Shown here piece after piece: positions 1-64,000 of a DNA stretch of 64,000 nucleotides (positions within the stretch are counted from its first letter, which is position 1; every line of letters begins with the position of its first letter). Source of the DNA: Spirochaetaceae bacterium (GTDB lineage Bacteria > Spirochaetota > Spirochaetia > SZUA-6 > DRHE01). The notes under the pieces are model-generated. The model did no database searches. It saw only the letters and a program-made list of their open reading frames with translations, and was not told the DNA's origin. The translations under genes were made by a program, and so were the position numbers. Location of the stretch: positions 4,544,007-4,608,006 of the forward strand of contig CP070696.1 of NCBI GenBank assembly GCA_020353535.1, written 5' to 3'.

Positions 1-1
1 T

Positions 2-1807
2 GTGTTCGACAGTATCCGCGCTCAGAACCTGGCCTTATCCAGACCACTCATGGACGCCATCTTCTCCGCCTCGGACCTGATCCACGAGATCATTTCTAGA
101 ATCTCCATCGGACACGACGATACCGAGGTCGACACCCGTTTAGTGATTGAGGAGTTGAAACAGCTTGCGGGGCTTGCGCTTGCTTCCGAGAAGCCGGTTG
201 AAACAGTCTCTGAAGTGGCTATAAGCGCCGAAGCAGGGGAATTGCCTCTGGGTAGTTTCCAGCGTGCCCAGGTTCTTGAAGCCCGAGATAGGGGAGAGAC
301 GATCTACAAGCTGACAATCCCGGTCTCCGCAGAGGCGGAGCTCAAGTTTCCCAGAGCGTATTTAGTGTTCAACAATTTGGAAATGATCGCCAATGTCATT
401 CAGACTTCGCCGGATATGGCCGTTTCCCAGGATGATCGCTTGTACGAGCGGCTGGTCGTGCTGCTGTCATCGCATTTGCCACCGGAGCAGCTTCTCAAGG
501 CTTGTGCCGTAGATCTGATCGATGAGCCAGAGCTGGAAGTCTTGAAGCAGGGGAGAATCGATGAGTTGCTTAGCCGGCGCATCGAGGGTGAGCAGGTAAT
601 CTCCGCAACCCCCCGTTCTGCTCGCATTGAAAGCTCATCCGTCCGTGTGGATACCGACAAATTAAATGAGATCTGGCAACTGGTCGGAGAACTCACCATC
701 TACAAAGCCCAGCTTGCTCAGTTGCACGACCGCCTGGCCCGGCGCCGGGGCAACGAATCAGTAAAAAGTGAAGTCGAACGGGCTTCGGACTCCCTTGAAA
801 GGATTACCGCGGAGATGCAGCAGGCGATCATGGGAACCAGGATGGTACCGATCGCTGTGCTGTTCAACAAGTTTCCCCGCTTGGTTCGGGACCTGTCCCG
901 GAAACTGGGTAAAAATGTAGAACTGGAGATTCAGGGGAAGGAAACCGAAATCGACCGGACCATTGTCGAGGTGCTATCCGATCCTTTGACCCATATCATA
1001 CGCAACTCCCTGGACCACGGACTGGAACAACCGGAGGAGAGGCGAAAGGCAAATAAGCCTGATGTGGGCCGGATTGCGATAACCGCTCAGCAGCAGGGCG
1101 GAAAAATCGTCATCGAGATTGCCGATGACGGCCGGGGCTTGAATGTGGAGAAGATAAGGAAGAAGGCGGGGATTGGTTCGGAGATCAGTGATGAAGAAGC
1201 GATACAATACATCTTTTCCCCCGGATTCAGTACGAAGGAGGATGTGACGGATCTGTCCGGGCGAGGCGTGGGTATGGACGTGGTTGCCACCCGGATTCGA
1301 GAGGATTTGAAGGGTGAGGTGGAGGTACGCAGCGATCCCGGTGGGGGAACCCTGATACGGATCCTCCTGCCCCTGACCCTGACAATCCTCCACTCCCTGG
1401 TCATATCCTGTGCCGGCTATTACTACGCCGTTCCTGTTCAGGATATCAAGGAGACTGTAAAAATCAGCGAACAGGAAATCAGGATAAACGGGGAAAGTGA
1501 GCTATACTCTTTCAACAGCGAGGAGGTGCCGCTGCTCCGGCTTGACTCGATCCTTCTTGGTCCAGCAAATGAGAACAAATACACGGCTCAGGAGAACAAT
1601 GGCGTGGTGGTCCAGCAGAGAAGGGGAAAGGTCTGCCTGCTGGTGGATGAGTTGGTCGAGGAGGAAGACCTCGTAATCAAGCCCATCTCCGACCTGCTCA
1701 ATCACCGTCGTCTGTTCTCAGGTGTATCTGTGCTGGGGGACGGGAGGATCATTTTCATTCTTGACACGGCTAGAATCATCGACATTGTGGAGTTTGAGAG
1801 GATTTGA
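2..1807 (+). CDS. cheA: Chemotaxis histidine kinase CheA, 5' end missing
   Basis: Cytoplasmic kinase that autophosphorylates in response to chemoreceptors and passes phosphate to CheY. The reading frame is open from the first bases of the window, so the start lies outside. The visible 601 residues begin inside what looks like the end of the HPt (P1) region, then a P2-like region to about residue 200, the dimerisation domain (about 212-285), the HATPase domain (about 320-455) and a CheW-like domain (about 460-598). The N box RNSLDHG (about 344-350), the G1 motif DDGRGL (about 375-380) and the G2 motif GRGVGMD are intact, so the kinase core appears functional. Its stop overlaps the start of the following receiver gene by one base (TGATG), which indicates translational coupling. 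The phosphorylated histidine itself is not in view. Confidence 0.93.
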   Translation: MFDSIRAQNLALSRPLMDAIFSASDLIHEIISRISIGHDDTEVDTRLVIEELKQLAGLALASEKPVETVSEVAISAEAGELPLGSFQRAQVLEARDRGETIYKLTIPVSAEAELKFPRAYLVFNNLEMIANVIQTSPDMAVSQDDRLYERLVVLLSSHLPPEQLLKACAVDLIDEPELEVLKQGRIDELLSRRIEGEQVISATPRSARIESSSVRVDTDKLNEIWQLVGELTIYKAQLAQLHDRLARRRGNESVKSEVERASDSLERITAEMQQAIMGTRMVPIAVLFNKFPRLVRDLSRKLGKNVELEIQGKETEIDRTIVEVLSDPLTHIIRNSLDHGLEQPEERRKANKPDVGRIAITAQQQGGKIVIEIADDGRGLNVEKIRKKAGIGSEISDEEAIQYIFSPGFSTKEDVTDLSGRGVGMDVVATRIREDLKGEVEVRSDPGGGTLIRILLPLTLTILHSLVISCAGYYYAVPVQDIKETVKISEQEIRINGESELYSFNSEEVPLLRLDSILLGPANENKYTAQENNGVVVQQRRGKVCLLVDELVEEEDLVIKPISDLLNHRRLFSGVSVLGDGRIIFILDTARIIDIVEFERI

Positions 1808-2172
1808 TGGCGTTCAGAGTGCTGCTGGCCGACGATCTGTACTTCATGCGCATGGTGCAGAAGGAGGTACTGGAGGCGAAGGGGTTCGAGATCGTGGGAG
1901 AGGCTTCCACGGGAACCGAAGCGGTTGCCAGGTACGAAGAGTTGAATCCCGATATCGTGATTCTGGACATCACCATGCCGGAGATGAACGGTCTGGAAGC
2001 CATGAAGAAAATTTTCGAGTTCGATCGCAATGCCAAGATCATCATCTGTTCGGCCATCGGTCAGCAGAACCTCATCGTCGATGCCATCAACGCCGGAATC
2101 AAGGATTTTATCGTCAAACCTTTCAAACCCGAACGGCTGCTGTCGGCCATCAACAAAGCGTTGACGGAATAA
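1807..2172 (+). CDS. cheY: CheY-like single-domain response regulator
   Basis: A 121-residue receiver domain with no output domain. The acidic pair D9/D10, the phospho-acceptor D54 (in VILDITMPEMNG), S82 and K104 are all in place, so it should accept phosphate. It follows cheA with a one-base TGATG overlap; a TTG three bases upstream is an alternative start, but the ATG fits the coupling better. Position and size suggest it is the flagellar-motor output of the CheA upstream, although a receiver of this type could also serve another CheA-linked pathway. It is the last gene before a convergent operon. Confidence 0.9.
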   Translation: MAFRVLLADDLYFMRMVQKEVLEAKGFEIVGEASTGTEAVARYEELNPDIVILDITMPEMNGLEAMKKIFEFDRNAKIIICSAIGQQNLIVDAINAGIKDFIVKPFKPERLLSAINKALTE

Positions 2173-2208
2173 AAAAACGGTATGCCTGGACGTCAGAAAG
2201 CATACCGT
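2170..2208 (-). terminator. Intrinsic terminator of the minus-strand pbp-maf operon
   Basis: The 9-bp perfect stem ACGGTATGC (2177-2185) / GCATACCGT (2200-2208) with a 14-nt loop is followed, reading the minus strand, by a run of seven T residues (complement of 2171-2177). There is no T-run on the plus side. It lies about 100 nt beyond the stop codon of the Maf-like gene, so it should end transcription of that operon; it sits directly behind cheY but in the wrong orientation to terminate it. Confidence 0.75.
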
Positions 2209-2310
2209 ATAAGAGCCCAAATCTCGAGCCCTCATTGAATTTCTTCGGCTGTCTGGAATGGAACTTTAGCTAGTATTGGATGCCGGCGGGGAGTTTCGAA
2301 CAAAGGCGAT

Positions 2311-4125
2311 TTACAGCCGCTCCAGGCACTGTCTCAGCAGCTGCCCGTGGTAGGAGGCTGATTCTGCCAGCTCCCGGTACAGTTCCCTGGAGGTTGCCAT
2401 AACCTCGGTAAAATCTCGCCCTCCCTCGGGATTATCGACAATCATATGAATCAGCGGCTGAAACAGGAATCCGGCGATTTGACGGGATGCCAGGGACATG
2501 ATTTTTTGATCTACCTCCGCCAGAGCCGGGACAAGCGCCGCTGCCGCTCTGCCGCTGCCTGACAGCTCAATCCCGCTGCGCGCCAGTTCCTGCAGCTGTT
2601 GCAGCTCAAGCTCCAGTTTCCGGAGGCTATCCACGACAGGCTCCGCCCGCTGGTCCTGTGCCATCTGCCTGCCTCTACGCCTCAGATCGGACAGGACGGT
2701 ATCGATGCGGCGGCGCAGCGGAGGCAGCCGCAGAAGTTCCCGCAGTTGTATATGCTCCATCCCTTCAACGGCGATCCCTTCCGCGGCCAGAGTGAAGGTT
2801 GCCGGGCCGCTTTGCCGTGGTTGCTGTTTGAGCTGGTTTTCAAACCATGATTTGTAGATCAGCATGCGGCGATCGGTGAGGGTCCATTCCCCCCTATTAT
2901 TCTTCAGCGCCGTGGGCCGGGCCTGATGCAGGTAGTCGAAGCTCATCTGTTCGACGGGAACGTACCTGAATGAACGCCCGTGCATGGATTCCTCGAAAAA
3001 GGCACCCCTGGCATGGGTCCGTTTACCGGGAAAGCCGAGATCCAGACCGGCCATGTAAATGCAGGGGCAACCAAAATAGCGGCACAGGTCCCAGGCGGTG
3101 GTGGCCACCGATCCCCCGGCACCGATCAGTCCGCGTTGCCCGATGATTCTCTCGATGTAGCTGCCGAGGGGAAAGAATGAGGATACGTAGAAAATCTCCT
3201 CCTCCTGTCCCCCTGCGCTGCGAAACACCCTCGGATGGGCGGAGGACTCGGATACGAGAATCGTGCCCCCGCGCGGAAGCCAATCCAGATGCCGGCTGTT
3301 CCAATACTGCGGATCCACGGTTACAAGGAAATCCGCCTCTACCCCTTTGCTCCTGCAAAAGCGATAGGAGGTGTCCACCGCGACGATCAGGAGCCGTTCC
3401 CGGAGGGCTTCAAGATGGGGAAGCACTTCATCAAGGGAAGGGCCCGCCGCAAGAATAAGGGCAGGTATGTTGGAGAAACAACTCCGACCCACCCGAATGC
3501 CGGGATTCGTTATGAAGCTGCCAAGATTTTTCAGAAGATTACGGACCCACAGTTCTCCGAAGCGTCTTAAGGTGTTGATGTTGACTTTCCGCCTGTCAAA
3601 AATCGAAGACAGGAGCGTCTCCACCCGGCGGTAGTATTCAAATTTGCTCAGAGCCACGAGGCGGAGAATACAGAGTTTCTGAAGGGGCAGCTTTTCCACC
3701 TCTGTCATGACTGCCTCTGCTTGGTCCCCAATACACCAGCGGGTCGAAGGCCGGGAGAGCAAGGTCCTCAGATCTCGAGCAGCCAGGGCCTGCAGAAACA
3801 GTCCCGGATCCTGTTCGACTACCAAAAGCGGTCTGTCCGGAAAGTATTCAGAGAAGGCTTCGGCCAGATAGCCCATTCCAAAACCCAAGACAACAGCCGC
3901 AGACGGGGCGGTAGCGGTTTCTCGGGCCACGATGCGCCGGGCCTCCTTCATGGGATCGTAGCGGGAGTGGAGAAAAGCGCCGGCAAGCTGCGCGGTTGGA
4001 CGCCCCGCAGGGGTGTCAGCAATCTCGTACCGCTGCTGTCCCTGGGAGCTTTCCAGTGCCTTGGCCTTGAGATCGGGCTGTCGGCCGTAGAGTGCCTCGA
4101 GATTGACCGCCGTGTAGTTCATCAT
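2311..4125 (-). CDS. Motility-associated (Maf-type) glycosyltransferase-like protein
   Basis: A 604-residue protein of the family often annotated as motility-associated factor glycosyltransferase or MptE-like (DUF115). The N-terminal part contains a nucleotide-fold segment VVLGFGMGYLAEAF (about residue 79). The core starts near residue 226 with LILAAGPSLDE and includes the conserved block from about 335 with GAGGSVATTAWDL and MAGLDLGFPGK. Members of this family are linked to flagellin glycosylation in polarly flagellated bacteria and are common in spirochaetes, which is the likely role here (inference). Two tandem ATG codons are possible starts. The first overlaps the stop of the upstream PBP gene (ATGA arrangement), so the two are co-translated. 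An unrelated sugar or pterin transferase activity cannot be excluded from sequence alone. Confidence 0.8.
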   Translation of the reverse strand: MMNYTAVNLEALYGRQPDLKAKALESSQGQQRYEIADTPAGRPTAQLAGAFLHSRYDPMKEARRIVARETATAPSAAVVLGFGMGYLAEAFSEYFPDRPLLVVEQDPGLFLQALAARDLRTLLSRPSTRWCIGDQAEAVMTEVEKLPLQKLCILRLVALSKFEYYRRVETLLSSIFDRRKVNINTLRRFGELWVRNLLKNLGSFITNPGIRVGRSCFSNIPALILAAGPSLDEVLPHLEALRERLLIVAVDTSYRFCRSKGVEADFLVTVDPQYWNSRHLDWLPRGGTILVSESSAHPRVFRSAGGQEEEIFYVSSFFPLGSYIERIIGQRGLIGAGGSVATTAWDLCRYFGCPCIYMAGLDLGFPGKRTHARGAFFEESMHGRSFRYVPVEQMSFDYLHQARPTALKNNRGEWTLTDRRMLIYKSWFENQLKQQPRQSGPATFTLAAEGIAVEGMEHIQLRELLRLPPLRRRIDTVLSDLRRRGRQMAQDQRAEPVVDSLRKLELELQQLQELARSGIELSGSGRAAAALVPALAEVDQKIMSLASRQIAGFLFQPLIHMIVDNPEGGRDFTEVMATSRELYRELAESASYHGQLLRQCLERL

Positions 4126-6002
4126 TCCAGATACAGCGTAATGACCGTTCCGGGCTTCAGGGGGGTTCCAGGAGGGGGATCCTGAGCCACGACGTACCCG
4201 TCTCCGCTCATCCGGATCTCGAACTCCCTTTGTTGAAACAGCGGCAGTAGCAACCGTTTTGGCATTCCCAGGAGCTCAGGCATGTCAGAGTTAACCTGCA
4301 GCGGTTCAGGCAGCCTGATGCGCACGCTTCCCGAATGCTGGATAACCTCGGCTCCGCTACGGGGAATTCCGAGATAATCCACCAACCACTCTGCGGTCTC
4401 CTTGAAAACCGGAGCGGCAACCTGACTCCCGTAGTAGGCTGGTCCTTTCGGGTGGTCGATGACCACATAGATGATCAGTTGAGGATCGTCGGTGGGCAGT
4501 ATACCGAGGTACGAGGCTACGAAGTGATCCTCGGAGTATTCCCCGGTCTCCGGGTCCAGCACTTCCGCGGTTCCCGTCTTCGCCGAAACCCGAACGCCCT
4601 CAACCCGCCCCCGGCGGGCAGTTCCTCCGTCCTCGGTGGCGGTCTCCATCATCTGCAGAATCTGTTGGGCGCTTTCCGGGGACAGAACTTCTTGAAGAGG
4701 TTCCCGTTCCAGCTTTTGGATCGTTTCGCCCTGGGCAGATACAATTTTTTTTACGATATGGGGTCTGAGGATCAATCCTCTGTTCGCAAATACAGTAGCT
4801 CCCTGAAGTATCTGAAGGGAGGACACAGATACCTCCTGACCAAAGGCGATTGTAGCTTTGCTGCGGGCCGACCAGCGAACCGGTTCGGACAAAATGCCGG
4901 CACTCTCTCCGGGCAACGGCAGATCCGTCGGTTTCCCGAAACCGAAGAGTTCGAGCATCCTGTGAAAATCCTCCTCCCCAACCTGTTCGGAGGCCAGAGC
5001 AGCGCCCACATTGCAGGAGTACTTCAGAATCTTCTCGGCATTGACCCATCCATGACTGGCCAGATCCCTTATCTCGATGGTTTGACCGTCCGGAAGCACC
5101 ATCTGATAGACTCCGCCGCAGAAAAACTCCGCCTCCGGATCCAATCCACCGAGCTGGAGGAACGAAGATATGGAAAAAATCTTGAACACCGATCCCGGTT
5201 CGAAAGCCTGGACCAGGGGCAAATTTTTGAGGGCCCGGTTGTCGTAGCGGTTGTACTCGTTCGGATCAAAATTTGGTATCCCGCAGTAGCCAAGAATATC
5301 GCCCGTGGCAGCTTCCATTACCAGAATACTGACGGCGTCCGCCTGGTTTTCCTCATATGCCATGCGGGCGTAGCCTTCAATTGCCTGCTGGATGTTGATA
5401 TCAATTGTGAGAAACACCTGGTGCCCCAGTACCTCTTTCTCCTCTCGGACTGTGCTAACCGCCGGGGGAGAGAGGACGTGGTTGAAAGTATATTCGATCC
5501 CGTCCAGTCCGATATTGTCGACACCGACATAGCCGAGAACATGACTGGCCAGGGTCTGTTCCGGGTAATTGCGGCCAAACTCGGGGGAAAGATCAATACC
5601 CGCGAGTTTGCCCTCAGCCTTAGCGGTTTGGATGGCTTCAGATTCCGTCGGAGTGATCTTGCGTTTGATGAACACAAAACCGGTTGAGTTTTCCAGCCGG
5701 CTCAGCACAGTCTCCAGGGGAATCTCGAGGATCTGGGAAAGCAGTTCGGCCGAGTCATCAGGCTCGGCTACGTTGGGTATCCAAGCGGAGACCGAGTCCA
5801 GGCGGGTTGAGATAGCCAGAATCTTGCCGTTTCGATCCAGAATGGGTCCACGTTCGACCACCGGTAGGGTGATCGATTCGGGCGTTTCGCCCTGGGGTGT
5901 AAAGATCATCAGCTGCACCAGCCTGCCGAGGATCAGCAAGACCACTGCGGCAAGAAGCAGGATGAAGAAGTACAACCTTCTTCGTTCTTTGTTGTTGCTC
6001 AT
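4122..6002 (-). CDS. Penicillin-binding protein, FtsI-type D,D-transpeptidase with PASTA domain
   Basis: Cell-wall transpeptidase that cross-links peptidoglycan in the periplasm. From ATG at 6002 the product has 626 residues; an upstream TTG (6026) would add eight. Seen in order (TTG numbering): a short basic N-terminus, one membrane helix (about 18-40), a PBP dimer domain, then the transpeptidase domain with the three catalytic motifs SVFK (279-282), SCN (337-339) and KTG (483-485), and a C-terminal PASTA-like module (about 575-634). All active-site motifs are intact. It is the class B PBP type used in septal synthesis (FtsI/PBP3) or its Spo-like relatives; no ftsL, mraW or mraY neighbours are present, so assignment to division is inference. 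It is coupled to the Maf-like gene downstream. Confidence 0.88.
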   Translation of the reverse strand: MSNNKERRRLYFFILLLAAVVLLILGRLVQLMIFTPQGETPESITLPVVERGPILDRNGKILAISTRLDSVSAWIPNVAEPDDSAELLSQILEIPLETVLSRLENSTGFVFIKRKITPTESEAIQTAKAEGKLAGIDLSPEFGRNYPEQTLASHVLGYVGVDNIGLDGIEYTFNHVLSPPAVSTVREEKEVLGHQVFLTIDINIQQAIEGYARMAYEENQADAVSILVMEAATGDILGYCGIPNFDPNEYNRYDNRALKNLPLVQAFEPGSVFKIFSISSFLQLGGLDPEAEFFCGGVYQMVLPDGQTIEIRDLASHGWVNAEKILKYSCNVGAALASEQVGEEDFHRMLELFGFGKPTDLPLPGESAGILSEPVRWSARSKATIAFGQEVSVSSLQILQGATVFANRGLILRPHIVKKIVSAQGETIQKLEREPLQEVLSPESAQQILQMMETATEDGGTARRGRVEGVRVSAKTGTAEVLDPETGEYSEDHFVASYLGILPTDDPQLIIYVVIDHPKGPAYYGSQVAAPVFKETAEWLVDYLGIPRSGAEVIQHSGSVRIRLPEPLQVNSDMPELLGMPKRLLLPLFQQREFEIRMSGDGYVVAQDPPPGTPLKPGTVITLYLE

Positions 6003-6106
6003 GTCACCGGGAAGATCTATCCCCAAACCTGGTATCTCGAGGCGTTGAATTCAAAACCTTTTTTCGCCCTTTCATCATAATATGGCATGTAATTAATGTC
6101 GATATT

Positions 6107-6215
6107 ACGATTGAGGACATCACGATCATAGGGAACGATATTATTACGACAGACGCACGGAGTGCGGCTGGAGGATGAGGTCGCGATAGCGATCTCACGA
6201 TTGAGGACATCACGA
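6107..6215. repeat. 19-bp direct repeat pair, 90 bp apart, in a divergent promoter region
   Basis: The sequence ACGATTGAGGACATCACGA occurs exactly at 6107-6125 and again at 6197-6215. Both copies are in the same orientation between the divergent PBP and M23 genes. The 90-bp period is close to a whole number of helical turns. They could be binding sites for a regulator that controls both gene sets, or the remains of a local duplication. No other copy was noticed in the window, but this was judged by eye. Confidence 0.6.
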
Positions 6216-6234
6216 CCGAGAGGACTTCACAGAT

Positions 6235-7431
6235 TTGATTGCAGTCATCGAGCAGCAGAGAGTCGGACGGCGAAAACCGGCGAATGAGCAGCGGGGGAAG
6301 CCCAAAATCCTGGAGTTCACCTTTCCCGGGCTTCGGCAAACCTCACCCGTAAAACGAACCAGTTGGCGGACGGTCCAACAGATAAGGCGTCCCAAAAGGG
6401 GGAGCAAACCGGGCGGTCATGCCCGTCTGAAGACCCCCGCGACCCGTACAACTTCACATCCCAGGAGTTTTCCACGAGGATTCCCAAAGATTCTGAAGAA
6501 TCTCTCCCGGGCGGATTTGATCCTGGCCGCCGTCGTAGCCCTGTGTCTTCTGATCCCCCTCGCATTCCGTCTGTCCTTCCTGGCACCGGAACAAGTGGAA
6601 ATCGAGCTTCCCGTGGCAGAGGACGTTGAGAGTGCGATGATCCACTATCTCATTCCTGAAGGGCAGGGGGAGATTGATGTGGGGCCACCGGATCAGAAAA
6701 TTCTTGACGTGATAAAAACTACGAGTTATACAGTCCGTAGTGGAGATACAATCTCGGGAATCGCCCAGCGTTTCAATCTCAGTATGGACACGGTGATCAG
6801 CTTCAACGGCATTCAGGATGCCAGGAGTTTGAAGGTCGGTACGGTCCTCACAATACCGAACTCCAACGGTTTGAAATACAAAGTAAGAAGAGGAGACTAT
6901 CTGGGAGGCATCGCCAAGAAGTACGCAGTCGCCCTGAATGAACTGCTGGACTGGAACAGCCTCGAGACCTCTGTTATCGTGCCTGGCCAGGAATTGTTCA
7001 TTCCAAGAGCGCGGCTCACCGAGATGGAGCGAAATCGCGTATTTGGACGTTTATTTATCTATCCTACAAAGGGCAGGATTACGGACCGTTTCGGAGTGCG
7101 CCGAGATCCCTTTACCGGCCTGCGACGCTTTCACAACGGTGTGGATATGGCCGGACCGGTAGGCACGCCAGTTATCGCCTCCATGTCCGGAAAGGTGGCC
7201 ATGTTGGGCTTCAATCCAACGTATGGAAAGTATATCATTCTCACTCACCCCGAGGGATTCCAGACTCTCTACGGACACCTCGATTCCTTCAAGGTACAAA
7301 AGGGAGACAGTGTCACGCAGGGGCAGCGGATCGCCGATATGGGTAGTTCTGGCTATAGCACGGGTAGTCATCTTCATTTTTCGATCTTTCGTCGAGGAGA
7401 ACCGATTGATCCTTTCCAGTACCTGCACTAG
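6235..7431 (+). CDS. Membrane-anchored LysM/M23 peptidoglycan endopeptidase (first of two)
   Basis: A 398-residue wall hydrolase. It has a long basic cytoplasmic N-terminus (about 1-90), one membrane helix (about 93-115), two LysM domains (about 165-208 and 214-257) that bind peptidoglycan, and a C-terminal LytM/M23 zinc peptidase domain. The zinc and catalytic residues are present as HNGVD (H300, D304) and HLH (H379, H381), so it should be active, cutting peptide cross-links. The start is TTG at 6235; no better in-frame start precedes the membrane helix. The second M23 gene follows after 37 nt. The basic tail of about 90 residues before the helix is unusual for this family and could bind a cytoplasmic partner. 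Confidence 0.88.
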   Translation: MIAVIEQQRVGRRKPANEQRGKPKILEFTFPGLRQTSPVKRTSWRTVQQIRRPKRGSKPGGHARLKTPATRTTSHPRSFPRGFPKILKNLSRADLILAAVVALCLLIPLAFRLSFLAPEQVEIELPVAEDVESAMIHYLIPEGQGEIDVGPPDQKILDVIKTTSYTVRSGDTISGIAQRFNLSMDTVISFNGIQDARSLKVGTVLTIPNSNGLKYKVRRGDYLGGIAKKYAVALNELLDWNSLETSVIVPGQELFIPRARLTEMERNRVFGRLFIYPTKGRITDRFGVRRDPFTGLRRFHNGVDMAGPVGTPVIASMSGKVAMLGFNPTYGKYIILTHPEGFQTLYGHLDSFKVQKGDSVTQGQRIADMGSSGYSTGSHLHFSIFRRGEPIDPFQYLH

Positions 7432-7468
7432 GCTGATTCGCTCCGCCCGAGAGTCCGCGCGCCATCAC

Positions 7469-8551
7469 ATGGCGGCAGGAATAGATCAGGTCCGGCATAT
7501 CCTGCGGCTTCGTTTGTATTACCCGCTGAAAGCGCTGCTGGTCCGTTTTCTCCGCACGGTGGAGCAGGCTGTCCAGATTTTCACCTGGCGATTCTGGAGG
7601 CCCCGTGTCCGCCTTCTGGTTAGTCTCTTGTTTCTCTTCGTGTCTGCGGGACTGGCCGTGTATCAGGTCAGAAGTGTTCAACTGGAAAAGCAGAAATTTC
7701 TTTACTATCCCGAGTCCTGGGTTTTCCGTTCTTCCGCGCGAGAAGCGCTCCAATACGCCGATAATAGAAGTGGTAGCCAGGAAACACAGTCGGTTGGCGG
7801 GGGCTCTTTGAGCGTGTTGCCCATCGATATCAAGTTGTACAGAGTAAGGGAGGGTGACACTCTGTCCGGAATTGCGGAAAGGTTCGGTATGGACCTGGAC
7901 ACGATCGCTTCTCTGAATCGTGAATGGGGCAGCGGTGTGCATCTCGTCCAGATTGGTGAAGCGATAAAGATACCGAATCAGGATGGAATCTACATCGAGA
8001 TCGAAGAAGATTTGGATGCCCTGTGTGAGGAGAAGGGTGTTCCCGTTGAGGTAGTGTCCACTGTCAATGGTGTTGATCGGACAGAAATAATCCCGGGGAT
8101 GGAGTTGTTCTTTCCGGGTGTTCAGCATACAGGCATTGAACGTAGCGTCATCACCGGCAGTGCATTTCTCAAGCCGGTAGCCGGTTGGCTGACCTCCGGT
8201 TTCGGTTATCGCAGGGATCCCTTCACAAAAGAGATGCACTTTCACAGGGGACTCGACCTGGCCGCTCGTGCGGGAACATCCGTACGGGCAGCCTTGGATG
8301 GAAGGGTCATCGCCGTGGGGTACGATCCGGTGCTGGGAAACTACATTCTAATACGGCATCAGATCAGTTATTCCTCAATATATGGACACCTCAGCCAGAT
8401 CTGGATCTCCAGGGGCGCCACCGTGACCAGAGGACAGCGGATCGGGGCTGTCGGCAACTCGGGTAAGTCTACGGGTCCGCATCTGCACTTCGAGATCCGG
8501 CGGCGCGGAGTGCCTATCAACGCCTGGGGCTTGATGTCCTCCCGATATTGA
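7469..8551 (+). CDS. Membrane-anchored LysM/M23 peptidoglycan endopeptidase (second of two)
   Basis: A 360-residue paralogue of the preceding protein. It has a cytoplasmic N-terminus rich in Arg, one membrane helix (about 48-67), a clear LysM domain (about 123-168), a degenerate second LysM-like stretch (about 172-216), and an M23 domain with HRGLD (H259, D263) and HLH (H338, H340), all zinc ligands intact. ATG 7469 is the first reasonable start after the upstream stop; no Shine-Dalgarno sequence is obvious, which fits translational coupling. Two adjacent active M23 enzymes with different N-termini suggest distinct partners or sites of action rather than simple redundancy. Confidence 0.87.
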   Translation: MAAGIDQVRHILRLRLYYPLKALLVRFLRTVEQAVQIFTWRFWRPRVRLLVSLLFLFVSAGLAVYQVRSVQLEKQKFLYYPESWVFRSSAREALQYADNRSGSQETQSVGGGSLSVLPIDIKLYRVREGDTLSGIAERFGMDLDTIASLNREWGSGVHLVQIGEAIKIPNQDGIYIEIEEDLDALCEEKGVPVEVVSTVNGVDRTEIIPGMELFFPGVQHTGIERSVITGSAFLKPVAGWLTSGFGYRRDPFTKEMHFHRGLDLAARAGTSVRAALDGRVIAVGYDPVLGNYILIRHQISYSSIYGHLSQIWISRGATVTRGQRIGAVGNSGKSTGPHLHFEIRRRGVPINAWGLMSSRY

Positions 8552-8568
8552 GAATCGAGGGTATAAAC

Positions 8569-9663
8569 GTGAAACGAATTCTGTTTGCACTAATCGGGTT
8601 GTTGGCTCTGTTTACGATAATCAGGGCTTATGCGCAAGAGCAGGAGGGTGAGAGTCGATACGTCATCCATCCCGGAATTCTCGAGTTCGAGACCACCGAA
8701 GGCGGCGCCCGACTGGCTTTCGGTTTTCTCGAGCGATCCGAGGAGCGGGGGCCCGGGCGGACCTGGAATCTGTTCCCGGTGCGGCTGTCGCTGCGGGCGG
8801 GCAAGCAGAGCTTTCTCATTGCCATGAACGGCCTGTCTTTTTTAAGTCCAGCCGGCTTGCGCATTGGTCGACCCATTACCATTCGTGATGTGAAGCGTGG
8901 GGATGTTATCAGTATCGGCGGCGATGTCACAGTGGAAGGTACGGTGGAGGGGGATGTATGGACCCTGGGAGCGAACATCAACCTGCTCTCCGGGGCGACC
9001 GTTGCCGGTGACGCGGTGGCACTAGGGGGTACCGTTGAGGCGGACAGACGATCCAAGATCGGTGGCAACAAGCAGTCCCTGCCCAACATCAAGATACCCT
9101 TTCTCAGTTTGCTGAGCTCCGAGCACTCCGCCGCTACCTTTCGCTTCATCATGGAAATAATGGGGGTTTGTCTTTTTCTCCTGCTGTTGTTCCTCTTCGT
9201 TCACTACGGGCACGGACACCTCTCCAGACTGGGAGGTGTGCTCTCCTCCCGCTGGAAGAGCGCGGTCCTCTATCTGGTGCTTGCCTTGCTCATCGTTCCC
9301 GTGTTGATAGCCCTGCTGATCGTGTCTGTGGTCGGGATTCTCATCATTCCCTTCATTTCGATCCTGGTGATGTTTCTCGCCTACGCAGGCTACCTTGCCA
9401 TGGCCGTGCGCCTGGGTCTTTGGCTGCGCAAGTCCTCACCGGAGGTCGCTCCGGCTGCGGCTTACACAACTGGACTGCTCGGCCTGCTGGTGCTTAAAGG
9501 ACCGGTGCTGCTCGGAATCCTCTTCACCCTGCTGACCGCGGATTTCTTTCAGGGATTGGGCCGTTTCCTCTCTGCCATCGGTACCATCGCCGTGGCTGCC
9601 GCCACGTTGTACGGCCTGGGGGGTGTTCTGCAGTACCTGCGTGAACAGGTGCGCGGCGGCTGA
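8569..9663 (+). CDS. Exported/membrane protein with bactofilin-like beta-helix domain
   Basis: A 364-residue protein. The start is GTG 8569, eight bases after GAGGG; it gives a clean signal-like helix ending near AYA. A stretch at about residues 100-160 has the short repeated G-x-V pattern (for example SIGGDVTVEGTVEGDVWTLG) of bactofilin or polymer-forming folds. Four or more hydrophobic helices follow (about 190-350). The gene lies 17 nt behind the M23 pair. Known bactofilins are soluble cytoplasmic polymers that work with M23 peptidases in cell-shape control; here a similar fold would be on the periplasmic side of a membrane protein, which is unusual. Function is not established. Such proteins are usually annotated as hypothetical or polymer-forming cytoskeletal. 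Confidence 0.7.
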   Translation: MKRILFALIGLLALFTIIRAYAQEQEGESRYVIHPGILEFETTEGGARLAFGFLERSEERGPGRTWNLFPVRLSLRAGKQSFLIAMNGLSFLSPAGLRIGRPITIRDVKRGDVISIGGDVTVEGTVEGDVWTLGANINLLSGATVAGDAVALGGTVEADRRSKIGGNKQSLPNIKIPFLSLLSSEHSAATFRFIMEIMGVCLFLLLLFLFVHYGHGHLSRLGGVLSSRWKSAVLYLVLALLIVPVLIALLIVSVVGILIIPFISILVMFLAYAGYLAMAVRLGLWLRKSSPEVAPAAAYTTGLLGLLVLKGPVLLGILFTLLTADFFQGLGRFLSAIGTIAVAAATLYGLGGVLQYLREQVRGG

Positions 9664-9675
9664 ATCGTCGTAGAT

Positions 9676-9715
9676 TCCCGCGTCGGTACCGGCCAGCTTT
9701 CGGTACCTATCGGGA
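9676..9715 (+). other. Stem-loop between the bactofilin-like gene and the patatin gene
   Basis: Two nested stems can form: TCCCG (9676-9680) with CGGGA (9711-9715), and inside it GGTACCG (9685-9691) with CGGTACC (9701-9707) around a 9-nt loop. There is no T-run after it, so it is not a standard terminator. It ends four bases before the AAGGA ribosome-binding site of the next gene and could affect its translation or mRNA stability. Confidence 0.45.
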
Positions 9716-9727
9716 GCCAAGGATCAA

Positions 9728-10510
9728 TTGAAGGGCAAATCGAAGTCAAGAAAGATAGGCCTGGCTCTGGGCGGTGGGGCCGCTCGCGGCTTGGCACACA
9801 TCGGTGTGTTGAAAGTCCTCGAGGAGGAAGGAATCGTCATACACCGTGTTGCCGGAACGAGCGCGGGAAGCCTGATCGGCAGCCTGTTTTGCGCTGGATT
9901 GGGCTGGCAAAAGATTGCAGAAGTAGCCCGGAATATAGACTGGGGTAATCTGGTAAGCCCTACCTGGCCCAGCCTGGGACTCGTGAGCCCCGACAAATTA
10001 GAAAAAACGTTGAATGATATATTACGGCGGAAAAGGTTCGAAGAGCTGGCCGTCCCTTTTCGGGCTGTGGCGGTGGATATCGCAAGCGGGGAAGAGGTGG
10101 TCCTGAACAGCGGCGCGGTAGCCCGAGCGGTACGTGCCAGCTGCAGTATCCCGGGAATTTTTGAACCCACCGAATTTGAGGGCAGGTTGCTGGTGGACGG
10201 TGGCCTGGTAAACGATGTACCTACCGATGTGGTCAAGGATATGGGAGCGGAGCTGGTGATAGGGGTTGACCTGAATGCAGATCGGGTGATCAACCGCAGA
10301 CCGGAGAACCTGATAGAGATTTTCTACCGCAGCCTTAATATCCTGATCTACAACAGCACCCAGAGGGCCAGACGAGTCGCCGATGTCATGGTTGTACCCG
10401 AACTTCAGGGTTTCGCCTACCACGATCTTAGCAGACTCGATGAGTTGATCGCTCGGGGTACCAAGGCCATGCGCGCCCAAATCAACAAGGTTAAAAAACT
10501 TACTCGTTAG
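9728..10510 (+). CDS. Patatin-like phospholipase (RssA/YchK type)
   Basis: A 260-residue acyl hydrolase of the patatin family, expected to release fatty acids from lipids with a Ser-Asp dyad. The oxyanion loop GGGAARG (15-21), the nucleophile elbow GTSAG (S45) and the DGG motif (D157) are intact. It starts with TTG 9728, four bases behind AAGGA. There is no signal peptide, so it is cytoplasmic or peripherally membrane-bound. It follows the envelope genes on the same strand after 64 nt. Substrate is unknown. Confidence 0.87.
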   Translation: MKGKSKSRKIGLALGGGAARGLAHIGVLKVLEEEGIVIHRVAGTSAGSLIGSLFCAGLGWQKIAEVARNIDWGNLVSPTWPSLGLVSPDKLEKTLNDILRRKRFEELAVPFRAVAVDIASGEEVVLNSGAVARAVRASCSIPGIFEPTEFEGRLLVDGGLVNDVPTDVVKDMGAELVIGVDLNADRVINRRPENLIEIFYRSLNILIYNSTQRARRVADVMVVPELQGFAYHDLSRLDELIARGTKAMRAQINKVKKLTR

Positions 10511-10530
10511 AATTTTAAACCCGCAGAATC

Positions 10531-11061
10531 TCACCCGCCGATCCTGGGTTCCATTCTGTACAGATACAAATGCAGTTCATCGTCTGCGGCTACCAAGGGA
10601 AAGCCTGAAAAGGTGAAGGTGTTGGAGATGATCCGCGTTCCCGGGCGCAGCTCCCGGCGCAGCTTGTCCTTCAAGCGCTCATTGGTCTCCTGGAGCAGGA
10701 AGGTGAAAATGACATCCGCATTGCCTAGATCCACGGAGAACATGTCCCCACGGATGATTTTCACCTGTTTCCACAGCCCGAGCACAGTCACGGCACATAC
10801 GCTCCAGATGTAGCGGGATATGTCCACCTCGATTCCCACGGCCCGTGCTCCGAACCTGCGGGCGGCTGCGATTACCACTCTGCCGTCTCCGCAGCCTAGA
10901 TCATATACAGTCTCACCCGGTTTGACCTCGGCCATGGAGAGCATCGTGTTGATTACCTCCCGAGAGGTGGGCACCCAAGGTGCACCTTTGGAGCTCGTCC
11001 ACACCAGGGACATGAGAAAGACCATGATGATAAAAAAAACCACAGCGATGAGAATTTGCAT
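10531..11061 (-). CDS. Membrane-anchored class I SAM-dependent methyltransferase
   Basis: A 176-residue protein with an N-terminal hydrophobic helix (about 2-23) followed by a Rossmann methyltransferase domain. Motif I is visible as DLGCGDGR (about 54-61) and an acidic residue follows at GIEVD (about 77-81). Later motifs are short, and the protein is of the small type often annotated as class I SAM-dependent methyltransferase. The substrate cannot be inferred. It is transcribed convergently with the patatin gene (20-nt gap) and divergently from the M28 peptidase. Confidence 0.75.
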   Translation of the reverse strand: MQILIAVVFFIIMVFLMSLVWTSSKGAPWVPTSREVINTMLSMAEVKPGETVYDLGCGDGRVVIAAARRFGARAVGIEVDISRYIWSVCAVTVLGLWKQVKIIRGDMFSVDLGNADVIFTFLLQETNERLKDKLRRELRPGTRIISNTFTFSGFPLVAADDELHLYLYRMEPRIGG

Positions 11062-11182
11062 GGATAAAGTTTGTCATGACTGGGCAGTAACAGGGAAGAG
11101 TCAGGAGCGCTGATCGCGATACCCCCTTGCCGACACTCCGTTTCTGTAAGTACGTTCAAGGTTGGGAGGTGTAGATTAGTTG

Positions 11183-13318
11183 ATGAAAAAACTGCTGTTT
11201 CTTCTGCCGGTTCTGGTTGCTCTGGGGGCCTGTCGGCCCGCTACGGATACCGGGGAAGCCGGGCCACCGGATTCCGGCAACGTAGTTTCCGTTCATCCTG
11301 AGCTGGCGGGATCGGACCTTCAGCAGATCCTGGCCGAGTATGTGAATTATCTTGCCTCCGATGCCCTGGCGGGACGGGAAGTGGGAAGTCAAGGCATCAA
11401 CCGGGCTGAGCAGTACATCGCCGATACGTTTGCGGCTCTCGGGCTTAGCAGTGTTCCCGGGCAGGAAGATTATTTCCTCGAATTTACGCTCTACCGTGGA
11501 GGCTACGATCCGGATGCCACCTCACTGTCGGTTCGGACTGATGGGACCTCCCTCAATGCTCGTCCCGGAGTGGATTTCCAACCCTTCAGCTTCTCCAAGC
11601 TGGGAGAGCTTTCTGCGGAGCTGGTATTCGCCGGCTACGGGATCACGGCTCCAGAATATGGGTACGACGACTATACCGGCCTGGATGCAGAGGGGAAGAT
11701 CGTGCTGCTGCTCCGCCACGAGCCACAGAGCCCCTCAGGATCGGACTATTTCCTGGGGGCCGATCTGACCCGACATTCCCTGTTCCTCACCAAAGTGGAA
11801 AACGCCCGGGCTCACGATGCGGCTGGTATGCTTCTGGTGACCGACCCGAAGAGCTACGCCGGACCGGAGGATTTACGGCTCCAGGAAGTGTTGGGTCTGC
11901 AACCCTCTGCACTCAGCCGCTACCCGGGAGTGCGACAATCCATTCCCGCCCTCCACATCTCTCAGGATTTCGCTGAAAAAATTCTCGGCACCTCCTCTGC
12001 TTACCTCGAGAGGCTGCAGGAACGTCTGGACGAGGGAACCGATCCATCGTTGTTCGATATCGGCCACATCGAGGTGAGCCTGAATGTGGCGGTGCAGCAA
12101 CGTTCGGAGGAGATCCAGGCCAGGAATGTAGCGGCCTTTTTGGAAGGCTCGGATCCGCTTCTGCGGGACGAGTGGATCCTGGTCGGTGCACATCACGACC
12201 ATCTGGGATCATACCCGGGGGAGGGGGATACGATATTCAACGGAGCCGATGACAATGCCTCCGGGGTTGCCGGAGTTCTGGCTCTGGCCCGAATCCTGGC
12301 AGAGCGGAAATCGGCACCGGCAAGAAGCTTGGTCTTTGCCACCTTTTCTGCGGAAGAGCAGGGTCTGTTCGGCTCTCGGGAGATGATCGAGGGGCAGATT
12401 CCCATAGAACAGATCGTGCTGATGATCAATCTGGATATGGTAGGCAGAAATCCCGAACGGCCGGTGCAGATCATGGGCTCCTCGTTCTCCCCGGATTTAC
12501 AAAAGTTGGTGGAGGAGGCCAATCAGGCGGTGGGGCTGCCTGTCCGCTATTCAAGCGGTCCGGAGGCCGCGGTTAGTGACCACGACCCCTTCTTCCGGGA
12601 GGGAATCCCTTTTCTGTTCTTCTTCACCGGCATCCATCCCGACTACCACGGCACGGCGGATCATGCCGATAAACTGAGCTACCCCAGATTCGCGGATGTC
12701 GTGGTGCTGGCCGCGAAAACCGCTACGCTGGCGGCTGATAGGCCGACACGCGGATCTACCATATATGTGGAATGGTTGGGTTTGACGCTGAGCATAGAAG
12801 ACGAGCAAGATGCGGTGACAGCAGAGATTACTGAAGTCGAAGCAGGAACAGCGGCAGTGGAATATGGATTGTTGGAAGGTGACAAGCTGCTCGCCCTAGG
12901 TGGAGTGGTGCCGGAGGGGAGTCGGGATATCAGACGCAATTTAGAAGCGGTGCGTCCTGGTCGAAGCCTTACATTGAAGGTGTTGCGCGGGGAGCTGGAG
13001 CGGGAGATTCAGGTACAACGCGCCCATACCGGATATCTTGGAGTGATGGTTGGAGAGTTGGATGAGCAGTGGCGAAAACAGAACGATCTCGAAGCAAAAT
13101 CCGGAGTGCTCATCCGCCAGGTCCTGGAGGACGGTCCGGCCGGGAAGGCGGGATTGAACCAAGGGGACGTGCTGCTCGCCCTCAACGGAATTGCAGTGGG
13201 ACCGGAGAATTTGCGGGCGCTCTTGATGCGCCTCGGAGCCGGCGCCAGGGTTGAGCTGACCGTTCTGCGGAAGGGAGAGCGTCTCATCGTTCCCTTGATC
13301 CTTGGGCGCAGACCATAG
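11183..13318 (+). CDS. M28-family metallopeptidase lipoprotein with PA-like insert and two PDZ domains
   Basis: Secreted zinc aminopeptidase-like protein of 711 residues. The N-terminus is a lipoprotein signal (helix followed by LGAC). Between about 100 and 320 lies a PA-like region. The M28 domain shows the metal ligands in HHDHLG (about 335), GADDNASG (about 354), the catalytic SAEEQG (about 391), NLDMVGR (about 416) and HGTADHADK (about 489). Two PDZ domains follow (about 530-610 and 620-711). The M28 core is intact. A TTG one codon upstream sits at a better distance (10 nt) from GGGAGG than the ATG. PDZ domains on M28 enzymes suggest binding of substrate C-termini (inference). No neighbour explains its job. 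Confidence 0.87.
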   Translation: MKKLLFLLPVLVALGACRPATDTGEAGPPDSGNVVSVHPELAGSDLQQILAEYVNYLASDALAGREVGSQGINRAEQYIADTFAALGLSSVPGQEDYFLEFTLYRGGYDPDATSLSVRTDGTSLNARPGVDFQPFSFSKLGELSAELVFAGYGITAPEYGYDDYTGLDAEGKIVLLLRHEPQSPSGSDYFLGADLTRHSLFLTKVENARAHDAAGMLLVTDPKSYAGPEDLRLQEVLGLQPSALSRYPGVRQSIPALHISQDFAEKILGTSSAYLERLQERLDEGTDPSLFDIGHIEVSLNVAVQQRSEEIQARNVAAFLEGSDPLLRDEWILVGAHHDHLGSYPGEGDTIFNGADDNASGVAGVLALARILAERKSAPARSLVFATFSAEEQGLFGSREMIEGQIPIEQIVLMINLDMVGRNPERPVQIMGSSFSPDLQKLVEEANQAVGLPVRYSSGPEAAVSDHDPFFREGIPFLFFFTGIHPDYHGTADHADKLSYPRFADVVVLAAKTATLAADRPTRGSTIYVEWLGLTLSIEDEQDAVTAEITEVEAGTAAVEYGLLEGDKLLALGGVVPEGSRDIRRNLEAVRPGRSLTLKVLRGELEREIQVQRAHTGYLGVMVGELDEQWRKQNDLEAKSGVLIRQVLEDGPAGKAGLNQGDVLLALNGIAVGPENLRALLMRLGAGARVELTVLRKGERLIVPLILGRRP

Positions 13319-13421
13319 AAGGATAGGGGAGTTTCGTAGAAAACCGGATCAGGTTGTTTCTTGAATCCGCGCTGTCTGATAGCATATCGAAGTAACAAGA
13401 ATCCCAAACCATGGAGGCATC

Positions 13422-13607
13422 ATGAAGGCGATAGTAAACGAGGATCTGTGCATCGGATCCGGGAATTGTGAGGACACCTGTCCCGCCGTATTCAAAGTGG
13501 TGGATGGCATTTCCCGGGTTCAGATCGATGTCGTACCCGAAGCGGAGGAGAAGAAGGTCCTGCAGGCAGTCGACGGCTGTCCTGCCGGAGCCATCAGTAC
13601 CGAATAA
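13422..13607 (+). CDS. Single-cluster ferredoxin with Ser at the second ligand position
   Basis: A 61-residue electron carrier. The cluster motif reads CIGSGNC...CP: C10, C16 and C53 are ligands, C20 is present, but position 13, normally the second cysteine, is serine. In related ferredoxins with Asp or another residue there (for example Pyrococcus furiosus), the cluster is more easily converted to [3Fe-4S]. The same is plausible here. The gene begins with ATG 13422; GGAGG lies 5 nt upstream at 13412-13416. No obvious partner oxidoreductase is adjacent; thyA follows after 71 nt. Confidence 0.85.
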   Translation: MKAIVNEDLCIGSGNCEDTCPAVFKVVDGISRVQIDVVPEAEEKKVLQAVDGCPAGAISTE

Positions 13608-13678
13608 GGACTCTGGCCGTCCCCTATTCCACTGTTCCTCAACCCAAGAGGGATCCCGTTCGATGATGGAGAGAGACG

Positions 13679-14473
13679 ATGAAACAGTACCTGGATCTGA
13701 TGCGCAGCGTTTTGGAGAATGGAACGGACCGCGAAGACCGTACCGGGGTGGGAACCCGCAGCATCTTCGGCTATCAGATGCGTTTCGACCTTCGGGAGGG
13801 ATTTCCCTGCCTGACCACCAAGAAGCTCCATCTCCGTTCGATAATCCATGAGCTGCTCTGGTTTCTGGCTGGAGACACCAACATCCGCTACCTGACCGAG
13901 AACGGGGTGCGGATCTGGGATCCCTGGGCGGACGAAAACGGCGATCTCGGGCCGGTGTACGGCCGGCAGTGGCGTAGCTGGTCCGCCCCCGACGGCCGCA
14001 GCATCGACCAGATCGGCAGGATTCTCGAAACACTGCGAACCGATCCAACCTCCCGGAGAATGGTGGTGAGTGCCTGGAATCCGGCGGATCTGGATCGCAT
14101 GGCCCTGCCGCCCTGTCACTGCCTGTTCCAGTTCTATGCGGCAGAAGGCAGACTCTACTGTCAGCTCTACCAGCGCAGCGCCGACGTGTTCCTCGGCGTG
14201 CCCTTCAACATCGCCTCCTACACCCTGTTGACCTTGATGGTGGCTCAGGTCAGCGGGCTGGAGCCCGGTGAGTTCGTGCACACCCTGGGGGACGCTCACC
14301 TCTATCTGAACCACCTGGAACAGACCCGCCTGCAGTTGAGCAGAGAGCCCAGAAAACTGCCCCACATGCGGCTCAATCCGGAGGTGAAAGATCTGTTCGC
14401 TTTCCGTTTCGAAGATTTCACCCTGGAGGGCTACGATCCTCACCCCCACATCCCGGGGGAGATCGCGGTCTAG
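13679..14473 (+). CDS. thyA: Thymidylate synthase ThyA
   Basis: Makes dTMP from dUMP using methylene-tetrahydrofolate. The 264-residue length matches short-form bacterial ThyA. The catalytic cysteine is C146 in PPCHC. The N-terminal DRTGVGT phosphate-binding loop (20-26) and the conserved segment [13 protein letters not shown] are present and appear complete. It starts at ATG 13679 behind GGAGAGAGA. A dihydrofolate reductase gene, the usual partner, is not seen in the window. Confidence 0.96.
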
Positions 14474-14561
14474 CTGTGATAGTCGCCGTGGCGGAAGGAC
14501 ATGGGATTGAATCGCGTGGGATGGAATTCACACCGGAGATGGAAATGAGGGGAGCAACAGC

Positions 14562-15515
14562 ATGAGAGCAGTGGTGCATGATCGCTATGGAGAGCCGGAG
14601 GACCTCTACCTGAGGGAACTGCCCGAGCCGCGGATCACGGACCGGGAATGCCTGATTAAGGTCACCGCCGTGTCGGTCAATCCATCGGATTGGAAGACCC
14701 TGGCCGGGTGGTGGAGCTTCGCCACCGGCCGTCGCTTTCCGCGGCAGACGGGGATCGACTTCTCCGGTACGATCGAGCGAACGGGCCGGAAGGTAACCCG
14801 TTTCCGTGTGGGGGAAGCGGTGATGGGCTCGGTCATTCCCCTGCGCAAGGGCTGTCTGGCCGAATACGTGGCTGTGGCCGAGTCACATCTGTGCCGGATT
14901 CCCAAGAACGTTGCTCTGCCCGATGCCGCCGGCATCCCCGTGGCCTGCTCCACTGCCTACGTCGGCCTTCGCCACCGCAGGAAGGACCTGCAAGGCAAAC
15001 GGGTGCTGCTGATCGGCGGGGGAGGCGGGGTCGGCCACTTCGTGATCCAACTCGGCAGGGTCTTCGGCGCCCATATAACCGCGGTTTGCTCTGAAGGCAA
15101 GATGGAACTCTGCCGGGAGCTCGGCGCCGACCGGGTGCTCGACTATGGACAAGCCGATCCGCTGGAAAGCGGCGGAAGCTACGATCTGGTATTCAACTGC
15201 GCCTCAAGCATCTCCTATCCGCAGGCCAGGAGGATCCTCAATACCGGCGGGGAGTATCTGCTCCTCGAGACGCAGGGGCGGCTCTGGCTGTTTGCCTATT
15301 CGCTTTTCAGCCAGATCACCCCGAGCCGACGGCTGTGGGCGTTCCTGGTCAGTCCGGACGGCGAGCGCTACAACCGGCTGGCCGAACTGTTCGAGGAGAA
15401 CGATCTGAAGGTCGTTGTGGGAAGCCGCTATCCCATGGAGAAGGCGGCGGAAGCCTTCCGGGAGAGCAAGAACGGACACGCCACCGGTAAGATCATCATC
15501 GACGTGGCGCAGTAG
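14562..15515 (+). CDS. Zinc-independent MDR-family oxidoreductase (quinone oxidoreductase-like)
   Basis: A 317-residue NAD(P)-dependent medium-chain dehydrogenase/reductase. The N-terminal GroES-like domain and the Rossmann motif GGGGGVG (about 150-156) are visible. The Zn-binding cysteine cluster of alcohol dehydrogenases is absent, placing it with quinone reductase or enoyl reductase relatives. Substrate is unknown. It starts at ATG 14562 behind GGGGAG. It ends 35 nt before the end of the convergent secA gene. Confidence 0.85.
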   Translation: MRAVVHDRYGEPEDLYLRELPEPRITDRECLIKVTAVSVNPSDWKTLAGWWSFATGRRFPRQTGIDFSGTIERTGRKVTRFRVGEAVMGSVIPLRKGCLAEYVAVAESHLCRIPKNVALPDAAGIPVACSTAYVGLRHRRKDLQGKRVLLIGGGGGVGHFVIQLGRVFGAHITAVCSEGKMELCRELGADRVLDYGQADPLESGGSYDLVFNCASSISYPQARRILNTGGEYLLLETQGRLWLFAYSLFSQITPSRRLWAFLVSPDGERYNRLAELFEENDLKVVVGSRYPMEKAAEAFRESKNGHATGKIIIDVAQ

Positions 15516-15550
15516 GGTGCTTCGGGGTGGTTGAGGGCCCCGAGTTTCGT

Positions 15551-18406
<2,856 letters not shown>

Positions 18407-18412
18407 ACTGTC

Positions 18413-18442
18413 AATGTAGCTTTTTGTCCCGCTTGCGGTCAA
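18413..18442 (-). promoter_or_regulatory. Candidate secA promoter
   Basis: On the minus strand TTGACC (complement of 18437-18442), an 18-bp spacer and TACATT (complement of 18413-18418). The -10 ends six bases before the secA ATG, so a transcript from here would begin at or very near the start codon. No ribosome-binding site is seen, which fits a leaderless mRNA, but another promoter upstream cannot be excluded. Confidence 0.4.
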
Positions 18443-18452
18443 GGATCGTTGA

Positions 18453-18482
18453 TTGACAGTCTCAGGGCATGGTGTGTATAGT
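18453..18482 (+). promoter_or_regulatory. Promoter of the propeller lipoprotein gene
   Basis: TTGACA (18453-18458), an 18-bp spacer and TATAGT (18477-18482). Transcription would begin about 18489, leaving ATG 18507 with a short leader and excluding the upstream ATG at 18486 as the start. Confidence 0.7.
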
Positions 18483-18506
18483 CGGATGGAATCGAATCCT
18501 CTCATC

Positions 18507-19724
18507 ATGAAATATCCAATATTCATCTTGACAGTCGCGTTTGTAACCGCTTTGCTGCTCGCCTCCTGCGCTCCCAAAGTACTCGAGGAGTTGTCCCGGG
18601 AGGAGCTGTTCAGTCTCCAGATCGGCAAGATGGACAATCAGATCGATCTATTCCAAATAGGCGGTTTAATGGTCGGTACGAAGAACAGAATCTATATGAG
18701 GGATGGACTGTTTTACGTGGCCAATGGGAACTCCGCAAAGATCATGGAGCTCTCCTCCTATGGGGATCTCATCTTCCTGCTCTATAATGCCGATGAGAAT
18801 CCGCCTCCCACCTCCTTCAATCCCGGGGAAAGTACGGAGCTTGCCGCCACCCGGCGGGCGGTGGCTTTTCCGCTGCGGCGCATCGGGGAGCTGGTGGTCG
18901 ACAGCGAGAAGCACATCTACGTCGAGGATGGGGTAAGTGAGGAACGGCAGGTTCGTGACAAGGAGCTTAAGGTTCTATTGGATCGGGTGATTTTACGTTT
19001 CGATCGCCACGGTGCGCTCGTGGATTTCATTGGCCAGGAGGGCGTCGGGGGAACCCCCTTTCCCTATATCGACAGCTTATACATTACGGACCTGGACGAG
19101 CTGGTAGTCATCTGCAGGACTCCCCAATTCTGGCACGTGTATTGGTATTCCGCCGACGGTGTTCTCCTCTATCAGGTCGATATCGATCAGGATCATCTGC
19201 CCTTGTACGAAGCGGGAAGCGAGCCGGTTTCGACTCTGGGCCGGATCGTTCCGGATCGCACTAAAACATTCCTTTATCTGCTAATCTATACCTATCTGGG
19301 TCCGACGGCCGACGGGCAGCAGGACAGCTACAACACCCGAATCCATACCTTGAGTCTGCAAACCGGGCGATACGAAGGATTTATAGAGGTGCCGCCAAAC
19401 GGTGTACGGGTGGAGAAAATCGGCACCCAGGAGGTGGAAGTGCCGACACCCTCCTTTGAGCTGCTCGGCGTTAATTCCAGAGGTGACTTTTTCCTGTTGC
19501 GCAGGGAAGAGGCGAACCTGTTCCAGCTGCTCATCCTGGACGGAGAAGGTGAGGAGGTGGCTCGCCGTTCCATCGTCATGGAGGATTCCGAGCTGTTCTA
19601 CAAGGAGATCCGGCTTTCAGCCCGCGGGATCATCTATGCCCTGCTCGGGGAAGAGCACCAGGCCAAGATCGTCTGGTGGCGCAGCGACAAGCTGCTGCGG
19701 GAGGGAGAACGTGAAGGTCGTTGA
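18507..19724 (+). CDS. Beta-propeller lipoprotein (conserved in spirochaetes)
   Basis: A 405-residue exported protein. The start ATG 18507 gives a lipoprotein signal peptide with the lipobox LLASC. The rest is mainly beta, with repeated blade-like blocks (for example [35 protein letters not shown]), as in six- or seven-bladed propellers. No catalytic motif is visible. Families like this lie next to the NAD(P)HX repair gene in several spirochaetes as I recall, and the following gene overlaps its 3' end by 14 nt. Function is unknown; a structural or binding role in the outer periplasm is possible. Confidence 0.7.
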
Positions 19725-21204
19725 TTCCCACGGGATGGGTGAGATCGACAGGGAAGCCCAGGAACGCTTCGCCATCCCTGAGATCGTGCTGATGGAGCAT
19801 GCCGGTCGCGGGATCTACACGGTAATGCGGGAGCAGATCTGGAGGGGTGCGCTGCCCGACGGTCCGGTGCTGTTTCTGGCAGGGAAGGGCAACAATGGGG
19901 GAGATGCCCTGGTGGTAGCCCGCCACTGTCATTTTGCCGGGATGCGGCGTATGTCCGTGATCCTGGGCGCGGGCCAACCCAATGCGGACAGCCTGGCGGG
20001 GGTGCATCTGAAGATCCTCAGAACACTGGGTGTGGAGCTGCTGGACTACAGGGAAGCGTCCCGCCGAGCCCACCGCCTGCTGGAGGAGTCGCAGTGGCTG
20101 GTGGACGGACTGTTCGGCACCGGTCTCAGCGGTGAAGTTCGCCCGCCCGTGAAAGAGCTGATCCGGCGATGTAACCAGGTTTCCGCGTTGAGAATTGCCA
20201 TTGACATTCCCAGCGGGATCGGGAACGCCTATCGTCCCGGCTACACCGCTTTCCAGGCCGAATATACCCTTTCCGTCGAGCTACCCAAGCTGTGTCTCTA
20301 CCTGCCCCATACACGAAAATTCTGCGGCCAGATAGTACCGGTGCCCGGAGTGTTTCCTCAGGAACTGATCGACCAGGAGGACATTCCAGGGTATCTGATC
20401 GGCGATTCCCTCAAGCAGAGGTTTCTGCAACCCCTGGACCCGGACACGCATAAGGGCAAGAGGGGGCATTTGGCGGTGTTTGCCGGCTGCGAGGGGACCA
20501 CGGGAGCAGCCTGGTTGTGTTCCACCGCGGCGGCTCGCTGCCGTGCCGGACTGGTAACGCTGTTCATTGATCGCGATCTGTACGGGCATAACATTCAGAA
20601 GTACAGCTCGGTCATGCTTCGTCCATGGGACGGTGAAATGCCTGAATTGAGCAGATTCGATACCCTTCTGGTCGGACCCGGTTGGGGGGTGAGCGAGCAG
20701 CGGGAGCAGGTCCTGGCACGGCTCCTCCAAAGCGGGCTTGCCGGTGTCCTGGATGCCGACGGAATCAGCCTGCTGGCCCGCATGCGCGAGAGGGGTCGTG
20801 TCCAACTAGGAGAAAGGTGGATTCTCACCCCCCATCCGGGGGAGTTTGCCCGGCTGCTCGGCGCTGAAATCCCCGCCGTGCTTGCCGATCCTCTGCCGCA
20901 GCTCCTGCGCCTCAGCGCCGAGCTGGAAGCGGTCATCGTTCTCAAAGGGCACTGCAGCTTCGTGGTGAGCCCGCAAGGCAGGTACGGCATCCTAGATGGT
21001 ATGAATCCGGGTATGGCCACCGGGGGCAGCGGGGACGTGCTGGCGGGAATCTGTGCCGGTCTGCTCACCTCGGGATGTGCTCCCGAGCAGGCCGCATCCC
21101 TGGCCGTGTTGCTGCACTCGGATATTGGCCGGAAGCTGTATCGGGACAGGGGCTACTTCCTTGCCGAGGACATGGTCGCCGCCGTATCTTCTATATGTAA
21201 GTAG
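19711..21204 (+). CDS. nnr: Bifunctional NAD(P)HX epimerase/ADP-dependent dehydratase
   Basis: Repairs hydrated NAD(P)H. The 497-residue product starts at GTG 19711, overlapping the previous gene by 14 nt and preceded by GGGAG. The N-terminal epimerase (YjeF_N) domain has KGNNGGDALV; the C-terminal ADP-dependent dehydratase domain has GPGWG, TPHPGEFARLLG, the KGH loop and the GGSGDVLAG motif. Both catalytic domains appear intact. It likely forms an operon with the lipoprotein gene upstream. Confidence 0.9.
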   Translation: MKVVDSHGMGEIDREAQERFAIPEIVLMEHAGRGIYTVMREQIWRGALPDGPVLFLAGKGNNGGDALVVARHCHFAGMRRMSVILGAGQPNADSLAGVHLKILRTLGVELLDYREASRRAHRLLEESQWLVDGLFGTGLSGEVRPPVKELIRRCNQVSALRIAIDIPSGIGNAYRPGYTAFQAEYTLSVELPKLCLYLPHTRKFCGQIVPVPGVFPQELIDQEDIPGYLIGDSLKQRFLQPLDPDTHKGKRGHLAVFAGCEGTTGAAWLCSTAAARCRAGLVTLFIDRDLYGHNIQKYSSVMLRPWDGEMPELSRFDTLLVGPGWGVSEQREQVLARLLQSGLAGVLDADGISLLARMRERGRVQLGERWILTPHPGEFARLLGAEIPAVLADPLPQLLRLSAELEAVIVLKGHCSFVVSPQGRYGILDGMNPGMATGGSGDVLAGICAGLLTSGCAPEQAASLAVLLHSDIGRKLYRDRGYFLAEDMVAAVSSICK

Positions 21205-21227
21205 AGCAAGAGGAGCTGCGACCCAGA

Positions 21228-21770
21228 GTGCGGGCATCGAAGAATGAAAAACGACCGGATCCCTTCGAGGAGGAGCAGCCTTCCGGTTACCACTACAGCC
21301 GGCAGGAGAGGCTCTCCCTGCCTACGGCTCCCCGCTTCCCCGGCAGGGGTGGAGGAATTTTTCGCAGAGACCGGATCCTTCTGATTATTCTGCTGGATCT
21401 GATCATTGTGCTGATCCTCGGCGTTTTTCTGATACGCTTTCTCTACGGCCAGGTCAATCGCGCCAACCTGGAGGGATACTCGGTGGTGCTGCGGGGCGTT
21501 TGCGCCGGGGAGGTGGTGCTCGCTTCGCTCACTGTGACAAACGCTCGGGCCACCGACCAGGCGCAGCGGCGAATCACTGTACGTTTTTCGCTTGTGAGGG
21601 ATCCCGGCGAGGAGGATTCCAACTATGTCTCGGCTTTGGCTCCGCTCAGGCGGAAAGATGAGATGAACCTGAGAGCCGTCCTGCCCGCCACCGAGTCCGC
21701 CAAGGTGTTGTATGCGCAGGTGCAGATCGGGGATGCGCTGAGACGCCTTTCGGTCGGCCTCGAGCCTTAA
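21228..21770 (+). CDS. Single-pass membrane protein, function unknown
   Basis: A 180-residue protein starting at GTG 21228 (AGGAG 12 nt upstream). The first 45 residues are charged and hydrophilic, a single hydrophobic helix follows (about 48-72), and the rest is predicted extracytoplasmic, beta-rich, with few recognisable motifs. It lies 23 nt behind the NAD(P)HX repair gene on the same strand. I do not recognise a family. The organisation (short cytoplasmic tail, one anchor, small outer domain) resembles cell-division or envelope accessory proteins, but nothing supports that here. Confidence 0.65.
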   Translation: MRASKNEKRPDPFEEEQPSGYHYSRQERLSLPTAPRFPGRGGGIFRRDRILLIILLDLIIVLILGVFLIRFLYGQVNRANLEGYSVVLRGVCAGEVVLASLTVTNARATDQAQRRITVRFSLVRDPGEEDSNYVSALAPLRRKDEMNLRAVLPATESAKVLYAQVQIGDALRRLSVGLEP

Positions 21771-21823
21771 TGATTTGACAGGGGATCCGGATTTGGATAT
21801 TTTACGCTAAGGAGGAAATCGCC

Positions 21824-22237
21824 ATGTTGCAGTTCTATTTTCTGTCGATCTTCGCCAATATTCTGGCTGGTCTGACCCTGACGTCGGACTACTTCGCCGA
21901 GAAATTCAAGGGTTTCCTTCCGTTTCAAGAGCTATTTTCCAAAAACAACGTAAAAACCACCATCGGTATTTTTGCCTTTGTCGTGGGCTTCCTCAAACTG
22001 CTGATCCGCAGCAATCCAGCCGATGTACCGGTGGTCGGAGATTTGCTGCCAGCCCTGGCCGGGCTGGTCATGGGCGCCGGCCTGATCCTGGGGATCATCA
22101 GAGAAAGAGGTACCGTGTCGGCTGAGAAGGTCGACAATTTGGAGAAGACGGTCATGACCTACAGGGTTCCCCTGGGAATCGCCGGGCTGGTTATCGGCGC
22201 TCTGCACTTCCTGGTGCCTGGGGCGCTGTTCCTGTAG
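21824..22237 (+). CDS. Small multi-pass membrane protein
   Basis: A 137-residue, very hydrophobic protein with about four membrane helices (near 2-15, 43-62, 75-95 and 115-135) and a charged loop between helices 3 and 4. The start is well supported by AAGGAGG nine nt upstream of ATG 21824. No family is recognised, and there is no motif to suggest transport or enzyme activity. It may be in an operon with the previous membrane protein (53-nt gap) or have its own promoter. Confidence 0.7.
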   Translation: MLQFYFLSIFANILAGLTLTSDYFAEKFKGFLPFQELFSKNNVKTTIGIFAFVVGFLKLLIRSNPADVPVVGDLLPALAGLVMGAGLILGIIRERGTVSAEKVDNLEKTVMTYRVPLGIAGLVIGALHFLVPGALFL

Positions 22238-22282
22238 GTCCCGAACCGGCCGCTGGGGCGGCTAAAACCTATCCTCTAAATC

Positions 22283-24367
22283 CTATCCCTCGGGTTGCTT
22301 CTGTCCCGCCTTGGCCGCAGCCATTACCTGATCGGCTACCTTGCCCGTAATCGGACTGTAGTGGCTGAACTCGATCTCGAAGCTGGCTGTACCGGAGGTG
22401 ATCGAACGCAGGTCGATGGAGTAGCGCAGCAGTTCCGCCTGGGGCACCTGGGCCTTTACTTCCTGAATGCCGCCGCCCACCGGTTCCTGGCCTAAAACCT
22501 TTCCCCGCCGTGAGCTCAAGTCGGAGAGCACGTCCCCGAGATACTGATCCTCCACGAAGACAGTCAGGTTCATCACCGGTTCCAGCAGGACCGGATCGGC
22601 CTTTTCCAGGGACGCCCGCAGGGCTCCTCTGGAGGCAAGTTTAAAGGCCAATTCGGAGGAGTCCACGGGATGCATCTTGCCGTCCACCACTTTGGCCTCC
22701 AGATCCACCACCGGATAACCGGCCAGAATGCCCGCCTCCATGCCCTCCAGCACGCCCTTCTCTACACCCGGAATGTATCCCTTGGAGATTCGACCTCCTA
22801 CGATGGCGTTGACGAACTTGAATTGTTCGCCCCGCGGTAGGGGCTGAATTTCCAGTACCACCTTGGCGTATTGCCCGTGACCGCCAGTCTGCTTCTTGTG
22901 CTGGTACTCGGCTCCGGAGGCCGCCCGTATGGTTTCTCGGTAGGCGACCTTGGGAACCCGGGTCTGCATCTCTATCTTTGCCTGGCTCTTGATCTTATCC
23001 ATGATAATGTCCAGGTGCAGCTCCCCCATCCCGGAGATGACGGTTTCCTTGGTCTCCGTGTTATAGTTCAGCTGAAAGGTCATATCCTCTTCGGCAGCCC
23101 GTTGCAGGAGCTGATTGAGCTTGTCCTCGTCCTTCTTGGCCGCCGCGTTGATGGCCACTGCATGAACCGGTTGGGGAAGTTGGAGAGGCAGATACGTGAC
23201 ATTCAGATCTGCGCTGCAGAGGGTATCGTTGGTTTGGGCGGTGGCGATTTTTGTCAGAACTCCGATATCCCCGGCCGGGAGAGCGTCCACCTCATCCAGT
23301 TTTTTCCCTATGCAGGTGTACACCTTGGATATCTTCTCCTTCTTGCTCTCCCTGCGGTTTAGCAGCTCCGCGTCCCCCGTGAGCAGGCCGGTGACCACCT
23401 TGATGTAAGACAGCTGTCCGCTGAACTGATCGACGCTGGTCTTGAATACGAAGCAGGAGGGAGAGCCTGTGCTGTCGATCACCTGGAAGCCCTGCTCCCC
23501 ATCGGTGGATTGCAGGGGTTCCTTTCGGCCGACAGGAGCGGGGCCTATATTGACCAGGGCATCGAGGAGGGTATAGATGCCGCCGTTGAGCAGGGCGGCG
23601 CCGCAAAACACGGGGATAACCTTGCCCGCGGCCAGCGCTTTGGCCAGGCCGATCCCGATTTCCTCATCGCTCAAGGTTTCGCTTTCGAAGTACTTCTCCA
23701 TCAGGGCGTCGTCGCCCTCGGCGGCAGCTTCCACCAGGGCCTGCCGATACTCCTCCACCTGAGCGGCCATCTCTTGAGGGATGTCCGAGGCGGCGGGTTT
23801 CTTGGCCCCTTGCTGGGCCATGTAGGCCTTTTGCTCGATGAGATTCACCACACCTTGAAACCCGGCACCGGCGCCGACCGGAATGCTGACAGGTACGAAA
23901 TTCGCCTGGAAGTTCTCCTTCAAATCGTTGACTGTTTTTGCGAAGTCCGCATGTTCTTTGTCCATCTTGTTGATGAAAACGAGGGTCGGAGTATTTCTCT
24001 GTTTCAACCGCCGCCAGGTCTGCACGGTGCCGATCTGAACACCCGCGTCCGCGGCCACCAGAACCAAGGCCGCTTCACTGACCCGCAGTGCGGAAATCAC
24101 CTCACCGACGAAATCTCCGGCTCCGGGAGTGTCCAGAAGATTGATCTTCCTGTCCTTCCATTTTATGTGGGCCAGGGCGGTGTGTATGGAAATTTTGCGA
24201 TTGGTTTCTTCCTCCGTATGATCGCTGACAGTTTTTCCGCCTTCGACTGTCTCCGGTTTGGGAATCTGCCCGCCGAGGTAGAGGATCTGTTCGAGGAGGG
24301 TGGTCTTTCCCGTGCTGCCATGACCGGTGATGGCAATATTTCGAATTTGATCGCTGCTTGTGCTCAT
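22283..24367 (-). CDS. EF-G-like translation GTPase (EF-G2-like paralogue)
   Basis: A 694-residue GTPase with the five EF-G domains. The P-loop reads GHGSTGKTT (15-23) instead of the usual [16 protein letters not shown] (G3) and NKMD (G4) are present. The domain IV-V region (GYPVVDLEAKVVDGKMHPVDSSELAFKLA) is full length. It belongs to the group of EF-G-like proteins with diverged G1 that occurs in several phyla and whose role is not settled. The start ATG 24367 sits behind AAGGAG and a strong promoter. Confidence 0.88.
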   Translation of the reverse strand: MSTSSDQIRNIAITGHGSTGKTTLLEQILYLGGQIPKPETVEGGKTVSDHTEEETNRKISIHTALAHIKWKDRKINLLDTPGAGDFVGEVISALRVSEAALVLVAADAGVQIGTVQTWRRLKQRNTPTLVFINKMDKEHADFAKTVNDLKENFQANFVPVSIPVGAGAGFQGVVNLIEQKAYMAQQGAKKPAASDIPQEMAAQVEEYRQALVEAAAEGDDALMEKYFESETLSDEEIGIGLAKALAAGKVIPVFCGAALLNGGIYTLLDALVNIGPAPVGRKEPLQSTDGEQGFQVIDSTGSPSCFVFKTSVDQFSGQLSYIKVVTGLLTGDAELLNRRESKKEKISKVYTCIGKKLDEVDALPAGDIGVLTKIATAQTNDTLCSADLNVTYLPLQLPQPVHAVAINAAAKKDEDKLNQLLQRAAEEDMTFQLNYNTETKETVISGMGELHLDIIMDKIKSQAKIEMQTRVPKVAYRETIRAASGAEYQHKKQTGGHGQYAKVVLEIQPLPRGEQFKFVNAIVGGRISKGYIPGVEKGVLEGMEAGILAGYPVVDLEAKVVDGKMHPVDSSELAFKLASRGALRASLEKADPVLLEPVMNLTVFVEDQYLGDVLSDLSSRRGKVLGQEPVGGGIQEVKAQVPQAELLRYSIDLRSITSGTASFEIEFSHYSPITGKVADQVMAAAKAGQKQPEG

Positions 24368-24406
24368 ATCTCGCGCTCCTTATATGATATTGTGCGGGAA
24401 TGCCTC

Positions 24407-24436
24407 AATATAACGAAGAGGGGTCGGCTTTGTCAA
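24407..24436 (-). promoter_or_regulatory. Promoter of the EF-G-like gene
   Basis: On the minus strand TTGACA (complement of 24431-24436), an 18-bp spacer and TATATT (complement of 24407-24412); a 17-bp reading gives TTATAT. It sits about 40 bases before the start codon and behind the VOC gene's end, so the EF-G-like gene has its own near-consensus promoter. Confidence 0.75.
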
Positions 24437-24474
24437 CGCACCTGATAATCCGCAAAAATCCGGCCAGGACAGAC

Positions 24475-24491
24475 GGGCCTCTCGAAGGCCC
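24475..24491. other. Short GC-rich hairpin after the VOC gene
   Basis: GGGCCT (24475-24480) and AGGCCC (24486-24491) form a perfect 6-bp stem with a 5-nt loop, 18 nt beyond the VOC stop codon. No T-run follows on the minus strand, so termination is uncertain; it may only stabilise the 3' end. Confidence 0.35.
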
Positions 24492-24509
24492 TGGAAAGGT
24501 CGGAACGGG

Positions 24510-24881
24510 TCAGATGTGCTGATCGACGAGAATTGGATTTCCGTCGGGATCTATGGCGATGAAGCTGGCAGGCCCGGTTCCATCCTCCTCCGCCTCACTC
24601 TCAAGCACTACGCCACGGGCTTTGAGCCGGCGCTGCAGTTCCCTCACGTCTGTGAAGGTGTCGAGCTTTCGAGCATTGCTGTCCCAACCGGGGTTGAAGG
24701 TCAGTATATTCCTGTCGAACATCCCCTGAAACAGGCCGATCGTGTGATCACCGTTTTTCAGGATCACCCAGTTTTCGGCGGCGTCACCTCCGAAGACCTC
24801 GAAGCCGAACTTCTCGTAGAAGTCTTTGGATTTCTGCAAATCCTTCACTGCCAGACTGACTGAAAATGCACCGAGTTCCAC
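24510..24881 (-). CDS. VOC (glyoxalase/bleomycin-resistance) family protein
   Basis: A 123-residue protein of the vicinal oxygen chelate fold, a small metal-dependent or binding protein with diverse substrates. The start is GTG 24881 with AAGGAG six nt upstream, giving a clean domain beginning [24 protein letters not shown] and ending [10 protein letters not shown]. The frame upstream of this point has no family-like sequence. It sits between two EF-G genes on the same strand, 82 nt from the EF-G stop. Ligand and activity are unknown. Confidence 0.85.
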
Positions 24882-24963
24882 GCTGTACTCCTTTTTCAGG
24901 TCATATGGAAAGTTAACAACACCGAAAACGCGAAGCAAGGAGCCGCGTGTGGTTCCGACTGTT

Positions 24964-27021
24964 CTATTCGAAAGAACCAGACCGAGGCGCAAAGTGACTG
25001 AACTCCATGGTAAAGGTCGCCCTTCCTTGAGTCGAGCTGCGCAGGGAGGTGGAGTAGCCGAACATTGTGGCCAGGGGGACGTGTGCGTGGATGCTTTCCA
25101 CCTTGGCTTTGCTGTCGATCTGCACGATGTCCGCTTTACGGGTGGTCAGGTTGCCCAGCACTTCCCCCAGAAATTCTTTGGGCACCAGAATATCCACCTT
25201 CATGATCGGCTCCAGGAGCACCGGGTCGGCCTTGCGGCAGGCCTCGTCGAAGCCCAGAGCTGCAGCCGCCTCAAAGGCCAACGCTGTGGAGGCGCTCTGG
25301 TTGTACTGCCCTTCGGTCAGGGTTACTCCGATGTCGATGACCGGATATCCGTAGACGATACCCGATGAAAAGGCGGCTGTTATTCCCCGCTTGACCGCAT
25401 CTACCAACTCCTGGGGCAGTGCTGGCGGTGAGACCATGCTTTCGAACCGGTTTCCCGCGCCCCTCTCCAGTCGCCGGACCTTGAGGGTGATATCGGCGCT
25501 GTTCTCCTTACCGCCGATCAGCTTGTGGTACTTCTCCCTGTGGATCGCCTCTTTCTGTATGGATTCCCGGTACGAGACCTGCGGATTGCCCACCTTGGCC
25601 TGCACCTTGAAATCGTCGATGACCCGGGTCATCAGCACTTCCAGGTGCAGCTCGCCCATGCCGGAGATGATCAGCTGCCCGGTATCCTCGTCATCCCGCA
25701 CCGTAAAGGTGGGATCCTCCTTCTCCAATTGGTGCAGCGCCGTCTCCAGCTTGCTGCGCTCCGAGAGGGTTTTGGGTTCTACCGCCACCGAGATCACAGG
25801 CACGGGAAAGCTCATCGGCTCAAGTATGATGGGAAACTGCTCGCTGCCGATCGTGTCTCCCGTCTGGGCCAGCTTGAAGCCGACCACGACGGCCACGTCT
25901 CCGGCGGTGATCTCCTGGAGTTGCTCGGAGCGGTTGGCGTGCATGCGCAGGAGGCGGTTGATGCGTTCCCGTTTTCGTTTGTCGATGTTGTATACCGCCG
26001 TACCGCTACGCAGATGTCCGGAGTACATGCGGATGTAGCTCATGGCCCCCGCTTCCCGATCCGTTTGGATCTTGTATACCAGAGCCAGCGGGGCCGCATC
26101 CTTTCGAATCGGCACCTCCACCTCGTTCTCCCTCTTGGCATGGATTCCGATCGGAGGGGGTACCTCATCCGGAGCGGGCAGGAAATCCACTATTGCATTG
26201 AGAAGGGGTTGCACCCCCACGTTTCTCAGGGAAGCGCCGCACAACACCGGTACGAAGGTCCGATCCAGGGTTCCCTTGCGAATAGCCGAGCGTATCAGGG
26301 CTTCGGGGATCTCCTTTCCCTCGAGATACAGCTCCGTCAGGGTGGTGGATAACTGCTCATCGGCGATGGAGGACAGCTGGTCCAGCATCTTCTGCTGGTA
26401 CTGCTTCGCCTCTGCCAGGCGGGAGGCATCGATTTCATCTACCAGCATGGTCGCACCGAAATCGTTCTGATCCCAGCGCAGCTCCTTCAGGCCGATCAAA
26501 TCGATGACCCCCTCCAGTTCGGATTCCCTGCCGATAGGCAGTTCCAGGATCAGGGGATTGGCGCCGAGTTTCTGCTCCATCTCCTTGACCACGCCGAAGA
26601 AATCCGCCCCGACGCGGTCGAGTTTGTTGATATAGGCGATACGGGGTACCCGGTAGTGATCGGCCTGGTGCCAGACGGTTTCCGATTGAGGCTCCACGCC
26701 TCCTACGGCACAGAATATGACCACCGCGCCGTCCAGAACCCGGATCGAACGCTCTACCTCGGCAGTGAAATCCACATGCCCCGGGGTGTCGATGATGTTA
26801 ATCTGCTCGTCCCGCCAGAAGCAGGTGGTGACCGCGGCGGTGATGGTGATGCCCCGCTCCTGCTCCTGGACCATCCAGTCCATGGTAGCCTCCCCATCGT
26901 CAACCTCGCCGATGCGGTGGCTCTTTCCTGTGTAGAAGATGATTCGTTCGGTGGTCGTGGTTTTACCCGCATCGATGTGGGCGATGATGCCTATGTTGCG
27001 AAGGTTCTGTAACTCTGACAT
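24964..27021 (-). CDS. Elongation factor G paralogue (spirochaetal EF-G2-like)
   Basis: A 685-residue translation GTPase: AHIDAGKT (14-21), the [15 protein letters not shown] segment (G3 and switch II), NKLD (G4), and domains II-V complete. Spirochaetes typically have two EF-G genes that divide translocation and ribosome recycling (spdEFG1 and spdEFG2); from remembered Borrelia sequences, the context [15 protein letters not shown] resembles the second type. That identity is inference, so I avoid the name fusA. The start ATG 27021 lies behind GGGGAG. The following VOC gene may be cotranscribed. Confidence 0.9.
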
Positions 27022-27039
27022 GCTTCTCCCCGGGAGGCC

Positions 27040-27069
27040 TTGGAAGACCTGTAGATCAACATTTATAAT
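27040..27069 (+). promoter_or_regulatory. Candidate promoter of the CAP-domain gene
   Basis: TTGGAA (27040-27045), an 18-bp spacer and TATAAT (27064-27069), ending 14 bases before ATG 27084. The -10 is perfect and the -35 weak. Confidence 0.5.
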
Positions 27070-27083
27070 CGATTCAACGGCTT

Positions 27084-27833
27084 ATGAAAAGAGCAGCCCG
27101 GACAATCGTGATGAAGTTGTTTCTCCTCTTAATCCTGTGGGCTGCATTCGATCCCCGGACCGCGCTCGCAGAAGCGCAAGATACCGCAGGCGTGCTGCTC
27201 TGGGCGAATCGGCTGCGCAGCCTGAGGGGATTGTCGCAGCTGGGTGCCGATCCGCTGTTGGAGCATACCGCCGCGCTCTACGCCGCCGATTTGGCAGATC
27301 GGGGTGTTCTCACCCACTTGGACGAGAAGGGCCGCCGGGCTCTGCAACGCTTTCGCGCCCAGGGGGGCACTGCGGTGCTGGTCGGGGAGATCCTGGGAAG
27401 CGGTGCGCAGTTATCGTCGCTTACCTCGGCCTGGGAGGGGAGTCAGGCCCACAGGGAGGTGGTCTTCAATCCTCTCTGGACCCACTGCGGCGCATCAGCC
27501 GTAGCTTTCGGTGAAACCAGGGTGTGGGTCGTCCTTTTTACCAGCCACCGCATCGATCAGCTGCAGATTCTGCTTTCCGCCAACGGGTACTTGATCCGAG
27601 GTCGGCTGAACACGGCTGAGGCGGAGGAACCGGTTCTTTTTTCCGGCATCGAAATCCTTGATCCGCAAGCTTGGGATTCCCTCAGCCGGGAGTTTTCCTA
27701 CCTGATTCCCCTGGATCGGGCCGACTTGTTTCACCGGCTCGGCTATCGTACCCGGGAAGACGGCTTGATGGTCACCGATACCTTCTATCCGGTCCGGGTC
27801 GTCACATCCGATCGAGGAAGGGAACACCGATGA
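27084..27833 (+). CDS. CAP/SCP-domain secreted protein
   Basis: A 249-residue exported protein with a signal peptide (helix about 10-25, cleavage near ALA). It has a CAP (cysteine-rich secretory, antigen 5, PR-1) domain, about 30-155, as in bacterial SCP-like proteins: the conserved segment LLEHTAALYAADLADRGVLTHLD and a later HREVVFNPLWTHCGAS block are visible. The C-terminal 90 residues form an added domain with no recognised family. The role is unknown; CAP proteins bind lipids or other ligands and some act on peptidoglycan. Its last 32 nt overlap the end of the convergent argS gene. Confidence 0.8.
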   Translation: MKRAARTIVMKLFLLLILWAAFDPRTALAEAQDTAGVLLWANRLRSLRGLSQLGADPLLEHTAALYAADLADRGVLTHLDEKGRRALQRFRAQGGTAVLVGEILGSGAQLSSLTSAWEGSQAHREVVFNPLWTHCGASAVAFGETRVWVVLFTSHRIDQLQILLSANGYLIRGRLNTAEAEEPVLFSGIEILDPQAWDSLSREFSYLIPLDRADLFHRLGYRTREDGLMVTDTFYPVRVVTSDRGREHR

Positions 27834-29568
27834 GACGCATCCCGTTGTACAGCACCTGCCGGACAACCTGAGCGAGGGTGATGCGGCTCACTACCAGGTC
27901 GGGATCCTCATTGTGAAGCACCGGATTGTCGTGATAGTAATGACTGAACGTCTGGGCCAGATCGAATAGGGCAGTGGTGATCATTGAGGGATTGAGCTCT
28001 TCGGCCGCCTGAAGCACGCTTTCGGGGTATGAGGCCAGCTGTTTCACGATCAGCCATTCATCGGCCTGGTCGAGAAGCTCCGCTTTGAAGGTACCGCCCC
28101 GAAAATCCCGAGCGCGCTCGTTGAACTTTCGCAGCATGCTGGAGATGCGGGCTCCGCTGTACTGCAGGTAGGGACCGGTATTGCCGGAGAAGGACAGGGA
28201 CTTCTTGGGATCGAAGATCATATCCTTCAACGGCGAGGGCTGAAGCAAGTAGTAGTTCAGAGCTCCCAGGGCTACTTTCTCCGCCGTTTCCTGAAGATCC
28301 CCTACATCGGACTCCCGTTCTTTTTCCCGGATCTCTTCTTCGGCCAACGCTTGAAGATCCGCGATCAGATCATCCGCGTCCACCACCGTACCTTCCCGTG
28401 ACTTCATCTTTCCTTCGGGCAGGTTGACCATCCCGTAGGCCAGGTGGTAGAGGTTGCTCGCCCATTCGTAACCGAGCAATTCCAGCACCCTGAACAGAAC
28501 CCGGAAGTGGTAGCGCTGCTCGTTGCCCACGACATAGATCATCCTGTCGAACGGCTGGTCCTGGTACCGCTGAACCGCGGTACCCAGGTCCTGGGTCAGA
28601 TACACCGAGGTTCCGTCGCTGCGCAGCAGCACCTTCTTGTCCAGGTTTTCGGCGCTGAGATCGACCCAAACCGAACCGTCCTCTTCGCGATAGAACACCT
28701 TCTTCTCCAGACCCAGATCCACGATTTCGCGGCCCAGCAGGTAGGTCTCGCTCTCCAGATAGATCTTGTCGAATTTCACGCCGGTTTTTTTATAGGTCTC
28801 TTCGATCCCCCGGATGGCCCAATGGTTCATCCGCTGCCAGAGCTCCCGGACTTCGGGATCCTCCTCCTCCCAGGATTTGAGCATCTGCCGGGCCAGCTCC
28901 TCGGCCTTGGGAGTCTTCTTGGCCCATTCGGCGAAGCGAACGTAGAAATCCCCGACCAGATGATCCCCCTTCTGTCCCTTGTCCTCGGGGGTGACGCCCT
29001 CTCCGAATCGTTGGTAGGCCACCATGGACTTGCAGATGTGCACGCCCCGATCGTTGATCAGGTTGACCCTGAACACCTCGGCTCCCAGGGAAGCGAGGAT
29101 CCTCGCGATGCTCATGCCCAACGCATCGTTTCGCAGATGTCCTAGGTGAAGCGGCTTGTTGGTGTTCGGAGCCGAAAACTCCAGGATGATCCGCCGTCCG
29201 GCAAGGTCATCGGTGCGACCGTAGAGGTCAACGCTCTTAAGAATCTGGGCAATCACATCGGCGGTCACCTTCGGTCGATCCAGGTGAACATTCAGATACG
29301 GGCCCTGGACCTCTACGCGTGCCGCGCCTTGCCTGCCGCCGGATTGCTTGGTGAGCCATTCGGCAACCCGCCCGGAGATTCGTTCGGCGATTTCTTTTGG
29401 GGATCGTTTGAGCAGCGGGGCGAAAGGAAACATGGGGAAGGCCAAATCACCCAGCTCAGCCCGCGGGGGATTCTCGATGATCACCGCATTCGCGTCGACA
29501 GGCCCGCCCGCTTCATCCTCCACTGCTCTGTGAATGATTTCTTTCCACGACTGTTTGTATCTAGTCAT
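27802..29568 (-). CDS. argS: Arginyl-tRNA synthetase ArgS
   Basis: Charges tRNA-Arg. The start ATG 29568 (behind GGAG, nine nt) gives 588 residues. Class I signature: HLGH (HIGH-type, in PLHLGHLRND), and a KMSKS-type loop reading KMKSREG. The C-terminal DALR anticodon-binding domain with SYYHDN-like sequence is complete. The stop of the upstream pgeF gene overlaps the argS start by 8 nt, which suggests coupling. The convergent CAP gene overlaps its 3' end. Confidence 0.95.
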   Translation of the reverse strand: MTRYKQSWKEIIHRAVEDEAGGPVDANAVIIENPPRAELGDLAFPMFPFAPLLKRSPKEIAERISGRVAEWLTKQSGGRQGAARVEVQGPYLNVHLDRPKVTADVIAQILKSVDLYGRTDDLAGRRIILEFSAPNTNKPLHLGHLRNDALGMSIARILASLGAEVFRVNLINDRGVHICKSMVAYQRFGEGVTPEDKGQKGDHLVGDFYVRFAEWAKKTPKAEELARQMLKSWEEEDPEVRELWQRMNHWAIRGIEETYKKTGVKFDKIYLESETYLLGREIVDLGLEKKVFYREEDGSVWVDLSAENLDKKVLLRSDGTSVYLTQDLGTAVQRYQDQPFDRMIYVVGNEQRYHFRVLFRVLELLGYEWASNLYHLAYGMVNLPEGKMKSREGTVVDADDLIADLQALAEEEIREKERESDVGDLQETAEKVALGALNYYLLQPSPLKDMIFDPKKSLSFSGNTGPYLQYSGARISSMLRKFNERARDFRGGTFKAELLDQADEWLIVKQLASYPESVLQAAEELNPSMITTALFDLAQTFSHYYHDNPVLHNEDPDLVVSRITLAQVVRQVLYNGMRLIGVPFLDRM

Positions 29569-30349
29569 TACCCATAACTCCGACACAGGCCAGCATATGG
29601 CTAAATCCAGGTCCCTCTCTCCTGAAGGAGGCCAGTTGATGCGTGCAGGCGCTGCAGTCGCTGCAAACGGAAATATCCTTCACCCCCCAACTCCTCAAGC
29701 TTTCGATATTCGCCGCCGGCAGATCCAAATAGAACAGGCCATTCTTTCTGCGAACACTGCGCTCCCCGAATCGACGACGGAACTCGAGGTAGCGATCCTC
29801 CTCGACCCGATAGCAGCAGGCGCCGATTCCCGGACCGATACTCGCCGCTATCCGGGAAGGCTGGCTGCCATAGGTACGGCGCATCCGCTCTAGAGCCTCG
29901 ATCACAATTCCCGTTCCCCGCCAACCGGAGTGCAGGAGGGCAAAGATCCCATGTTCCCGGTCGACCAGGTAGATCGGAAGACAGTCGGCTACGGTCACCG
30001 TTAGAACCGCCTCCGGATGGCTCGTGATCAGGCCATCCGCTTCCATAACGGCAACTGACTCAGGATTTTGATCGCCTACAATTACAACCTCACGGGAGTG
30101 GACTTGGCGGCAGCTGTACACGTGCCGATCGGCTCGGATCCCCAGTCTCCGGAGATAACGGACCCGGTTGGGATTGTTCCGGGCGGTGCTGTCGCCCATA
30201 TCGCCGGCCCGCTTCAGACTGATCCAACCCTTCAGATCCGAGATAGTCGGCGGGTAGCCTGTTTGTCCGTCGACGGCGCCCAGTGGGATCGGAGCGGATT
30301 GCTCTTCTTCCTTCAGGGCGAGTTCGAATTCCGGCATGGTCGGATTCAT
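29561..30349 (-). CDS. pgeF: Laccase-domain purine nucleoside phosphorylase-like protein (YfiH/PgeF)
   Basis: A 262-residue member of the multicopper-like laccase domain family (PF02578), shown for relatives to act as purine nucleoside phosphorylase or deaminase, or in peptidoglycan editing. Motifs: QVHS (about 82-85), ADC (about 120-122), HSGWRGT (about 139-145) and the metal-binding SIGPGIGACCY (about 166-176). All appear intact. The start ATG 30349 has no strong ribosome-binding site. Its stop overlaps the argS start. Confidence 0.85.
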   Translation of the reverse strand: MNPTMPEFELALKEEEQSAPIPLGAVDGQTGYPPTISDLKGWISLKRAGDMGDSTARNNPNRVRYLRRLGIRADRHVYSCRQVHSREVVIVGDQNPESVAVMEADGLITSHPEAVLTVTVADCLPIYLVDREHGIFALLHSGWRGTGIVIEALERMRRTYGSQPSRIAASIGPGIGACCYRVEEDRYLEFRRRFGERSVRRKNGLFYLDLPAANIESLRSWGVKDISVCSDCSACTHQLASFRREGPGFSHMLACVGVMGND

Positions 30350-30422
30350 TCAATCAGAGCTCTTCGACATAGTCAATCAGCTGAAGCCCCGGCTGACTAA
30401 ACGTCAGTAGCCAGTGCTAAAC

Positions 30423-30428
30423 TTGACA
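30423..30428 (+). promoter_or_regulatory. Possible -35 element for the metallo-beta-lactamase gene
   Basis: TTGACA (30423-30428) lies 40 nt before the start. The best partner 18 bases downstream is TCATGT, a weak -10. Given as a partial promoter only. Confidence 0.3.
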
Positions 30429-30468
30429 AAACTCAGAAACGGCTCATCATGTACAGGAGCACACGGGG

Positions 30469-31341
30469 ATGAAATCCGTCGATATCACTGTCCTGGTCGA
30501 AGACACCGTACACGAACCGAGGATGCGAGCGGAACACGGTCTGTCTCTGTACATAGACGCCGGGGGCTACCGCATCCTCTTTGATACGGGGGCTTCGGCC
30601 CTGTTCCTGGGCAATGCTAAGAATTTAGGACTGCACCTCAACGATCTGGATGCTTTGGTGCTGAGCCACAACCACTACGATCACACCGGAGGTTTGGAGT
30701 TTCTCGTCGATCTGTACTCCAGGGTTCCTCCGATCTACGCCCATCCCAAGACCTTCAGCCAGTCGTACAGGAAGTCGAAAGGCGGAAAGGGGAGCACCGC
30801 TGAGCGAGTAACCGGTCGCCCCATCGGTTTTCCCTATCCTTTGGGATTAACGGGTCTGCAGACCCGGGGTATCGAGCTCACGATGAACCGGGAGCCCATG
30901 GAGATCCACAGAGACATCTGGCTCGGCGGCGAGGTGCTGAGAAACTGTCCCTTCGAGGACGTGGGTAAGAGTTTCTTTATCGATGCCGAGCTGAGCCAGG
31001 TGGATGATGTTGTCGATGATCAAGCCCTGATCTTGAAAACTGACGCAGGCCTGATCGTGATCACGGGCTGTTGCCACAGCGGAATCGTGAATACGATGGA
31101 GGCGGTCGCTTCCCTGTTTCCAGGTTCACCCGTGCGGGCCGTGGTCGGAGGATTCCACCTGTTCGAAGCTGACGCCGGGCGCATCAAACGCAGCGTCGAA
31201 TACCTGAAGGGACTCCATCCCCAGCTGATCGTTGCCGGCCATTGCAGTGGATTTGATGCTCTATGCACTCTGCGGCGGACTTTCGGAAAACGATTCCACC
31301 GCCTATCGGTGGGAAGCAGGTTCTCCCTTCCGGGTCCGTGA
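30469..31341 (+). CDS. MBL-fold metallohydrolase
   Basis: A 290-residue metallo-beta-lactamase-fold protein. The metal-binding motif SHNHYDHTGG (about 64-73), a later GCCHSGIVNTME (about 199-210) and a terminal GHCSGFDA (about 256-263) match the family related to dihydropterin aminobenzene phosphate synthase. ATG 30469 lies behind AGGAG. It is followed, convergently, by an Rrf2-type regulator gene. Substrate unknown. Confidence 0.85.
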   Translation: MKSVDITVLVEDTVHEPRMRAEHGLSLYIDAGGYRILFDTGASALFLGNAKNLGLHLNDLDALVLSHNHYDHTGGLEFLVDLYSRVPPIYAHPKTFSQSYRKSKGGKGSTAERVTGRPIGFPYPLGLTGLQTRGIELTMNREPMEIHRDIWLGGEVLRNCPFEDVGKSFFIDAELSQVDDVVDDQALILKTDAGLIVITGCCHSGIVNTMEAVASLFPGSPVRAVVGGFHLFEADAGRIKRSVEYLKGLHPQLIVAGHCSGFDALCTLRRTFGKRFHRLSVGSRFSLPGP

Positions 31342-31346
31342 ATCCC

Positions 31347-31784
31347 TTATCCCTTCAGACCCAGGGAGACAGCGGTTTTGCGATTCTCCATAATGTCCTT
31401 CAGACTGATGCCGGCCAGATGATTTTCGATGACCTCATAAAACTCGTTCCACACAGATGCCATGGCACAGTCCTTTTCCCGCGGGCAAGGATCGGAGTTT
31501 TCATCCGTACAGGGGGTCGGATTGACCGGTTCACCGACTGCATCGAGAATCGCTTTGATGGTGACATCAGATGGCTTCCAATTTAGCACAAATCCGCCCT
31601 TGGGACCGCGAATCGATCGAATCAGTCCCGCTTTTTTCAGCTTGAAGAAGATCTGTTCCAGAAACTCCGGTGACAGATCTTCCTCCTGGGAGATCTTGCT
31701 GATCGAGACGGGGTCGTTCTGATTCTGTGCTGCTAGGTTCAGTACGGCCCGTACGCCATACCTGCCTTTGGTTGTCAATCTCAT
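31347..31784 (-). CDS. Rrf2-family transcriptional regulator, IscR-like
   Basis: A 145-residue DNA-binding protein. The start MRLTTKGRYG at ATG 31784 (behind GAGGA) matches IscR. It has the winged helix-turn-helix with conserved KxGLIRSxRGPKGG (about 51-64), and three cysteines C92, C100 and C106 at nearly the E. coli IscR cluster ligand positions (C92, C98, C104), with a wider first spacing. It may sense iron-sulfur status or redox. Its promoter lies just upstream. No iron-sulfur assembly genes are in the window, so its targets are unknown. Confidence 0.88.
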   Translation of the reverse strand: MRLTTKGRYGVRAVLNLAAQNQNDPVSISKISQEEDLSPEFLEQIFFKLKKAGLIRSIRGPKGGFVLNWKPSDVTIKAILDAVGEPVNPTPCTDENSDPCPREKDCAMASVWNEFYEVIENHLAGISLKDIMENRKTAVSLGLKG

Positions 31785-31832
31785 TTTTTTTCCTCGGTGC
31801 CTTTTGACCAATATCGACTTATTCTGTAATGT

Positions 31833-31861
31833 ATCATAACACCAATACCCGGAATTTGCAA
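31833..31861 (-). promoter_or_regulatory. Promoter of the Rrf2-type regulator gene
   Basis: Minus strand TTGCAA (complement of 31856-31861), a 17-bp spacer and TATGAT (complement of 31833-31838). About 45 nt separate it from the start codon, enough for an autoregulatory operator, though I see no convincing palindrome of the IscR type. Confidence 0.6.
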
Positions 31862-31919
31862 ATACATTTTACTTCGTGATCTTGAGGATCGGGCTCGAGG
31901 CGGGCAATTCCCCCGGCCT

Positions 31920-33281
31920 TCACGGTTTCTGCTTTGTCGAAAGCCCCCGGACAGCCAGGATGCGATCCACGGTGAATACGGCAATTCCGATGGCAAAGCT
32001 GCAGGCTACTAGAAGATCCCTTCCCAGCAGCTTTCCCGCCAGGGCGCAGAGACCTCCGATAACCGCTGCCGCCAGGGCCGAAGTCCTGCGTAGCGGCATT
32101 CCCAGCAGCCCGGCCAGGATCGGTACGAACAGACCTCCCGCGAATACCGAGTAGCCCAGTAGCAGCGACGGGATGATGCCTCCGGAGAACACGCCGACCG
32201 ACAGAGCCGCGGCTCCGCATAGAAGCACGGACAGGCGAGGGCCGCGCAGGTCTTTTGATGCTTTTTTTTCGAATACATCGACGGTAAGTATCGCCGACAT
32301 GGTCAACAAAGTGGTATCCGCCGAAGAGAGGAAGGCGGACAGCAGGGCGATCATCGTGAGGGCGCCCAGCCAGGAGGGCAGGGCCTGCTTTGCCAGCGTT
32401 GGCAGAGCCGCCTCCGGCAGGATGTCCGGAAATAGAACCCTGGCGACCATGCCCGATACGGTAACCAGGACCGCGACGGGAATGATTACGCCAATGGAGA
32501 TCACGATAGCCCTGCGGGCGCTCAGCTCGTTTTTAGAACTGAATACGCGGGAGAGTATGTCCGGACCTACCAGATAGGTGGATCCGACCACCAGCAGCAG
32601 CAAGACCAGGTCGATTCCGGAAAAATCCTCCGATACCGGAAAGGAGAGATGCCCCGAAGGCAGTGCCGCGGACAATGCCGTGAAGCCGCCGCTCGCCTTC
32701 AACCCGACTACGGTGCACAGGCCGATGCCACCGATGATAAGAAGGACCTGGAGCAGATCGGTACGGATCACCGAAACCTGGCCTCCGGAAGCGGTATAGG
32801 CGATAAATACGGCTCCTGCTGCCAGCGTCCAGTAGGCCGACTCGCCCCCGAAGAAGGTGGAGAGGATCCTCCCCGCTGCAGCAGCCTGCGCGCCGACGAT
32901 TCCCAGCCAGGCGACCACCACGAGCAGGCCGGCGACCTTTGCCATGACCGGACCGTACCAATCACGGATCAGCTCGGGAAGGGTATACAGGAAGCGGCTT
33001 TTCAGCCTTCTGAGGAAGAACAGAAGGCCCGCCAAACCCACCGTTCCGACCAGCAGCCACCAGCTTCCGGTCAGCCCCCTTCGAAAAGCCAATCCGGCCA
33101 GGCCTAAAGTGCTGGAACCGCCGACGATTGTGGCCACCAGCGAACCCCCTGTGGAAACAGCGGGTGCCCGACCACCGGCGATCCAGAAATCTGCAGGCGA
33201 GTGTACCCGGATCGCCCCGTGGATACCGAGGCCCAGGATCACAGCCAGATACGCACCCAGCAGAAGCACAAAGAGACTCAT
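31920..33281 (-). CDS. Sodium/solute symporter (SSS family)
   Basis: A 453-residue inner-membrane transporter. The start is ATG 33281; a long open frame upstream is not SSS-like and overlaps the gltX promoter. Thirteen or so membrane helices with the SSS signature-like segment near GAQAAAAGRILSTFFGG and GGQVSVIRTDLLQ. The substrate (proline, pantothenate, sugar and others are known) cannot be told. It is divergent from gltX, and a candidate promoter ends eight bases before the start. Confidence 0.83.
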   Translation of the reverse strand: MSLFVLLLGAYLAVILGLGIHGAIRVHSPADFWIAGGRAPAVSTGGSLVATIVGGSSTLGLAGLAFRRGLTGSWWLLVGTVGLAGLLFFLRRLKSRFLYTLPELIRDWYGPVMAKVAGLLVVVAWLGIVGAQAAAAGRILSTFFGGESAYWTLAAGAVFIAYTASGGQVSVIRTDLLQVLLIIGGIGLCTVVGLKASGGFTALSAALPSGHLSFPVSEDFSGIDLVLLLLVVGSTYLVGPDILSRVFSSKNELSARRAIVISIGVIIPVAVLVTVSGMVARVLFPDILPEAALPTLAKQALPSWLGALTMIALLSAFLSSADTTLLTMSAILTVDVFEKKASKDLRGPRLSVLLCGAAALSVGVFSGGIIPSLLLGYSVFAGGLFVPILAGLLGMPLRRTSALAAAVIGGLCALAGKLLGRDLLVACSFAIGIAVFTVDRILAVRGLSTKQKP

Positions 33282-33289
33282 AGGAACAG

Positions 33290-33319
33290 AGAGTACCCGG
33301 TGTTCCCGCAGGGGTGCAA
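33290..33319 (-). promoter_or_regulatory. Candidate promoter of the SSS transporter gene
   Basis: Minus strand TTGCAC (complement of 33314-33319), an 18-bp spacer and TACTCT (complement of 33290-33295), eight bases before ATG 33281, so the transcript would be nearly leaderless. It lies back-to-back with the gltX promoter. Confidence 0.4.
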
Positions 33320-33333
33320 GAGCCCCGTTCTCC

Positions 33334-33362
33334 TTGACCCTGCAGAAACTCCTCCTTATAAT
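33334..33362 (+). promoter_or_regulatory. Promoter of gltX
   Basis: TTGACC (33334-33339), a 17-bp spacer and TATAAT (33357-33362). The -10 ends nine bases before ATG 33372, so the mRNA would have at most a few bases of leader. Confidence 0.75.
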
Positions 33363-33371
33363 CCCCGTATC

Positions 33372-34841
33372 ATGAAGGTACGGGTCCGCTACGCTCCTTC
33401 GCCGACGGGGTTTCAGCACATCGGTGGCGTCCGAACCGCCCTGTTCAACTACCTCTTTGCCAGGGCCAAGGGGGGAGAGTTCGTCCTGCGCATCGAGGAC
33501 ACCGACCGGGAGCGTTATCAGCAGGAAGCCATGGAGGACATCTACAATACCTTCGACTGGCTGGGCTTCCACTGGGACGAGGGACCCGACATCGGCGGTC
33601 CGCTCGGACCCTACGTTCAGTCCGAGAGGGTCGCGTTGTATCGGGAACATGCCCAAAGGCTGGTGGAAAGCGGCCATGCCTATCCCTGCTACTGCAGTCA
33701 TGAACGGCTCGAGGAGCTCAAGGCCGAACAGCGCCGTAAAAACGCTCCGCTGGGCTACGACCGACGTTGCCGTGAGCTAAGCCCGAGCCGGAGGCAGGAG
33801 TCGGAAAGGCAAGGAATCACTCCGGTAATCCGTTTCAAGGTGCCCCTGGAAGGATCAACCACGGCTGCCGACCAGCTTCTCGGCAGCATCGAGACCGGAA
33901 ACACCGAGATCAATCCCGATCCCGTGCTCTTGAAGTCCGACGGTTTTCCGACCTATCACCTGGCAAACGTTGTCGACGACCACCTCATGGAAATCACCCA
34001 CATAATGCGGGCCCAGGAGTGGCTTCCCTCCATGCCGCTGCACGTCCTGCTGTACGCCGCCTTCGGCTGGCAGCCTCCCCATTACTGCCACCTGCCCATG
34101 GTGCTGGGTGCGGACGGGCAGAAGCTGTCCAAACGGCACGGCGCCACCCGGGTGTTCGAGTTCAAGGAAAAGGGCTATCTCCCGGAGGCGGTGCTCAACT
34201 ATATCGCTCTGCTGGGCTGGAGTTTCGACGACTCCCGGGAGTTCTTCACCCTGAAGGAGCTGCAGGAGCTGTTCTCTCTGGATCGCCTGAACAAGTCTCC
34301 GGCGGTGTTCGACTACAAGAAGCTGGACTGGTTCAACGGCATGTACATCCGCAAAGCCGCCACCCGAAACCTGGCGGAGCGGTTGCTGCCCTTTCTGCAG
34401 GCAAGGGGCTGGATCAGCGAGCGGCCGTCGGCGGGAGAACTGGAGAGGGTGGAGGCCTTGATTCCCCTGATCCAGGAGAGACTCACAGTGCTCTCGGACG
34501 TAGTGCCGTTGGTAGCTTTTCTCTTCGAGGAGGTTTCGGCTCCGCCAGCGGAGGAGCTGATCCCCAAACGCCTTGACCCGAAGCGCACCGTTTTAGTCCT
34601 GCGGACCGTCTGCTCCCTGCTTGCCGACTTCGAGAAGCACTCGGACGAAGAAAACGAACAGCGTTTTCGCCAAACTGCCGAGGATCTCGGAGTAAAGCTG
34701 GGGGATCTGCTCATGCCCGTGCGGGTTGCTCTGACAGGCAGCCGTGTTTCCCCGCCGCTGTTCGAGTCGATCCGGGTGCTGGGCATGGCAGAGACCCTGG
34801 CGCGCTTGGAAAGCGCGCTGGGAACGTTGGAAGACGGATAG
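33372..34841 (+). CDS. gltX: Glutamyl-tRNA synthetase
   Basis: Class I enzyme charging tRNA-Glu (or non-discriminating Glu/Gln). ATG 33372 gives 489 residues with PSPTGFQHIGG at 10-19 (the HIGH-type motif, in the GG form usual for GluRS) and a KLSKR loop near 251-255 (QKLSKRHG). An all-alpha anticodon-binding domain follows. Length and layout are normal. No ribosome-binding site is visible ahead of the ATG, which agrees with the leaderless promoter. GlyS follows after 47 nt. Confidence 0.96.
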   Translation: MKVRVRYAPSPTGFQHIGGVRTALFNYLFARAKGGEFVLRIEDTDRERYQQEAMEDIYNTFDWLGFHWDEGPDIGGPLGPYVQSERVALYREHAQRLVESGHAYPCYCSHERLEELKAEQRRKNAPLGYDRRCRELSPSRRQESERQGITPVIRFKVPLEGSTTAADQLLGSIETGNTEINPDPVLLKSDGFPTYHLANVVDDHLMEITHIMRAQEWLPSMPLHVLLYAAFGWQPPHYCHLPMVLGADGQKLSKRHGATRVFEFKEKGYLPEAVLNYIALLGWSFDDSREFFTLKELQELFSLDRLNKSPAVFDYKKLDWFNGMYIRKAATRNLAERLLPFLQARGWISERPSAGELERVEALIPLIQERLTVLSDVVPLVAFLFEEVSAPPAEELIPKRLDPKRTVLVLRTVCSLLADFEKHSDEENEQRFRQTAEDLGVKLGDLLMPVRVALTGSRVSPPLFESIRVLGMAETLARLESALGTLEDG

Positions 34842-34888
34842 CTGGGAAGTAACCTAGCCGACAAGTATTATAGCTAGAAGGAATATAG

Positions 34889-36226
34889 ATGGAATCAACA
34901 GTATCGATGGACATGCTCGTCTCCCTGTGCAAACGGAGGGGATTTATATATCAATCGAGCGAGATCTACGGCGGGCTGGCCTCGGCTTGGGACTACGGCC
35001 CCATGGGAGTGGAGCTGAAGAATAGGGTTCAGAACTTCTGGTGGCGGGAGATGACCCAGCTGCATGACAACATCGTCGGCCTGGATGCTTCGATTCTGAT
35101 GCATCCGAGAGTCTGGGAAGCGTCGGGGCACGTGGAGAACTTCACGGATCCCCTGGTGGACTGCAAGAAGTGCAAGCAGCGTTTTCGAGCCGATCAGATC
35201 CCGGAAGACAACATGCAGACCCACACCTGTCCGGACTGTGGCGGGGAGCTCACCGATCCCAGACAGTTCAACCTCATGTTCAGGACCCACCTCGGGCCGG
35301 TGGAGAGTGACGGCTCCCTGGTGTATCTGCGTCCGGAAACTGCCCAGGGCATCTACGTGAACTTCAAGAACGTGGTCCAGACTGCCCGCATGCGCGTTCC
35401 CTTTGGGATCGCTCAGGTCGGAAAAGCCTTTCGCAACGAGATCACCACTAAAAACTTCATCTTCCGCACCTGCGAGTTCGAGCAGATGGAGATGCAGTTC
35501 TTCATCCATCCGTCGGAGGATGAAAAGTACTTCGAGCAGTGGAAGCAGGAGCGATTCGAGTTCTACACGAAGATGGGTATCCGAGCCTCCCGCCTGCGCT
35601 TCCATCAGCATGGTCCGGACGAGCTGGCCCACTATGCTAAGATCGCCTTCGACATTCAGTACGAATTTCCCTTCGGCTGGAAGGAGCTGGAGGGCATCCA
35701 CAACCGCACGGATTACGACCTGCGCCGGCACATGGAGTACTCCAAGAAGGATCTCACCTATCTCGACGATCTGCGCGAGGGAGAGCGCTACATTCCCTAC
35801 GTGATCGAGACTTCGGCGGGTTTGACCCGGACCGTGCTTACCGTGCTGGCCGACGCCTACGACGAAGACGAGGTGGAGGGGGAGAAGCGGGTGGTCCTGC
35901 GTTTGCATCCCGAACTGGCACCGATCACCGTGGGGGTGTTCCCCCTGGTTAAGAAGGATGGGCTGGCCGAGCTGGCCCAGGAGGTGGAACAGGACCTGCG
36001 GCAGGATTTTGCCACCTTCTACGATCAGGGCGGGGCCATCGGCAGGCGCTACCGTCGACAGGATGAGATCGGTACCCCCTTTGGTGTTACCATCGATTAC
36101 CAGAGCAAGGAGGATCGGACCGTCACCCTGCGCTATCGGGACACCATGGAACAGGTGCGTGTGCCCATCGCCGAGCTGTGCGATCGCATCCGCCGGGCCA
36201 TCCGGGAATACAGGAGGACCGGGTGA
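34889..36226 (+). CDS. glyQS: Glycyl-tRNA synthetase (homodimeric type)
   Basis: Class II enzyme of the single-chain, homodimeric kind (eukaryote/Firmicute/spirochaete-like), 445 residues. The conserved start region FIYQSSEIYGGLASAWDYGP, the zinc-finger-like CKKCKQ (about 92-97) and CPDCGG (about 112-117), and class II motif 2 (about 180-190, GKAFRNEIT) are present, with a HGTP anticodon domain at the end. ATG 34889 lies behind AGAAGGA. Its TGA overlaps the tyrS ATG. Confidence 0.95.
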   Translation: MESTVSMDMLVSLCKRRGFIYQSSEIYGGLASAWDYGPMGVELKNRVQNFWWREMTQLHDNIVGLDASILMHPRVWEASGHVENFTDPLVDCKKCKQRFRADQIPEDNMQTHTCPDCGGELTDPRQFNLMFRTHLGPVESDGSLVYLRPETAQGIYVNFKNVVQTARMRVPFGIAQVGKAFRNEITTKNFIFRTCEFEQMEMQFFIHPSEDEKYFEQWKQERFEFYTKMGIRASRLRFHQHGPDELAHYAKIAFDIQYEFPFGWKELEGIHNRTDYDLRRHMEYSKKDLTYLDDLREGERYIPYVIETSAGLTRTVLTVLADAYDEDEVEGEKRVVLRLHPELAPITVGVFPLVKKDGLAELAQEVEQDLRQDFATFYDQGGAIGRRYRRQDEIGTPFGVTIDYQSKEDRTVTLRYRDTMEQVRVPIAELCDRIRRAIREYRRTG

Positions 36227-37458
36227 TGGCCGGAGCGTTTGCCACCCTGAAAGAGAGGGGTTTTGTCAGCCAGTGCTCGGATGAAGAGGGTCTGGCAAGG
36301 CTTCTGGACAGCGAAGCGGTGACCTTCTACATCGGATTCGATCCCACAGCTTCCAGCCTCCACGTGGGGCACATGGTCCAGCTGTTCGCCATGGCCCACC
36401 TGCAGCGCGCCGGGCATCGGCCGATCTCTCTGATCGGCGGCGGCACCTCCCGCATCGGTGATCCTTCGGGAAAGACGGAAATGCGCCAGATCCTGCCGAT
36501 CGAAACGATCAACCAGAACGCCGCGCGTTTTCGAGCGCAGATTTCTCATTTTCTCGACTTCTCCGAGGGCAAGGGATTGATGCTAAACAATGCCGATTGG
36601 TTGGCGGAGCTGAACTACATCGAGTTCCTGCGGGATATCGGCCGGCATTTTTCCGTAAACCGCATGCTCAGCTTCGAGACCTACAAGATGCGCCTGGACA
36701 CGGGATTGAGCTTCATCGAGTTCAACTACCAGATCCTGCAGGCCTATGACTATTTGGTGTTATATCAGCGTCAGGGCTGTCGGCTACAGATGGGCGGGGA
36801 CGATCAGTGGGGCAATATCGTGGCCGGTATGGATCTGGTTCGGAGGGTGGAGGGAGCCGAATGCTTCGCCCTGACCACCCCTCTAGTTGCCCGGGCGGAC
36901 GGTCAGAAGATGGGCAAGACGGAAAAGGGAGCTCTGTTTCTGGATCCCGAGCTGGTGAGCCCCTATGAGTTCTACCAGTACTGGCTCAACGTGCCCGATG
37001 CGGACGTGGAAAAGCTGCTTGCTTTGTTCACATTCCTGCCGATCGAGGAGGTGCGCGAGCTGGGCCGTCTGGAGGGCCGGGCAATCAACACCGCCAAGGA
37101 GAGACTGGCCCTCGAGCTGACCTCGATCGTCCACGGATCGGAAGAAGCGGAAGGAGCCCGGACCGCGTCCCGTTCCGTTTTTTATGGAGAAGGAGCTGCA
37201 GACAAGGAAAGTGTTCCCTCGGCCGTTCTGAAGCGCGAGGAGCTGGAAGTGGGAGTAGGCATTCTGGATCTTTTCGTCCGCGCGGGATTGTGCTCCTCAA
37301 AAGGGGAAGCCCGGAGGTTGGTCAGCCAGGGCGGCGCCTACCTGGACGGGCAGAGCGTCGATACCATCGAGTTCGTACTGGATCATGGCTATGCCGACAG
37401 AGAGGAAATACTGCTGCGGGCGGGAAAGAAGCGTTACTTCCGTTATCTGATCGAATAG
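36226..37458 (+). CDS. tyrS: Tyrosyl-tRNA synthetase
   Basis: Class I enzyme, 410 residues. The start ATG overlaps the glyS stop by one base (TGATG), replacing a longer frame. HVGH (46-49) and KMGKT (228-232, KMSKS type) are intact. An S4-like RNA-binding domain occupies about 345-405. It is the last of three adjacent synthetase genes, followed by an apolipoprotein N-acyltransferase gene nine bases on. Confidence 0.96.
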   Translation: MAGAFATLKERGFVSQCSDEEGLARLLDSEAVTFYIGFDPTASSLHVGHMVQLFAMAHLQRAGHRPISLIGGGTSRIGDPSGKTEMRQILPIETINQNAARFRAQISHFLDFSEGKGLMLNNADWLAELNYIEFLRDIGRHFSVNRMLSFETYKMRLDTGLSFIEFNYQILQAYDYLVLYQRQGCRLQMGGDDQWGNIVAGMDLVRRVEGAECFALTTPLVARADGQKMGKTEKGALFLDPELVSPYEFYQYWLNVPDADVEKLLALFTFLPIEEVRELGRLEGRAINTAKERLALELTSIVHGSEEAEGARTASRSVFYGEGAADKESVPSAVLKREELEVGVGILDLFVRAGLCSSKGEARRLVSQGGAYLDGQSVDTIEFVLDHGYADREEILLRAGKKRYFRYLIE

Positions 37459-37467
37459 GGGGGAAGT

Positions 37468-39540
37468 ATGGGGTTTGTCTATGTCGCTGTGACTCTGGGT
37501 CTGGGTGCTCTGCTGTACTGGGGCCCCTACGCGCTGCCGTCCCTGGATGCCCTGACCTACTCAGAGTACCTGTACTTGGCCTTCCTGCTCGCGCACCTGG
37601 TCTGCGGGCTGGTATTGATCAGCACGACCACCCGAGCCCGGCGGTTGGGCACGATCACTTCTGGGATGTACCGGATCCCGGAGGTCTTCTTCGTCCTCTG
37701 CCTGCTGCTGTACCTATTCGCCTACGTCTACGCCCTGAACGCCAACATGGACTACATCCAGCGCTTTATAGCCAGCGGCGGGGCCGTACGGCTGGCCCTG
37801 GACACGAGCCAGGAGCGGCTGGCAGCCACGGTCAAGTTTGGTCCGCTGCTGCTCCTCAACGCCTTTTTCTACCTGTTCTGGCGCCTCAAACCAGCTGCTC
37901 CAGGTGCAATCTTGCCCGGCGCAGCCCTGGTGCGCTGGGCTTTACCGATTGTGCTGCTCTCCGTCGTGCTGGGCGTTGTCTGCTTTCCCTCATTCGTAAG
38001 CCTGGAGGGACTGGGCTACGTTGCTTTCCTGGCTCTGGTGCCGCTGCTGCTCGTGTTCCAGGCCAACTCACTGGGCTGGGCCGTGTTCTACGGTCTGGCC
38101 TTCGGAGTACTCCAGACCATGCTGTTGAACTCCTGGCTCGGTACCTACAGCTTGGTAACCCTACAATTGGTGTCCCTGGTTTTTGCACTGCTCTATCTGC
38201 TGTTTCTGGTCCCCACCCTCTGGCTGTACAAGAGTTATCGAAAAATAGGTTTCCTTATACTGCCGGTCGCCTGGATCGCCTTCGAGTATATCCGCTCCAG
38301 CGGCTTCCTCGGCTACCCATGGGGTCTGTGGGGAGTCACCCAGTATCAGTTCACCTCACTGGTACAGATCGCCGCCGTTACCGGGGTTTGGGGTGTGAGC
38401 TTCCTGGTACTGTTGATCAACTCCGGGTTGGCCGCCGCACTCTGGGGTATCGTCAGCTCCCGCTCGGGAGACACCGGAGCGAGGCCGGAGCGTTCGATCC
38501 AGATCCGAGATCCTCAATCCCAGGCCGAACGCGGACTGTCCGCGCTGCTGATTGCCTCCCTTGTTTTTCTGTTTTGTCTGTTGTTCGGCACCTTCAGCCT
38601 GGGCAGACTGGAGAAACAGCCGGTGCTCAAGCGCCCTCGTCTGGCCCTGATTCAGCAAAATGCGGATCCCCGTAAGCACAACTACCGCCAGACCTTCAAT
38701 ACCCTGGTCGCGCTCAGCGACGAAGCGAAGCGGTATGATCCGGACCTGCTCGTCTGGTCGGAGACCGCTTTCGTTCCCAATATCAGCCGCTGGAGCCAGT
38801 TGAAACCGGAAGAGCACAGCTACGCCGCCCTGGTTCGGGATTTTCTCACCTACCAGAACGATCTGGAACGCTGGCTGCTCACCGGAAATGACGACTACGA
38901 GCTGGTGCGCGACTCTACCGGGGCGGAGCAGCGGTTGGACTACAACGCCGCCATTCTCTTCGATCCCGACGGCAATCGGGTGCGCACCTACAGGAAGCTG
39001 CGCCTGGTACCCTTTACCGAATATTTCCCTTGGAAGCAGCAGCTGCCCGGATTCTACAACTGGCTAAAGGAGCGGGACGTGTACCTGTGGGAGCCGGGAC
39101 AGGAGAGGGTAGTGTTCGCCCATCCCCTGTTTCGTTTCTCCACCCCGATCTGTTTCGAGGACGCCTTCCCCGACGATGTACGCCTGTTCGTGCGGGAGGG
39201 AGCCGAGGTGATCGTGAACATCAGCAACGATTACTGGTCCCTGACCGAGGTGGAGGGGCAGCAGCACGGCGTCAACGCCTTCTACCGAGCCGTGGAGAAT
39301 CGGATTCCTCTGGTCAGGGCTTCCGCCTCCGGGCTGACCGGCTACGTGGACTCGGCCGGAAGACTGGTGGCCTCCGTGCCGTTCTACGAGGAGCGCTATC
39401 TGGTCGTGGACGTGGAGATCCGCAAACCCACGCTGACCGTGTATACCCTGTTCGGAGACTGGTTCCCCAGGCTGCTGGTCGGTGTGCTGGTAGTTTTTTT
39501 GCTTCTGTCTGTTTTTCCTCCCATGCGCAGGGCGTTCTGA
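37468..39540 (+). CDS. lnt: Apolipoprotein N-acyltransferase, long form (Lnt1)
   Basis: A 690-residue integral membrane enzyme that completes lipoprotein maturation by N-acylating the lipidated cysteine. The C-terminal half is a carbon-nitrogen hydrolase (nitrilase) domain with the Glu-Lys-Cys triad at E432 (WSETAFVP), K510 (YRKLRL) and C562 (TPICFED), all present. The N-terminal half has about 12 helices, roughly four more than usual: an extra region of about 150 residues precedes the canonical start near residue 150. ATG 37468 sits behind GGGGG (37457-37463). A second lnt lies 684 nt downstream. Confidence 0.9.
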   Translation: MGFVYVAVTLGLGALLYWGPYALPSLDALTYSEYLYLAFLLAHLVCGLVLISTTTRARRLGTITSGMYRIPEVFFVLCLLLYLFAYVYALNANMDYIQRFIASGGAVRLALDTSQERLAATVKFGPLLLLNAFFYLFWRLKPAAPGAILPGAALVRWALPIVLLSVVLGVVCFPSFVSLEGLGYVAFLALVPLLLVFQANSLGWAVFYGLAFGVLQTMLLNSWLGTYSLVTLQLVSLVFALLYLLFLVPTLWLYKSYRKIGFLILPVAWIAFEYIRSSGFLGYPWGLWGVTQYQFTSLVQIAAVTGVWGVSFLVLLINSGLAAALWGIVSSRSGDTGARPERSIQIRDPQSQAERGLSALLIASLVFLFCLLFGTFSLGRLEKQPVLKRPRLALIQQNADPRKHNYRQTFNTLVALSDEAKRYDPDLLVWSETAFVPNISRWSQLKPEEHSYAALVRDFLTYQNDLERWLLTGNDDYELVRDSTGAEQRLDYNAAILFDPDGNRVRTYRKLRLVPFTEYFPWKQQLPGFYNWLKERDVYLWEPGQERVVFAHPLFRFSTPICFEDAFPDDVRLFVREGAEVIVNISNDYWSLTEVEGQQHGVNAFYRAVENRIPLVRASASGLTGYVDSAGRLVASVPFYEERYLVVDVEIRKPTLTVYTLFGDWFPRLLVGVLVVFLLLSVFPPMRRAF

Positions 39541-39569
39541 AATATCGAGCGCGGGTTTACCTCAAACAC

Positions 39570-39598
39570 TTGACACTTGCCCCTAAATCTGTTAGTTT
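39570..39598 (+). promoter_or_regulatory. Candidate rpsT promoter
   Basis: TTGACA (39570-39575), a 17-bp spacer and TAGTTT (39593-39598), about 34 nt before the TTG start. A consensus -35 with a weak -10. Confidence 0.45.
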
Positions 39599-39631
39599 CT
39601 TGTAGGATTTGAAATTAGGAGGGACTATTCA

Positions 39632-39898
39632 TTGTCCAATAGTAGTACAGCTGCAAAACGGCATAGGCAGAATATAAAACGCAGATTGCGAAACAGGATC
39701 GTAAAATCGGAGTTACGCACCAACACGAGGAGATTGTTGGAGTTGGTGCAGAACCAATCCAAAGAGGATGCCAGGAAACAATATGTGTCAGTGGCCAGCC
39801 TGCTCGATCGGGCGGTCAGCAAAGGGGTGATTCATAAAAACACCGCCGCACGCAAGAAGCACAGATTGCAGAAAGTGTTGGCGGACAAAGCATCCTGA
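39632..39898 (+). CDS. rpsT: Ribosomal protein S20
   Basis: An 88-residue basic protein of the 30S subunit, beginning SNSSTAAKRHRQNIKRRLRNR and full length. It starts with TTG 39632 eight nt behind AGGAGGG. E. coli rpsT also uses UUG, where the weak start codon takes part in translational autoregulation by S20; the same could hold here (inference). It is followed by an HU gene 24 nt on. Confidence 0.95.
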   Translation: MSNSSTAAKRHRQNIKRRLRNRIVKSELRTNTRRLLELVQNQSKEDARKQYVSVASLLDRAVSKGVIHKNTAARKKHRLQKVLADKAS

Positions 39899-39922
39899 AA
39901 AAAACCTTAAGTGAGGTAGCCG

Positions 39923-40222
39923 GTGGGTGCGGATAAGCTCACTAAAGCGGAAATCATCGAGCAGATTTACCCGAAGGTTCGCGTAAGTAAAAAGAACATC
40001 CATACCATTTTAGATTTGTTCTTCGGAGAGCTCAAAAGCGGCCTTCTCGAGGACAGGATTATCGAGCTGCGGGGATTCGGAACTTTCGAGATCAAGACAC
40101 GCAAAGGCAGAAAAGCCAGGAATCCGAAGACCGGCGACACCGTACAGGTTGAGAACCACGGTGTGGCCGTGTTTCGCCCCGGAAGGGAACTCAAGCAGAA
40201 AGCCTGGTCCTTGAGGAAATAA
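39923..40222 (+). CDS. HU/IHF-family DNA-binding protein
   Basis: A 99-residue nucleoid protein: the conserved N-terminal helices (KLTKAEIIEQIYPK), the RGFGTFEIKTRKGRKARNPKTGD beta-arm region, and the tip RNPKTGD. It starts with GTG 39923 (GAGG six nt upstream). Its C-terminal half resembles both HU and IHF; spirochaetes (for example Borrelia Hbb) have a related single protein. It bends and compacts DNA. The Lnt2 gene follows directly (1 nt gap). Confidence 0.92.
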   Translation: MGADKLTKAEIIEQIYPKVRVSKKNIHTILDLFFGELKSGLLEDRIIELRGFGTFEIKTRKGRKARNPKTGDTVQVENHGVAVFRPGRELKQKAWSLRK

Positions 40223-40223
40223 T

Positions 40224-41876
40224 TTGAAAAGAGCCGCAACCACCTCCCCTGTTGTCCGGGAAGCCCCCCCGGGCAGCGTACTATCTGCCATCGGTCTGGA
40301 CCTGCTCCTTCTGGCAGGATCGGCGCTGTTGTTCGCCCTATCCTTTCCCAGTTTTCTCTCCCAATGGGGCTGGTTCCCCCTTGCCTTCTTGGCTCTCGCA
40401 CCCGTATTCATCGTGGTTCACCGGGCCGGTTGGCTGCGCGTGGTTTTGTACGGGGCGTTCTTCGGTTTCGCCAGCTACGCCCTGTACAACTACTGGCTGG
40501 GTTCCTTTCATCCTCTTACTCTGGTTATCGTACCGCCGATCTATTCCGCCTACTTTCTGGTCGCCTTCCCCCTGCTAAAAGCGGCGGATTCCCTGTTTCC
40601 CCGCTACGGCTTCCTCCTGCAAGTCTTAATCTGGGTGGCTTACGAGTTTGCCAAGGTCCAGGGTTTCCTGGGCTACGCCTACGGCATTATCGGCTTTTCG
40701 CAGTACCTGTTTCTGCCTCTGGCCCGCCTTGCAAGCGTAACGGGCATCTGGGGTGTCTCTCTGATCGTGGTTTTTCCCTCGGCTCTGCTCGGTAATGCCT
40801 TGAAAAACGGTTTCAAGGAGTTTATTCCCTTCCTGCGACGCCATCGCCTTCCGGCTTTACTATACGCAGCGGTGTTCGCGGCCATCATAGTATATGGTCT
40901 GATTAGTATCTCTGACCTGGCCCCGGCGCGAAAGCTGAAGGTGGCCCTGGTTCAACAGAACGTCGATCCCTGGAAGGGGGGCAACAAGACCTATGCCAAA
41001 ACCCTGGAGATCCTCACCCGTCTTAGCCGTCAGGCATTGGCCGAGGATCCATCGATCGAGGTCGTCGTCTGGTCGGAGACATCCTTCGTACCGGCCATCG
41101 ACTGGCACACCCGCTACCGAACAGACAGGGTGGCCTTCGGCCTGGTGAAGGAGCTGCGGGAGTTCCTGGCCGAGCAATCGGTACCCTATGTTGTCGGTAA
41201 TGACGACGGACAACTGGCTAAAGACGAGCAGGGAAGGGACATCCGGGTGGACTACAACGCCGCCATCCTGTTCGAAGGGGGTGAAATCATCGAAACCTAC
41301 AGGAAGCTGCATCTGGTTCCCTTTACCGAGCACTTTCCCTTTCAGAGAACCCTGCCCGGCGTGTACCAGTGGCTTCGGGATGCGGATACCCATTTCTGGG
41401 AGAAAGGCACCGAATACACCGTGTTGGAAGCCGCGGGGGTGCGCTTTTCTACTCCGATCTGTTTCGAGGATACCTTCGCATATCTGAGCAGGGATTTCTT
41501 TCTACATGGTGCGGAGATGCTGGTAAACATGACCAACGACTCCTGGTCCAAAGCGGTTGCCTGCGAGATGCAGCACATGAGCATTGCCCTGTTTCGTGCT
41601 TTGGAAAACAAGCGCACCCTGGTGCGTTCCACGAACGGGGGGATCACCTGTGTGATCGATCCCAACGGCCATATCACCGCCATGCTGGCACCCTTCACGG
41701 AGGACTACCTGATTGCCGAAGCCCCGGTGTATACAGCCGAGCAAACCCTCTATACCCGTTGGGGAGACTGGTTTGCTTGGATCGTGGTGATCCTGGCTGT
41801 GGCTGTTTTGGCCGGAGGTCTGATCTATCGCGTTTCGGCGAACCGCGTTTCGGCGAACCGATTTCTGCGACCTTGA
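40224..41876 (+). CDS. lnt: Apolipoprotein N-acyltransferase, standard form (Lnt2)
   Basis: A 550-residue paralogue of Lnt1, without the extra N-terminal region. Catalytic residues E285 (WSETSFVP), K361 (YRKLHL) and C413 (TPICFED) are present, as are about seven membrane helices in the first 235 residues. The start TTG 40224 immediately follows the HU stop. Its C-terminal tail carries a 15-bp tandem duplication that repeats RVSAN. The gene is in the place where I remember a single lnt in Treponema, so Lnt1 may be the added copy (inference). Confidence 0.9.
   Translation: MKRAATTSPVVREAPPGSVLSAIGLDLLLLAGSALLFALSFPSFLSQWGWFPLAFLALAPVFIVVHRAGWLRVVLYGAFFGFASYALYNYWLGSFHPLTLVIVPPIYSAYFLVAFPLLKAADSLFPRYGFLLQVLIWVAYEFAKVQGFLGYAYGIIGFSQYLFLPLARLASVTGIWGVSLIVVFPSALLGNALKNGFKEFIPFLRRHRLPALLYAAVFAAIIVYGLISISDLAPARKLKVALVQQNVDPWKGGNKTYAKTLEILTRLSRQALAEDPSIEVVVWSETSFVPAIDWHTRYRTDRVAFGLVKELREFLAEQSVPYVVGNDDGQLAKDEQGRDIRVDYNAAILFEGGEIIETYRKLHLVPFTEHFPFQRTLPGVYQWLRDADTHFWEKGTEYTVLEAAGVRFSTPICFEDTFAYLSRDFFLHGAEMLVNMTNDSWSKAVACEMQHMSIALFRALENKRTLVRSTNGGITCVIDPNGHITAMLAPFTEDYLIAEAPVYTAEQTLYTRWGDWFAWIVVILAVAVLAGGLIYRVSANRVSANRFLRP
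41830..41859 (+). repeat. Tandem 15-bp duplication in the Lnt2 C-terminus
   Basis: GCGTTTCGGCGAACC occurs twice without a gap (41830-41844 and 41845-41859). It is in frame and repeats the peptide RVSAN near the end of Lnt2. Looks like recent replication slippage. Confidence 0.85.
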
Positions 41877-41900
41877 CAACCGGGAAGAAGATGGTAAAAA
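41873..41900 (+). promoter_or_regulatory. Candidate promoter of the response-regulator operon
   Basis: TTGACA (41873-41878, overlapping the Lnt2 stop), a 16-bp spacer and TAAAAA (41895-41900). It would start transcription about 20 nt before ATG 41926. The -35 is perfect, the -10 matches at four positions. Confidence 0.45.
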
Positions 41901-41925
41901 TGAGAGCAAAAAGGCTGAACGCATA

Positions 41926-42669
41926 ATGAAATCGAAGGGTAAAATTCTCATTGTCGATGATGAGCCGATAAACCTTGAATTTTTCGACGTGATGCTGAGC
42001 AAACTGGGTTTCAAGATCGAAAAGGCCGCCGACGGCGAGGAAGCCCTGCAGAAAGTCGTTGAGACGGATCCGGATCTGATAATTCTGGACAACATTATGC
42101 CCCGTTTGTCCGGATGGGAAGTTACCAAGAAGCTCAAACAGGATAAACAGTTCCGCAGGTACCGGCAGACGCCGATTATCATGTTTTCGGCGATGGACGA
42201 GGTCAGCGACAAGATTGAGGGTTTGGAGCTTGGCGTCGACGACTATATCACAAAACCCTTCAACTTTTCGGAGGTTCTGGCTCGGATCCGCGCGGTTCTA
42301 CGCAATCGAGAGCTCGCCAAACAGGTTTCCAGACGGGAGCGCCGAATATCCCTTGTGGAGTCTCTGAACAACTCCTTGATCTTCTTTACCCAGCACATCA
42401 AGAAGCCAATTTCGGGACTCATAGAAGCAGCGGAGAAACTCGACACAACCAATCAGAAGCAGGTTTCGCAGCTTGCAGCCCTCGTGAAACATGAGGGAGT
42501 GGAGATCCTGGCTACGCTGCAGGGCCTGGAGGATGAGATCGAAGAACTGCAGAGCAAGGGGGACAAGTTAAAACACGGGGATCTCTCCTTGGAGGAGTTG
42601 GAGAAGAAGCTGCAGAAGCATCTCCGCAATTGGAAAACAGGCAAACCAAATGACGAGGCGGGTGCATGA
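41926..42669 (+). CDS. Orphan response regulator with C-terminal coiled-coil region
   Basis: A 247-residue protein. Receiver domain 1-120 with D11/D12, D55 (phospho-acceptor, in LIILDNIMP), S88 and K110 (in YITKPF). The remaining about 120 residues are helical and coiled-coil-like, including a Glu/Lys-rich heptad stretch at about 190-230, with no DNA-binding or catalytic domain. No kinase is adjacent. Its stop overlaps the next gene (ATGA), whose product carries a cyclase-tail motif, so the two probably act together. Confidence 0.85.
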   Translation: MKSKGKILIVDDEPINLEFFDVMLSKLGFKIEKAADGEEALQKVVETDPDLIILDNIMPRLSGWEVTKKLKQDKQFRRYRQTPIIMFSAMDEVSDKIEGLELGVDDYITKPFNFSEVLARIRAVLRNRELAKQVSRRERRISLVESLNNSLIFFTQHIKKPISGLIEAAEKLDTTNQKQVSQLAALVKHEGVEILATLQGLEDEIEELQSKGDKLKHGDLSLEELEKKLQKHLRNWKTGKPNDEAGA

Positions 42670-42887
42670 TCTCGGAAACTAAGAAAAAGGTACTGGAGCT
42701 GTTCAACGAGGGGCGCAAGAACTACAAATTGATGAAGTTCGACAAGGCCATCGATTTATTTGGTAAAGCCCTGAAATTAGATGCTGAGGATGGTCCTTCG
42801 AAGGTGTACTATGCACGGTGCAAACATTATATCCAGAATCCCCCTCCCGAGGACTGGGACGGGGTGTTCGTCATGATGACGAAGTAG
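42666..42887 (+). CDS. Small TPR protein with adenylate-cyclase tail motif
   Basis: A 73-residue protein: one and a half TPR-like helices followed by the C-terminal sequence NPPPEDWDGVF plus VMMTK. This tail resembles the conserved end of adenylate/guanylate cyclase proteins that carry C-terminal TPRs, but no cyclase domain is present in this or the neighbouring gene. ATG 42666 overlaps the preceding stop. It could be a partner or leftover of a cyclase that has lost its catalytic part, or a small interaction module. Confidence 0.75.
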   Translation: MISETKKKVLELFNEGRKNYKLMKFDKAIDLFGKALKLDAEDGPSKVYYARCKHYIQNPPPEDWDGVFVMMTK

Positions 42888-42897
42888 GAACCCATCC

Positions 42898-43311
42898 ATG
42901 CCGAAAAACAACGATCATAAGGGCATCGAGAAGATCACCACGACCCTGGGAAAGGAAACGAGCTTCAACGGAGTGCTGCGTTTCAAGGAATCCCTGAAAA
43001 TCGACGGTACCTTCGAGGGAGAGATCGAATCACCGGGATTCCTCTATATTGAAAACGGTGCCACGGTCAAGGCCAACATCAAAGTGGGATCCGTAGTCGT
43101 AGGGGGTGTGGTGCGGGGGAACATCGAAGCGAGTGAAAGGCTGGAGATGCTGACCACGGGCAAGGTCTTCGGAAACATCCGAACGGCGAAGTTGAACATC
43201 GCCGACGGCGTCGTATTCGAGGGCAAGTGTGAAATGATCAAGAATCCCGAAAAGCTGGATATCTTCTCCGCACCGGTAGCCAATGTAAAGAAAGCAACCC
43301 AGAGTATTTAG
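42898..43311 (+). CDS. Bactofilin
   Basis: A 137-residue cytoskeletal protein of the bactofilin family: the repetitive beta-helix core spans about 20-115 with the typical alternating pattern (for example DGTFEGEIESPGFLYIENGATVKANI) between short disordered tails. Bactofilins polymerise without nucleotide and organise envelope enzymes, stalks or cell curvature. The start ATG 42898 follows the TPR gene by ten nt. A separate bactofilin-like domain occurs in the membrane protein at 8569-9663. Confidence 0.9.
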   Translation: MPKNNDHKGIEKITTTLGKETSFNGVLRFKESLKIDGTFEGEIESPGFLYIENGATVKANIKVGSVVVGGVVRGNIEASERLEMLTTGKVFGNIRTAKLNIADGVVFEGKCEMIKNPEKLDIFSAPVANVKKATQSI

Positions 43312-43335
43312 AGCCCTCCATACAGAATTTGTGAT

Positions 43336-44601
43336 ATGGGAGATCAACCTACCTCGACCATTCTCTCCGTGGGTACGGAGCTTACCGAAGGAACGATCCT
43401 CAATACGCATTTCCGCTTTATCGGAGCGGAGCTCAGGGGGCTTGGATTTTTTACCCGAAGAGCCGTCCAGATTCCGGATGATCCGGACATCTTCCGCAGG
43501 GAACTTCGGGCAGCGGTAGAATCCAGTGCGCTGGTGATCGTCACCGGTGGATTAGGTCCAACCAGCGACGACCTGACCAGGGAGGTGGTTGCCGAGATCT
43601 GTGATGCTCCGCTTTACTTCGATGAGGCGATCTGGGACGAGCTGGTTGCTCGCTATTCAGCGCGAGGTCGACAGATAGCTCCAACCAATCGTAAACAGGC
43701 TCTGATCCCTACGGGATTCCAGGTGCTGCCGAATAGGGTGGGCACGGCTCCGGGGTTTTTAGGGGAATCGGGGGAGTGCATGATTCTGGCTCTGCCGGGA
43801 CCTCCTGCCGAGTTGGAGCAGATGTTTCTGCTCGAAGCGATACCTCGTATCCAGCCTCACTTCCTTGGAGCTCAGGAAACAAGCGCCTCCGTGTTGACGG
43901 CTACGGCTCTGATGATTCCGGAATCGGTGCTGGAGCAGGCTCTTCAGGGCAACGACGCTGCTGCGAAATCCCGGGTGCGGTGGAGCACCCGGGTGGCCCA
44001 TGACCGGATCGTTTTCACGCTGCGGGGAGGGGAGGAAAACGATCGCCGGCGTATCTTTTCGGATCTTGTCGAACGATTCGGCCGAGTGCGCGTCCGAGAG
44101 GGGGATGTGGTGCCGAGCAATTCGCTGTACCAGGTTCTGAAACAGAGGAACGAGAGAATCGCCATTGCGGAATCCTGCACGGGCGGGTTAGTATCGAAGC
44201 TCCTGACCGATATTCCGGGAAGCTCCCAGGTGTTCTGGGGATCACTGGTGACCTACTCCAATGAATCCAAAACGAACCTTCTACAGGTTCCCGCAGATCT
44301 TCTGGGCAGCGCAGGTGCGGTATCCGCCGAGGTCGCTTCGGCCATGTCCGAGGGATTACTCCGGCACACCCCGGCGGAGGTGGCTGTGGCTGTAACGGGA
44401 ATTGCAGGACCGGAGGGAGGATCCCCGGAAAAACCGGTGGGAACCGTGTGGATCTCCGCACGCTATCGCCCCGTCGGACAGTTGTGCAAACGATTCCAGT
44501 TTCACGGCGGCCGGGAGGCGGTGCGACGACGCAGTGCCGTAGCCGCGCTGTTGCTTGCCGAGTGCGTGCTGCTTGGTTTGGAAGCGGATCTGGAGTATTG
44601 A
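43336..44601 (+). CDS. cinA: CinA-family protein (nicotinamide-nucleotide amidase)
   Basis: A 421-residue protein with an N-terminal molybdopterin-binding-like (MoCF) domain (about 9-175, including VTGGLGPTSDDLTREVVA) and a C-terminal NMN amidohydrolase domain (about 265-415, with AESCTGGLVSKLLTDIPGSS and ITGIAGPEGG-like GIAGPEGGSPEKPVGTVWI). It recycles NMN to NaMN in NAD metabolism. The start ATG 43336 has no clear ribosome-binding site. The rho promoter starts within its stop codon region. Confidence 0.9.
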   Translation: MGDQPTSTILSVGTELTEGTILNTHFRFIGAELRGLGFFTRRAVQIPDDPDIFRRELRAAVESSALVIVTGGLGPTSDDLTREVVAEICDAPLYFDEAIWDELVARYSARGRQIAPTNRKQALIPTGFQVLPNRVGTAPGFLGESGECMILALPGPPAELEQMFLLEAIPRIQPHFLGAQETSASVLTATALMIPESVLEQALQGNDAAAKSRVRWSTRVAHDRIVFTLRGGEENDRRRIFSDLVERFGRVRVREGDVVPSNSLYQVLKQRNERIAIAESCTGGLVSKLLTDIPGSSQVFWGSLVTYSNESKTNLLQVPADLLGSAGAVSAEVASAMSEGLLRHTPAEVAVAVTGIAGPEGGSPEKPVGTVWISARYRPVGQLCKRFQFHGGREAVRRRSAVAALLLAECVLLGLEADLEY

Positions 44602-44626
44602 CACAGCGTCGGAATATGGCTATATT
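44598..44626 (+). promoter_or_regulatory. Promoter of rho
   Basis: TTGACA (44598-44603), a 17-bp spacer and TATATT (44621-44626). It overlaps the cinA stop codon. It leaves a leader of about 210 nt before rho. Confidence 0.8.
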
Positions 44627-44631
44627 AAAAG

Positions 44632-44844
44632 GGTAATCAAGCGTTTCATACTTACAGCCTGAAAAGTTTCTTGCCTTTTTCTGTAAAGGCTATCCTATAG
44701 ACATGCAATTGCATGACATATGAACCACCCTGAACGAGCAATAAAGGCGTGCAAGAATAATCAGTAACCGACTACGATGGATCCGGCTGACAAAAGAGGA
44801 AACTGGATCTCCTGATCTACTCAATAGACAAACGGGAGTGATAC
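44632..44844 (+). other. Long 5' leader of rho
   Basis: About 210 nt between the promoter and the rho ATG. It contains a hairpin (GCCTTT 44673-44678 / AAAGGC 44685-44690) and a perfect 14-bp palindrome CATGCAATTGCATG (44702-44715). In E. coli the rho leader mediates autoregulation by premature termination; the size and location here allow a similar mechanism, but no small ORF or rut-like C-rich stretch is obvious. Confidence 0.45.
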
Positions 44845-46608
44845 ATGGCGATCATTCGTAAAAAGAAAAAAGTAGACCCTTCGATGAGCTCCACCGAGGG
44901 AGGAAACGGCTCCGGGAGTTCGGGTGCCGACGCGCAGATGAACTCGAGTCCGCAAGCCGATGTAGATCCTCCCGTAACAGAACCTACCCCGACGGAAGAA
45001 ACTGCCTCGGCGCAAGACACCACTTCCGGGGAAGCACCTGCCGCGGCGCAGGACACAGCTCCTGTGGAAGAAAACGTCTCGAGGGAAGAGTCAACCGTAA
45101 AGACACCTGCGAAACGGAGCAAGAAGAAGAAACTCCGGGTCGAGCTGATTAAGGAAGGGGAGCAATCCGAGGAGGCCAATCTGCAGATGCGGGAACAGGA
45201 GGACAGCGTTCCTGCCGTTGAAGCGGAAGCCCGGGTGGAGGAGAAACCGGCTCCTGCACACCCCGCGCGGGGAAGCAGATCGGGCCACAGGCATGGGAAC
45301 AGAGATAAGAGAACCCATACGGAGAGCCGGGAGAAGCTCAATATCAATGACCTGACGGTCATGAATATGCCGGAGCTGCGGAAGATGGCGGCGGACATGG
45401 GGGTCAATCACGAAAACCTGATCTCCATGAAGAAGCAGGAGATCATCTTCAGCATTCTCAAAATGCACACGGAGCGCACCGGGCAGATCTATGCAGCGGG
45501 GGCTCTGGAGATCCTTCCCGACGGCTATGGATTCCTCCGTTCCCCCCACTACAGCTACCTGCCCGGTCCCGACGACATCTATATCTCCCCCTCCCAGATC
45601 CGATTGTTCAACCTGAAGACGGGGGATACGGTGTCCGGCCAGATCCGACCCCCCAAGGAAGGAGAGCGCTTTTTCGCCATGCTGCGGGTGGAGAGCGTGA
45701 ACTTCGATCCTCCCGAAGTTGCCCAAAGCCGTATTCCCTTCGAAAATCTCACCCCGCTGTATCCGGATGAGATCATCAACATGGAGACCGCGGGGGAGGA
45801 GATCTCCACTCGCTTGATCAACCTCTTCTGTCCCATAGGAAAGGGACAGCGGGCGCTGATCGTTTCGCCTCCGCGGGCGGGCAAGACCATCATCATGCAG
45901 AAGATCGCCAATGCGATCACCACCAATCACCCCGAGGTGTTCGTGATCGTGCTTCTCATCGACGAGCGCCCGGAAGAAGTGACGGACATGCAGCGCAATG
46001 TCGACGGGGAGGTCGTGTCTTCTACCTTTGACGAGCAGGCAACCCGGCACGTTCAGGTGGCGGAAATGGTCATTGAAAAGGCCAAGCGGTTGGTGGAGCA
46101 CAAGCGGGATGTGATCATTTTGCTGGACTCGATTACCAGGCTTGCCCGGGCTTACAACCAGACCGTGCCCACCTCCGGTAAAATTCTTTCCGGAGGGGTT
46201 GATTCCAACGCCCTGCACAAGCCCAAGCGCTTCTTTGGCGCTGCCAGGAATATAGAGCAGGGGGGCAGCTTGACGATCGTGGCCACCGCCCTTATCGAAA
46301 CGGGGAGCCGGATGGACGAGGTGATTTTCGAAGAGTTCAAGGGAACGGGGAACATGGAGATCAATCTTGATCGCCGACTTTCCGACCGTCGTCTGTTCCC
46401 CGCCATCAATATCAAGAGATCGGGAACGCGAAAAGAGGAACTGCTGCTGCCGGAAGATGTGCTGAACAAGCTGTGGGTGTTGCGTAAAGTTATTGGACCG
46501 ATGGACGATCTGGAGATTATCGAGCTGCTCATTGACAGGATGAAGAAATCCAAGAATAATGATGCCTTCCTGAAGTCGATGAACACCTCAGCGAACGGCG
46601 AGATGTGA
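44845..46608 (+). CDS. rho: Transcription termination factor Rho with long N-terminal insert
   Basis: A 587-residue hexameric RNA helicase. The first 10 residues and about 25-160 form a low-complexity stretch (S/G/E/A/T-rich, with a lysine cluster) of about 140 residues that is not in E. coli Rho. Then come the Rho N-terminal domain (about 168-210), the cold-shock-like RNA-binding domain (with GYGFLRS, about 230-290) and the ATPase: PPRAGKT (about 343-349), DERPEEV, and the Q- and R-loops near the end. The start ATG 44845 follows GGGAG. L31 follows after nine nt. Confidence 0.93.
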
Positions 46609-46617
46609 GGATAAGCT

Positions 46618-46821
46618 ATGAAGAAAGATATACATCCGAAATATGAACCGACCACAGTAACCTGTGCCTGCGGAAACGTGTTGGAAATCCGCTCGACGGT
46701 AAAAGACATCAAGGTCGAGATTTGCTCGAATTGTCATCCCTTTTTTACGGGCAAGCAGAAGCTGGTGGATACCGCCGGGCGGGTCGAGCGATTCAAAAAG
46801 AAATACAATATCAAAGATTAG
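46618..46821 (+). CDS. rpmE: Ribosomal protein L31, zinc-binding type
   Basis: A 67-residue protein of the 50S subunit. Four cysteines C16, C18, C36 and C39 (TCACGN and CSNCHP) form the zinc-binding site of the C+ type. Start ATG 46618, nine bases behind rho, with GAGGATAAGCT upstream. Its last 11 nt overlap the end of the convergent Mut7-C gene. Confidence 0.95.
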
Positions 46822-47545
46822 CGTCCAGCATCCTTCTCATTTTCTCCCAGTGTGATCCCCGCCAGTAGACTCGGCCGCAATCGGGGCAACTCTTGTAATG
46901 ATCGTATGTGCGGGCCACGTATTCGGGAACTGAATCGGCGACCGACACACCATCGGCATCCTTTAGAATGCTGTTGCAGCGAAGGCAGCGGCTGAAGGGC
47001 CGGATCTTCTCGCGCAGGTCGAATCGTTGCAGCACTTCGAGGAGTTGATCCATCGCTTTATCGGAGCGCAGGCAATAGCCGTGAGTGATGATGGAGCGCT
47101 TCAATAGCTCCCGATCTCGGCTCAAGACGATTCTTCTTTCGGTTCGGGATATGCGGGACAAGCAGGAATCGTCGTAGGAGTTGGAGTAAAGGCAGTCAAA
47201 ACCGAGCATGCGGAGGAGTTTGGCCAATCTGCCGAGGTGGACATCCAGGACGAAGCGGGTGCTGCGCAGTGCTTCTGGGCGTACCCTGGTAATGGAGCCG
47301 ATCTCTATTGACTCGAACACCGGATATACGGTAATTCGATCCCCATGCTGCACTTGGTGTGCGAAGGACACCGACCGGCCATTCACCAGAATCAGGTCCA
47401 CCTCTGTGTGCGGTACGCCGAGGGATTCGATCAGGGCTTTGACAGTATCCCCCTCGTGAAAACGAGCAGGAAACTCCTTTTTTCTTCTGCCGCTGGGAAG
47501 AAAATCATTGAGCTCTTCGTAGAAGCGTAGGGTGGCGCTGGCCAT
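46811..47545 (-). CDS. Mut7-C RNase-domain protein with N-terminal ubiquitin-like fold
   Basis: A 244-residue protein. The N-terminal 85 residues form a small ubiquitin/MoaD-like domain (Mut7-C ubiquitin, including [27 protein letters not shown]). The C-terminal Mut7-C domain (about 92-244, DUF82) has the acidic [17 protein letters not shown] start and a zinc ribbon CLRCNS (about 187-192) and CPDCGR (about 218-223). Mut7-C domains belong to the PIN-type nuclease superfamily. Enzymatic activity is predicted, not shown for most. It reads convergently with L31, overlapping it by 11 nt. Confidence 0.85.
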
Positions 47546-47588
47546 TTGCTATTTCCATGATACTCGATTTTACGCTACTCTGTCCCCG

Positions 47589-47714
47589 ATGCAACCTGGA
47601 CTTTCGATACTCCTGCAGGATGTTTGCTATGACCTGCAGGGTATTCCGATCTTACACGGTATCAATTGGAGGTTTGTGGCGGGAGTCGCTGATGAGGAAT
47701 TAGGCGTCCTGTAG
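47589..47714 (+). pseudogene. Remnant of an ABC-transporter ATPase N-terminus
   Basis: The frame from ATG 47589 reads MQPGLSILLQDVCYDLQGI and then PILHGINWRF (to about 47673), which looks like the start of an ABC ATPase (beta-strand, Y-loop, then I-L-x-x-I-N-W before the Walker A). Instead of the expected Walker A, the frame continues with 14 unrelated residues and stops at 47714, inside the next gene's 3' end. The rest of the ATPase is missing. A short real gene is less likely, because the sequence matches the family up to the break. Confidence 0.55.
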
Positions 47715-48125
47715 TTTTTCGATCATCTGGCGGATTCTACTCGATAGGGACATGAGCAGTCGTTTTGTCCATTGAGGGCTGGCCGCGAAAATCTCCTGGA
47801 AGTTCTCTTTTGAGAAAACCAAGGCCTCCACCGGACCCTTGGTGATCACAGTTGCCGACCGCACGGATTTATCGAAGAAGCTCATCTCTCCGATCAGCTC
47901 CCCCTTGCCCAGGGTGGTCATGACTTTGTACTTGTCCCCCATTTTACGGGTGATGTACACTTCCCCGGAAAGGATCCAGAAGATCTCCTGCTGCACATCC
48001 CCTTCTTTGATAATGACTGTCTTGTTCGCGTATTTTTTGCCGAACTTGGCGATGACCTCGTCGTTGATCGCCTCTTCAGCCTGGAAGGCGATTTTCATGA
48101 TTTCTGCATAGTTCTGATCAGACAT
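47700..48125 (-). CDS. Stand-alone cyclic-nucleotide-binding domain protein (first of two)
   Basis: A 141-residue protein made almost wholly of a cNMP-binding beta-roll (about 20-135), with the phosphate-binding-cassette-like segment GELIGEMSFFDKSVRSATVI (about 75-94) in which G-E and the R-S-A motif are visible. No DNA-binding domain follows. It could sense cAMP/cGMP or be a domain-only adaptor. Its C-terminus overlaps the ABC-ATPase remnant. The second such gene lies 18 nt upstream on the same strand, so the two are likely cotranscribed. Confidence 0.85.
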   Translation of the reverse strand: MSDQNYAEIMKIAFQAEEAINDEVIAKFGKKYANKTVIIKEGDVQQEIFWILSGEVYITRKMGDKYKVMTTLGKGELIGEMSFFDKSVRSATVITKGPVEALVFSKENFQEIFAASPQWTKRLLMSLSSRIRQMIEKLQDA

Positions 48126-48143
48126 GCTGCTAATCCCGCTCGT

Positions 48144-48533
48144 TCAGCTCATTTGGATTCGGTCACCAAACTCGGCATTCATGATTCGAAGCGTACGCGT
48201 CAGGCCGGTAATCGTCTCGAGAGCCAGCTCCCAGGATACGCTGGAGGCCACATCGAATCCCTCTTTATCCCATCGATACACGATAGAATTCTCCATGCAG
48301 TAGGCTGTAGTGAGGCGGGAGCAATCCAATAGGGCTTCCACCACCCCGAACACCGAATCGGGGTGCTGGTACACCGGAAGCATCGATCCGTCGGATGTAG
48401 GGATACCGATTCGAATGAGACCGGCTATTACATAGTAGATGGGATGATCAGTCAGGGAATCCCCAATGGAGTACAGTACCGTTCCCGGTTCGATTCTGAC
48501 CTTTTCCCCGTACTGCAGATCCGTTTCGATCAT
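48144..48533 (-). CDS. Stand-alone cyclic-nucleotide-binding-like protein (second of two)
   Basis: A 129-residue protein of the cNMP-binding superfamily (YGEKVRIEPGTVLYSIGDSLTDHPIYYVIAGLIRIGIP is the early beta-roll). The phosphate-binding cassette reads DSVFGVVEALLDCSRLTTAY; the usual arginine is followed by L-T-T, but the preceding G-E of the cassette reads V-E, so nucleotide binding is uncertain. No output domain. It precedes the first cNMP gene by 18 nt. ATG 48531-48533 is the first codon of the frame. The two proteins may pair with a cyclase elsewhere in the genome. Confidence 0.75.
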   Translation of the reverse strand: MIETDLQYGEKVRIEPGTVLYSIGDSLTDHPIYYVIAGLIRIGIPTSDGSMLPVYQHPDSVFGVVEALLDCSRLTTAYCMENSIVYRWDKEGFDVASSVSWELALETITGLTRTLRIMNAEFGDRIQMS

Positions 48534-48550
48534 GAGAGTATCCTATTTTC

Positions 48551-48579
48551 TTGCACTCTTTCTGTTTTTCCCATAGAAT
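48551..48579 (+). promoter_or_regulatory. Promoter of galK
   Basis: TTGCAC (48551-48556), a 17-bp spacer and TAGAAT (48574-48579), about 40 nt before ATG 48618. Confidence 0.6.
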
Positions 48580-48617
48580 ATAGCACCGTTTTTAATTTCA
48601 TTCCAGCGGAGTCATCC

Positions 48618-49769
48618 ATGGACGATCTGATTCGCAGCCATAAGGAAGAGTATGGCCAGGATCCAGACATCATTGCGCAGGCACCAGGTCGAGTCAATCT
48701 AATAGGCGAACATACCGACTACAACGAGGGTTTCGTCCTTCCGATGGCCATCGACTACTACGTCCGTGTGGCGGTATCCCGAAGAAAGGATCAGCACCTG
48801 CGCTTTTATTCCGTAGATTTCAATGACCGCAAGCGCACCAGCCTAAGCAATCTGCGTTTCAAGAAAGAAGACCGATGGGCCAACTACCTCAAAGGTGTGA
48901 TCAGCATCCTTCAGACTCGGGGCTATATCAGCGGAGGTTTGAGTTTTTCGGTGGCTGGCAATATTCCTGTCGGAGTGGGGCTTTCCTCTTCCGCTGCCTT
49001 GGAGGTGGCAACCGCTTATGCGGTACAGACACTTCTCGGGATCGATATCTCTGGTCCCGAATTGGCTCGCATTGCCCAGGAGGCGGAGAACAGTTTTGTG
49101 GGTGTGCAGTGCGGGATCATGGATCAGTTCGTTTCCCGTATGGCCAAAGAGGGTTCAGCCATGTTCATAGACACTCGCAGCATGGAATATCGGCATATCC
49201 CCATATCCTTGGGCAATATCAAGATTCTGATAACCAACTCCAACGTACCACGAAGCTTGGTGGAATCGGAATATAATCAACGCCGCGCGGAGTGTGAACG
49301 CTGCGTCAGCCTGTTGAGTTCCCGAAAGCCCGGACGTGCTTTGCGGGATTACTCCCCGGAGGATCTGCGCGACAGTATGGGTTTGATCCCCGAGACCACG
49401 CGCAAACGTTGCCTTCACGTTGTGGAGGAGAACGAACGGGTCCGGGATGCGGAGTCTATTCTGCGCAGAAACGATATAGTGAGTTTCGGAAAGCTGATGA
49501 ACCGCTCTCACGAGAGCCTGCGGGATCAATATGAAGTCTCATGTCCCGAGCTGGATTGGCTGGTGAAAAGGGCCTGGGAGACCGACGGTGTCTACGGATC
49601 CCGAATGACCGGGGCTGGATTTGGCGGCTGTACGGTGACCTTGATCGAAGAAAAGGCAATCCCGAAATACGAAATCCGCCTGGAAGCCTACGAACGGATA
49701 TTCAGTTTCAAACCAGAGATCTTTCTCTGTCATCCCGCCGACGGGGCTCAGATTATCTTCACAAACTGA
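48618..49769 (+). CDS. galK: Galactokinase
   Basis: Phosphorylates galactose in the Leloir pathway; GHMP kinase family, 383 residues. The sugar-binding signature GRVNLIGEHTDYNEGFVLPMAI (about 24-45), the phosphate-binding PVGVGLSSSAALE (about 117-129) and MTGAGFGGC near the C-terminus are present. ATG 48618 with CGGAG seven nt upstream is the start; a longer open frame upstream has no family sequence. No galT, galE or galactose transporter is near. Confidence 0.92.
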   Translation: MDDLIRSHKEEYGQDPDIIAQAPGRVNLIGEHTDYNEGFVLPMAIDYYVRVAVSRRKDQHLRFYSVDFNDRKRTSLSNLRFKKEDRWANYLKGVISILQTRGYISGGLSFSVAGNIPVGVGLSSSAALEVATAYAVQTLLGIDISGPELARIAQEAENSFVGVQCGIMDQFVSRMAKEGSAMFIDTRSMEYRHIPISLGNIKILITNSNVPRSLVESEYNQRRAECERCVSLLSSRKPGRALRDYSPEDLRDSMGLIPETTRKRCLHVVEENERVRDAESILRRNDIVSFGKLMNRSHESLRDQYEVSCPELDWLVKRAWETDGVYGSRMTGAGFGGCTVTLIEEKAIPKYEIRLEAYERIFSFKPEIFLCHPADGAQIIFTN

Positions 49770-49784
49770 TAGAGGCTACCGAAA

Positions 49785-50534
49785 TTGACCATACTCCTTT
49801 CCAACGACGACGGCATCGATAGTCCGGGACTGCGTTTGCTACAGAAGGCATTGGAGATCGATCATGAGGTCTGGGTCGTTGCCCCGGATTCCAATCGCAG
49901 CGGTTTTTCTCATTCTATAACGCTTGGCAACCCAACAAAGTTCAAGCAGCTGGGACAGAGGGAATACGCATCCGGCGGAACCCCAGCCGACTGCGTGCTT
50001 CACGCCTGTCTGGGGCTGGTGCCCGTGGGGATCGACATGGTGGTGGCGGGCATAAACCTCGGTCCCAACCTGGGCACGGATATCGTGTATTCCGGGACTG
50101 CGGCGGCTGCCCGCCAGGGGGCATTCATGAGAAAACCAGCGGTGGCCTGTTCTCTCAGTACCTATAATCCGCCGTATCATCTGGAGTTTGCCGTGGAATT
50201 CATGGTCAAAAACCTCATGAGAATTCGGGATCTGTGGTCTGAAGATCACTTTCTCAATATAAACTTTCCAAACCAAGAGAAGCCGGCCGAACCGGTCATT
50301 ACCATTCCCACCCGCAGAATTTATGAAGATGAGTTGGTTCGATTCACCTCCCCCCAGGGTGATCTGTACAGTTTTATCGGGGGTCAGATTCCGGGCGGCA
50401 TGATGGAGGAAGGTTCGGATTTCGGAGCGGTGGAGGCCGGATTTACCTCGCTGTCTCCCGTTTTGATCCACCCGACAAACCACGAGGTGGAGGAGCGCTA
50501 TCGGGAAGCCTCATTTTTCTGGAAATCCGGGTAA
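49785..50534 (+). CDS. surE: 5'/3'-nucleotidase SurE
   Basis: A 249-residue metal-dependent phosphatase acting on nucleoside monophosphates. The start is TTG 49785, 15 nt behind galK. Metal ligands D8 and D9 (SNDDG) and the conserved N in VVAGINLGPNLG (about 85-96), with TDIVYSGTAAAAR, are in place. Likely cotranscribed with galK. Confidence 0.92.
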   Translation: MTILLSNDDGIDSPGLRLLQKALEIDHEVWVVAPDSNRSGFSHSITLGNPTKFKQLGQREYASGGTPADCVLHACLGLVPVGIDMVVAGINLGPNLGTDIVYSGTAAAARQGAFMRKPAVACSLSTYNPPYHLEFAVEFMVKNLMRIRDLWSEDHFLNINFPNQEKPAEPVITIPTRRIYEDELVRFTSPQGDLYSFIGGQIPGGMMEEGSDFGAVEAGFTSLSPVLIHPTNHEVEERYREASFFWKSG

Positions 50535-50597
50535 TAGTGGAGCACGATCAGGTCGATAATAGGACTGTAGTGCATAGGATTGCATGGAGCCCGAGAG

Positions 50598-50768
50598 ATG
50601 AATGTCGAGAGTGTTTCATCCAATCAACCATCCCCTGAGACCCGCGTTCAGCCTGGTGGGCAGGAGGTTATTGATCTGCAGCAGATCAAGAGCATCCTCT
50701 ACCTCGGTGTCAAAGGAAAAATAAACGTTCCAACGGGTGAAACCCATCGTATAGATACCTTTGCCTGA
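50598..50768 (+). CDS. Small hypothetical protein
   Basis: A 56-residue frame from ATG 50598 (an in-frame ATG at 50580 is an alternative) with a hydrophilic first half and the more ordered C-terminal half EVIDLQQIKSILYLGVKGKINVP. No match is recognised. It lies between surE and the next gene, with only a weak ribosome-binding site (GAGAG). It may be a real short gene or spurious. Confidence 0.3.
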   Translation: MNVESVSSNQPSPETRVQPGGQEVIDLQQIKSILYLGVKGKINVPTGETHRIDTFA

Positions 50769-50786
50769 TTTGTGTATAGTATCTTG

Positions 50787-52829
50787 ATGGTGAGAAACCT
50801 CGTCCTCATTTTCCTGCTGGCATGCGCAATGACGTTCGGTCAGGAAATCGACATGGAGGCCGCGCAGGCGTTTGAGGATTTCCGTTGGGGCTTGCGGGCG
50901 TTTCACTCAGGTAATTTCGAAGACTCGATTCTCTCCCTTGAAAAATCTCTCAGCAGAAAACCTCAGGACCTGAGAACCCGCTATTGGCTGGGTTCCGCCT
51001 TGTATCGGGCCGGGTTCGAGGATGCCGCCCTCGCCGAGTGGCGCTATGTTTTGAAAGGTAATCCCGGCAACACCGTCGTGGACAATACCATCGATGTGTT
51101 GACCTACAGGCGGGGGTTGGGGGAACAGCTGGAAGAGCGCACCCAACTGGTGGTTGCCAGCGTAATCGACGGACAGGACAGCAATGCCTACCCGCTACGA
51201 CGACCTTCCTCGGTTTGCATCCGTGAGGATGGGTCGGTGTACCTGGTCGCCTTCGCCTCCAACGAGGTGCTGCTTCTCGATGTCAACAACGCAGTGCAGA
51301 AAGTGTTTCAGGGCGGAATACAGGGTTTCGACCGTCCGTACGACTGTCTGGAAGTAGAGGACCCTGAGGACGGGGAGCGATTCCTGTTTGTTACCGAGTA
51401 CGGGAGAAATCAGGTTCTCAAGATGAATCTCCGGGGTGACAGAGTGCACGCAATCGGCGCCAGGGGCAGCGCCCCGGGTGAGTTCCTCGGGCCACAGTAC
51501 CTGGCCGCGGACGGTGATGGGTATCTGTACGTGTGCGACTGGGGAAACGGGAGGGTCAACAAATACGATTTTGATGGGAATTTCGTGCTCTCTATCGGGC
51601 GGTCTTCCAATTTGAAGCTGAGTGGGCCGACAGGTATTACCTACCAGGAGGGACAGCTGTTTGTAGCCGATAGAGACAGAAAGAGGATCATCGTCTACGA
51701 CGACAGCGGTAACTCTCTGTACGGCTTTGGCGAGGGTATTCTCACCGGACCGGAGGGGATCGCCTTCTACGATCGAGATCACCTGCTGGTAGTGGATGGA
51801 TTTAAGTTGCTCGAATATAACCTTCGCCAGGAGACCTGGGTGACCTTGAGTGATCTGAGTTCCTTCGCGGGCCGGTTGACCCACCTGTCCATCAGCCCAA
51901 ACGGTGAGGTCTACGTCGTAGATTTCGGCGAAAACAAGGTGTACATCCTCTCCGAAATGGCGGCTCTCTACACCAGCCTGAATGTACAAATAGAGCGTAT
52001 CAATTCGCTGAGCTTTCCCGATATTACGGTAGAAGTCACGGTGGAGGATCGGAGGGGGCGCCCGATCGTGGGCTTGCAGGAGGAGAACTTCATCTTCAGT
52101 GAGTTTTTCGCCGAAATTCCCGCAGCCCGGCTACTTCTCGCTCCCGGAGATCCGACCCCACTGGAACTATCCCTGGTTGTAGAAAAATCTCCGGGAATGA
52201 GGGAGTATATACCGGACCTTGCGGCGGCTGTGGAGAGTCTGTACGAACAGCTGGGCGGGTCGACTCGAACGGGTAGTTGGAGTGTGCTCAGTGCCGGGGA
52301 GCAGGTGGTGGTGGAGCGTGAGCTCGGTGCCAGCCGTCTGGAGTCGGTTCAAGCGGCCCGAAGCGGGCCCTGGAGCACACGCTGGCGTTTGGACAGGGGG
52401 CTGCGTCTGGCCACTTCTCAGCTGATTTCCAGTAAGATGCGAATGAGCCGCAAGGCGGTGGTGCTACTTACCACTGGTACCTTGCACCGGGAATCCTTTT
52501 CGGATTTCAGTCTGGCCGAGGTGACCGACTACCTTCAAAACAACGGTATTCCGCTCTATGTTGTGTATTTCGGTCCGCAGCCGGATCGGGAATTGGAGTA
52601 TATCTGTTCCCAGACCGGCGGATCGGTGGTATCCTATTTTGCACCCCGGAGTGCTGCAGCACTGATAGACGATATTCGCCGGCGCCTGGGATCGCGCTAT
52701 CTGCTGGAACTCAGGTCCCGTACGGATTCCGGATTCGGAAAAAACTATATCGATTTTCAAACAGAAGTTGCTTTTCACAGGAAAAGCGGCCGGACCCAGA
52801 GCGGTTACTTTGCCCCCCTCTCCGAATAG
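50787..52829 (+). CDS. Secreted TPR / NHL-propeller / VWA-like protein
   Basis: A 680-residue exported protein. The start ATG 50787 gives a signal peptide (to about residue 20, FGQ). It has TPR-like helices (about 30-105), then a beta-propeller of NHL-type blades (about 125-410, for example GPQYLAADGDGYLYVCDWGNGRVNKYDFDG), then a beta-domain and a von Willebrand A-like fold (about 450-680) in which the DxSxS metal site is replaced (VVEKSPGM). Such mixed proteins are known from spirochaetes and related groups, with unknown function; a scaffold or adhesion role in the periplasm is possible. It has a weak TATAGT at 50775-50780 just before the ATG. Confidence 0.75.
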   Translation: MVRNLVLIFLLACAMTFGQEIDMEAAQAFEDFRWGLRAFHSGNFEDSILSLEKSLSRKPQDLRTRYWLGSALYRAGFEDAALAEWRYVLKGNPGNTVVDNTIDVLTYRRGLGEQLEERTQLVVASVIDGQDSNAYPLRRPSSVCIREDGSVYLVAFASNEVLLLDVNNAVQKVFQGGIQGFDRPYDCLEVEDPEDGERFLFVTEYGRNQVLKMNLRGDRVHAIGARGSAPGEFLGPQYLAADGDGYLYVCDWGNGRVNKYDFDGNFVLSIGRSSNLKLSGPTGITYQEGQLFVADRDRKRIIVYDDSGNSLYGFGEGILTGPEGIAFYDRDHLLVVDGFKLLEYNLRQETWVTLSDLSSFAGRLTHLSISPNGEVYVVDFGENKVYILSEMAALYTSLNVQIERINSLSFPDITVEVTVEDRRGRPIVGLQEENFIFSEFFAEIPAARLLLAPGDPTPLELSLVVEKSPGMREYIPDLAAAVESLYEQLGGSTRTGSWSVLSAGEQVVVERELGASRLESVQAARSGPWSTRWRLDRGLRLATSQLISSKMRMSRKAVVLLTTGTLHRESFSDFSLAEVTDYLQNNGIPLYVVYFGPQPDRELEYICSQTGGSVVSYFAPRSAAALIDDIRRRLGSRYLLELRSRTDSGFGKNYIDFQTEVAFHRKSGRTQSGYFAPLSE

Positions 52830-52847
52830 TCGGTCCTAATAGCCATC

Positions 52848-53225
52848 ATGTCGCTGGACAGCAGACAAAAACGAAAGGCTCGGTGGGAAGCTATCTGCCA
52901 TCGCTGTGGATTGTGCTGCTACGAACGCCGCGTCGGCTTTCGAGGCCTGGCCATCAATACGCATGCACCCTGCCGCTACCTCAACACCCAGACACACCTT
53001 TGTACGGTATACGACCGCCGCTTTCAGGTCTGTGCGGAGTGCAGAAAGGTATCCCTGTTTACCGCATTATTCGATCCATCCCTGCCGGATTCCTGCGGCT
53101 ACGTGCAGACGGTTAGAAAATGGCGAAAACCCTCCAAGTGCCCATCTCCCGGGCAAAGTAGTAGTCCTGAAAACGAGTCCAGAAGGGAATCGTATCGGAC
53201 AGATCGAGGCGCGTCTTCACGGTAA
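52848..53225 (+). CDS. YkgJ-type cysteine-cluster protein
   Basis: A 125-residue member of the YkgJ (UPF0153/CxxCxxCC) family, which binds zinc or an iron-sulfur cluster through a cysteine-rich core. Cysteines C17, C20, C23, C24, C42, C52, C62, C65 and C83 are present; the core ends near residue 92. The last about 35 residues (KCPSPGQSSSPENE...) are unlike the family and are encoded antisense to the end of the next gene. ATG 52848 lies 18 nt behind the preceding gene. Confidence 0.8.
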   Translation: MSLDSRQKRKARWEAICHRCGLCCYERRVGFRGLAINTHAPCRYLNTQTHLCTVYDRRFQVCAECRKVSLFTALFDPSLPDSCGYVQTVRKWRKPSKCPSPGQSSSPENESRRESYRTDRGASSR

Positions 53226-54258
53226 GGAGATATTCCTCACCGGGGGACTGGGCCGGGTATCGATCGGAGGGAGAGATAAAGATACTGTCCGCATCCACTA
53301 CGTCCGACCCGGATACTCCGGTGAAATCCGCCCCCTCGAAATAGCCCATGAAGGTCTCTGAGATTTCCTGGCGAGTCAGGGATGTGTTGAGGCGGATGAT
53401 CTGTACCTCATCGGCGAAGTAACGGGCTGCGGTATCGACATCCTTGTCCAGGAAGGCATCCAAGCAGGCCAAAAGCGCCGCTTTTATTTCAGGTTGCGGT
53501 CCGGCTTCCGGCCCGACAGCCTCCGCTCGCGTTGTCCGGGGCGCAGGCTTCGGATTCCAGTTGGCAGGAGGAAGCTTCTGGCCTACGCTGAACAGCAGCC
53601 ACCTTCCCCTGGACTGGTGCATAAGGTACTTCTGCTGCTGTGTCCAGAAAGCCACCTGCCTGGAAAAGTCCATCTTAGCCCGGATTTGAATGGCATAGGT
53701 CTCCCCCCACGGTCCGGTTACCGGAGAGACGGTTAGGCTGTTGAGGTCGTACACAGAGCTTGGTGCCAGACCTGTCAGGTCAGTGGAGGAGAAAAAGCTG
53801 TTCAGTTGGGTCTCTATCTGACCCTGCGTCATCTCCACGCCCAGATCCCCGAAATAAACAGAACCTTCCATGAGATCCAACATGGAGGCGGTGTCTTTGC
53901 TTAGAAACGCTGAGACTAGTCTTAGGAACTTGCTTTTGAGCAGCTCCTGAGTCGCCTCGGCTCGTGTTCGGGGCACTGCGGCCAGTCTGGCTTTTCCCTC
54001 GAGGATCAGCGCGGCGGCACTCGGCAGATCCCGAAGCTGGATGTTGGCGGGATCGAGTCCGGGATCGATGTTGAACGCCATATCCTTGAAATCCCGCGCT
54101 TTTAGATTTTCTCCCTTTTGTTCATATTGCTGCCCCACCAGATAATAGGCTTCGGCCAGCGTCCTTCGTTCATCTCTTGGCAGGGTCGTATAGAACTGAG
54201 CCCATAGACCGGTAGCTACCAGAGCAAGGAGTACGAGTAGCGGAACTAACTTTTTCAT
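53113..54258 (-). CDS. Secreted protein with an internal duplication (NTF2-like fold?)
   Basis: A 381-residue protein with a signal peptide (to about 20, LWAQF). After a helical region (about 25-100) come two related domains, about 108-234 and 263-381. Each begins K(S/A)xFLxLxxAFLxKD, contains a central QExxxxFxxF/QTQLNSFFSS-like block and a matching DxSxxxxFW ending before a C-terminal WxVFxxxG/F strand. The two domains differ in sequence but share order and spacing, so they probably arose by duplication; the alpha+beta pattern suggests SnoaL/NTF2-type folds. No catalytic motif is apparent. Its 3' end overlaps YkgJ convergently by 113 nt. Two palindromes lie in its leader. Confidence 0.72.
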   Translation of the reverse strand: MKKLVPLLVLLALVATGLWAQFYTTLPRDERRTLAEAYYLVGQQYEQKGENLKARDFKDMAFNIDPGLDPANIQLRDLPSAAALILEGKARLAAVPRTRAEATQELLKSKFLRLVSAFLSKDTASMLDLMEGSVYFGDLGVEMTQGQIETQLNSFFSSTDLTGLAPSSVYDLNSLTVSPVTGPWGETYAIQIRAKMDFSRQVAFWTQQQKYLMHQSRGRWLLFSVGQKLPPANWNPKPAPRTTRAEAVGPEAGPQPEIKAALLACLDAFLDKDVDTAARYFADEVQIIRLNTSLTRQEISETFMGYFEGADFTGVSGSDVVDADSIFISPSDRYPAQSPGEEYLLTVKTRLDLSDTIPFWTRFQDYYFAREMGTWRVFAIF

Positions 54259-54283
54259 CCTTTTCCTCCTATAAAGGTGCCAC

Positions 54284-54326
54284 TGCGACCTGTCGCACCG
54301 GCAGAAGATATCGCGGTTCCGCGATA
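54284..54326 (-). promoter_or_regulatory. Two close inverted repeats in the leader of the duplicated secreted protein
   Basis: TGCGACCTGTCGCA (54284-54297) and TATCGCGGTTCCGCGATA (54309-54326) are near-perfect palindromes lying between a TATAAT-like element (complement of 54331-54336) and the ribosome-binding site AGGAGG of the gene. Either operator sites or a structured leader. Confidence 0.5.
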
Positions 54327-54375
54327 AGAAATTATACCTCTACTATACTACAGTTTGTCCCGGGCTTCAATGGAT

Positions 54376-56037
54376 TCAATATTTGAAGGCACTTTCGCCG
54401 ATGAACTCACGGAGGATGGAGTACTCCGGCACCCAGCTGGGGGGGATCGGGACGAAGTTGTTCAGAAAGGAATAAAGCCGCAGAGCTTCGTTAAATCCTT
54501 CCTGAGCGGGCTTCACGCTCTTCAGCAGAGGCTCGGCGTAGACTTTCAGCACGGACAGTTCGTAATCCAGGGCCGAGTTGAAAGCCGAGTCGGCGGTGTT
54601 TTGAAATGGAAAGATATACTTGTTTTCACCCCGACGTACCGATTCCCACATACACAACGTTTCGTAGGCGCTGTGGCCCCTGAATTGGGAATCCCGCACG
54701 ATCCGGCGTAGAAGGCGGTTGTCAGTGGTGGAGATTCGGTTGTGGTCGTCCAGATTGAGTTGAGTCAGGGCAGACACGTAGATCTTGTATTTCACTTTGC
54801 GGGGAATTGCCGGAGTAAGCTCATCGTTAAGTCCATGGATTCCTTCCAGAACAATGAGTGACCTGTCCGGGAGTGCTCGGGCGATCTGTGTTTCCTGCCG
54901 TTGACCGGTATGGAAGTTGAAACGCGGCAGGAATATCTGTTCTCCGCGCATGAGGCGAAGAAGGTGATCATTCAGGAGCTCAATATCGATCGCCTGCAAG
55001 CTTTCGAAGTCGTAGTTTCCCTCCTCATCCTTGGGGGTTTGTTCTCGGGGCAGGAAGTAGTTGTCCAGGGATATCGAAAATGGATTTCTTCCCAATACCT
55101 GCAGCTGTATTGACAGCTTCTTGGCGAAGGTGGTTTTCCCAGAGGAGGAGGGCCCGGCGATCAGGATGAGTTTGACCTCGTCTCTACGCTCGCATATCTT
55201 GTCGGCAATCAGGGCGATCTTCTTATCATGCAGGGCCTCCGCCACCTGGATAAACTGCCGAACTTGGCGATTGTTGATCAGGTCGTTGAGATGCCCGACA
55301 CAGCGAACGTTTAGAATCTTGCCCCAGTCCTTGTACTCCCTGTAGATGGAAAAAAGAACGGGATTTTCTTGAAAAGGTGCCAGGCGGTCCGGAGTGTTCC
55401 ACGGCGGATAACGGAGCAGGAAGCCTGGGGAGTAGGGCACAACGTCGAAAACTTGCAAAAGATTCGTGTTCGGCACCAGAGGAGCATGGGCCAGATCCAG
55501 AAAATCCCCGCAAGCGAACACAGCTATCTTCTGGTCGTTGCGGTTTTTCAAAAGCAGAACCGTGTCCGGCTGGTTGTTTTTTTCGAAGTACAGTACCGCT
55601 TCGGAATAAGAAATAACTTTGCGCAGAATCGGACAACCCTCAGATACGATCTCCTGCATTCGGCTTTTGAGCTTCTGCACATCCTCATTCGAAGCTGTGG
55701 GCACACCATCGAAGTAGTAGAAATACCCCCGCCCCAGAGAGTGTCCGATGACCAGTCTTCTGTCCGGAAAAGTTTGTTTGGCGGCGATGGTGAGAAGGAA
55801 ACACAGAGAACGGCGATAGACATTTGCCCCGAAACGGGTGTTGAGCTCAACCACCTCAACAGTGGAGTTGACCTCGATACGGTAGGTCAAACTGACCAGG
55901 GCTCCGTTCACCAGAGCCGCGACCACCGGCTGTCGCTGTTCTGAGGCAAACTCGCGGTGTTGGAGGATTTCCTCCACCCTTGTTCCGGACCGATAGCTTT
56001 CAATCCGGCCCGATGGAAAGGTTACGGCTATATTCAT
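54376..56037 (-). CDS. Nucleoside kinase with N-terminal TGS domain (uridine kinase-like fusion)
   Basis: A 553-residue protein: an N-terminal TGS-like domain (about 1-65) of the kind in threonyl-tRNA synthetase, a ThrRS second-additional-like domain (about 70-230), and a phosphoribulokinase/uridine kinase domain (about 285-480) with P-loop GPSSSGKT (295-302) and the later RDxxxRGHSAYET segment. The same architecture is known from Thermotoga and other bacteria and is annotated as nucleoside kinase. The nucleoside specificity is not predicted. ATG 56037; the HD-GYP gene lies 16 nt upstream on the same strand. Confidence 0.85.
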   Translation of the reverse strand: MNIAVTFPSGRIESYRSGTRVEEILQHREFASEQRQPVVAALVNGALVSLTYRIEVNSTVEVVELNTRFGANVYRRSLCFLLTIAAKQTFPDRRLVIGHSLGRGYFYYFDGVPTASNEDVQKLKSRMQEIVSEGCPILRKVISYSEAVLYFEKNNQPDTVLLLKNRNDQKIAVFACGDFLDLAHAPLVPNTNLLQVFDVVPYSPGFLLRYPPWNTPDRLAPFQENPVLFSIYREYKDWGKILNVRCVGHLNDLINNRQVRQFIQVAEALHDKKIALIADKICERRDEVKLILIAGPSSSGKTTFAKKLSIQLQVLGRNPFSISLDNYFLPREQTPKDEEGNYDFESLQAIDIELLNDHLLRLMRGEQIFLPRFNFHTGQRQETQIARALPDRSLIVLEGIHGLNDELTPAIPRKVKYKIYVSALTQLNLDDHNRISTTDNRLLRRIVRDSQFRGHSAYETLCMWESVRRGENKYIFPFQNTADSAFNSALDYELSVLKVYAEPLLKSVKPAQEGFNEALRLYSFLNNFVPIPPSWVPEYSILREFIGESAFKY

Positions 56038-56052
56038 GGGTTTCGGGACTCT

Positions 56053-57207
56053 TTAGATATCCAGCTCTTCCGCCTCTTTCGGGGCTAAACAGCGCCGAAT
56101 CGAGATCCCGTCCTTCTCGACGGTTTTGATCAGCAAAGGTTCACTGATGCGCGTTCTCTCCTTGTCGAACAACACCTGCACGAAGGGAAAACGGGGACTT
56201 TCCGGATTGGTTTTGGCTACCCTGCCGATCGATTCGTCGGAGAGCAGCACCAGGCTTCCCAACGGATAAGCGGAGACGCAGATGATCAGCGATCGGATAG
56301 CCTGCTCATCGTATTTTGTATTTCTTTCTTTGAGCAATTCCATAAGGGCAGCATGGGCGTCCTTCGGAGATTTGAACATTCTCTTCGCCGTGATCGCATC
56401 GTAGGAACACACCACGCCGATGATGCGGGAGTAGAGGCTGATCTTGTCACCACTCAGGCCTTTGGGGTATCCAGAACCGTCGATTCGCTCGTGGTGCTCA
56501 TCGGCGGCCAGGGCGATTTCCTCGGAGACGGAAAAGCTTTTGAGGATTTTATAGCCCAGGGTGGTGTGAGCCCGCACAATTTGCAGTTCTTTGTCCGTCA
56601 GGCTGTCTTCCTTCAGGTAAACCGCATCTGGGAGTTTCAGCATACCGATGTCGTGCAGAAAGGCTGCCAATCCCAATTCGATCATCCGGTGAGGGGGCAG
56701 TTTCATCAGGTCGCCGATTGCCAGAGCCAGAATCGCACTGTTTACACTATGGACATACATGTAGTTTTCCGATGGGTAGACGAACTCAGGATAGCGCAAA
56801 ATTGCGTCCCGGCTGGTTTTTACCATGTCGATCAACAGCTTGATCCTTTCGCTGGTCTGCGGGATGTACAGCCGGTTGTCCTCTCTGTAGCGCTTGAAGG
56901 ATTCCAAGGCAAAGTTGACGAGAGCGTAGTACAACTTCTTGGCTTCCTCCATCTGTTGCTTATCTCTGATGTCCATGTCCAGAACGGAGGTGGTGGAGGT
57001 GTTAGCAGCACCGGAACTGATGTATGCAGGGGCTTCGGTCGGCTGCCCCTCACTCAGGACCTGTTCATAGCCCCATTGTTTCAGCCGCTGAATCAGTTCC
57101 GGAGTCAGCGGCGTGTCGGGAGAGAGAAGGATAAAATTATCGTCCAGGTAAACGGGGGAGTCGAAATAGTGGTCTGGCTGTAGTTCCAGTACGGAGATTT
57201 CCTTCAT
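56053..57207 (-). CDS. HD-GYP domain protein (cyclic-di-GMP phosphodiesterase type)
   Basis: A 384-residue protein. An N-terminal 130 residues of mixed helix precede the HD-GYP domain (about 148-330) with H153, the HD pair H185/D186 (in FLHDIGML), H214, H238/H239, and GYP (246-248) in ERIDGSGYPKGLSG. The catalytic signature is complete, so it can hydrolyse cyclic-di-GMP. A C-terminal extension of about 50 residues follows. It has no sensor domain of known type. It is upstream of and cotranscribable with the TGS-kinase gene. Confidence 0.88.
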   Translation of the reverse strand: MKEISVLELQPDHYFDSPVYLDDNFILLSPDTPLTPELIQRLKQWGYEQVLSEGQPTEAPAYISSGAANTSTTSVLDMDIRDKQQMEEAKKLYYALVNFALESFKRYREDNRLYIPQTSERIKLLIDMVKTSRDAILRYPEFVYPSENYMYVHSVNSAILALAIGDLMKLPPHRMIELGLAAFLHDIGMLKLPDAVYLKEDSLTDKELQIVRAHTTLGYKILKSFSVSEEIALAADEHHERIDGSGYPKGLSGDKISLYSRIIGVVCSYDAITAKRMFKSPKDAHAALMELLKERNTKYDEQAIRSLIICVSAYPLGSLVLLSDESIGRVAKTNPESPRFPFVQVLFDKERTRISEPLLIKTVEKDGISIRRCLAPKEAEELDI

Positions 57208-57290
57208 CGCCTCACCTCAGCATGTAAAATGCGGTACAGCTCTTGCAAAAGCCATCCAAACCATGAACACTCACATTATAGGAACAATCT

Positions 57291-58184
57291 ATGAAATTTA
57301 AAACCATCTACATTCTCTTCAACGCAGTGATCCTGCTCTCTTTCGGCTTTATCTTCCTGATGCCTCTGCTGCTGCTGGGAAGTGATTATTTCGCTCTTTT
57401 TGTTTCCAAAAACTGGATCGCCGGAGCATTGTTCTTGCTGACTCTCATAATTATTAACGGCTATTTCCTCGGGAATTGGAAACTTTTTCGGCTGCTGGAG
57501 AGCGAAGACTGGCGTGGATTGATTCATCTGCTGGAACAGCGGGTGTATCAGAAGGGCAGCTGCCGCCGGGGCGCCATCAAGATGCTGATAAATGCCTATG
57601 TGGTCACCTCCAGTATCGAGAAAATATCCGACCTGGAAACCCATCTGCGGGAGAAAAAACCGGCACTCTTGAGAACTTTTGCCCTGCAATTCGGCATTCC
57701 GTATCTATTGAACATGAAAGACGACCCCAAGTCGGCGGAAACCTACTTCGGGCGGGCGGCGGAGCGCAAAGATGCGCCGCATCGTGACTGGTTACGCTGG
57801 AGCTATGCCTCCTGCCTGTTGCTGCAGCGGCAATTCGATGCTGCCAAAGTTACCCTCCTGGAGCTGCATGAAGATAAACTGGACCCGGTTCTCGAGCTGC
57901 TTACCCTGCACGGTCTGTCCTTCTTTGCCGGCGTCGATCCCCAGCTCGCTGAGAGGGTGGAGCGGGAGCGTCGAAGCCTGGCCCAACGTTACACAGCGGA
58001 GCAGTGGGACAAGAAAATCGAGTCCAACAGCAAACATATTCAAATCATGCTCTTTAACGCCATTATCCGGGACGCCAAAAGTTGGTTGTTCGACAGATCC
58101 GCTGATGGGCTGGGGAGGAGGGAAGCCGGAGATTCCGGAAGCCCTTCCGCGAGTCCGAACGACGAAGAAAAGACCATAAACTGA
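57291..58184 (+). CDS. Two-pass membrane protein with TPR-like helical repeats
   Basis: A 297-residue protein: two hydrophobic helices (about 8-30 and 42-62) followed by a helical repeat region (about 70-235) of TPR-like character, and a disordered acidic/Ser tail (about 260-297). Topology suggests a cytoplasmic repeat domain anchored in the membrane. ATG 57291 has AGGA seven nt upstream, part of a TATAGG that could be the -10 element. Family unknown. It is divergent from the HD-GYP gene. Confidence 0.72.
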   Translation: MKFKTIYILFNAVILLSFGFIFLMPLLLLGSDYFALFVSKNWIAGALFLLTLIIINGYFLGNWKLFRLLESEDWRGLIHLLEQRVYQKGSCRRGAIKMLINAYVVTSSIEKISDLETHLREKKPALLRTFALQFGIPYLLNMKDDPKSAETYFGRAAERKDAPHRDWLRWSYASCLLLQRQFDAAKVTLLELHEDKLDPVLELLTLHGLSFFAGVDPQLAERVERERRSLAQRYTAEQWDKKIESNSKHIQIMLFNAIIRDAKSWLFDRSADGLGRREAGDSGSPSASPNDEEKTIN

Positions 58185-58277
58185 GTTCTGTGCCGGCTGA
58201 GTTCCGTACCGACAGGATACAATAACAGGTCTCTAAAGAGGGTCTCAATCCTTCTTATAATTATAGCTGCGAACCCT

Positions 58278-58297
58278 CAGATTTCTAGCAAAATCTG
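58278..58297. other. Hairpin in the gap before the cysteine-rich gene
   Basis: CAGATTT (58278-58284) and AAATCTG (58291-58297) form a 7-bp stem with a six-nt loop. There is no clear T-run, so it is a weak terminator candidate for the two genes that converge here. Confidence 0.3.
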
Positions 58298-58357
58298 AAG
58301 TTCTAGTTCAGATTTTCCGGTTTCCAAAATGCGTGCTCCAGTTTCTCCCAGCGCGGA

Positions 58358-58555
58358 TTATGAGCGTCTGCTGCCCACAAAGTAGCTGATGCTGCGGTTG
58401 TAGGTCCGCTCCTCCGCTGCACTGAAATAGCAGGCGGGAAGTTCGCTGTGGTTGCGGTGATAGCTGATGCATTCGCAGCAGATTCCGTGGCGCGAGCATC
58501 CAGGGTAGCTGCAGTTGCAGCGGGCCGAGTTCTTCTTCTGATTCACACAATCCAT
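58358..58555 (-). CDS. Small cysteine-rich protein (DUF6485-like)
   Basis: A 65-residue protein with eight cysteines (C3, C13, C15, C20, C26, C27, C29, C42) in a compact NCSYPGC...CCECISYH arrangement, of a kind annotated as DUF6485 in my recollection. It probably binds a metal or iron-sulfur cluster. The start ATG 58555 lies five nt behind AGGAG; a longer frame upstream adds no family sequence. It is divergent from the substrate-binding protein gene. Confidence 0.75.
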
Positions 58556-58699
58556 GTATTCTCCTAAAAACCAGGCGAATCGAGCGCATTCACCATCTGC
58601 GAAGTAACATTTTGTGAAACACGTAACGAAACGATCGTGAGACGGGCTACCGCTCATAGTATTTTTAGATCGTCAAAGTTTCAATGTCAGGAGGAATGT

Positions 58700-59470
58700 A
58701 TGTACAGAAAAATCTTATATTTTGCGCTGTTTGCGTTTGTATCTGGTGTTTCGGCATTGGCGGGAGGAGCGGACGAACAACGCTCCGATAAAAAGATTCA
58801 CTTGGTCATCGCGACGGATGCCAGCTTTCCACCCATGGAGTTTGTTGATGATAACGGTGAAATCGTTGGCTTTGATGTTGATTTGATGAAGGCAGCGGCT
58901 GAAGCGGGTAGCTTCACTTTCGAGTTTATAAACATTCCGTGGGATCAAATATTTGTTGGTCTGGCCGCCGGGGAATATGAGGCAATAATGTCAGCGGTCA
59001 CAATCACTGAGGAACGCAAGAAGACGATGGACGTTTCAACAGCCTACCTCACTATGGCGCAGGTGCTTGTCGTGAACCCGGATTTTATTGTCGTCGACAA
59101 ACTGGAAGATCTCTCCGGGCAGGTAATCGGTGTCCTGGCGGGATCGTTGAGTGCCTACGAGCTCGCCAAGTTCAAGGATCGCTACGGTCTACTGGTAGAA
59201 ACCTACTATGATAGCCTGCCCCTGATCGATGATCTGTTGGCCGGCTTTCTCGCTGCAATCGTAATTGATGAAATCCAAGCTGAGCTTGTAATGGATGACA
59301 TTCACTATACGGGCAGACTACGGATCGTTGGCGAGCCGGTAGCTCAAGAACTCTATGGCATTGCTGTCAACAAAGGCGACAAGAAAATCCTCAATACAAT
59401 CAACGCTGGTTTGGACTCCGTGCTGTACACGAACATTTACGAGCAGATCGTGCACAAGTGGTTTAAGTAG
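58700..59470 (+). CDS. Amino-acid-type ABC substrate-binding protein (orphan)
   Basis: A 256-residue periplasmic binding protein of family SBP_bac_3, with a signal peptide (about 1-20) and the expected blocks ATDASFPPMEFVDDNGEIVGFDVDLM (about 38-63) and later IGVLAGS. It lacks an N-terminal cysteine, so it is not lipidated. ATG 58700 lies behind AGGAGG. No permease or ATPase gene is adjacent, so it is an orphan. The surrounding DNA is AT-richer than average (27/60 GC at 58921-58980, versus 40/60 at 37021-37080). Confidence 0.85.
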   Translation: MYRKILYFALFAFVSGVSALAGGADEQRSDKKIHLVIATDASFPPMEFVDDNGEIVGFDVDLMKAAAEAGSFTFEFINIPWDQIFVGLAAGEYEAIMSAVTITEERKKTMDVSTAYLTMAQVLVVNPDFIVVDKLEDLSGQVIGVLAGSLSAYELAKFKDRYGLLVETYYDSLPLIDDLLAGFLAAIVIDEIQAELVMDDIHYTGRLRIVGEPVAQELYGIAVNKGDKKILNTINAGLDSVLYTNIYEQIVHKWFK

Positions 59471-59473
59471 CTG

Positions 59474-60175
59474 TCAGCCGGTCTCGGTAGTAGCAGCTGG
59501 TTGTTGATCTTTTACACCCTTAATCACAAGCCACAAGGGAAATGCCAATTCAATAATCGAAAGATAACCAACCAGGGCAAATATCTGTTCGTAATTGGGT
59601 GCGAGAATATTTCCAAAACCTTGCGTTAGATAGCATAAAGAGGCAATTACCAACAGGACGCCCAGAACTCTGGGAATGTAGCCCGCCTTGTAGACTAAAT
59701 AACCAAGGAAAAAGAGGTGAAGGGAGAAAAACAACCCCCAAATATGAGCCGCATATTCATGCGCATTGAGAAACACCAACGCGAGAGCATGCAGCTGTTC
59801 TGGTTCGAATGCCATCAAGTAGTCGGCACCGCTTAAAAACAGCAGGGCAACAAAATGATTTAGCAGATTGATACCCTGAACGATGGTCATCGCCAGCCTG
59901 GCGAACGCCGCAACCAGAGAAAGCGTTTTGCTAACTGGTTTGAGCAACACGTAGAGCAATACGAGTATTCCAATTTCAAGTAAAAAAACGACCGAGTCGC
60001 TAACAATGCTGATACGGAACAGCCCCTCAGCGGCCAGGATGTTACTGGCGGTTGTTGCGGCGTCCCCTGGCACGACAAGTTTGCTGGGAACATACAGCAT
60101 ACTGAAGGGAGCGAATACAGTTATGATGAGAATCAAGACCCCTGCGATTCTGCCGGTCTTTTTAAGTGAATTCAT
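59474..60175 (-). CDS. DUF4386-type multi-pass membrane protein
   Basis: A 233-residue protein with about six membrane helices. The beginning MNSLKKTGRIAGVLILI and the overall pattern match the DUF4386 family, whose function is unknown. It reads convergently toward the SBP gene, ending three bases after it. A repeated CTATACTTT and an inverted TTTAGTaaaACTAAA lie upstream and could be operator sites. AT-rich (25/60 GC at 59701-59760). Confidence 0.8.
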   Translation of the reverse strand: MNSLKKTGRIAGVLILIITVFAPFSMLYVPSKLVVPGDAATTASNILAAEGLFRISIVSDSVVFLLEIGILVLLYVLLKPVSKTLSLVAAFARLAMTIVQGINLLNHFVALLFLSGADYLMAFEPEQLHALALVFLNAHEYAAHIWGLFFSLHLFFLGYLVYKAGYIPRVLGVLLVIASLCYLTQGFGNILAPNYEQIFALVGYLSIIELAFPLWLVIKGVKDQQPAATTETG

Positions 60176-60228
60176 TTTCTCTTCCCTCCTCGTGGCCGGG
60201 CAACGATCTTGGATTTCAAGCTTCCATT

Positions 60229-60270
60229 ACTATACTTTTTAGTAAAACTAAACTCCATCACCTATACTTT
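60229..60270. promoter_or_regulatory. Repeat and inverted-repeat cluster upstream of DUF4386 gene
   Basis: CTATACTTT occurs at 60230-60238 and 60262-60270; between them TTTAGT (60238-60243) and ACTAAA (60247-60252) form a 6-bp inverted repeat. A TATAGT lies on the minus strand (complement of 60229-60234). Looks like an operator/promoter region for the DUF4386 gene. Confidence 0.4.
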
Positions 60271-60308
60271 GGTGAAGAGCAGTACTGCAGACACATTTTC
60301 AGAATCGA

Positions 60309-60821
60309 TTGGGGAATCAGTGCCAGCACGCCGACGGCGACATTTTCACCAAGTACAATGAAACCGCCGAGCTCAAGGATTTCATAGTGTGTGGTGTATC
60401 GCTTGTGAAAGATCCCTTCGAAAAAGACATCGAGCTTGCTAACGGCGCACGAGAAGAAATGGCTGCTCGATATAATATTGATTTTGGACACAGCTATGTT
60501 GGAGGTTTTTCGTGGGGAGGCGCCGTGGCCTTGAATATAGGGCTTCTCCAACCGGGTTGGGCGGGGATACATGTTTTGTCCAGTGGTTATCTGCCAGACA
60601 CAATCCCGCGCGCTGCCAAGCCGGTGGTCTCGGTCTACTGGACTGCTGGAGAGAAGGATAGAATTCTGGATTATGAAAAAGTTCAGAGAGATGTGACACG
60701 ACTCCGTAAAAAGGGCTACAACGTCAACTTCGTGCCCATCGAAAGTGGGAACGGGGATAGCCACGCGCTAAGCTGGAGCGACACGGGGGCCGCGTGGGAT
60801 TGGACCTACTCTCAGGAATAG
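60309..60821 (+). pseudogene. Truncated alpha/beta-hydrolase
   Basis: A 170-residue frame that starts inside an alpha/beta hydrolase fold: the nucleophile elbow GGFSWGG (S68), an acid near GEKDRI and the histidine in GDSHALSW are present, but the N-terminal strands with the oxyanion-hole HGxxG region are missing. The frame begins with TTG and has no ribosome-binding site. It is therefore most likely a gene whose 5' end was lost, in the AT-richer block; a functional short form is possible but unlikely. It ends three bases before the tRNA-Leu gene. Confidence 0.6.
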
Positions 60822-60823
60822 GC

Positions 60824-60909
60824 TGCCGGAGACGGGACTTGAACCCGTACGACCCTTACGGGTCAGAGGATTTTAAGTCCTCTGTGTCTGCCAATTCCAC
60901 CACTCCGGC
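60824..60909 (-). tRNA. tRNA-Leu (anticodon TAA)
   Basis: Reading the minus strand, the 86-nt gene begins GCCGGAG and ends CTCCGGC plus a discriminator A. A seven-base acceptor stem, a D arm with GGTGGAATTGGCAGAC, an anticodon stem ACAGAGGAC-TTAAAA-TCCTCTG reading TAA, a long variable arm (ACCCGTAAGGGT) typical of leucine tRNA, and a T arm GGGTTCAAGTCCC are all seen. The CCA end is not encoded. Confidence 0.93.
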
Positions 60910-60924
60910 ATATGATCACCAATG

Positions 60925-60954
60925 ACTATACCTGTATTCGTGACGCTTTGTCGA
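60925..60954 (-). promoter_or_regulatory. Promoter of tRNA-Leu
   Basis: Minus strand TCGACA (complement of 60949-60954), an 18-bp spacer and TATAGT (complement of 60925-60930), 15 bases before the 5' end of the tRNA. Confidence 0.55.
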
Positions 60955-60971
60955 TGACCGACTCTACAGGT

Positions 60972-62846
60972 CTATAGCGACTTGGCGATGACCCGGTTCA
61001 GCCGTTTGGCAAACTCCGCCGGCTGGGCCAACTCCGCTCCTTCCACTATCAGGGCCTGCTCGAACAGCAGCCTGCTGATATCCTCTGTGAGCTCCTTATC
61101 CTCCGTGCCCGACAGTTTCTTGACAATGGCGTGATCGGGATTGATCTCGAGAATCGGTTTGACCTCCGGCAAGTCCTTCTGGCCGAGGGCTTTGAAGATA
61201 TGCTGCATCTGGATGGTGGGATCATTGTCGTCCGCCACGATGCAGGAAGGGGAGTCACTGAGGCGCGTGGAAGCGCGTACGTCCTTGACCTCATCCCCCA
61301 GAATTTTCTTGATTTTCTTGAGCAGCGGATTGATTTCCTTCTCCTTCTCCTTGTCCGCATCGGTCTTCAAATCCTCCGCAGTTCCGCTTCTGCCGACCGA
61401 TTTGAGCTCCACATCCTTGTAGCGGCCGATGACCGGCGCCACCAGTTCGTCGATTTCGTGATCCATGATCAGAACTTCGAGGCCCCGCTGTTTGTAGGTT
61501 TCCAGCAGCGGGGAGTTGCGCAGCTTGTCCTCCGAGCCTCCGGTGATGTAGTAGATAGCCTTCTGTTCGCCGCCCATGCGCTCCTTGTAACCTTTGAGGC
61601 TGGTCAGCCCCTTCTCGGTCGTCGATTTGTAGCGCAGCAGCTCCAGCAGTGCCTCCCGGTTACTGAAGTCCTGGTACACTCCCTCTTTCAGACAAACACC
61701 GAATTGTTCGTAGAACTCCTCGTATTTTTCCGGCGTGTTTTGGGAGATCGTGTCCAATTCACCGAGAATTTTTTTGATCGAGGCGTTGCGGATGTTCTGC
61801 AGGATTTGGTTTTCCTGCAGCATTTCCCGACTCACGTTGAGAGGGAGATCCTCGGAGTCTATGATCCCCTGAATGAAGCGCAGGTAGGTGGGTAGCAGTT
61901 CCTTCTCGTCGTCTGTTATAAACACCCGCTTCACGTACAGCTTGACACCGGGTTTGTAATTGACGAAGAACAGATCGAAAGGCGCTTTCTTGGGGATGTA
62001 GAACAGCGTGGTGTATTCCAGGGCACCCTCGGCCTTGGTGTGGACGAAGTGCAGCGGATCCTCTGTGTCGTGGCTGATCGTCCGGTAGAACTCGTTGTAA
62101 TCCTCATCCTTGAGCTCGTTTTTGGGTCGTCTCCAGAGAGCCGAGGCGCTGTTGACCTGCTCGACTTTCTGCTCCCGTTTCTCCTTCTTCTTATCCCCCT
62201 CTCCCTCGCTCTTGACCTCTTCGAAGTGCAGGTAGATGGGGAAGGGTATGTGATTGGAGTACTTTTTTACGATTGATTCGATCTGCCAGCGGTTGGCGTA
62301 CTCCTTACCGCGATCGGACAGAAACAATCTGACCGTTGTCCCGTTGCGTTCCGCCGTCGCCTCTTCCACGGAGAAAGAGCCCTTGCCGTCGCTGAGCCAT
62401 TTATAGGCTTGCTCCTCTCCGGCTTTCTTGCTGATCACCTCCACGTTGTCCGCAACCATGAAGGCCGAGTAGAAGCCGACCCCGAACTGACCGATCAGAT
62501 TTGTGTCTTCCAGATTTTGATCTCCCAGGGATTCCACGAATTGTCGGGTACCGGAATTGGCGATGGTGCCCAGGTTCTTGGCCAGCTCCTCGCCGTTCAT
62601 GCCAATACCGGTGTCCGCCACGGTCAACCAGCTTTTATCCTTCTGGTCGAAGGAGATATCGATGCGGGGCACGAAGGCGAATCCCTTGAACTCATCGTTC
62701 GTGAGGGTGAGGTACTTGAGGCGGTCGATGGCATCGGAGGCATTTGAGATCAGCTCTCGCAGGAAGACCTCCGGGTGGGAGTATAACGAATGGGTGATGA
62801 GGTGCAGCAGGCGGCCGACCTCGGTTTTAAATTTCTGCTTTGCCAT
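60972..62846 (-). CDS. htpG: Hsp90-family chaperone HtpG
   Basis: A 624-residue ATP-dependent chaperone. The start ATG 62846 (behind GAGGAG, eight nt) yields the typical N-terminus TEVGRLLHLITHSLYSHPEVFLRELISNASDA, ATP-binding GHKL domain with DTGIGM and GQFGVGFYSAF, the middle domain, and the C-terminal dimerisation domain. Between about 225 and 260 is a charged linker rich in K and E. A longer open frame upstream has no HtpG sequence. No co-chaperone is adjacent. Confidence 0.95.
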   Translation of the reverse strand: MAKQKFKTEVGRLLHLITHSLYSHPEVFLRELISNASDAIDRLKYLTLTNDEFKGFAFVPRIDISFDQKDKSWLTVADTGIGMNGEELAKNLGTIANSGTRQFVESLGDQNLEDTNLIGQFGVGFYSAFMVADNVEVISKKAGEEQAYKWLSDGKGSFSVEEATAERNGTTVRLFLSDRGKEYANRWQIESIVKKYSNHIPFPIYLHFEEVKSEGEGDKKKEKREQKVEQVNSASALWRRPKNELKDEDYNEFYRTISHDTEDPLHFVHTKAEGALEYTTLFYIPKKAPFDLFFVNYKPGVKLYVKRVFITDDEKELLPTYLRFIQGIIDSEDLPLNVSREMLQENQILQNIRNASIKKILGELDTISQNTPEKYEEFYEQFGVCLKEGVYQDFSNREALLELLRYKSTTEKGLTSLKGYKERMGGEQKAIYYITGGSEDKLRNSPLLETYKQRGLEVLIMDHEIDELVAPVIGRYKDVELKSVGRSGTAEDLKTDADKEKEKEINPLLKKIKKILGDEVKDVRASTRLSDSPSCIVADDNDPTIQMQHIFKALGQKDLPEVKPILEINPDHAIVKKLSGTEDKELTEDISRLLFEQALIVEGAELAQPAEFAKRLNRVIAKSL

Positions 62847-62911
62847 GGTTTCAACTCCTCTTGCAGGCGGAGGCAGACAGCCCGTCTCTGTTCCGCCGTT
62901 TGCTGAAATAC

Positions 62912-62939
62912 TGTATATATATCGAGATTTCTCTTCCAA
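62912..62939 (-). promoter_or_regulatory. Candidate htpG promoter
   Basis: Minus strand TTGGAA (complement of 62934-62939), a 16-bp spacer and TATACA (complement of 62912-62917). About 65 nt before the start. The spacing is one base short of ideal. Confidence 0.4.
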
Positions 62940-63038
62940 AGTTACTAAAAAAAGCTTACCCGAGCAAATCCGGCGCACCACCAGCCGCTCCGAAGGTGCC
63001 GGTACTCCGGTAGGCGCCGCCATGGCGCACCACCAACC

Positions 63039-63068
63039 TTGACAGTGGCTACTGCACAGACGTAAAGT
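63039..63068 (+). promoter_or_regulatory. Promoter of the small protein gene before argininosuccinate synthase
   Basis: TTGACA (63039-63044), an 18-bp spacer and TAAAGT (63063-63068), ending eight bases before GTG 63077; the transcript would be nearly leaderless. Confidence 0.55.
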
Positions 63069-63076
63069 GTCTGGTC

Positions 63077-63367
63077 GTGAAAATTACCGAACTGATGCGC
63101 GAATACGATCTGGAGATCGATGACGTTCGCTGGTACCTAGCCAGCCAGCAGGCGGACCGTCTGCTCGGCTACCGGGAAAAAAAACGGGAGCTCATCCGGC
63201 TTGTTTGGTCCGGAGCGCTGGAGGGAGAGCTGTACGACATGGAGGAGCGCTTCCTCGGGGAGCTTCAGAGCCGCCTGGAGCGAGGAACCCGGGACGAAGC
63301 CCAGGTACGAGCGATCCTCAGGGAGGTGGTATCCTGCCGGGAGAATCGGTACACTAAGCCGCCATGA
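63077..63367 (+). CDS. Small conserved-looking hypothetical protein
   Basis: A 96-residue, strongly charged helical protein starting at GTG 63077, directly behind a good promoter. It contains ITELMREYDLEIDDVRWYLA and two long helices. The family is not recognised. Its neighbour is the argininosuccinate synthase gene (85 nt downstream), which has its own AT-rich promoter region. The promoter supports the frame as a real gene. Confidence 0.55.
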   Translation: MKITELMREYDLEIDDVRWYLASQQADRLLGYREKKRELIRLVWSGALEGELYDMEERFLGELQSRLERGTRDEAQVRAILREVVSCRENRYTKPP

Positions 63368-63371
63368 TTAA

Positions 63372-63400
63372 ATATTTATACATAAAAACAGTATAAATAT
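63372..63400. promoter_or_regulatory. AT-rich inverted repeat upstream of the argininosuccinate synthase gene
   Basis: ATATTTATAC (63372-63381) and GTATAAATAT (63391-63400) form a perfect 10-bp inverted repeat with a nine-nt spacer, directly in front of a TTGACA at 63403-63408. This is where an arginine repressor (ArgR) operator would sit. The sequence is not the E. coli ARG box. Confidence 0.55.
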
Positions 63401-63452
63401 ACTTGACATTCTCTTCCTCTTTTTACTACCGTATCCCCAGGAGGAAGAGGAT

Positions 63453-64000
63453 ATGACATCGACACTCAGTTCGCGGCTGCTCGAACGGATTGAAGGGATT
63501 TCGGTTCCCCCTGTGCAAAAGTGCGCCATCGCCTATTCCGGCGGTCTGGATTCCACCCTGGGGATCGAGCTGCTGCGCCGCGTTTACCGGGCAGACGCGG
63601 TCATTCCCATTACCGTTGATGTAGGGCAGGGCAGGGAGGAGATCGAGATGTCGGAGCGGCGCTCCACGGCTCTGCGGATCCAGCCGCTGCTCATCGATGC
63701 CCGGGAACAATTCAGTCGGGAATGGCTGGCCAAAGCCATCCGCGCCAATGGCAGCTATTGGGGCTATCCGGTATCGACCTCGATGACCCGTCAGCTGATC
63801 GCTCAGCAGGTAGCCCTCAAAGCTGTGGAGCTGGGCTGCGATGCGGTACTGGAGGGCTCTACGGGTCGGGGCAATGATCAGTACAGAATGCACAACGTAT
63901 TCAAGATCTTCGCTCCAGCCCTGGAGGTCCTGGTTCCTGTGCGGGATTTGGATCTCACCCGCTCAGAGGAACTGGAGCTCTGCAGGCTGTGGGGTGTTCC
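63453..64000 (+). CDS. argG: Argininosuccinate synthase-like protein, 3' end missing
   Basis: The frame from ATG 63453 (GGAGGAAGAGG upstream) runs to the window edge, 182 residues so far. The N-type ATP pyrophosphatase P-loop reads AYSGGLDST (27-35), followed by ITVDVGQGREE and the substrate region GSTGRGNDQYRMHNVF, which corresponds to the GCTGKGNDQ-type segment of argininosuccinate synthase. Its N-terminus is about 20 residues longer than usual and several positions differ from the common form (for example YPVSTSMTRQ), so it belongs to a diverged branch. It joins citrulline and aspartate in arginine synthesis. Its 3' end is outside the window. Confidence 0.8.
   Translation, partial: MTSTLSSRLLERIEGISVPPVQKCAIAYSGGLDSTLGIELLRRVYRADAVIPITVDVGQGREEIEMSERRSTALRIQPLLIDAREQFSREWLAKAIRANGSYWGYPVSTSMTRQLIAQQVALKAVELGCDAVLEGSTGRGNDQYRMHNVFKIFAPALEVLVPVRDLDLTRSEELELCRLWGV

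Follow-up and report, generated by a model that had tools for sequence, protein, structure and literature searches.

The third gene of a spirochaetal LysM-M23 peptidase locus appears to be an enlarged form of a conserved membrane micropeptide

The window, a 64,000-nucleotide stretch of the genome of a Spirochaetaceae bacterium, carries three consecutive genes, here called M23a, M23b and P3, which diverge from a gene for a class B penicillin-binding protein (PBP; Table 1). Among named organisms, the closest relatives are MAGs of Spirochaetales. A preliminary description of this DNA recognized two adjoining membrane-anchored M23 enzymes with intact zinc ligands, followed after a gap of 17 nt by a gene whose product has a bactofilin-like beta-helix region and then membrane helices. 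Our analysis agrees on these points, the third product having a solenoid-like region, for which 'bactofilin-like' holds as a weak resemblance only, and several membrane helices. Both peptidase ORFs lie at the places given, encode a transmembrane segment, LysM and M23 domains, and contain the HxGxD and HxH zinc-ligand motifs, which are also present in 67 of 67 M23 proteins of related loci. By domain cut-offs and intact zinc ligands, M23a and M23b are predicted to be LysM/M23 peptidoglycan endopeptidases. For M23a, the TTG start gains support from a sister genome, which has an ATG at this position, and from the conserved N-terminal motif. P3 most likely starts at the GTG at position 8569, downstream of a GAGGG site, and with this start the gap to the M23b stop codon is exactly 17 nt. 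Between the PBP gene and M23a, ACGATTGAGGACATCACGA occurs as a pair, with one similar copy in the sister genome L048, and might be a regulator site; promoter and terminator scans performed no better than on shuffled sequences.

Table 1. Features of the locus, with their positions in the window and the basis of each assignment.
Feature	Position	Strand	Basis and remarks
MptE-like/Maf-type protein, accompanying the PBP gene in the conserved neighbourhood	2311..4125	-	PF01973 1.7e-30; relatives with the same order
Class B PBP with PASTA, SpoVD/FtsI type, divergent from M23a	4122..6026	-	PF00905 3e-66, PASTA 1.2e-8
Divergent promoter region	6027..6234	.	ACGATTGAGGACATCACGA twice (6107-6125, 6197-6215); part conserved in sister genome L048
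M23a	6235..7431	+	Basic cytoplasmic tail, transmembrane segment, two LysM (3.2e-28), M23 (9.2e-33)
M23a N-terminal cytoplasmic motif, MIAVIEQQRVGRR	6235..6273	+	Consensus M-x-x-[ILV]-[IL]-x-x-Q-x-[VI]-x-[KR]-R
M23b	7469..8551 (exact start uncertain, ~7469)	+	Transmembrane segment, one LysM (1.9e-11), M23 (5.3e-32)
P3	8569..9663	+	N-terminal transmembrane segment, beta domain, beta-solenoid, about five C-terminal transmembrane helices; alignment, models, hydropathy
Micropeptide-homologous transmembrane segment of P3, VKRILFALIGLLALFTIIRAYAQEQ	8569..8643	+	Standalone-micropeptide profile, sole G000 match, E 2.4e-7; reciprocal search
P3 beta-solenoid, about three regular 18-19-residue rungs and one irregular	8839..9081	+	AF2, hhalign
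P3 C-terminal membrane domain	9130..9630	+	Family-averaged hydropathy and charge; positive loops fit a periplasmic solenoid

The architecture of P3 is predicted from alignment, AF2 modelling and hydropathy. Modelling of residues 86-185 gave a confident solenoid core (pLDDT 74.8, core blocks 72-94). The full-length model, built from four sequences, was poor (pLDDT 47.9), and the fold search used the solenoid part only. Hydropathy and charge place the first helix N-in, with the solenoid after it and positive charge in alternate loops and at the C-terminus. The solenoid is thus predicted to lie on the periplasmic side, outside the cytoplasm.

We looked for P3 in 60 relatives and compared the matching loci. 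The gene is present in 20 of the 25 genomes of the window's order, and in all 20 P3-bearing relatives, which belong to six families of the order, it lies immediately 3' of the M23 gene or genes. The preceding gene is M23b in 13 loci and M23a in the seven loci of families f2 and f5, from which M23b is absent. M23a was found at every locus whose contig extends to it and, where the contig is long enough, divergent genes for an FtsI-type PBP and an MptE-like protein lie upstream. SecA usually converges on P3 from the downstream side, and genes for CheA and a response regulator lie further out in several loci. Three genomes of family f4 retain M23a and M23b and lack P3. The order M23a-(M23b)-P3 is kept in 20 of 20 P3-bearing relatives, which provides the linkage that the preliminary description had proposed to look for in other genomes. 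As this conserved linkage occurs beside a division-type PBP, the wall-remodelling part of the shape or wall-remodelling system that it envisaged is well supported, and the genes at 6235-9663 can be regarded as a conserved module of peptidoglycan remodelling that diverges from the gene for the FtsI-type PBP; the bactofilin-like partner in that proposal fared less well, as discussed below. In the window itself, genes for a patatin, a methyltransferase, an M28 peptidase, ThyA and a dehydrogenase (9728-15515) separate P3 from SecA, its neighbour in most relatives, probably as a result of insertion or rearrangement.

A search of the class Spirochaetia with a profile built from P3 rows only retrieved full P3 proteins together with short ORFs that match just the first ~30 residues of P3. 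These short ORFs sit directly 3' of M23a, with a convergent SecA gene beyond them where the contig extends to it. With a 25-column profile, we identified 49 standalone micropeptide ORFs in 19 families of the class, located 9-146 nt downstream of the M23a orthologue (48 of 48 at E<=4.4e-4, plus one at 0.005). Four matches at E 0.002-0.004 lie elsewhere and were taken to be noise, and short ORFs at the same place were spotted by eye in two further genomes (G034 and G036). The core of the micropeptide reads M[RK][KR]LV..LLALFTFI[RN]AY; the length of complete forms varies between 24 and about 51 aa, which leaves the helix as the part that is conserved. Shine-Dalgarno-like sequences precede the starts. 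In the core codons, G055 and G030 are separated by 13 synonymous and 0 nonsynonymous differences, and G110 and G138 by 14 and 1; closely related pairs are near saturation at synonymous sites, with nonsynonymous differences at 0-3 of ~49 sites. This pattern points to a protein-coding gene for a single hydrophobic helix under strong purifying selection. No Pfam family covers the micropeptide, no published description of it was found within the open-access literature, and outside Spirochaetia the standalone profile matched nothing at E<=0.001 in 296 genomes of the phylum. Some Spirochaetia (G009, G014, G019, G026 and families f24 and f29) retain M23a but have neither a detectable micropeptide nor P3, and the micropeptide is therefore not essential everywhere.

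A profile built from standalone peptides only, with no P3 sequence, found the P3 N-terminus as its single match in the window's genome (G000, 4.84 Mb; E 2.4e-7). By this computation, the N-terminal membrane segment of P3 is homologous to the standalone micropeptide that follows M23a, and it is because this segment is the sole match in the genome that we interpret P3 as an enlarged form of the conserved micropeptide. Judged from these profiles, what has been anciently conserved in the third gene is the transmembrane segment at its N-terminus, a point overlooked in the preliminary description.

The unrooted tree of M23a shows one change between the P3 and micropeptide groups (support 98/94; 97% of bootstrap trees). 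Most simply, a micropeptide was extended by a solenoid and a membrane body, a direction that assumes a root off the branch between the two groups and is simpler because the micropeptide group covers far more families. Two proteins from other loci, L093 and L095, share the overall architecture of P3 and have detectable similarity to P3 positions ~95-275, but they lack the N-terminal micropeptide motif and no M23a, PBP or SecA gene was matched within ~1.5 kb of them. Proteins of this kind, with a signal peptide, a solenoid and transmembrane helices, could plausibly have supplied what P3 gained. Together with a protein of G010:C8, L093 and L095 carry a signal peptide, a solenoid and multiple transmembrane segments without a clear family name, and such proteins may represent an external counterpart of bactofilins.

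The cytoplasmic tail of M23a also carries a conserved motif (Table 1), and 30 of 42 non-seed orthologues exceed the 1% threshold set by shuffled tails. The motif occurs class-wide in the LysM-M23 enzyme. LmdC and PbpC bind bactofilin through their N-terminal cytoplasmic regions (PMC10945521, PMC12448750), which makes a cytoplasmic recruiter of M23a a reasonable guess. By analogy, the motif probably recruits M23a to a cytoplasmic partner, either a divisome component or a true bactofilin.

Most likely, with a probability of roughly one half, the helix of the micropeptide serves M23a and/or the FtsI-type PBP as an adaptor in the membrane, P3 being an enlarged form of this adaptor with a periplasmic scaffold. 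The helix would insert N-in, and its conserved ALFxFI[RN]AY face would pack on a membrane helix, that of M23a and/or that of the FtsI-type PBP, a contact suggested by synteny. Once packed, it could control the place or time of cutting by the LysM-M23 endopeptidase. In the order to which the window belongs, this helix would also carry the periplasmic solenoid scaffold to the complex. More tentatively, and with doubt prevailing over confidence, the class-wide micropeptide (at least 24 aa, about one helix) could be a dedicated membrane subunit of an FtsI-type PBP/LysM-M23 complex that was enlarged once, in one order, to the polytopic P3, adding a periplasmic solenoid scaffold.

Alternatively, M23a and the micropeptide could serve elongation or helical shape instead of division, the neighbouring PBP being a bystander. 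M23 enzymes and bactofilins do set shape in several bacteria (PMC10945521), and the cytoplasmic motif of M23a could bind a bactofilin. However, M23a is widely found in divergent pairing with a class B PBP other than MrdA, and the elongation PBP is located elsewhere, with mreB, mreC and rodA. The genome encodes two class B PBPs, the second of which is MrdA by equivalog cut-off and lies within the mreB-mreC-mrdA-rodA cluster. The top NCBIfam model of the window PBP is spoVD, with a score under its cut-off. We call this protein FtsI-type by elimination, below the NCBIfam cut-off, since the other class B PBP is MrdA and the window protein bears PASTA and is closest to SpoVD. Given this arrangement, a role restricted to elongation or shape seems somewhat unlikely.

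We consider it improbable that P3 is a membrane-anchored bactofilin scaffolding M23a and M23b in the way that BacA scaffolds LmdC, which was the idea of the preliminary description. The resemblance on which this idea was based is present, albeit weak: 14 of 20 P3 homologues match PF04519 at E<=1 (best 4.2e-4, all under the Pfam cut-off), profile comparison gave a moderate hhalign probability of 85.7% over 53 columns (E 5.5e-6), and L095, a solenoid and transmembrane protein of another family that resembles P3, scores just above the PF04519 cut-off. Nevertheless, the window protein itself has no PF04519 match even at E<=10, and Foldseek with the solenoid model returned nothing below 0.001, the best bactofilin (T. 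thermophilus, 6rib) appearing at rank 29 (E 1.4, TM 0.35). The P3 solenoid is, moreover, predicted to be periplasmic and has 3-4 rungs only, and true bactofilins are encoded separately. There are four of them in the genome (88-102 bits against PF04519), one in a known-type M23-bactofilin pair at C1:26837-28240 (L052:8338-9741), with the M23 gene first and the two genes 9 nt apart; this pair is likely the equivalent of LmdC-BacA and BB0246-BbbG. The neighbour of the window M23 genes is P3 and not a PF04519 gene. The possibility that P3 is a plain bactofilin was set aside, support from Pfam, NCBIfam, PDB sequence search, hhalign and Foldseek being weak or absent. On account of the weak Pfam, hhalign and Foldseek results and of the predicted external solenoid, we describe P3 as a solenoid membrane protein whose kinship to bactofilins may be distant and is unproven. 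Another of the four bactofilin genes is in the window (42898-43311, + strand; PF04519 101.5 bits), and 24 nt downstream of it comes a CinA-like gene; the bactofilin of genome G039 likewise has a CinA-like frame beside it, and the pair may be conserved (also L061).

It could also be argued that the P3 N-terminus is an ordinary signal peptide or anchor whose likeness to the micropeptide reflects hydrophobic convergence, P3 having simply replaced the micropeptide. The segment indeed has a charged N-terminus, a hydrophobic core and an AYA sequence. Yet it is the sole match in its genome although genomes hold many signal peptides, N-terminal residues of P3 such as L18, A20 and R26 are nearly invariant, and P3 and the micropeptide occupy the same gene slot, all of which makes convergence quite improbable. 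Least credible of all is a functionless leader or translational-coupling element: the ORF is short and at the operon end, but it has nothing to lead, being 3' of M23a with usually only the convergent SecA beyond, and its peptide is conserved despite near-saturated synonymous sites and retained as part of P3.

An M23 enzyme that is membrane-anchored, has a cytoplasmic tail and is encoded next to a solenoid protein is already known from BacA-LmdC (Hyphomonas, Rhodospirillum; PMC10945521) and BB0246-BbbG (Borrelia; PMC13393453). In those systems, however, a true bactofilin in the cytoplasm provides the solenoid, whereas that of P3 is part of a polytopic, apparently periplasm-facing protein. Furthermore, LmdC has coiled coils, and M23a, despite its tail and transmembrane segment, has LysM repeats instead and does not qualify as LmdC-type. 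Transmembrane bactofilins (Proteus CcmA and others, PMC12448750) resemble P3 in their N-terminal anchor and beta-helical domain, but P3 fails the PF04519 cut-off, has about five extra C-terminal helices and an anchor homologous to a free micropeptide. In its size and putative role, the micropeptide can be likened to SidA and DidA of Caulobacter, which are likewise very small and act on division from the inner membrane (PMC4211646). These two proteins inhibit division, DidA being damage-induced, whereas the micropeptide is fixed beside M23a and the PBP class-wide, with no induction known. RgsP-RgsM of Rhizobiales (PMC6107284) similarly combines a polytopic membrane protein with a membrane-anchored M23-type enzyme. 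RgsP is, however, a 7TMR receptor protein, and P3 a solenoid protein.

It is poorly understood how spirochaetes organize wall cutting as they grow and divide. A micropeptide whose gene, across much of the class, neighbours those for a LysM-M23 endopeptidase and a division-type PBP offers a small and specific target to test, and cultivated carriers exist, such as Salinispira pacifica, in which the small ORF after M23a has 41 aa. The P3 fusion is a natural experiment in which the anciently conserved part is the first helix, and this suggests that the first helix of P3, like the micropeptide, is a docking device.
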